This document shows positions 1-21,489 of a DNA stretch of 21,489 nucleotides, in pieces (position 1 is the first letter of the stretch; each line of letters opens with the position of its first letter). The translations under genes were made by a program, and so were the position numbers. The DNA lies in the IMG/VR virus record IMGVR_UViG_3300024062_000080, positions 1-21,489 of that record; one strand, 5' to 3'. The notes below the pieces were generated by a model. It saw only the letters and a program-made list of their open reading frames with translations, was not told the origin of the DNA and did not search any database. The stretch is from a virus.

Positions 1-12
1 ATGTACTGACAT
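1..12 (-). CDS. Possible 5' end of the next gene (partial)
   Basis: An ATG on the minus strand at 12-10 opens a frame reading M-S-V-H before the window ends. It lies five bases after the stop codon of the coiled-coil gene at 18-245, a spacing normal for this tightly packed operon. Four codons allow no functional call. Its frame is the one the upstream gene would enter after a -1 ribosomal slip or a one-base insertion in its G tract. Confidence 0.3.
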
Positions 13-17
13 ATTGG

Positions 18-245
18 TTATACTTTTTCGCCCCCCCCCATTACATCTATATAATCATTAGTAACGGTCATCAACTCCTCTTGTAAGTCTGCTAGTTGTT
101 TCTTTAGTAGTAACTCGTTAAGTTCTACACCTTGAAGTCCTAGTTGCATTGTCTTTATTAATGATTGTTGTAACTTAATTAGTTGTTCTTGCTTATCTAT
201 TATTCTCTTTGCTTCCTCGAATAAGTCTAGTAGTTCGCTTGTCAT
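18..245 (-). CDS. Small coiled-coil protein ending at a G9 tract
   Basis: This 75-residue protein is not recognised. Residues 5-60 are rich in Leu, Glu, Lys and Gln with heptad-like spacing (LLDLFEEAKRIIDKQEQLIK), which suggests one long amphipathic helix or coiled coil, probably oligomeric. Its ATG overlaps the TGA of the DUF3310-like gene upstream (ATGA, 4 nt), so translation is probably coupled. The last codons (VMGGGEKV) are written by a run of nine G on the minus strand (plus-strand C run 31-39), striking in AT-rich DNA. One added G, or a -1 ribosomal slip, removes the stop and enters the frame of the next ATG. No function is inferred. Confidence 0.65.
   Translation of the reverse strand: MTSELLDLFEEAKRIIDKQEQLIKLQQSLIKTMQLGLQGVELNELLLKKQLADLQEELMTVTNDYIDVMGGGEKV
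31..39 (-). repeat. Homopolymer G9 tract at the 3' end of a gene
   Basis: Nine consecutive C on the plus strand are read as G9 in the sense of the coiled-coil gene, four codons before its stop. The first G completes an ATG and the rest encode three glycines. Such a run can slip during replication, transcription or translation, and is also a common place for sequencing error. I noticed no comparable G or C run elsewhere in the window. Confidence 0.8.
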
Positions 246-529
246 TGTTCTCTGTTGTTAAGTTTATCTAATTCAAATTGTAAATGATTTATAGCCTTCT
301 GTATGCAATCGTATGGACTATCGTGCTTGTAACTACTTCTAAGTAGATAGGTTACTGCTGTTCCTATGTTGTACGATAAATCCCAGTCCTCACATACTTT
401 ACGAGCTTCATAGCCATAAGTATTACCTACATAGTAGTTAGGTATAGGATTGCTCTTTAAGTCTTTTATAACTTCTTTAGCTTCGTCTCTGTTCCTTGTA
501 TAGTCGTAGAAGTATTTACTCTTTGCCAT
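242..529 (-). CDS. DUF3310-like protein
   Basis: Probably a DUF3310-family phage protein, a small helical family sometimes labelled nucleotide kinase without good proof. The family-like stretch is residues 45-90: DLSYNIGTAVTYLLRSSYK followed by CIQKAINHLQFELDKL, matching the usual pattern of a Tyr-Asn-Leu-Gly-Asn helix, a conserved Arg and a final helix. The open frame extends upstream to a GTG at 604, but ATG at 529 is preferred. It gives a 95-residue protein and only a 14-nt overlap with the HNH gene instead of 89 nt. The next gene downstream overlaps by ATGA. Biochemical role unknown; the family is common near HNH and replication genes in phages. Confidence 0.6.
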   Translation of the reverse strand: MAKSKYFYDYTRNRDEAKEVIKDLKSNPIPNYYVGNTYGYEARKVCEDWDLSYNIGTAVTYLLRSSYKHDSPYDCIQKAINHLQFELDKLNNREQ

Positions 530-860
530 TTCTTTTACGTTTTGCTTTTGCCCACGCTGTTTTCTGATTGTGATGTGGTAGACATAAAGTCTGTAGGTTA
601 TCACTATCTAATGCCTTACTCATATCCTCTTTCAATTCAATAATGTGGTCAATGATTATCTTATCTTTATAATTTACTTTGCCCTCTTCACTACACCATC
701 TGCAATGTGGCTCTCGTTCTATATGCCACTTTCTAAGCTGTCTCCAAGCTCTACTATTATAGAAGTCATAGTTTTCGCTCTTATGCTTCTCAGTAAAGCC
801 AGTAGTCTTCTTACTACTTGCTATCCATTTCTTTTTCTTTCCTTTTGGTAGACTTGGCAT
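516..860 (-). CDS. HNH endonuclease
   Basis: A 114-residue HNH nuclease. A zinc-binding Cys pair is at C53-x2-C56 (HCRWC). The catalytic core follows: D71-H72 (IIIDHIIEL), N88 (DSDNLQTLC) and H97-N98 (PHHNQK). The N-terminus is very basic (KGKKKKW) and the C-terminus ends in Lys/Arg, both fitting DNA binding. It starts at a TAATG junction with the preceding 64-residue gene. Small free-standing HNH proteins of this layout are typical of tailed phages and usually sit near the terminase genes, where some are needed for cutting genomes at packaging. Here terminase is not visible but could lie just beyond the left edge. A homing or recombination role cannot be excluded. Confidence 0.85.
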   Translation of the reverse strand: MPSLPKGKKKKWIASSKKTTGFTEKHKSENYDFYNSRAWRQLRKWHIEREPHCRWCSEEGKVNYKDKIIIDHIIELKEDMSKALDSDNLQTLCLPHHNQKTAWAKAKRKRNGKE

Positions 861-1054
861 TAGTTTAAAAATTGTTGATTCTCATCTATCTCTGGTAGCT
901 TATACTCTATAGATATTATTGGTGGTATTCCGTTATTATTTATCCAATCCTCTAAAGAGTCTATTAGTTCGTCTATTGCTCTTTCTTTAGCATCGTCTAA
1001 TAACTCTGTATCGTCTACTCTAACCTCTATACTAACCGATGCTATTATCTTCAT
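860..1054 (-). CDS. Small acidic protein of unknown function
   Basis: Not recognised. The 64-residue product is acidic and begins with a beta-like segment (MKIIASVSIEVRVDD), followed by an Asp/Glu-rich helix (ELLDDAKERAIDELIDSLED) and a second possible strand (PPIISIEYKL). This strand-helix-strand order suggests a compact alpha/beta fold. It overlaps the HTH gene upstream by 23 nt and joins the HNH gene at TAATG, so all three are probably made together. An acidic partner or inhibitor role is possible but nothing in the sequence proves it. Confidence 0.6.
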   Translation of the reverse strand: MKIIASVSIEVRVDDTELLDDAKERAIDELIDSLEDWINNNGIPPIISIEYKLPEIDENQQFLN

Positions 1055-1184
1055 CTTTTATTTTTCTTTTAAAGAAATATAACTTTCTAGCACTTATACC
1101 TAAAACTTTAGCAGCTTCTTCTATAGTACTATACTTGCTCAATGCTTTCTTCATTTGTTTTTCTTGCATTTGTTTTATCGTCAT
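1032..1184 (-). CDS. Small Fis-like helix-turn-helix protein
   Basis: A 50-residue protein found by hand translation. Residues 14-43 form a helix-turn-helix close to the Fis/NtrC C-terminal type: an Ala-Leu helix, then STIEEAAKVLGISARKLYFF and a basic tail (KRKIKD). The pattern E-A-A-x-x-L-G-I-S-x-R-x-L-Y is the classic second and third helix of that fold. It probably binds DNA as a small regulator or nucleoid-type factor. ATG at 1184 is used; in-frame ATGs at 1169 and 1154 are alternatives and would shorten the 56-nt overlap with the membrane ORF upstream. It overlaps the following acidic gene by 23 nt. Confidence 0.6.
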   Translation of the reverse strand: MTIKQMQEKQMKKALSKYSTIEEAAKVLGISARKLYFFKRKIKDEDNSIG

Positions 1185-1314
1185 TCCTTTTATTTTCTTC
1201 TGCTACAAATCCCACTATAAAAAAGTGTAAGAATATTACTACAAATATAGGTAAACAACTAACTATAACTAATAGTGCTAATAGTGTTCTAAATATGCTG
1301 CTTAAAATCTTCAA
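1129..1314 (-). CDS. Small membrane protein (TTG start)
   Basis: The 61-residue product is not recognised. Residues 8-38 are almost entirely hydrophobic (FRTLLALLVIVSCLPIFVVI and FLHFFIVGFVA), enough for one long or two short membrane helices. A charged tail follows (EENKRNDDKTNARKTNEESI), probably cytoplasmic. No ATG exists in the frame, so the only candidate start is TTG at 1314, overlapping the upstream gene by 26 nt. The tail overlaps the HTH gene by 56 nt in another frame. The strong hydrophobic segment and the otherwise empty interval support it, while the start codon and overlaps count against it. Confidence 0.45.
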   Translation of the reverse strand: MKILSSIFRTLLALLVIVSCLPIFVVIFLHFFIVGFVAEENKRNDDKTNARKTNEESIEQV

Positions 1315-1510
1315 TACTTAAATATGTTTTTGCTTGGTATCTGTTAGCATTATCTTCTATCCTTTTTTCTTCTACTCTGTAGTCCTCTCTATGTCCAAAC
1401 ATTAGCTGAAATCCTATGTCTGTTTTAATCTTTTTTGGTAATACAAGCTCTAGTCCGTTCTTCGTTCTCTTCCATATCTCTTGATGCCTGGTCGCCCTAT
1501 TATTGCTCAA
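1289..1510 (-). CDS. Small protein of unknown function (TTG start)
   Basis: Not recognised. The 73-residue product is charged, with a basic N-terminal half (RATRHQEIWKRTKNG), a central LELVLPKKIKTDIGFQLMFG and an acidic C-terminal helix. There is no ATG before residue 37, so TTG at 1510 is taken as the start. It overlaps the stop of the preceding gene by 11 nt, in keeping with the operon's coupled junctions. The overlap and frame raise the alternative that it is read only through re-initiation. No domain or motif identified. Confidence 0.5.
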   Translation of the reverse strand: MSNNRATRHQEIWKRTKNGLELVLPKKIKTDIGFQLMFGHREDYRVEEKRIEDNANRYQAKTYLSIEDFKQHI

Positions 1511-1865
1511 GTGTTGTTTTATACTTGTTTATTATTCTTTCCATCTGTGACTCATACCATATAGGAAAATCGTATGCTTGTTCACTTTGCTCCCATACTC
1601 TGTATAGTACAGCTCTTAATCTTTGAGAAGCTGTCTTAGTCTTACCTACTTCAAAGTCTGTGGTAAACTTCTCAACCTCTTCAACCTCTGCCTTGCTTAT
1701 ATCGTCAGAGCTTATTAGAACCATTCCAGGAGACTTACGTAAGCTAAACACTCTCATCATTGTCTCTTCTGGTAGCTCTTGAGTATGTATGTTAATACTA
1801 AGAGTTCCGTCTGCTAGAGTGCTTACCTTGTTCACTCCTCCTTCGAATATTACTGTCTTTTTCAT
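1500..1865 (-). CDS. Conserved phage protein of unknown function
   Basis: The 121-residue product starts at ATG 1865 (MKKTVIFEGG). An upstream in-frame TTG at 1892 would add nine hydrophobic residues and is less likely. The N-terminal half looks beta-rich and includes a repeated strand pattern (KVSTLADGTLSINIHTQELP). The C-terminal half is helical, with KTKTASQRLRAVLYRVWEQS followed by an aromatic stretch and a closing basic helix (MERIINKYKTTLE). I recall similar SQRLRAVLY-x-WEQ tails in hypothetical proteins beside replication or recombination genes of phages, but no activity is known to me. It lies between ninG and small unknown genes, so a DNA-metabolism role is a guess from position. Confidence 0.6.
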   Translation of the reverse strand: MKKTVIFEGGVNKVSTLADGTLSINIHTQELPEETMMRVFSLRKSPGMVLISSDDISKAEVEEVEKFTTDFEVGKTKTASQRLRAVLYRVWEQSEQAYDFPIWYESQMERIINKYKTTLEQ

Positions 1866-1921
1866 TATTGTAAATATATAAAATAGATTCAATTTCCCAA
1901 TCTTTTGGGTTTAAAGTTTTA

Positions 1922-1935
1922 AACAATCGATTGTT
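1922..1935. repeat. 14-bp perfect palindrome at the 3' end of ninG
   Basis: AACAATCGATTGTT is a perfect palindrome at 1922-1935. It overlaps the ninG stop codon and lies in the 68-nt space before the next ATG, one of the larger gaps in the early operon. It could be an operator for a dimeric repressor or simply a short RNA hairpin. There is no T-tract after it, so it is not a typical terminator. Confidence 0.5.
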
Positions 1936-2329
1936 AATCCAGCTCTCTAATCTTTTGCTTATACCTTTCGATTGCTTCTTCATAATCAGCTCTTGTTAAT
2001 TTTACTACTATATGCATTCTACTTTCTAACTCATCGACTGTACCCTTACCCCATTTATTTTCTACTCCTCTTGCTGCTTTTATTTGGTTTCCGTTCAGAA
2101 AAGTATTACAATAACTACACTGGCTATTAACGTTACGCTCATCGTATCGAATGCTAAGGTATCGTCTGCTGAATAGATGCCCAGCGTGAGTACTACCTCC
2201 AAAAGCTGGATATTCTTTACCACAACTAATACACTTGCAATTACCTTTATAATCGCTATCACGCTTTCTAATGTACTCGCTAAATACTTTGTCTAGCTTT
2301 TTCTTTAGTTTACTTATTGTCGTTGGCAT
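1934..2329 (-). CDS. ninG: NinG family recombination protein
   Basis: A NinG/Rap-type protein of 131 residues. In lambda this family promotes phage recombination and Rap acts as a Holliday-junction (branched DNA) endonuclease. The N-terminal basic helix (KLKKKLDKVFSEYIRKRDSD) is followed by a zinc-finger-like set C31, C33-x2-C36, H51 and C71-x2-C74. The family signature AGHLFSRRYLSIRYDERNVN then QCSYCNTFLNGN is clear. Lambda NinG is longer, so this is a compact version. It starts at TAATG with the Mom-like gene, placing recombination and DNA modification in one translationally coupled pair. A 14-bp palindrome overlaps its stop. Confidence 0.9.
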   Translation of the reverse strand: MPTTISKLKKKLDKVFSEYIRKRDSDYKGNCKCISCGKEYPAFGGSTHAGHLFSRRYLSIRYDERNVNSQCSYCNTFLNGNQIKAARGVENKWGKGTVDELESRMHIVVKLTRADYEEAIERYKQKIRELD

Positions 2330-3006
2330 TAGAATAGTTCTGTTTGTATTGTTGTTTTATAATCTGCATTGTATTTTTTATTTTGTCCTTTAGGATAAGA
2401 TTTTATTTCGAACAATTTTTCTTTCATCATATTTTTTTTATCTTTTTTATTTGCCACTACATAAACATACCTATTTTTAGCTGGTCTTTCAACTTGATAT
2501 AATTTATCTCCATATTTTTCTTTAAGTTTTTTTATTCTATCTTTTTGATATGGAAACTCATCCATTAATGTTCTACTATGTATATGTTCTTTACCTTTTA
2601 ATTTCCAATCTTTTTGTGTGTGACTTTTACCAGTATAAATGAAGTTTGTAGCTTGATATACATAACCATTGTGACCAAAATTACAATCTGCATAACTGAC
2701 AATGATAATAGGCTTAGGTAATAACTTAAAAGATTGACTAATAAAATATGAGTTAGCATTTTTACTTAAATTATCATTAGTACATAATCTATTTAATTCA
2801 TAAACAAAATTCATATATTTTTCTCCAAATAAAGACTTTTTCATAGTTAAAGGTATAGCATTTCCATAAGTTAAAATGCCAACTAATATATTTTTATCAT
2901 ATAGACCAAATGAATATGTAAAACTTGTCATTCTTTTTAAATAATGTTTTTTTAATAACCATTCTTTACATAGTTCTGATTTAATTGATTTTACTTTATA
3001 ATTCAC
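2329..3006 (-). CDS. Mom-like DNA modification protein (GNAT-type)
   Basis: A 225-residue protein resembling the Mom family, known from phage Mu, where Mom adds a methylcarbamoyl group to adenine in DNA and protects it from host restriction. The supporting pattern is KKHYLKR near residue 20, SFGLYDKNILVGILTYGNA at 32-50, YELNRLC at 69-75, a Ser/Phe-rich segment, then SYADCNFGHNGYVYQATNF and IYTGKS. Order and spacing fit the family's GNAT-like fold. The C-terminal 60 residues are Lys-rich. GTG at 3006 is the start, because the next Met (residue 26) would remove the conserved first segment. Base composition is visibly lower in GC than in neighbours, suggesting separate acquisition. Other GNAT transferases remain possible. 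Confidence 0.65.
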   Translation of the reverse strand: MNYKVKSIKSELCKEWLLKKHYLKRMTSFTYSFGLYDKNILVGILTYGNAIPLTMKKSLFGEKYMNFVYELNRLCTNDNLSKNANSYFISQSFKLLPKPIIIVSYADCNFGHNGYVYQATNFIYTGKSHTQKDWKLKGKEHIHSRTLMDEFPYQKDRIKKLKEKYGDKLYQVERPAKNRYVYVVANKKDKKNMMKEKLFEIKSYPKGQNKKYNADYKTTIQTELF

Positions 3007-3412
3007 TTTTACCTATCTTTTTAGTTTCTCTCTTGTCAATAACCTTGCTAAAAGACTCTACTCTCTTTTTGTAGACTTCGTATTGGTCTATTTGATTAGT
3101 TTGCTTTTTTAGTGCTTTAGTCATCTTGTAACTTCTAAGAGCTTCATTCCACGTTGGTACGTTTACAAAGTGTGGTCCATCGTTCTCTCTTATGTGTTTA
3201 TTAAGAGCAAACTTTACCTCATCTAATTCCATAGAGCTGTAGTTTGTAGCTAAGTCATTACAAAATAGATTAGTCATCTGTACTACTATCTCAGCTTCTG
3301 GAGCTTGTCCTAGCTGAACGTAGAGAGTTGCAATTATCTCATAGCATTCTCTTTTTAGTTCTTTTATATCATTGGCATATAAGAACCATACTTGTTTACT
3401 TTTGTCTTTCAT
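2996..3412 (-). CDS. Early-region protein of unknown function
   Basis: Not recognised with certainty. The 138-residue product appears all helical. The first half (NDIKELKRECYEIIATLYVQ) carries a segment ending in SSMELDEVKFALNKHIREND, then an aromatic turn (GPHFVNVPTWNEALRSYK) and a basic C-terminal helix (KKRVESFSKVIDKRETKKIG). It starts at ATG 3412 and overlaps the 55-residue gene by 17 nt and the Mom-like gene by 11 nt. Lying a few genes after the replication initiator, it occupies a position where phages often put helicase loaders. No P-loop is present, so an AAA+ DnaC-type loader is ruled out. Confidence 0.6.
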   Translation of the reverse strand: MKDKSKQVWFLYANDIKELKRECYEIIATLYVQLGQAPEAEIVVQMTNLFCNDLATNYSSMELDEVKFALNKHIRENDGPHFVNVPTWNEALRSYKMTKALKKQTNQIDQYEVYKKRVESFSKVIDKRETKKIGKSEL

Positions 3413-3563
3413 CTTTTGTTATTTGTATATGTGTCCAACCAGTTATTAGGTAAAACGTGTCCCATGTTATTTTCTTTCTATACTTAGAGCTTTTACCATA
3501 TATCTCAAGCATATTTTTAACCGTTACGTCCTCACGTTTTTTAATCTCGTAATATTTATTCAT
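3396..3563 (-). CDS. 55-residue protein of unknown function
   Basis: Found by hand translation. An ATG at 3563 overlaps the stop of the 82-residue gene (ATGAATAA) and the frame stays open to a TAA at 3396-3398, just inside the next gene. The product begins MNKYYEIKKREDVTVKNMLE and continues with a Lys-rich turn and WDTFYLITGWTHIQITKDER. It is basic and compact, with two possible helices and a C-terminal strand. The otherwise unexplained interval and coupled overlaps at both ends support it as a real gene. No family recognised. Confidence 0.55.
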   Translation of the reverse strand: MNKYYEIKKREDVTVKNMLEIYGKSSKYRKKITWDTFYLITGWTHIQITKDERQK

Positions 3564-3804
3564 TTACTTGCTTTTTTACTTCTATTAATACTTCCATTAG
3601 GCTGTCATATATCAGCTCTAGTTGTTCACTTCCCTCTGTCCATTGGACTATCTCTCTCTCATATTGATTAGCCACTTTTACTAGCCTATTAAACTTCATC
3701 TTTACTACTCCAGAATGTGAGCCTTTTAGATTGTATAGTTGCTCGTTAAAGCACCTAAAGGTAGCGATTAATAAATTAAGCTCTGCTGTTTGTTCTTTAG
3801 TCAT
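3556..3804 (-). CDS. Small helical protein of unknown function
   Basis: The 82-residue product is predicted helical throughout. It has an N-terminal helix (EQTAELNLLIATFRCFNEQL), a basic turn (KGSHSGVVKMKFNRLVKVAN), then an acidic C-terminal helix ending in KKQVNE. It overlaps the replication initiator's stop by 8 nt and the 55-residue gene's start by 8 nt, so it is embedded in the replication operon. The alternating charge pattern would suit a helical bundle or partner protein. No motif recognised and no function assigned. Confidence 0.6.
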   Translation of the reverse strand: MTKEQTAELNLLIATFRCFNEQLYNLKGSHSGVVKMKFNRLVKVANQYEREIVQWTEGSEQLELIYDSLMEVLIEVKKQVNE

Positions 3805-4501
3805 TATATTCTTTGTTTATCATTTCAAGTCCTTTCTGATAGTTAGTTAGTATCTTTTGAACTTTAGTTTGTTTTTCTGTTTTAAGCTCAAATAATCCCT
3901 TCCATCCATTCTCTATAGACTGCTGAATAATTTGCGCCTGGTGTTCTTTGTTGTTGTTGGAGATTCTTAATAGCTTAGAAATCGCAGCAGCTTCTCCTAA
4001 TTTTTTATAGGTAGTTCTAGACTGCTCTTTCCTAAATTCCTTCCATAAATTCCAAGCCTCTAAATTCAATTCAAAAGGATAATCCCCTTCTGTTTTAGTA
4101 TTATTAGTATTTAGTTTATTTAAGTATTTAGTATTATTATTATTTAGTAGTGGTCGATTTTCTATATCTAATTTTTCTATATCTAACTTTTCTATTTCTT
4201 GAAAATCGATATGTGGTTTCTCAAAGATTATATAATCCCAAGAAACTATCTTACCTTTTTCACGTTTTTGCTCTCGTTTCATATAGCCATTAGATGTCAG
4301 CTCCTTAAACGCTGAGTAAATTGCAGCCTTGCCGTCTGTATGCCATTTCTCTACCTCCTCAACGTATAACTTCCAGTCGTTAGGTAAAGCCAAGAGGTGA
4401 CATAGTAACCCCTTAGCTTTTAACGATAAGTCCTTATTAAATATAAACTCATTGTTTATAGTTGTATAGTTAGTGGACTTTTCTACTCTAATTCTTCTCA
4501 T
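3797..4501 (-). CDS. Replication initiator/replisome organiser with N-terminal winged helix
   Basis: A 234-residue protein with the layout of phage replication initiators (lambda O-like or DnaD-like organisers). Residues 1-95 form a winged-helix domain: NEFIFNKDLSLKAKGLLCHL, then DGKAAIYSAFKELTSNGYM (the recognition-helix region) and the wing KREQKREKGKIVSWDYIIF. Residues 96-140 are a low-complexity linker containing the pentapeptide repeat IEKLD-IEKLD-IE and an Asn-rich run. Residues 145-234 are helical (WNLWKEFRKEQSRTTYKKLG) and may recruit the helicase or loader. The linker DNA holds iterons and an AT-rich run, a candidate origin, as in lambda O. It overlaps the winged-helix gene upstream by ATGA and the next gene by 8 nt. 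Confidence 0.75.
   Translation of the reverse strand: MRRIRVEKSTNYTTINNEFIFNKDLSLKAKGLLCHLLALPNDWKLYVEEVEKWHTDGKAAIYSAFKELTSNGYMKREQKREKGKIVSWDYIIFEKPHIDFQEIEKLDIEKLDIENRPLLNNNNTKYLNKLNTNNTKTEGDYPFELNLEAWNLWKEFRKEQSRTTYKKLGEAAAISKLLRISNNNKEHQAQIIQQSIENGWKGLFELKTEKQTKVQKILTNYQKGLEMINKEYND
4091..4209. other. Candidate replication origin inside the initiator gene
   Basis: Three 15-bp direct repeats with the core TTTTCTATATCTAA begin at 4158, 4173 and 4188; the first two are identical and the third diverges at three positions. They are bracketed by a 9-bp inverted repeat, TCGATTTTC at 4154-4162 and GAAAATCGA at 4201-4209. Directly beside them, 4091-4150 is almost pure A/T with repeated TAGTATT and TATTTAGT units, suited to unwinding. 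Iterons plus an AT-rich stretch inside the linker of the initiator gene is the arrangement of lambda ori in gene O. The repeats also encode IEKLD repeats, so selection on protein is an alternative. Confidence 0.5.
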
Positions 4502-4719
4502 TGTTCTAATTTGTATTGAGCATAGTGAACTGGCTCTCCAAACTTATTCTCGCTGTGTAATATTGTAGTCTCTATATTATTACCAGCTTCTTTCAAATCA
4601 AAGATTACTGCTGCTAGTCGCATAATACTATAATCAAAGAACGCTTGTACTGGAGTTATTGGTCCAATCTCTTTAAGATGTCTTAATACTTTCTGTTTCT
4701 GTGATAATTTAGTTTTCAT
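4498..4719 (-). CDS. Small winged-helix DNA-binding protein
   Basis: A 73-residue protein of a type common in phages: a stand-alone winged helix. It has helix 1 (KLSQKQKVLRHLKEIGP), ITPVQAFFDYSIMRLAAVIF as turn and recognition helix, DLKEAGNNIETTIL as the end of helix 3 and first wing strand, and a C-terminal strand (PVHYAQYKL). The phrase ITP-x-QA followed by an Arg-Leu-Ala helix and DLK/R-x-x-G-x-x-I is characteristic. It probably binds DNA near the origin or acts as a regulator. It overlaps the DnaA-like gene by 11 nt and the initiator by 4 nt, so its dose is tied to replication proteins. Confidence 0.75.
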   Translation of the reverse strand: MKTKLSQKQKVLRHLKEIGPITPVQAFFDYSIMRLAAVIFDLKEAGNNIETTILHSENKFGEPVHYAQYKLEQ

Positions 4720-5098
4720 TGTTTTTTAGTTTTTGTTTTAAATAATCGTTATATCTCTTTTTTTTAATGTTTACTACTTCTCTAATAAGCTCTTTTGGCT
4801 CTACATAGTCTATTTGTAATTTAAACACCTCAAGCATATCTAAATATTTATCTCTGTAGTATTCGTCAAATATAATTAAATCTTTGTGCTTTTTGTAGTG
4901 GTGCATAACACTAGCGTGATTGAGTTTAAACTCTCTAGCTATTTGTGTCCATCCCATCTCTAAGACATCTCTACAAAGTACAAAAGCCATTCGTCTGTTA
5001 TCTACTATGTATCTATCTCGTCTTTTAGAAATAAGCTCAGTTCTTTTAATTTTTCCAACATAACAGACTACGTTTTTTACTCTCTCCACTTTATCCAT
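4709..5098 (-). CDS. Stand-alone DnaA domain IV-like DNA-binding protein
   Basis: A 129-residue protein whose centre matches DnaA domain IV, the part of bacterial DnaA that reads DnaA boxes. It carries YIVDNRRMAFVLCRDVLEMG (first helices), WTQIAREFKLNHASVMHHYK (helix-turn-helix), with NHASVMHHYKK aligning to the DnaA signature D-H-T-T-V-I-H-A. The ATPase domain is absent. It may bind origin DNA, or compete with or imitate host DnaA; direction of effect is unknown. The C-terminal 50 residues are basic and unrecognised. A preceding in-frame TTG at 5101 exists, but ATG at 5098 is chosen. It overlaps the upstream gene by 8 nt and the winged-helix gene by 11 nt. Confidence 0.75.
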   Translation of the reverse strand: MDKVERVKNVVCYVGKIKRTELISKRRDRYIVDNRRMAFVLCRDVLEMGWTQIAREFKLNHASVMHHYKKHKDLIIFDEYYRDKYLDMLEVFKLQIDYVEPKELIREVVNIKKKRYNDYLKQKLKNNEN

Positions 5099-5279
5099 CA
5101 AATTCTACTTTTACTCGTTCATAAATTACTGGAGCTAAGTCTTTTAGCTCTCTAAGCTTCTTTCTTGATTCTCTCCTAGCTTCGTCTTTTCTAGTCTTAC
5201 TGATGTCTGTACCAGTAGCCTCGTTGATTATCAAGTGAGAATCTTTTAAAATCTTGTCTATTCGTTCTTTTTTAGTCAT
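5091..5279 (-). CDS. Small basic helical protein of unknown function
   Basis: The 62-residue product is strongly charged and basic: MTKKERIDKILKDSHLIINE, then a Thr/Gly turn, an Arg/Lys/Glu helix (KTRKDEARRESRKKLRELKD) and a short C-terminal helix (APVIYERVKVEF). Two charged helices suggest a nucleic-acid-binding or partner protein. It overlaps the upstream gene and the DnaA-like gene by 8 nt each. No family recognised. Confidence 0.55.
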   Translation of the reverse strand: MTKKERIDKILKDSHLIINEATGTDISKTRKDEARRESRKKLRELKDLAPVIYERVKVEFDG

Positions 5280-5544
5280 CTTTTATATTCTTTAAAAAGT
5301 AATAATAATCTTGTAAGTCAGAGCATTCTTGCTGTCTTTTGATTATTGCTCCAATATGTTTATCTCCTACGTTAATATACCAGTCAGCTAATTTAACTTC
5401 GTAATGGTCATCGTGTTCAATGAGCTTAGTAGCTTTCTTGTTTAGGTGTATCCAACCTTTACGTCTTAATCTGAAGCAGTAGGCTGTATCGTAGTCATAT
5501 ATTTCTTCTCGTGATTCTTTACTAAAAAGGTAAGTCGTTTCCAT
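5272..5544 (-). CDS. Early-region protein of unknown function
   Basis: The 90-residue product begins METTYLFSKESREEIYDYDT and continues with YCFRLRRKGWIHLNKKATKL, IEHDDHYEVKLADWYINVGD and a C-terminal helix rich in Tyr (LQDYYYFLKNIKDD). It appears alpha/beta, with no known motif. ATG at 5544 follows the A-rich leader CAACAAAAA and is preferred to ATG at 5568, which would overlap the SSB gene by 47 nt instead of 23. Placement directly after the SSB-like gene and before the DnaA-like region suggests a replication accessory, but this is inference only. Confidence 0.55.
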   Translation of the reverse strand: METTYLFSKESREEIYDYDTAYCFRLRRKGWIHLNKKATKLIEHDDHYEVKLADWYINVGDKHIGAIIKRQQECSDLQDYYYFLKNIKDD

Positions 5545-5956
5545 TTTTTGTTGATTTAGGTTTAACATCGTTTAAAACATATTCTTTGAATGCGTCAGCT
5601 ATTTCTATAATCTTAGGAATATCAGCCTCTCCAACTATATTACAAGCGTTTGTCAAAGCATTCTGCTTGATAATATACTCTTGAGTCTTGTTATCCTTTG
5701 GAGCTGCTGTAAAGCTATTACCTCCACCTTGAAACGTTGATGCTGGTTTAATCTTGTTGATAGTAGTACCGTTGTACTCTCTTGTCGTTACTTCTATTTC
5801 TACCTCTTGACCCTCTACAAATTTGTTTTGTGTTTCAGTCTTGGATAGGTATTCACCTACAAAGTTATTTTCAAACTCTATAAGCCATTTATAGAAATGT
5901 CCGTATTGCGACTCAAAAGAGCCATCTGATTTTACTGTTTTTACTACTTTTTTCAT
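5522..5956 (-). CDS. Single-stranded DNA-binding protein-like
   Basis: A 144-residue protein with the plan of an SSB. A beta-rich N-terminal region of about 75 residues fits an OB fold (HFYKWLIEFENNFVGEYLSK, EGQEVEIEVTTREYNGTTIN). A Gly-containing linker follows (ASTFQGGGNSF), then helices and the C-terminal tail NGNDLPF. Acidic-hydrophobic tails ending in Pro-Phe are how SSBs recruit replication and repair proteins (DDIPF in E. coli). It is the third gene after the early promoter. The helical segment (IIKQNALTNACNIVGEADIP) between the linker and the tail is not part of classical SSB, so it may be a phage-specific variant. Confidence 0.7.
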   Translation of the reverse strand: MKKVVKTVKSDGSFESQYGHFYKWLIEFENNFVGEYLSKTETQNKFVEGQEVEIEVTTREYNGTTINKIKPASTFQGGGNSFTAAPKDNKTQEYIIKQNALTNACNIVGEADIPKIIEIADAFKEYVLNDVKPKSTKNGNDLPF

Positions 5957-5970
5957 AATATTTATTGATT

Positions 5971-6201
5971 TTAATTAGTTCCGTATATAATGTAAAAAAC
6001 TACCATAGTTATAAAAGAGCCAGTATAAAGGCTTAATACCTCTGTGTAGTATGTTGGTATGAAATTTAACAGAAGTAGCGTTAGAAACGCTAAAACCATT
6101 AAATAAGAGCATAATTGACTTAATGTAAAGCTAAAGAATTGTACTTGTGTTCCAAGCTCTAATTTAGCATTTAAAAATTTCTGTTGGTGTAAATCTTGCA
6201 T
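5971..6201 (-). CDS. Small two-helix membrane protein
   Basis: The 76-residue product has an amphipathic N-terminus (MQDLHQQKFLNAKLELGTQV) and two hydrophobic segments, about residues 30-48 (LCSYLMVLAFLTLLLLNFI) and 56-73 (SLYTGSFITMVVFYIIYG), separated by a short loop. It is the second gene of the early operon, so it acts early, perhaps at the inner membrane. Early phage membrane proteins can alter host physiology or exclude superinfection. Its position makes a holin role unlikely, since lysis genes lie in the late region. Function unknown. Confidence 0.6.
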   Translation of the reverse strand: MQDLHQQKFLNAKLELGTQVQFFSFTLSQLCSYLMVLAFLTLLLLNFIPTYYTEVLSLYTGSFITMVVFYIIYGTN

Positions 6202-6216
6202 TGTTAGTTGTTTTAG

Positions 6217-6417
6217 TTATTTAATTACCCCCATTAAAACTATTTTTTTATCATTTACTAAATCAAAATCTACAAATTTGCATTTTGTTTCTTTTGTAAA
6301 TTTATCAATAAGAAAATCTAATAGTTTTGGATTCATAAAATACTTACCTTTATTAGGAGATTTTTTAAATTGAATTGTTCTTGAGATGTGTTGAACTTTT
6401 TGTGTTTTAGTTGTCAT
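6217..6417 (-). CDS. First gene of the early operon, small basic protein
   Basis: A 66-residue basic protein: a Thr/Lys/Gln-rich N-terminus (MTTKTQKVQHISRTIQFKKS) followed by a helix (MNPKLLDFLIDKFTKET) and a C-terminal strand pair (CKFVDFDLVNDKKIVLMGVI). The frame is open upstream to a TTG at 6489, but the promoter TATATTTG lies at 6447-6454, so transcription starts inside that extension. ATG at 6417 is therefore the start, with a leader of about 20-25 A-rich bases. A 14-bp direct repeat (ACTAAAACACAAAA) occurs once in the leader and once over codons 3-7. As first early gene it may be a regulator or host-takeover factor; no family recognised. Confidence 0.65.
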   Translation of the reverse strand: MTTKTQKVQHISRTIQFKKSPNKGKYFMNPKLLDFLIDKFTKETKCKFVDFDLVNDKKIVLMGVIK

Positions 6418-6433
6418 TGTTTTGTGTTTTAGT
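6398..6433 (-). repeat. 14-bp direct repeat flanking the start codon of the first early gene
   Basis: ACTAAAACACAAAA (sense of the gene) occurs at 6433-6420 in the leader and again at 6411-6398 covering codons 3-7, with the ATG between. The two copies may reflect local duplication, a translation-enhancing A-rich element, or a protein-binding site on DNA or RNA. Confidence 0.5.
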
Positions 6434-6446
6434 TTGTTTGTTGGTA

Positions 6447-6478
6447 CAAATATATAACCATTTTTTATTCTGTGCAAA
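6447..6478 (-). promoter_or_regulatory. Early promoter, Bacteroidota consensus
   Basis: On the minus strand TTTG at 6478-6475 is followed by a 20-nt spacer and TATATTTG at 6454-6447. This matches the -33 TTTG and -7 TAnnTTTG elements of Bacteroidota primary-sigma promoters exactly, with spacing inside the accepted 17-23 range. Expected transcription start is about 6440. It lies after the late-operon terminator and before the first early gene, the only sizeable non-coding gap in the left half. Confidence 0.8.
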
Positions 6479-6509
6479 CTTTTTAACAAAAAAAGTGTAA
6501 TTATTTTAG

Positions 6510-6523
6510 TTTACTAGAGTAAA
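6510..6523. promoter_or_regulatory. Imperfect palindrome upstream of the early promoter
   Basis: TTTACT-AG-AGTAAA has 6-bp arms around a 2-bp centre. It lies about 32 bp upstream of the -33 element in very A/T-rich DNA. Position and symmetry would suit an activator or repressor site, but AT-rich DNA yields such arms by chance. No regulator gene that could bind it is clearly identified here. Confidence 0.3.
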
Positions 6524-6553
6524 AAAATGTTAAAGTTTTTTAAATATAGGCAT

Positions 6554-6584
6554 AAAAAAAAGGGATAGACGTTAATCTACCCCC
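6554..6584 (-). terminator. Terminator of the late (structural and lysis) operon
   Basis: In the minus sense GGGGTAGA-TTAACG-TCTATCCC forms an 8-bp stem (one G-U pair) followed at once by eight T. This is a standard rho-independent terminator. It stands between the metallophosphoesterase and the early promoter and so separates late from early transcription. Confidence 0.85.
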
Positions 6585-6601
6585 TAAAACAAACCAAATA
6601 C

Positions 6602-6619
6602 GAGGGTAACAACTCCCTC
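6602..6619 (-). other. Second hairpin preceding the late terminator
   Basis: GAGGG and CCCTC, 8 nt apart, form a 5-bp GC-rich hairpin about 20 nt upstream of the main terminator stem, after the metallophosphoesterase stop. The downstream bases are T-rich but broken by G, so alone it would be a weak terminator. It may back up the main one or protect the 3' end of the mRNA. Confidence 0.45.
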
Positions 6620-6645
6620 TGATTTTAAACAAGTTCGCAAATATA

Positions 6646-7701
6646 TTAAAAAATATGTGTTAAGTGTGCTATTTGTCCGTATTCATTATGTATAAATCCC
6701 TCAACTGCTTTAATACTACCAGTATATCCCTTTTGATAGTGCCAAGCATCAGAGCCACTTGGAGAGCGTAAAAACTCTACCGTCACTCCTACGTTATCAA
6801 AAGAACTCATAAACTTGTAGCGTTGTTTGTGGTGTAAGTGGTGTAAATACCAATAACGATATTTAGTATCTGCCCACATCTTAGGTTCTTCTTGTGCCAT
6901 ATGCAAAGGTAAGTTAGGTAACTTAGCTCCGTCTCCATGAGTCAATCCTATTAGACTATTCTTATACTTATAGTACTTTCTGTGTATTGGGTCGGCATCT
7001 ACGCTTACAGCTTCTGTATTTCTATACCAAGCTTTTAGAGCGTGTGCTAAATGGAAGCCACTCATATAGTCGTGATTACTCATAGAATGAACACAATCAA
7101 CTGGAGCTAACTGCATTAGCATCTCTACTACCTCAACGTAAAGCTCTAACGCCTCTGTAAAGTGTTTATACCATTTACCGTCTTTATCTTGTGGAGTGCC
7201 TTTTGTAGTGTTACCTTGTACGTTGTCTGTATGCAGTATGTCGTTCCCTATGCAAAGAACTATTTTTTCTAAAGGGAAACCCTCAGCGTTTCTTAAAATA
7301 CCCTTAACTCCTTCTCTTACTCTGTTCTTAGCTATTTCTATATTGTATTCGTCTCCAGTTTCTGTAGCATCGGCATATTTGCCAATATGTACGTCTGCTG
7401 GATTTATTATAAGTAGGTGGCCATCTTGTCTAGTAGGATAATCAATGGAGGGATATTTAGGAGAGTATTGTGAGATAAGCTCCTCAATAGATTGTAAAAA
7501 GTCATCTTTAGTAAATTCATTAGGTTTAGCAAATATTGAGAACTTTTGGCTTTTATACCAATAATGTGAAACAGAGCCGACATCTATACCAGCCTCGTTA
7601 CATTCGTCAGCTAATAGAGATTGCCTTTCTTTGTCTTTTCTATATTCGTCTATAAGTTCCCATTCATCTGTCTTTAGTCTATACCTCTTTTCCTTTGTCA
7701 T
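6646..7701 (-). CDS. Metallophosphoesterase family protein
   Basis: A 351-residue calcineurin-like metallophosphoesterase. Metal-binding motifs appear in order: D103-x-H105 (NPADVHIGK), G152-N-D154 (IGNDILHTDN), S208-N-H-D211 (SNHDYMS), T254-H-G-D257 and LHHLHHK at 286-292. All are expected for a two-metal phosphodiesterase or nuclease. Residues 1-60 are an extra N-terminal region, basic and helical, possibly for DNA binding. Its substrate cannot be read from sequence; DNA ends, nucleotides or small signal molecules are all possible. Similar proteins occur in flavobacterial phages. It overlaps the holin stop by ATGA, is the last gene of the late operon, and is followed by two hairpins and a terminator. 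Confidence 0.85.
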   Translation of the reverse strand: MTKEKRYRLKTDEWELIDEYRKDKERQSLLADECNEAGIDVGSVSHYWYKSQKFSIFAKPNEFTKDDFLQSIEELISQYSPKYPSIDYPTRQDGHLLIINPADVHIGKYADATETGDEYNIEIAKNRVREGVKGILRNAEGFPLEKIVLCIGNDILHTDNVQGNTTKGTPQDKDGKWYKHFTEALELYVEVVEMLMQLAPVDCVHSMSNHDYMSGFHLAHALKAWYRNTEAVSVDADPIHRKYYKYKNSLIGLTHGDGAKLPNLPLHMAQEEPKMWADTKYRYWYLHHLHHKQRYKFMSSFDNVGVTVEFLRSPSGSDAWHYQKGYTGSIKAVEGFIHNEYGQIAHLTHIF

Positions 7702-8081
7702 TTATTTTTTATTTTTTCCAACCCACGACTTCCAAAATAAGCTCCAATCGTTATAGTTAAAATTGCAGTAATTGTGCTTTTCCATTCGTCATCTACGTTA
7801 AATGTAATAACTCCAGCGTCTATAAATATAAGCAAAGTTGTTGAAACTACAAGCCACGCTAATACTAACGGTCTAATGTTTCTAGGAAGCCAACTAGATT
7901 GTAAGTTATCTGACTCCCATCTTTTAGTAACTTCTTGTTCTATTAAAGCTTCTTGCTCTTGGATAATCTTTTGCAGCTCGTTCTTTAACTGCATTTTTTC
8001 CTCTTGAGATGTTATTACCTCATCGACAATCTTATCTGCTTTGCCTAATAAGTTGCCTAGTATATTTCCTAATATAGCCAT
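7698..8081 (-). CDS. Holin, GTA 3TM family
   Basis: A 127-residue membrane protein matching the 3TM holin family first defined in gene transfer agents. The N-terminal 60 residues are helical and charged (EEKMQLKNELQKIIQEQEAL), then the family signature SWLPRNIRPLVLAWLVV leads into the first membrane helix (residues about 70-90). A short loop is followed by a second helix (STITAILTITIGAYFGSRGL) and a basic end (EKIKNK). Holins open the inner membrane so the endolysin can act. It overlaps the endolysin gene by 13 nt and the metallophosphoesterase by 4 nt, forming a lysis cassette. The N-terminal hydrophobic stretch (AILGNILGNLLG) may provide a third membrane contact. Confidence 0.85.
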   Translation of the reverse strand: MAILGNILGNLLGKADKIVDEVITSQEEKMQLKNELQKIIQEQEALIEQEVTKRWESDNLQSSWLPRNIRPLVLAWLVVSTTLLIFIDAGVITFNVDDEWKSTITAILTITIGAYFGSRGLEKIKNK

Positions 8082-8440
8082 ATAGCGTCATTTTTATCTT
8101 TATCAGTATCGCAATGTATGAAAGAGTCAGCTATGCCGATACGAGTAAATCCAGCTTGTATTAGACCATTTACTATCTTTTGTCTAGTTCCACTATCTTT
8201 GCAAACTATATCAGCAGCACAGCCTTTTAAATGGCTTGAGTTAGCACTAGCCTTATAGCCTTGCTTTCTTAGTCTTTCATTGTGTTGTGGTGTTCTAAAT
8301 CCAGATGTTATCTTAAAAGGTATTTTAGCTATATCTCTAGCTCTGTCTAATTTCTTTAGAAACTCTCTTGTCATATTCTTACCACTACCTTTAGAGTCTG
8401 GAGAGTCAAACTCACTTAGCTTAAAGTGTTTAAGAGCCAT
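8069..8440 (-). CDS. Endolysin, peptidase M15 family
   Basis: A zinc peptidase of the M15 (D-Ala-D-Ala carboxypeptidase/VanY-like, M15_3) type that would cut peptidoglycan peptides during lysis. Motifs numbered from ATG 8440: FKLSEFDSPDSKG at the N-terminus, FKITSGFRTPQHNE, SSHLKGCAADI with zinc ligands H70 and D77, and FIHCDTDK with H109 and D111. ATG 8440 is preferred because family members start close to the FxLSEF motif and it leaves a 13-nt gap to the upstream gene. ATG 8488 would add 16 residues and a 35-nt overlap. No signal peptide is seen, so release depends on the neighbouring holin. Confidence 0.85.
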   Translation of the reverse strand: MALKHFKLSEFDSPDSKGSGKNMTREFLKKLDRARDIAKIPFKITSGFRTPQHNERLRKQGYKASANSSHLKGCAADIVCKDSGTRQKIVNGLIQAGFTRIGIADSFIHCDTDKDKNDAIWLY

Positions 8441-8453
8441 TTCTTGTTCTACT

Positions 8454-8657
8454 TTATTTAGACTTTTTCTCCACGTTTTTAGATTCATTGTTTTTTCTTC
8501 GTTTACGGTTATAAATAATCTTGTCAGTTGTATATATAATAGACAATAATAATACAGCTATCTTTAATATTACCTCAACATCAGCTAAAGTAGCAAAGGT
8601 AAATGTAGTGGTGTTTAGTACTAATACGTCTGATGTTTCTTTTAATAAATTTTTCAT
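8454..8657 (-). CDS. Small one-helix membrane protein (holin-like candidate)
   Basis: The 67-residue product has a central hydrophobic helix (about 25-45, ADVEVILKIAVLLLSIIYTT) and a very basic C-terminus (YNRKRRKNNESKNVEKKSK), a shape seen in small holins and lysis regulators. It follows the receptor-binding candidate with a 1-nt TAATG junction and precedes the endolysin. With the 3TM holin after the endolysin, the cassette has two membrane proteins around one peptidase. It could be an antiholin, pinholin or regulator, but also a minor virion protein. Not recognised as a named family. Confidence 0.6.
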   Translation of the reverse strand: MKNLLKETSDVLVLNTTTFTFATLADVEVILKIAVLLLSIIYTTDKIIYNRKRRKNNESKNVEKKSK

Positions 8658-9454
8658 TATTGTCGTGGGTCTGTGCTAATCAATAGCGATAATGTTGCGT
8701 AAAATTTATCGCTACTAGATGTGCTATTAATCTTTCTAAAAGATGGAATTAGACAATCGTTAGCGTTTAATGTTTCTGTTATTGTTACATCTCTGTTGAA
8801 TACATAGTTTACATCGTTTTGTGAAGTAAAAGCAAAATCATCAACTAAAACAATATCTGTTGATGTAGTCCCATTCTCTGTAATTGGTTTTTTCCATAGC
8901 TCAAATATTCCATCGTGTCTAGTTGCTGAATCAGTCTGAACATCCCAAGTTATTCTCTCTATTTTACATCCATTGTGTGGACTTCTAAAAATATTAAAAA
9001 CAGTAGCCTCGTTAGATATTGTATCTCCATCAGCCCAAACTGCACCAGCATTAATTGTAATTTCTGTTGGGTTTTGTGGATTAATTAGATTTGTATTACC
9101 GTGAGTATTACCTAACTCAAAAAGTTTATGAGTTACTATAGTGTAGTCTCTGAATAGTGAATTGTATTTATTTTCTCTATTTAGTATAACAACACTGCCT
9201 CCTGGAATTAACTGACTAACAGTAGTAGAAGCAAATGTTATACGTGTTGAATCATAACTTATATCAGCATCTAAAGTTAACTCAATATTAGAGCCAGTAT
9301 CAGCACATATAACATATACCACATCTCCACTCTTTAGAAGTGTATTAGTGCTAGTAGTAGGTATTATATTTATAAAAGTCAATGTCAAGCTAGTAGTATC
9401 TTGACTAACTACTGCAACACTTTCTCCTCTCAAATAGTTTCTTAAATTTCCCAT
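8657..9454 (-). CDS. Distal tail protein, receptor-binding candidate
   Basis: The 265-residue product begins MGNLRNYLRGESVAVVSQDT. It is beta-rich with Thr, Ser and Asn, and has no Cys-rich or enzymatic motif. The N-terminus suits docking to the tail tip. The rest (ITINAGAVWADGDTISNEAT, GCKIERITWDVQTDSATRHD) alternates strands and turns, as in tail-tip or fibre proteins. It lies between the large distal tail protein and the lysis cassette, the usual place for receptor-binding proteins. ATG 9454 is preferred, one base after the stop of the previous gene; ATG 9481 would overlap it by 26 nt. No named family recognised, so the role is inferred from position and composition. Confidence 0.55.
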   Translation of the reverse strand: MGNLRNYLRGESVAVVSQDTTSLTLTFINIIPTTSTNTLLKSGDVVYVICADTGSNIELTLDADISYDSTRITFASTTVSQLIPGGSVVILNRENKYNSLFRDYTIVTHKLFELGNTHGNTNLINPQNPTEITINAGAVWADGDTISNEATVFNIFRSPHNGCKIERITWDVQTDSATRHDGIFELWKKPITENGTTSTDIVLVDDFAFTSQNDVNYVFNRDVTITETLNANDCLIPSFRKINSTSSSDKFYATLSLLISTDPRQ

Positions 9455-9455
9455 A

Positions 9456-11600
9456 TTACCAAGGTTCAAATTCGTTAGCATCTGGAATATTTGATATAAT
9501 ACCAGTAACTAAACTTAATGTATTACCACTTAAATTAATTCCATACCATTCTCCAGACCAAGTATCTTCATTAGCATTATAACTTACTTGATAAGGTATA
9601 AAAGCTGTTCCATCTATTTCTATTCCTTCGAAATAATTTAACTCTCCACTAGTTAGCTTCAAACTTCCGTCAAATACTCTTGAACCACTAGCTTGACCTT
9701 TCATAACCTCCTCAACTAGAAGCTGAGTAATTTCTTTACCAGTACCAGTATTGTATGCTTTCCAAGTTTGATTAGTACCATCTTCCCAAGATGTAGTAGT
9801 GTAATTATAAGTCTCAATTCTACCTACAGCTCCACTTGTTGGACCAGTTCCAATAAACAATTCTGGTATTTCAAACTTTACACCGTTAGTTATTGTAGAA
9901 CCTCCTACTTGATTGAAGGCTCTAAAGAACTTTTTTATTGATACATTATCATCTACTGTGTAAATTATACCAAGCTCTTGAGAAGTTTCTGGAGGAGAAT
10001 ATATCAATATATCAAAAGGGTCTATCGTTGTTGTTGATTCAGTTATTTCTGTTGTTGAATTATTATCATCAAATACATTAGCAAAATTGTTATAAGATGG
10101 TCTAGCAAATACCTCTAAAAATAATTCTCCATCTACTGGAATTTCAGTAGTCTGACAATATAAGTTTACTGTATTTTGATTTTGATTTGGCTGTTGTAGG
10201 TTAGCATATCCAAAAGCTCTAGATAATGTAAAAATATCAGATGTTATCCAATCTTGGTCAACAAAGTTAGAAAGTAAAAAGTAATAAGTTTGTGAACTAC
10301 CAACCAATTTGAATCTAGCAAAAATTCTAGTATGTATAAATTCATTAGTACCACTAACATCTGTAAAGTTCATTCCACTAACTAAAGGATATATCTGAAA
10401 ATTTCTATTAAATAAAATACCACTTCCAGTAACACTTGTTATATTACCAAGAGATATTACTAATTTGTCATCATCTGCATTATTGATAGAATATGGCTCA
10501 GTTGCGCCAGAAGCATTAGAAACTAAAACATTGCTTATTTTATATCCATTCCATATAGGAATCTCATTTGAAGTAGCTTGAAATTGTGAGCTTGTAGCAC
10601 TATCAACATTATTTTGATAATAAAAGAAAGGCATATCAAATGGACTTAGATGATTGTATTGAGTTTCAACACTTCTAAATATAGGTAAGAAATCAAACGA
10701 GCCTCCATATCTTTTTATATTAGTTCCCTCTGATGTTGTATAACTTGTACTTCCATAAGCAGCTATGGTAGTGCCACTATTTTTGTAATACTTTCTAAAG
10801 TAATGTGTGTTTGGTGCTTTCCAATTATCATAGTTATTCACTTGTATTAAGTGCCATTTGCCATCAGATAAAAAGCATCTCATTCCCCAAGCCTTACAAA
10901 CATTATCTAATAACTCAAAAGAGCTTTTAAATTTTTTTGTGCCAGTCTCTTCGTCTACATCAACATAAGCCATAAAGTTAAACCTACTAGAAACTAATGG
11001 GTCTCTATTAGCTTGGCTAGTCATAGTGTCTGTAGTCCATTCTACAGATGTTATGATATAATCATCAGATACACCCCAATAATAGTCTTTTAAACCTATC
11101 TGATTGTTAAAGATATTTTGAAAGTATGTTAAAGTTTGGAAACTAGAAGGAGTACTATAACCAGTATCTATATTAAAGTCTATATCTCTTAAAGGAGCTA
11201 ATCCACATACAGCAGTTAATTTGATTCTAGTTGGTCTAGAAATATCTTGCTCTGGAGATATATCGTTTAGTAATAAACCAGCCCAATAAAGCTCATAAGT
11301 TACATCATCAGTACTTTTGAATATAGACATATCAAAGCCACCATAAACAGAGCCTCTAATATCATTAACTATAGCTTGTTCTCCCTCTTCTGTTACTAAT
11401 ATATCAAATGTTACCTCACTTGGAATTAAACCAGTAAAACGATTGTCATTGTCAGTCTGATAGGTTAAAGTAAAACCATCAGCACCTAGCTTAGGAGTAT
11501 AGGTAGTTGATGAAATAGCGTTATTGTTATAAACGTCTATTCTATAGTAAGTGCCATTGTCACTCTGTAAACTTAATTCTAGTTTCTTTTGTCTGCTCAT
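9456..11600 (-). CDS. Large distal tail/baseplate protein
   Basis: A 714-residue protein directly after the tape measure, where siphoviruses encode distal tail and tail-associated hub proteins. The N-terminal 130 residues are beta-rich (KKLELSLQSDNGTYYRIDVY, PSEVTFDILVTEEGEQAIVN) and contain a turn-rich YWAGLLLNDISPEQ, reminiscent of a Dit/hub-type platform. The rest is mostly strand and loop (HYFRKYYKNSGTTIAAYGST), rich in Asn, Thr, Ser and Tyr. No peptidase motif was found. It starts at a TAATG junction with the tape measure. The hub assignment comes from order and size; I do not recognise a specific family. Confidence 0.65.
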   Translation of the reverse strand: MSRQKKLELSLQSDNGTYYRIDVYNNNAISSTTYTPKLGADGFTLTYQTDNDNRFTGLIPSEVTFDILVTEEGEQAIVNDIRGSVYGGFDMSIFKSTDDVTYELYWAGLLLNDISPEQDISRPTRIKLTAVCGLAPLRDIDFNIDTGYSTPSSFQTLTYFQNIFNNQIGLKDYYWGVSDDYIITSVEWTTDTMTSQANRDPLVSSRFNFMAYVDVDEETGTKKFKSSFELLDNVCKAWGMRCFLSDGKWHLIQVNNYDNWKAPNTHYFRKYYKNSGTTIAAYGSTSYTTSEGTNIKRYGGSFDFLPIFRSVETQYNHLSPFDMPFFYYQNNVDSATSSQFQATSNEIPIWNGYKISNVLVSNASGATEPYSINNADDDKLVISLGNITSVTGSGILFNRNFQIYPLVSGMNFTDVSGTNEFIHTRIFARFKLVGSSQTYYFLLSNFVDQDWITSDIFTLSRAFGYANLQQPNQNQNTVNLYCQTTEIPVDGELFLEVFARPSYNNFANVFDDNNSTTEITESTTTIDPFDILIYSPPETSQELGIIYTVDDNVSIKKFFRAFNQVGGSTITNGVKFEIPELFIGTGPTSGAVGRIETYNYTTTSWEDGTNQTWKAYNTGTGKEITQLLVEEVMKGQASGSRVFDGSLKLTSGELNYFEGIEIDGTAFIPYQVSYNANEDTWSGEWYGINLSGNTLSLVTGIISNIPDANEFEPW

Positions 11601-13420
11601 TAGTAACCTCTTGTTCTATTTCTATTTGCTTGTGCTCTATCTGAACTTAGTAATATATCAGCTCCACTTATTACACCAAAGACTTCTGTTGTACCTCCAG
11701 TATTTATCATTGACCTAGCTCCTACACCACTTAATAAGTCTGGAGTTTCTCCTACAACAGACCTTCCAAAAACGTCTCCTATACCACCAAATCCTCCTAT
11801 ATCTTTCAATCCCATTAATGCGCCCATACCTGTACCTCCTAGCAAAGCATTGAATATAGCTGTTACTAATAAAAGACTAAGCATTTCATTTACAGCTCTT
11901 TTGATTCCGTCTATAAGGCTAACAAAAAAGCCATCTGTACTCTGTAAAGCAGTTACAAAAGCTCCTTGAATACTAGAGCCAAATTGTCCAAAGATAGAGT
12001 TCATTTCTTGTACTGCTAAATCAATACCAGAAACACTTTCCTCAAATTCTTCTACTATTGGTTGTAGTGTTGCAAAATCATTTTTTACCTCTTTTAATGC
12101 GACTGATGTTACCTTTATAGATTCAGCAAATTGTAATTGACTTGCTTCTAGTTTATCAATACCCATTTGTCTTTGACGTTCTGCTTCCTCTGGAGATACT
12201 TGTTTTTTAGGTACAATCTTTGTTCCTTTAAAAGCTGCTGTTCTTCTTCTTAGTTCTTCAATAGTAAATACTTGACCAGATTGGTCTTGTATTGAAAAAT
12301 CTAAAGCTATATCTTCTTCCTTTTTAAGTAGTCCTAGTTTTTCTAATAGACCTTCAATAGATGTTTTAACATTGTCAAAAACAGTAGTTAAATCATTCCA
12401 ATAAGTATAAATACCTTGAGCAGCTAATATTACACCAGCTATTATCTTACCTTGTGGAGTTAAGGCTACTAAAGCCTTCCCTATATTTATTAAAGCTGGT
12501 AATAAACTACCTAAGAAAAATAGTCTCAACTTAGAAAATGCTGTAATCATTTTACCAGCTACGGTTATTATTGGTCCTAATACTGCTGCAAATCCAGCTA
12601 CTTTTAAAGCTGCTGTTCTTTGTTCACTAGAGAATCTATTGGTAAACTTAGCTAAGTCTCTAAGTCCACTAACCAAGTCTTTAGCTAAAGGTAAAATCTC
12701 AACTCCTAGTTGTACTGCTACATCCTCTAACTCTGCTTTTAGTATTCTTAATTGATTAGCAAATCCATCAGAAGTCCTTGCAAAGTCTCCAACAGCGTTT
12801 TGACTTTGTTGTAATGCTAGTTGATAAGTTAAAGTAGCTTTCTCTACTCGTCCTAATTCTTTAAATACCAAACCTTGTTCAGCAGCAAAGGACTTTAAAT
12901 CTGCTTCTGTTATTGCTATTCCTAATTGCTTAATAGATTCTCTTTCTCCTAATAGTGCCTTAGTCAAAGCCTTACTAGCTGCTTCAGCTCCTCCTTCTAC
13001 ATTAGTGAAAGATGCTAAATCTACTGCTAGTTTATTTACCTCTTTAGATAGCTTTAATGCTTCTTCTTGTGTAAATCCAAAACCAGTTAATAAATCTCCA
13101 GTATCAGAAAGTAATTGCATCGAAGCCCTAGAACTTAATCCAAAGCTATCAGATAACTCTTTTGATGCTGCTTGAGCATTGTCAGATATATCTTTAAATA
13201 CAGTATTAAATTTAGATTGGGTTTCTTCAAAGTCAGACGCTAACTTAACAGCAGCAGCACCAAGACCTACAACTGGAAGCGTAATGTTTCTAGTCATAGT
13301 ATCTCCAAAGCCTTGCATTTTTTTACCAAATCTTTGAATAGACCTAGTAGACTTTCTTAAAGCACTTTGAAACTGCTTATCGTTTAAGGATAATTTGACG
13401 CTTAATGTTTTCTCAGCCAT
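11600..13420 (-). CDS. Tail tape measure protein
   Basis: A 606-residue tape measure protein, which sets tail length and is ejected into the host. The N-terminus (LSLNDKQFQSALRKSTRSIQ, RFGKKMQGFGDTMTRNITLP) is the TP901/minor-tail-type start, followed by PVVGLGAAAVKLASDFEETQ. A long helical region continues to about residue 260, then hydrophobic segments at about 270-345 (GPIITVAGKMITAFSKL, GKIIAGVILAAQGIYTYW) and 500-550 (MLSLLLVTAIFNALLGGTGM). It is short for the class; at about 0.15 nm per residue the tail would be near 90 nm. It overlaps the chaperone T segment by 8 nt, the order expected after a G/GT pair. Confidence 0.92.
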   Translation of the reverse strand: MAEKTLSVKLSLNDKQFQSALRKSTRSIQRFGKKMQGFGDTMTRNITLPVVGLGAAAVKLASDFEETQSKFNTVFKDISDNAQAASKELSDSFGLSSRASMQLLSDTGDLLTGFGFTQEEALKLSKEVNKLAVDLASFTNVEGGAEAASKALTKALLGERESIKQLGIAITEADLKSFAAEQGLVFKELGRVEKATLTYQLALQQSQNAVGDFARTSDGFANQLRILKAELEDVAVQLGVEILPLAKDLVSGLRDLAKFTNRFSSEQRTAALKVAGFAAVLGPIITVAGKMITAFSKLRLFFLGSLLPALINIGKALVALTPQGKIIAGVILAAQGIYTYWNDLTTVFDNVKTSIEGLLEKLGLLKKEEDIALDFSIQDQSGQVFTIEELRRRTAAFKGTKIVPKKQVSPEEAERQRQMGIDKLEASQLQFAESIKVTSVALKEVKNDFATLQPIVEEFEESVSGIDLAVQEMNSIFGQFGSSIQGAFVTALQSTDGFFVSLIDGIKRAVNEMLSLLLVTAIFNALLGGTGMGALMGLKDIGGFGGIGDVFGRSVVGETPDLLSGVGARSMINTGGTTEVFGVISGADILLSSDRAQANRNRTRGY

Positions 13421-13775
13421 TGTCTTTGTTTAACAATTCGTATTTCTTTTTAATATATTCTGCCCTTTTCTTTTGTTTCTCGATGTCAGTCTTAACTTGT
13501 TTCTTCTCCCAATCAAATTTAATTAACTTGTCTGGAGTTAGGTTTTGTCCTTTCTTAGTGTGTGGCTGTAAATTAACACAAGCCAACCATCTTACTCTCT
13601 CCCATTCCCATTGCTGTTCTTTCTCTACTCTATCGTTTACGCCTTTCTGCATACAGATAAACTCGTGAAAAGTTAAACTCCAAAAGTCTTGAGGTAATAA
13701 TCCGAAGCCATAACCTATAGCTTCTAACTTATCCCAAGTTACTTCTTTTTCTTCGCCCCTTTCGGAGCTTTCACG
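13413..13775 (-). CDS. Tail assembly chaperone T segment, made as a GT fusion by -1 frameshift
   Basis: This frame is expressed by a -1 slip from the G gene at GGGAAAC (13775-13781). The fusion has 104 G residues plus 120 from here, 224 in all. It starts RESSERGEEKEVTWDKLEAI, continues GYGFGLLPQDFWSLTFHEF and EQQWEWERVRWLACVNLQP, and ends in a Lys-rich helix. The Trp/Phe pattern (LLPQDFW-x-LT, then WEWERVRWLA) is the usual T-domain signature of siphovirus chaperones. GT binds the tape measure while G coats it, and the T part is needed in small amounts. The internal ATG at 13652 would give only 79 residues and lose the WDKLEAIGYGFGLLP part, so independent translation is unlikely. It ends 8 nt inside the tape measure gene. 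Confidence 0.85.
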   Translation of the reverse strand, partial: RESSERGEEKEVTWDKLEAIGYGFGLLPQDFWSLTFHEFICMQKGVNDRVEKEQQWEWERVRWLACVNLQPHTKKGQNLTPDKLIKFDWEKKQVKTDIEKQKKRAEYIKKKYELLNKDNG

Positions 13776-14086
13776 TTTCCCTCTGTCTCAAATTTAGCGG
13801 AGAATTGATTAGAGAATATCTCTAGCACTTTATTTAGTGCGTCAAAATCTTCGTCTAGCAAGTCTGCGACATCATCAACATTTAAAGAACATTCTTGACC
13901 ACTCACTCTTGAGCCGTCTTTTATTCCGTTTAGGATTAGATAACAAGCATCATCTAAGCTCATACCATCTCCTAGCTTATCTAAGTCAGCTAAACTTCTT
14001 CCAGTATCTTTACAAAATAACCTCAACGAGTTCATTCCAAATCTTACTGGGTAATCCTTTCCGTTTATTATTACAATTTCGTACAT
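13739..14086 (-). CDS. Tail assembly chaperone G
   Basis: The 115-residue unshifted product is a tail assembly chaperone (lambda gpG role) placed between the major tail protein and the tape measure. The N-terminal domain begins IVIINGKDYPVRFGMNSLRL and FCKDTGRSLADLDKLGDGMS, then an acidic helix (VDDVADLLDEDFDALNKVLE). The C-terminal tail KAPKGAKKKK is encoded over the frameshift hairpin. It probably coats the tape measure during tail assembly and is absent from the finished virion. The slippery GGGAAAC covers codons 103-104, in phase. A strong intergenic fold ends three bases before its ATG and may limit its translation. Confidence 0.85.
   Translation of the reverse strand: MYEIVIINGKDYPVRFGMNSLRLFCKDTGRSLADLDKLGDGMSLDDACYLILNGIKDGSRVSGQECSLNVDDVADLLDEDFDALNKVLEIFSNQFSAKFETEGNVKAPKGAKKKK
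13755..13781 (-). promoter_or_regulatory. Programmed -1 ribosomal frameshift signal
   Basis: In the sense direction the cassette is the slippery heptamer GGGAAAC (13781-13775, read G-GGA-AAC), a 6-nt spacer GTGAAA, then the hairpin GCTCC-GAAA-GGGGC (13768-13755), 5 bp with a GNRA loop and one U-G pair. Heptamer phase was checked against the start at 14086. The -1 frame has a TGA just upstream and is open downstream for 120 codons, so the slip must occur between that TGA and the zero-frame stop. Confidence 0.88.
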
Positions 14087-14088
14087 AT

Positions 14089-14152
14089 CTTTGTTAGTTT
14101 AAGTTTTTGCTAGTTGGGAGACGTGCCGTAGCACAATCCCCAACCAACAAAG
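14089..14152 (-). other. Structured intergenic RNA between major tail protein and chaperone
   Basis: The transcript can fold into an outer 11-bp stem, CTTTGTTGGTT (14152-14142) with AACTAACAAAG (14099-14089), one G-U pair. Inside is a smaller hairpin: GGGA/TCCC, a bulged region, then GTGC-TACG-GCAC capped by a C(UACG)G tetraloop. The outer 3' arm ends two bases before the chaperone ATG. No T-tract follows, so it is not a usual terminator. It may stabilise the tail protein mRNA or restrain chaperone translation. Confidence 0.65.
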
Positions 14153-14159
14153 AAATTAT

Positions 14160-14600
14160 TTATGATACAAATGATTGAGTTATAGCTCCAGTACCTTCTA
14201 AAGATACGGAATAAGTAGGAGCATCTTCTACACCACCACTAGCCTCAAAACTTGTTACAAATGCAGAACCAGTATAGTAAGCATCGCCAGTAGTTTCTCC
14301 ACTATATTTAAAAGTGAAAGTTGCTGCTGTTCTTGCTAACATCTGAGTTACTAAATCACTTGGGTCTGTTGTAGTTCCAGCAGTAGGAGATACATCATAT
14401 ACACCATCAGCAGAAATACTAAAAGACTTTTGACCACCTAACAAATCTCTGAAACCAGCAGAGTCTTTTGTTGAGATGTCTATTGTATCTACATTAATAC
14501 TTAAACTTACATTTTGTGCGTGTAGCAGTTTGTATTCTGCTGCAACGCCATTTACTTCTTGAATTTCGATAATTAAATCGGTTCCATTGAAAATTGCCAT
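14160..14600 (-). CDS. Major tail (tube) protein
   Basis: A 146-residue protein of the TP901-1-like major tail protein type that polymerises into the tail tube. The first strand (NGTDLIIEIQEVNGVAAEYK) is followed by the family's typical segment SLSINVDTIDISTKDSAGF and a loop RDLLGGQKSFSISADGVYD. Beta strands continue (AATFTFKYSGETTGDAYYTG), and the end GTGAITQSFVS matches the usual closing strand of such proteins. Composition is Thr/Ser/Gly-rich with no Cys or Trp. It precedes the tail chaperone and tape measure, as expected. The structured intergenic RNA after it may keep its mRNA abundant relative to downstream genes. Confidence 0.88.
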   Translation of the reverse strand: MAIFNGTDLIIEIQEVNGVAAEYKLLHAQNVSLSINVDTIDISTKDSAGFRDLLGGQKSFSISADGVYDVSPTAGTTTDPSDLVTQMLARTAATFTFKYSGETTGDAYYTGSAFVTSFEASGGVEDAPTYSVSLEGTGAITQSFVS

Positions 14601-14625
14601 CGTTTTTTAATTTTTAAATTTATAA

Positions 14626-14805
14626 TTAGCTAATATTTAAATCATCAGAAGATTCGATTTTCTTCTTAGATTTCTTTTTGGGTTTGCCTAAAGCATCATT
14701 GAATATTAATATTCTATAGATTTTTTGACTTACCTCATAAGACTCGTCTTTCGTATATTCTACTCCTCGAATCTCAATATCTTTTTTTATATATACTTTA
14801 TACAT
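14626..14805 (-). CDS. 59-residue protein between tail terminator and major tail protein
   Basis: Found by hand translation of the 207-nt interval. The frame runs from ATG 14805, two bases after the tail-terminator stop, to TAA at 14626. The N-terminal half (MYKVYIKKDIEIRGVEYTKD, ESYEVSQKIYRILIFNDALG) looks like a small beta fold, and the C-terminal tail is Lys-rich (KPKKKSKKKIESSDD). The I-x-x-x-G-V-x-Y-x-x-x-E-x-Y-x-V pattern recalls small Mu-type virion or neck-adjacent proteins, but I do not assign a family. Its exact fit between two tail genes supports it being real. Confidence 0.65.
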   Translation of the reverse strand: MYKVYIKKDIEIRGVEYTKDESYEVSQKIYRILIFNDALGKPKKKSKKKIESSDDLNIS

Positions 14806-14807
14806 AT

Positions 14808-15224
14808 CTATCTATTTATGTTAAATCTGTAATCTTGTGCTATACCATACAAACCAATACTACCAGCAGAATCATCGTAAAGCTCGTTCTGGTCTTGGTA
14901 AAATATCTTGTCTACTACTACTCCACTATAAGTGCCACTAACGTAGTCTAGAGCTGTTCTAACGTGACCAGCTAGAGTTACCATATCAGCGTAGCTATTG
15001 TGATATATGCTTATCTGTACTCTAACATAGTCATACTCACTTACTCCGTTCTTAGTGTTGTTAGGCTCATCTCCAAACATCTGATAAGTTATATAAGGTA
15101 ACTTAACGTCTGTAGGGAAATTGTAACGACTAGGAAAGATTCTCAAGTTTCCACTTGTAGTAACTAATGGAGCTACGTTTGAGTCGTTGCTAAGTATGTT
15201 ATATATTACTTTTCCTATCTCCAT
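14808..15224 (-). CDS. Tail terminator/completion protein, DUF3168-like
   Basis: A 138-residue protein fitting the DUF3168 tail-completion family, which caps the tail tube and links it to the neck. The N-terminus GKVIYNILSNDSNVAPLVTT and RIFPSRYNFPTDVKLPYITY contains the typical I-(F/Y)-P-x-x-x-P-x-x-x-x-P-Y-(I/V)-x-Y pattern. A central YDYVRVQISIYHNSYADMVT and a C-terminal strand GLYGIAQDYRFNI complete the alpha/beta fold. It joins the gp10-like gene at TAATG. Order (connector, head closure, gp10-like, this gene, tube) is the standard HK97/SPP1 neck order with two adhesin-like genes inserted earlier. Confidence 0.85.
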   Translation of the reverse strand: MEIGKVIYNILSNDSNVAPLVTTSGNLRIFPSRYNFPTDVKLPYITYQMFGDEPNNTKNGVSEYDYVRVQISIYHNSYADMVTLAGHVRTALDYVSGTYSGVVVDKIFYQDQNELYDDSAGSIGLYGIAQDYRFNINR

Positions 15225-15703
15225 TACTTCATTCTTTTGTCAATGAGTTTTTTTATTTCTCCTATAACACTATTAATAGCTGTATTGCCTTTACTAGCAG
15301 CAGTCTTATCTAACATTCTAAGTCCTGGAATACCTCTAAATCCATACTCTAAGAAATAGAAATAAAATCCAGACTTCTCTTTACTAGCAAATGATTTTTT
15401 AACTCTTGGTCCTATATATACTGTAGGTGGTTTGCCTTTTACGTTCTTACCATTTATAACAGCTAAAGACTTTTTAAGTTGTTTAGATTCAACTGGAACA
15501 ATAGACTTAAGCTCTTGTAGTATAGGCTTGGCAGCTTTACGCATTCCTTGTCTCAATAGTGTTTTGTTTTTACTATCAGACATATTAAGCTTCTCTAAAT
15601 CCTTAATTAAAGACTTCAGCTCTTTCTCATCAATGGTAGCTGTAACAAAACCAGCGTGACCACCTTGATTACCTCTTAATATTTTACTTGTTCCTATTGC
15701 CAT
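15224..15703 (-). CDS. HK97 gp10-like neck/tail-joining protein
   Basis: A 159-residue basic protein of the HK97 gp10-like family involved in joining tail to head. Features are DLEKLNMSDSKNKTLLRQGM, RKAAKPILQELKSIVPVESK and QLKKSLAVIN: the usual helix R-x-A-(A/V)-K-P-(I/V)-x-x-x-x-x-x-x-V-P, then S/K-x-x-L-K-K-S-L. These are followed by a strand (TVYIGPRVKK), the aromatic motif FYFYFLEYGFRGIPG, and a closing helix. The aromatic-E-Y/F-G motif is typical. It is bounded by TAATG junctions on both sides, so its translation is coupled to the small upstream protein and the tail terminator. Confidence 0.85.
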   Translation of the reverse strand: MAIGTSKILRGNQGGHAGFVTATIDEKELKSLIKDLEKLNMSDSKNKTLLRQGMRKAAKPILQELKSIVPVESKQLKKSLAVINGKNVKGKPPTVYIGPRVKKSFASKEKSGFYFYFLEYGFRGIPGLRMLDKTAASKGNTAINSVIGEIKKLIDKRMK

Positions 15704-15912
15704 TATTGCTCTGGAAAAGGGTTAATACCGTTATCTATTAATATATTTATCCAATCTATTTCCTTAGTGTATAAGTCTACATCAGACCACTTAGTCTCTA
15801 AGCATTGATAGGTTTCTAGCACTCCATACGATACTATCGCATCGCTATCGTTCCATACGATGTAGTAACTCTTTACCTCTGGGTAACATATTTCTGTTAA
15901 TCTTAAACTCAT
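15703..15912 (-). CDS. Small protein of unknown function in the neck module
   Basis: The 69-residue product is acidic and rich in Tyr, Trp and Ile, e.g. RLTEICYPEVKSYYIVWNDS, YGVLETYQCLETKWSDVDLY and a C-terminal helix ending NPFPEQ. No motif is recognised. TGATG joins it to the LamG-type adhesin before it and TAATG joins it to the gp10-like gene after it. Its position suggests a partner, chaperone or small subunit of the neck or adhesin. The two Cys residues (9 and 37) have no zinc-site pattern. Confidence 0.6.
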   Translation of the reverse strand: MSLRLTEICYPEVKSYYIVWNDSDAIVSYGVLETYQCLETKWSDVDLYTKEIDWINILIDNGINPFPEQ

Positions 15913-17468
15913 CAGCCAGTTAAATTATTTAGTTCTGCATCACTTAAAGCCTCATTAAATACTGCTAGTGCTTTGACTTTACCATAGAAATCATTATCTG
16001 TAATAGTAGCGTTAGCAAAATTAATTACATTAAGAGTATTAGCTGAAAAAATAGAGCCACTTGTACTAATATCATATTCTACTCCGTTTATCCATAATGC
16101 AAAATCATTAGCTTTATACTTGACTGCAATTTTATTAAAACTTGTTATGTTTTGACCAGACTCAAAAAAAGTATATTGAGTTACGTTATTAACATTAATA
16201 AAACCACTTATTATATTTCCTGCAACACTTAAAGTTATTCTATTTGTTAAACTTCCATCACTTATTGTAATTCTTTTACTTGCGCTTTCTTCCGCTAAAG
16301 CAGCTATCTCTGCATATAGCACACCCTCTGTTGAGTTTATTAATGTAGCACTACCAGCACCAGTTGCAGTCTCTGTAGCTCTTGTAACTGTACTACCTGT
16401 TAGTGTTGGTATGTACGATGTAGCGTAGGATAAGGCTTCTGCTTGACCACCCCATATTTCAATATCTCTTGCTGTTGCACCACTATAAGTATTTATTGAT
16501 ATTAAACTTGATGCTGAACTACTATCGTAAGTTTCTACTCTATCCCAATTACCTGTTAATGTGTGTGTTATTGCTGAACCATTTGACAATCTTATCGTTT
16601 CTCCTAGTGTACCTTTAACATAAAAACTAGCTGTTAAACCACTTGATGTAGATATATAAAGACTATCATCTGCATTCATTTGCATTCTTGTAGAGTTTTG
16701 TGTGCCATCAGGAGATATACCATAATTAGAAGTTAAAGTAACTGATGCTTCTTTACTCCATTGAGTAAAATCCTCACTATAAGTAATAAGATTAGTAGAA
16801 GTAGGCTCTAACAATATATGACCATTATCTCCATTACTATCATAGTTTATTCGTGGTATGTTGTTGGTGTCTATTATTTCTTTGACTGATACGTTGTCTA
16901 TTTTTATACTAGAATTTGTACTTGAATTTTGAAATAAAAATAATTGATTGCTCGTGTTTTTGATGTAAATAGTATAACTACCTATCTCTACACTTGGTGC
17001 TGATATGAATATTCCAGAACTTGAATAATATTTAAAATTCGTAACTCCATTATTTTCTATTATATCATATTTAAGCTCATAAGTTTTATTAGTTGTCAAA
17101 ATATTATTTGAAGATACTCCGTTAGTAGCATATGCTCTTGAATCTGATTCAGAAGCAGAATTAGACATTGTTAGACTACCATTTTCTATAATTACATTTG
17201 ATGTATTAGAATACCAGCCCAAAGTAAAACTAGATGTGTTAGGAGTTCCAGATGTGCTAAAGTCTCCATTAGTAACTAACTCACTACCAAGAGTACGTCC
17301 TACCATCTCGACTAAGCCACTAGAATTAACTCGACTAGCAACACTAGCTCTAGCAAAGTCAAAGTCCTCATAAGGCTCTACTACTGGTGCTACGTTGTAA
17401 AGCGTACCAGCCTTGTAACCAGTAGGAGTTAAGATAATACTTGCTTTATTTAATAGTCCGTCTGCCAT
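15912..17468 (-). CDS. LamG/CBM-like adhesin in the neck module
   Basis: A 518-residue virion-associated adhesin candidate. Residues 1-60 form a distinctive N-terminal part with DFDFARASVASRVNSSGLVE. Residues 61-196 look like a carbohydrate-binding jelly roll: SELVTNGDFST at the start, strand-rich centre, IKIDNVSVKEI at the end. Residues 219-345 are a second such domain (LLEPTSTNLITYSEDFTQWS). Residues 378-518 resemble a LamG/concanavalin-type domain (STEGVLYAEIAALAEES, FALWINGVEYD, FYGKVKALAVFNEALSDAEL). Such domains bind polysaccharides or glycoproteins. It joins the BspA-type gene at TAATG, so both probably decorate the head-tail neck or capsid. No enzymatic residues are assigned. Confidence 0.75.
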   Translation of the reverse strand: MADGLLNKASIILTPTGYKAGTLYNVAPVVEPYEDFDFARASVASRVNSSGLVEMVGRTLGSELVTNGDFSTSGTPNTSSFTLGWYSNTSNVIIENGSLTMSNSASESDSRAYATNGVSSNNILTTNKTYELKYDIIENNGVTNFKYYSSSGIFISAPSVEIGSYTIYIKNTSNQLFLFQNSSTNSSIKIDNVSVKEIIDTNNIPRINYDSNGDNGHILLEPTSTNLITYSEDFTQWSKEASVTLTSNYGISPDGTQNSTRMQMNADDSLYISTSSGLTASFYVKGTLGETIRLSNGSAITHTLTGNWDRVETYDSSSASSLISINTYSGATARDIEIWGGQAEALSYATSYIPTLTGSTVTRATETATGAGSATLINSTEGVLYAEIAALAEESASKRITISDGSLTNRITLSVAGNIISGFINVNNVTQYTFFESGQNITSFNKIAVKYKANDFALWINGVEYDISTSGSIFSANTLNVINFANATITDNDFYGKVKALAVFNEALSDAELNNLTG

Positions 17469-18874
17469 TAGCTTATATCGTTTAGTTCTTGTAAAAATGC
17501 TTGGCTGTCTGTAGTGTTCTCTACTACTCCTCCAGCAGCTACTACTCTAGTTGTTAGTATGCTTATGTAATCGGCTGGTGTTGGGTTAAAGATACCACCA
17601 TCAACAATAGTCCAACCATCGTCCTCTATTAAGCTAAATCGTGCAGCATAAGCTGACTCTGTAAATTGTGAGCCTCCGAAGTTTATACTAATATCGTTAT
17701 CGTGTCCTCCAGCTTGCCAAGCTATTAGCGTTGCATCGTAGTTAGAAGTAGATAAACCAGTAGCGTTCTGCATAAAGTTAGTAAAGTCAGTGACGTTACC
17801 TATAGACCACGCTGCTAGAGATTGGTCGAATAGGTCGCAGTTGTAGAGCATTGCACTCATATTTTCTACGTTAGTAGTGTCCCAACTATATATATCTCCA
17901 TTAAATTGTGAGCAGTTGTAAAATGCAGCAAACATATTATTAACATTAGAAGTGTCCCACGAGTTTAAATCTTGGTCAATAGTGTTACAATTATAAAACA
18001 TATAACTGATATTAGTTACATTACTAACATTCCAATTTTTTAAAGGCTGATTGAATGTAGAACAAACATAAAAGCATTGGTCTATTCTTGTTACTGTACT
18101 TATATCCCAATTACCAATAGCTCCATTAAAGTTAGTGCAATCTCTAAACATTTGATAAAAAGAAGTAGTAGAAATAGTTGGAGCATCTGTAGCACTAGCA
18201 TCTAAATTAGTACAACCATAAAAAGCAGCGTTAGTAGATAAGTCTAAGACTCCCCATTGTTTTACGTCAAGCATTTTAAGCCTATCTCCAGCGTTATTAA
18301 ATTGCCATCCTTGTAATGTTCCCTCTATGCTTACTTCGTATTGTCCAGCACTACTATAGGTGTGTGTAACCTCTTGCTGATTGTAACTTGTTATTGTATC
18401 GCTAGAGCCATCTCCCCAATTTACCGTAGCGTTATAACTACCACCACTAACCAATGGCATCATAAACTGAGTATTTAAACTAGAGCCACTAGATGTATTC
18501 TCTGTGTCAATAGTAAAGACAAATTGATTAGGAGCCGTTTGTGATAAGTCTACTACGTCATTCTTCTCTAATAAAAGAACCATAGCATCTTTACGACCTA
18601 TTTCTTTTATGCTCTTGATAGAATAATTAGTAGAGCCATTAGAGATAAAGTATTGTGGACTTACTCCAATGTTTGTTCTGTATCTTATTAAGCACTCTAT
18701 ACGCTCGTCATTGATTAAGGCATCAGCATCGAAGTTAGTGTTGCCACCTTTGAAGTCAAAGTCTGCGTAGATGGTAACGTAACTATTATCAGATACTTCT
18801 CTCTCGCCATAAGCGTTAGTCGAGTAAGTCTGTGTGTATAGTTTTAACTTTCTATCTAGTTTGCCTATTATCAT
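17468..18874 (-). CDS. Head-closure (gp16/joining-type) protein fused to PKD-like and BspA-like domains
   Basis: A 468-residue mosaic. Residues 1-105 are a head-tail joining protein of the SPP1 gp16 type: KLDRKLKLYTQTYSTNAYGE, TIYADFDFKGG, DERIECLIRYRTNI and a closing strand. That family normally ends near here. Residues 117-186 form a PKD-like beta domain (VNWGDGSSDT, VTHTYSSAGQYEVSIEG). Residues 218-370 are BspA-like (DUF285) repeats with Cys at 221, 246, 271, 296, 321 and 346, exactly 25 apart, and repeating W-(D/N)-x-S-x-V. Residues 430-468 are a short C-terminal module. The joining domain should anchor the protein in the neck and display the repeats. It overlaps the connector gene by ATGA and joins the adhesin at TAATG. 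Confidence 0.85.
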   Translation of the reverse strand: MIIGKLDRKLKLYTQTYSTNAYGEREVSDNSYVTIYADFDFKGGNTNFDADALINDERIECLIRYRTNIGVSPQYFISNGSTNYSIKSIKEIGRKDAMVLLLEKNDVVDLSQTAPNQFVFTIDTENTSSGSSLNTQFMMPLVSGGSYNATVNWGDGSSDTITSYNQQEVTHTYSSAGQYEVSIEGTLQGWQFNNAGDRLKMLDVKQWGVLDLSTNAAFYGCTNLDASATDAPTISTTSFYQMFRDCTNFNGAIGNWDISTVTRIDQCFYVCSTFNQPLKNWNVSNVTNISYMFYNCNTIDQDLNSWDTSNVNNMFAAFYNCSQFNGDIYSWDTTNVENMSAMLYNCDLFDQSLAAWSIGNVTDFTNFMQNATGLSTSNYDATLIAWQAGGHDNDISINFGGSQFTESAYAARFSLIEDDGWTIVDGGIFNPTPADYISILTTRVVAAGGVVENTTDSQAFLQELNDIS

Positions 18875-19500
18875 AGTTCAAGCAATCGGTAAGGAGTTAA
18901 TAAGTGGTCTACCATAAGTGGTAATTCATTTACTTGAGTTCCCATAACAACATCTTGTCGGTTCTCATAATATCGACCAACGATGATATAAATAGCTTGT
19001 ACTATTGGAGCTGGTACGTCACTAGCTGTAGCACCTACTATAAACTCAACCTCTACAGCGTTAGGTCTTTCGTAAGTGTTTGGAAAGTCTCCATTCTCCG
19101 ATTCATATATCCTTCCTGGTCTGACCTTAGTATCAACATCGTAATTAGATGCTGCTAAGGTTTGTAATGTATTGTCGGCATCGTAATACTTAATGTGAGT
19201 AACACTAGCAACATCTCCTACTTGTAAATCAATGTAAGAAGGAAACTCATCGTAAAATATATTATACGTCTGAGTCATTAATCTACGTCTAGTGAACTCT
19301 TCTACAACTTGCGTAGCAACATTAATCAAAGACGTAATATAAGTATTGTCATCGTCATAGTCTGAGTCTATTCTTAAAAATGCTTTAGCCTCTGATAATG
19401 ATATTACCGTAGACGTTGGAGCAGTCTTTAGAACTAACTTACCATAAGGCACATAGTCAGAGCCTCTTAATGTGTTAAAGTTGTAGTTATAGTATTCCAT
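18871..19500 (-). CDS. gp6-like head-tail connector protein
   Basis: A 209-residue connector of the HK97 gp6-like/DNA-packaging family that binds below the portal. Typical segments are TVISLSEAKAFLRIDSDYDD (the start of the family domain), NTYITSLINVATQVVEEFTR, RRLMTQTYNIFYDEFP and PAPIVQAIYIIVGRYYENRQ at the C-terminus. The central 80 residues carry a beta insert (TLQTLAASNYDVDTKVRPGR) as in larger family members. It follows the major capsid gene across a terminator, so lower expression than capsid is expected, matching its copy number of about 12 per virion. The next gene overlaps by ATGA. Confidence 0.88.
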   Translation of the reverse strand: MEYYNYNFNTLRGSDYVPYGKLVLKTAPTSTVISLSEAKAFLRIDSDYDDDNTYITSLINVATQVVEEFTRRRLMTQTYNIFYDEFPSYIDLQVGDVASVTHIKYYDADNTLQTLAASNYDVDTKVRPGRIYESENGDFPNTYERPNAVEVEFIVGATASDVPAPIVQAIYIIVGRYYENRQDVVMGTQVNELPLMVDHLLTPYRLLEL

Positions 19501-19502
19501 TT

Positions 19503-19540
19503 AAAAAAAAATTAATGGAGAGAGTGTTTCCACTCCCTCC
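19503..19540 (-). terminator. Hairpin terminator between major capsid and connector
   Basis: In the sense direction GGAGGGAGTG-GAAA-CACTCTCTCC makes a 10-bp stem with one G-U pair and a GAAA tetraloop (19540-19517), followed by ATTAA and nine T. It is a strong rho-independent terminator placed inside the structural operon, 16 bases after the capsid stop. Partial read-through would lower neck and tail gene expression relative to capsid. Confidence 0.85.
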
Positions 19541-19555
19541 GTTAAAATAAACAAA

Positions 19556-20761
19556 TTACGCTTCAATTAATTTAACAAAAGCAGTATCATTTTGTACACA
19601 GTCTCCGTCTACTAAAGAAGTCAAGATGTATCTTGGCTCACCAGTTCCAGCGTTAGTGTAGATGTCATAAATAACATCCAGGCCACCGAACTGAGCAATG
19701 TGACATTTTGAGAAGTCTCCGAATAGAGCGTGGTCTTTACCAGCAGTTCCACCGTTACCTACGTTAGGAGATACGAAAGAGAAGTAGCCATTAAGCTCTT
19801 TTCTAGCGTTGTCCCAGATAGGAGAAACATTAGAAACTTGTGCTAAAGATTTTACAGTAGCGTATGCAGATGGGTCTAATAAGTAAGCCATTCTTGCTCC
19901 GTTAATTTGTACACCATTAGCGATTAAGTCAGTTTCCATCTCAATCCAATCAGCAGCAGTTACAGCAGTTGGTCCAGTAGCAGCGTCAGCGAAGATAGAA
20001 GTAGGAGCGTTAGATACATCACCAGTTCCTAATAAAGCAGCTTCTAAAGTAGCAGCAACAGACTGAGCCATATTTCGTCTCAATGCAGCCTCGATAGATG
20101 CATTTTGAGCGATAGCCTCAGCAGAAACATTTACAATAGAGATAAGTTTCTTAGGCTCTAAAGTAACGCTAGAAGCAGTACCATTAGCAGCTGGAGCAGA
20201 ACCACCAGTCTCAGCAACGAAGCCAGAGTTGATAGCACTAAATACTGGGAACTTCATATTGTCTACACCAGAGTAAAAATTAGCACCAGCAGAAGCCAAA
20301 ACTAAGTTTGCTTCTAATTGGTCAGTCCAAGCCATAACTTCAGTTGCGTTACCAGCAGCAGTAGCTACAGCAGCACGAGTTAGAATTGAAGATGGTATAG
20401 CAATACCTTTGAATGATTGACCAGTGTAACGAGCCTCGTTTCTTGCCTCTTGGTCCATCTCTTTTACAAGACCTTCTAAACGACCAGTTGCAGCTTGATT
20501 CATAGCATCTTGGAAAGAATAGTCTCTCACTTCGCTAGGAGTGTTTTCTGTTACTTCTTTAACAGCTTTAGTAGCTTGAAGTTTCTCAAAAGATTCAGCA
20601 CGAACTGCCATCTTATTTAACTCCTCTACTTTATCATTTAAAGAGTCAAAGTTGCTTTGCTCATCGTTAGATAAGTCACGACCTTCAGCAGATGCTACAA
20701 GTCCTTCCATCTTTTCGATAACCTCAGCTCTTTCCTCTTTGTAAGATTTTGAGTTTTTCAT
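19556..20761 (-). CDS. Major capsid protein, HK97 fold
   Basis: A 401-residue HK97-type capsid protein. Residues 1-95 form a charged helical delta (scaffold) domain (KSYKEERAEVIEKMEGLVAS, NDKVEELNKMAVRAESFEKL), expected to be removed by the neighbouring protease. The mature part starts near residue 100-115. It includes GQSFKGIAIPSSILTRAAVA (N-arm/E-loop region), EPKKLISIVNVSAEAIAQNA (spine helix), AAYLLDPSAY-type strand MAYLLDPSAYATVKSLAQVS and GDFSKCHIAQFGGLDVIYDI. The closing strand is DCVQNDTAFVKLIEA. Codon use is noticeably less A/T-rich than in surrounding genes, as is usual for highly expressed genes. A terminator follows. Confidence 0.94.
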   Translation of the reverse strand: MKNSKSYKEERAEVIEKMEGLVASAEGRDLSNDEQSNFDSLNDKVEELNKMAVRAESFEKLQATKAVKEVTENTPSEVRDYSFQDAMNQAATGRLEGLVKEMDQEARNEARYTGQSFKGIAIPSSILTRAAVATAAGNATEVMAWTDQLEANLVLASAGANFYSGVDNMKFPVFSAINSGFVAETGGSAPAANGTASSVTLEPKKLISIVNVSAEAIAQNASIEAALRRNMAQSVAATLEAALLGTGDVSNAPTSIFADAATGPTAVTAADWIEMETDLIANGVQINGARMAYLLDPSAYATVKSLAQVSNVSPIWDNARKELNGYFSFVSPNVGNGGTAGKDHALFGDFSKCHIAQFGGLDVIYDIYTNAGTGEPRYILTSLVDGDCVQNDTAFVKLIEA

Positions 20762-20778
20762 TTTATAGAAAATTAATA

Positions 20779-21420
20779 TTAATATTTATTTTTTAAGATT
20801 CTTAAACGCATTTCATTGAGGGAGCGCTGTTTCAAATCTTCTTCTTCTTTTATACCCTCTAATTTTTCAGCCTCTAAACTTTCTTCTAGTTTTTTAGCTT
20901 CTTCTTTTTCTTGCCATTCTTGCATAGAACGTAAAGCTACAGAGCTACTAGCAGCATCATAAGCTGGGTAAGTTACAGAGCTTACATCGTAAAGCCTAGA
21001 TACTTTGTTAATCGTTCTGTAGTTAGTTCCGTCTTTTACCTCCCAAGAGTCATCCTCTACAATGAATGCAAAGCTAGACTGGTTAATAGTACCGTCTTTA
21101 AGCAATTCGATTAAGTCTCTTGACGTTGATACATTAGGATTTAACTTAGCCTCATACCTTAATCCTCTCTCATCAACAGATAGTCTTAGAGTTCCGTTAG
21201 TAGTTCTAGCTAGTGGTAAGCCATCGTGATTAATTAGGAATCTTACATCGTCCTCTAAACGTCCTTCAAAAGCACCAGGAGCTATAAACTCTCTAAAACC
21301 TCCTAAGTCATTTGACTCACTATTAAAGACTGCACCGTAGCCTACTACTACTGGATTCTCTCCGTCCATTCTTAGCTCTAAGTCTTGAACATTAAATGTT
21401 CTTACTTCTTTATTTTTCAT
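20779..21420 (-). CDS. Prohead protease, HK97 family (U35/S78)
   Basis: A 213-residue prohead protease. The N-terminal VVVGYGAVFNSESNDLGGFR and EFIAPGAFEGRL are classic, with the catalytic His in FLINHDGLPLARTTNGTL (H65) and the catalytic Ser in INQSSFAFIVEDD (S116). The C-terminal 45 residues are a charged helix (EEAKKLEESLEAEKLEGIKE), possibly for scaffold contact and self-removal. The frame is open to the window edge, but ATG 21420 is chosen because family members begin just before the R-T-F/x motif. It is followed 17 nt later by the capsid gene. Confidence 0.93.
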   Translation of the reverse strand: MKNKEVRTFNVQDLELRMDGENPVVVGYGAVFNSESNDLGGFREFIAPGAFEGRLEDDVRFLINHDGLPLARTTNGTLRLSVDERGLRYEAKLNPNVSTSRDLIELLKDGTINQSSFAFIVEDDSWEVKDGTNYRTINKVSRLYDVSSVTYPAYDAASSSVALRSMQEWQEKEEAKKLEESLEAEKLEGIKEEEDLKQRSLNEMRLRILKNKY

Positions 21421-21452
21421 ATCTATAAATTTTTCTTCTTTACCTATTTCTT

Positions 21453-21489
21453 CTATCTTTCTTTTAGTCCAAGCGAAGCCAACATCTCC
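21453..21489 (-). CDS. C-terminal end of an upstream gene, possibly portal (partial)
   Basis: One minus-strand frame reads E-M-L-A-S-L-G-L-K-E-R and stops with TAG at 21455-21453, 32 nt before the protease ATG. In this phage type the gene before the protease is the portal, so these 11 residues may be its end. The sequence alone cannot prove it. Confidence 0.35.
   Translation of the reverse strand, partial: EMLASLGLKER

Follow-up and report, generated by a model that had tools for sequence, protein, structure and literature searches.

A predicted head-closure protein with a PKD-BspA extension: a candidate neck adhesin in a small tailed phage

Why should a head-closure (Hc1) or stopper protein of a tailed phage carry a leucine-rich-repeat (LRR) solenoid at its C-terminus? 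The question is raised by a gene on the minus strand (17468-18874) of IMG/VR virus record IMGVR_UViG_3300024062_000080, the first 21,489 nucleotides of which are referred to here as the window. An earlier note had read the gene as a stopper fused to a PKD-like domain and a BspA-like repeat array, and had suggested that it forms a new type of adhesive neck appendage mounted on a 12-fold ring. The explanation favored here, which as a whole appears moderately likely, is that the gene product is a stopper with a C-terminal adhesin arm that forms a hexameric collar, exposes a variable LRR face, is aided by a small protein (s69) and in some phages offers a docking site for a LamG-type protein. A small tailed phage would then probably possess, besides its tail tip, a neck collar made of sticky arms.

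Organization and predicted fold of the fusion protein

The gene is a single uninterrupted open reading frame of 468 codons, and the plus strand over the same positions is packed with stops. The encoded chain begins with the stopper domain (residues 1-111; 18542-18874, minus strand), which is followed by a PKD-like domain (residues 112-190; 18305-18541), a BspA/DUF285 LRR solenoid with its C-terminal cap (residues 191-427; 17594-18304) and a 41-residue C-terminal module designated Ct (residues 428-468; 17471-17593). The solenoid includes five 25-residue repeat units (residues 238-362; 17789-18163). Pfam identifies Phage_HCP (PF05521) at residues 1-96 (26.6 bits, cut-off 25), PKD at residues 133-185 (24.5 bits, cut-off 23.5) and DUF285 at residues 215-321 (177 bits, cut-off 25; E 1.4e-52). 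In comparisons with PHROGs the N-terminus matched PHROG 25, 'head closure Hc1', at E 7.5e-6, and PHROG 10356, 'virion structural protein', matched better. The position of the gene is also that of Hc1, after the head-tail adaptor gene Ad1 (18871-19500, minus strand; Pfam Phage_connect_1, PHROG 442 and 40), whose product is the expected partner ring of the stopper, and before the HK97 gp10-like neck gene Ne1 (15224-15703, minus strand; Pfam HK97-gp10_like, PHROG 5) and the tail genes. Additional cassette genes intervene before Ne1, which is the right border of the cassette, and relatives that have the stopper alone keep the same gene order. From these domain assignments, the stopper domain is the anchor and the PKD-like domain plus BspA solenoid is the arm, all within a single chain. 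The protein appears to be set apart from secreted or surface-anchored bacterial proteins such as the BspA adhesins by its N-terminal stopper domain and by the location of its gene within a phage neck operon.

The structural model that was analyzed came from a more diverse alignment, the stopper part of an earlier model having been unusable. Residues 2-109 of the model resemble solved phage stoppers (9lbn_J, Z 10.6, rmsd 3.0 over 103; SPP1 gp16 7z4w_1, Z 9.4; GTA 6tba_3A and Pam3 neck 8hdr_A, Z 8.6 each), which suggests that residues 1-111 adopt the stopper beta-barrel fold, with the caveats that confidence in this part of the model is low (pLDDT block means 32-72) and that Foldseek alone found nothing in the PDB under E 0.001 for it (E-values 0.049 or worse). 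When the stopper alignment was compared with solved structures there was no match, and the whole-protein alignment yielded only two weak Amoebiasin-1-type chains, in the PKD part. The top match for the C-terminal part of the model was TpLRR (6mlx; Z 13.3, rmsd 4.0 over 206 residues), and the model also matched the lamprey variable lymphocyte receptor VLRA (3m19; Z 10.1).

Variation and exchange of the repeats

Sequence variation was followed in alignments of rows picked from the fetched loci, A1 with 34 rows from 80 loci and A5 with 57 rows, and dN/dS was estimated for 25 rows of clade A (the window's own row is not among them and L050 was left out) and 13 rows of a separate clade B. The PKD-like domain is near constant among close relatives, with 68 of its 79 positions invariant in the first 26 rows of A1. 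Entropy in the repeats has a period of 25 residues (autocorrelation 0.69), and none of 20000 permutations gave as strong a signal. In clade A, the variable phases had a dN/dS of 0.73, compared with 0.15 for the remaining repeat phases, 0.09 for the stopper and 0.08 for the PKD-like domain. The variable phases had been chosen by entropy in clade A, and the effect at the same phases was smaller in clade B (0.33 versus 0.14); the dS of the repeats in clade A was also roughly double the stopper value. Tyrosine and arginine each account for about 12% of residues at the exposed variable phases, and at phases 11-24 both fall outside the twelve most frequent residues.

Repeat alleles have been exchanged between relatives. 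L006 and L024 have repeats that are 99.7% identical in nucleotide sequence and stoppers that are 84.5% identical, while L044 and L046 share 97.6% of the stopper and 97.5% of the cap and only 65.2% of the repeats. DGR was considered as the source of the variation and rejected, as RVT_1 was found in 0 of 25 records (7.4-26.5 kb, 15 with the fusion), some of which may be fragments. The six cysteines that the earlier note had placed at exact 25-residue spacing were confirmed in the window's protein (Cys221, 246, 271, 296, 321 and 346). This ladder does not define the family, however, because residues 271 and 296 fall outside the invariant or nearly invariant positions of A1 and the clade-B proteins that were read lack most of the ladder cysteines.

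It is possible that the arm is a structural reinforcement of the collar or neck that touches the capsid, the tail or the LamG-type protein and binds no cell, in which case the repeats would vary through relaxed constraint and recombination. Such a source of variation is conceivable since dN/dS is not clearly above 1 (it reaches 1.03 only at positions picked for variability) and the effect in clade B is weaker, and a role in robustness has been proposed for the Milano collar in the account given in PMC10491603. Relaxed constraint does not readily explain, however, why the variation recurs periodically and is confined largely to a few positions per 25-residue unit while the stopper and PKD parts stay constant, and the arm is missing from 38 of 90 distinct loci that are complete up to Ne1. 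Purely structural reinforcement is therefore considered unlikely.

The cassette and its distribution among relatives

The 90 complete loci comprise 52 in which the stopper is fused and 38 with a stand-alone stopper of 112-119 residues. In none of them is the repeat domain a separate gene: it is part of the fusion or missing altogether, so the outcome with separate repeat genes that the earlier note had set as refuting did not arise. PKD-BspA occurs as a free-standing gene only in other, unrelated phages (L080, L250, L205). Among the 80 relatives that were fetched, 57 have the whole fusion within one frame. The other 23 include L080, whose protein is of another kind and not fused, L050 and L054, which are uncut by contig ends and have a natural stop after residue 427, and 20 loci cut by contig ends or gaps, of which L071 also stops after residue 427. 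The fusion itself thus stands as the earlier note had read it, and the search for it in other phages that the note had called for succeeded.

Cleavage or an internal start could leave the stopper free in the virion and release the PKD-BspA part as a soluble or cell-surface protein with a role, for example, in superinfection exclusion or in some other effect on the infected host. Free-standing PKD-BspA genes lend this some plausibility, but every one of the 52 complete fused loci preserves the frame, the sole broken frame being a stop inside the arm of the contig-cut locus L074, and no secretion signal was seen by eye ahead of the PKD part. We consider separation of the two parts improbable.

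The arm does not travel alone. A gene of 65-80 codons related to s69 (69 residues; 15703-15912, minus strand) is present in 52 of 52 complete fused loci and in none of the 38 unfused ones. A gene for a LamG-type protein (518 residues in the window; 15912-17468, minus strand) occurs in 36 of the 52, in each case together with Ct (36/36), and in none of the 54 loci that lack Ct. Eight more loci that are truncated at the 5' end follow the same pattern, as seven have Ct, the LamG-type gene and s69, and L071 has s69 without Ct or the LamG-type gene. These counts do not represent independent events as the loci share kinship. In scans of 25 records, DUF285 was found in 15 of 15 fused versus 0 of 10 unfused records, and LamG_3 in all 10 Ct-bearing records (in one of them under the curated cut-off) versus 0 of 15 others. 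Gene order was checked in 14 of these records; the position of a tail-tip gene pair is unchanged across all 8 unfused records and 5 of the 6 fused ones, the sixth fused stretch ending before it, which indicates that the cassette is an addition and not a swap for the tail tip. By these comparisons, the arm and s69 come or go jointly between the stopper and Ne1, as do Ct and the LamG-type gene. The candidate appendage therefore goes beyond the single gene described in the earlier note, one or two further genes accompanying the fusion.

The first 50 or so residues of the LamG-type protein are near constant across variants, its middle is reshuffled, and Laminin_G_3 lies at the C-terminus (residues 395-513); PHROG 5939 labels it a tail protein. 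Genes resembling s69 also directly follow some free PKD-BspA genes of other phages, but they are found beside only 3 of 50 unfused PKD-BspA loci and s69 is therefore no universal partner of the fold. Searches with s69 yielded no usable PHROG family (phrog_21816 at E 0.059) and only Chromo_2 at E 0.093 in Pfam; among its relatives one matched phrog_9862 at E 0.037 and two others matched no PHROG. BspA and LamG folds are present in many adhesins, the partner gene has a LamG domain, and the arm might bind mucus, particles or a polysaccharide matrix instead of the host cell. This alternative, of which the earlier note had named algal mucus and particles, is rated as having little likelihood. An assembly chimera or frameshift joining two genes, which the earlier note had named as fatal to its reading, is refuted by the same open frame in the 57 relatives, nearly all on their own contigs, and by low dN/dS on either side of the junction.

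Searches beyond these relatives revealed no close isolate of the window's phage. The window's stopper domain had no match in INPHARED (E up to 0.1), and that of L135 had one, a 'head-tail adaptor' from Paracoccus phage Pthi1 that is only distantly similar. With the whole protein as query, 116 INPHARED records gave matches, and no match spanned more than 80% of the protein; the best 60 of the 116 matches start at residue 94 or later, so none of those listed shows the fusion. A first genome scan with the stopper found no relative. The class to which Maribacter halichondriae (L298) belongs gave 8 stopper matches (one below cut-off) in 395 genomes, and that of the Gammaproteobacteria-titled MAG L330 gave 6 (one with an internal stop) in 274 genomes; together these lie in frames of 86-159 residues. 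For the capsid protein, 2 matches were obtained from 395 genomes. No match was obtained for the first tail-tip protein, and the terminase of relative G001 (the window has no terminase) has its nearest counterparts, at about 44-45%, in unrelated phages. The 79 PKD-BspA loci from bacteria and archaea are scattered over Flavobacteriia, Actinomycetota, Lokiarchaeota and others and so point to no host.

A proposed role for the arm and its relation to known neck systems

By analogy with characterized stoppers, the stopper domain would assemble as a hexamer under the adaptor ring. Six copies are given in the published descriptions of SPP1 gp16 (PMC9701221), lambda gpFII (PMC10721106) and the 80alpha HTJP (PMC11661146), and six arms rather than twelve are thus expected; the 12-fold collar of the earlier note was rejected on the basis of this published stoichiometry. 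The idea of an adhesive appendage at the neck fares better, as it fits with the hypervariability, the exchange of alleles and the linkage to a lectin-like gene. The six PKD-BspA arms would be displayed as a neck collar, and the variable LRR face may bind a variable ligand of the host surface, either a glycan or a surface protein, to raise adsorption before the tail tip engages. The s69 protein may help the arm to fold or assemble. Where Ct is present, the LamG-type protein could dock on it through its constant N-terminus and add a second, faster-changing binding head.

A bolder and more tentative extension is that the head-closure ring is a carrier of host recognition, with six stopper-fused LRR arms whose exchangeable face resembles a phage-borne variable LRR receptor, built up in two tiers (arm and s69, then Ct and the LamG head) that are gained or lost as units while the tail tip is untouched. 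The neck need not set host range, since the tail-tip proteins vary as well. As this ring also retains the DNA, binding of a ligand by the arms could in theory be registered at the DNA gate. If the proposal is correct, a siphophage protein conserved for its part in assembly would also serve to mount a changeable adhesin, and recognition would extend beyond the tail tip. Natural pairs with and without the arm (e.g., L107 and the window's phage), along with exchanged alleles, make it possible to test directly what a neck appendage contributes to adsorption, and the linked set of PKD-BspA, s69, Ct and LamG should aid the annotation of phage structural genes.

Several known proteins share parts of this design. 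Residues 1-111 resemble the SPP1 gp16, HK97 gp7 and Phage_HCP stoppers in sequence family, predicted fold and gene position, but known members total about 110 residues. PHROG 10356, an 852-position profile, aligns its positions 5-108 with the window's stopper and outscores PHROG 25 there, and this family thus seems to combine a stopper and a further domain. Its positions 370-639, however, match a separate gene (253 residues) that immediately precedes Hc1 in cyanophage KBS-S-2A (E 2.3e-69) as well as stretches of bacterial surface proteins, not DUF285; Pfam names no domain for them and did not bear out a concanavalin-A-like fold judged by eye. TpLRR of Treponema pallidum and BspA/DUF285 proteins have the LRR solenoid fold and DUF285 repeats, but they are proteins of cells and do not belong to virions. 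Variable lymphocyte receptors carry their variability on the LRR face, and VLRA resembles the arm in this manner of working without kinship, the two sharing only a fold class.

Appendages that bind cells from the neck are already known, and the arm is not a new type in that sense. The lactococcal NPS, which has carbohydrate-binding modules (PMC6669499), is described for 936 and P335 phages as an optional neck protein with a constant N-terminus and exchangeable carbohydrate-binding C-termini, and is reported to be non-essential in TP901-1 (PMC6669499, PMC10747895). As described there, NPS is a protein of its own with a BppU-like domain and a coiled-coil anchor, whereas here the anchor is the stopper domain of the same chain and the arm is PKD plus LRR; in its build, the LamG-type protein next door with its constant N-terminus is closer to NPS than the fusion protein is. 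T4 whiskers (wac), the collar spikes of XM1 (gp40) and the pre-neck appendage of phi29 are likewise sited at the collar or neck, but they are proteins of their own and the passages on them in PMC10491603 describe none as stopper-fused; among the open-licence PMC papers listed in literature searches, none reports a stopper fused to an adhesin. Set beside these systems, what appears to be new among neck-borne binding proteins is anchoring by fusion to the stopper together with variation of the LRR.

The fused head-closure protein

The focal gene (17468-18874, minus strand) encodes 468 residues and lies in a siphophage head-to-tail gene order: prohead protease, capsid, head-tail adaptor (Ad1), the focal gene, a LamG-type gene, the gene of a 69-residue companion (s69), an HK97 gp10-like neck gene (Ne1), tail terminator, tail tube, tape measure and two tail-tip genes, the last two named by position. 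Pfam matches place Phage_HCP at residues 1-96 of the protein, PKD at 133-185 and DUF285 at 215-321. A structure model made from 57 rows, the window's own among them, has a mean pLDDT of 81.8, with weak block means (32-72) in the stopper, or head-closure, part. Residues 2-109 of the model have the stopper fold (Z 10.6 over 103 residues with 9lbn_J, 9.4 with SPP1 gp16), and the remainder is a leucine-rich-repeat (LRR) solenoid best matched by TpLRR (Z 13.3). By Foldseek alone, stoppers fill the top three PDB rows at E-values of 0.049 and worse; against predicted viral structures, the top rows include PKD, BspA and 26-residue-repeat proteins.

The search for relatives yielded 91 among 95 candidate stretches, and 80 loci were retained. 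The whole protein is encoded in a single open frame in 57 of these 80 loci, and the fusion of stopper, PKD-like domain and BspA repeats described in the earlier note is thus real and shared by relatives. The other 23 loci comprise 20 cut by contig ends or gaps, two (L050 and L054) with a natural end at residue 427, and one (L080) with a different, unfused protein. In one contig-cut locus, L074, the arm is interrupted by a stop near residue 207, close to the contig edge; it is the sole such case in the 80 loci and may be either an error or a natural loss. Stoppers of ordinary genomes are short, with frames of 86-159 aa in the class of Maribacter halichondriae (8 matches in 7 of 395 genomes) and in that of locus L330 (6 in 4 of 274).

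Variation and exchange of the repeats

Invariant positions, counted in the first 26 rows of a 34-row alignment, make up 82 of 111 in the stopper, 68 of 79 in the PKD part and 40 of 125 in the repeats. The variability recurs every 25 residues, with an autocorrelation of 0.69 that none of 20000 permutations equalled. Mean entropy is 1.2-2.5 bits at unit positions 0, 2, 3, 4, 6, 7 and 9, whereas at 1, 5, 8 and 10-24 it does not exceed 0.9. Since the first model has short strands at 263-265 and 288-290, which are unit positions 0-2, we infer that the variable residues would be exposed, lying on the face of the strand and in the loop that follows. The variable phases were fixed from clade A and then applied to dN/dS, which in that clade (25 rows) is 0.73 at variable phases versus 0.15 at other phases; in the separate clade (13 rows), clade-A phases give 0.33 versus 0.14. 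Tyr (11.9%) and Arg (11.7%) are frequent at variable phases, but at phases 11-24 neither ranks in the top twelve residues; Ser and Asn are abundant in both sets of phases.

Two pairs of loci are extreme among all pairs of the 25 rows. L006 and L024 have repeats 99.7% identical in nucleotides, with stoppers at 84.5% and caps at 79.1%. In L044 and L046 the repeats are 65.2% identical, between stoppers with 97.6% identity and caps with 97.5%. Such comparisons indicate that repeat alleles move between relatives. A search of 25 records found no reverse transcriptase. The periodic variability, dN/dS, allele exchange and residue bias are no proof of positive selection.

Ne1 (15224-15703) ranges in relatives from 133 to 177 aa, with identity classes of 47-97%, despite almost identical stoppers, which suggests that it is exchanged in part or whole. 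The tape measure and first tail-tip protein (11600-13420 and 9456-11600, minus strand) diverge strongly from those of genome G001, in which the capsid protein is 96% identical. A Mom-like protein (2329-3006, minus strand; Pfam Mom, 132.4 bits) is matched in only one of 14 gene-order records (L266 of G014, 27%), and given this protein the window's phage may modify its own DNA. A match from another search, in Pseudanabaena phage Pam2 (H118), falls on a feature that carries a toxin name, probably a mislabel.

A linked cassette

A census of the genes from stopper to Ne1 covered every fetched locus, with genes recognised by blastp (E up to 1e-3) against those of the window and of a few relatives, and each distinct sequence was counted once. 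It comprised 119 distinct loci, and exclusion of the 29 that stop short of Ne1 (27 fused, 1 unfused, 1 truncated) left 90 complete ones. The fusion occurs with its 41-residue C-terminal module (Ct), the LamG-type gene and s69 in 36 of the 90, and with s69 and neither Ct nor LamG in 16; a stand-alone stopper with neither LamG-type gene nor s69 is found in 38, counts that are not independent events because the loci are related. No further combination of the four elements occurs in the 90 complete loci. Beyond the census, eight loci that are truncated at their 5' end concur: seven have Ct, LamG and s69, and L071 has s69 without Ct or LamG. Searches of whole records concur as well: DUF285 was found in all 15 fused records and in none of the 10 unfused ones, and LamG_3 in all 10 records with Ct, one of these matches being below the curated cut-off, and in none of the remaining 15. 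Of the 14 records read for gene order, all 8 unfused and 5 of the 6 fused ones have the tail-tip pair after the tape measure; the stretch of the sixth fused record ends earlier.

A tree was made from 45 distinct stopper sequences, 15 of them stand-alone. Twelve of the 15 make up one side, with support of 100/99. The other three (L191, L134 and L135) lie on the side of the fused stoppers, which suggests losses of the arm, subject to the arbitrary root and to the long branch of L134 and L135; L191, on the contig of L107, has a stopper 98% identical to that of the window. L050, which lacks both Ct and LamG, is identical to ten Ct-bearing rows over its first 112 residues, so that the two elements vary jointly against a single stopper background.

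LamG-type proteins have nearly constant first residues (about 50) followed by reshuffled stretches, are 326-800 aa long in loci reaching Ne1, and contain Laminin_G_3 in 5 of 8 variants scanned. Other phages also have genes like s69, directly 3' of free-standing PKD-BspA genes (L080, 7680-7901 and 9728-10072; L205, 2131-2385; L235, 1247-1483; L250, 7229-7480; and four similar loci, L373-L376). Because of this, PKD-BspA and s69 seem to form a two-gene adhesin unit in some phages, one that is grafted onto the stopper in the window's family. However, only 3 of 50 unfused PKD-BspA loci of one scan, many of them near-copies, have an s69-like gene, which counts against general pairing. The s69-like genes beside free PKD-BspA form an unnamed companion family.

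Possible role and comparison with known neck proteins

Stoppers are described as hexamers in SPP1 (gp16; PMC9701221), lambda (gpFII; PMC10721106) and 80alpha (HTJP; PMC11661146), and therefore six arms would be expected on display at the neck. Taken together, an anchor and spacer that stay constant, a face that varies, exchanged alleles and a lectin-like partner point to arms that would bind the cell surface and aid adsorption.

PHROG 10356 may be a further case of a stopper combined with another domain: positions 5-108 of the profile match the window's stopper, and positions 370-639 match (E 2.3e-69) a 'virion structural protein' of 253 aa whose separate gene (L429, 4887-5648) directly precedes Hc1, the stopper gene, in cyanophage KBS-S-2A, an extra gene at the neck locus. 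In that case, surface domains would have arisen more than once on the stopper or next to it. Of 395 genomes scanned, 142 have matches to this PHROG, and in many of these the matching sequences are surface proteins aligned with its middle part (about 337-645; L364-L371); among the matches listed, only one (G116) covers the stopper part. As a virion-protein marker in bacterial genomes this PHROG would mislead.

Searches of open-licence PMC papers listed none that describes a stopper-adhesin fusion. Neck proteins that bind host cells already exist, such as the neck passage structure (NPS), which is reported from some two thirds of the lactococcal phages of the 936 group (73 of 113, or 72 by another count); its N-terminus is constant, its carbohydrate-binding ends are exchangeable, and one NPS module bound host cells weakly (PMC6669499). 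The NPS of TP901-1 has been modelled around the portal/adaptor junction (PMC10747895), and T4 whiskers, XM1 spikes and phi29 appendages are also named (PMC10491603). The window's arm differs from these proteins in that it would be anchored covalently by the stopper itself and carries an LRR with periodic hypervariability.
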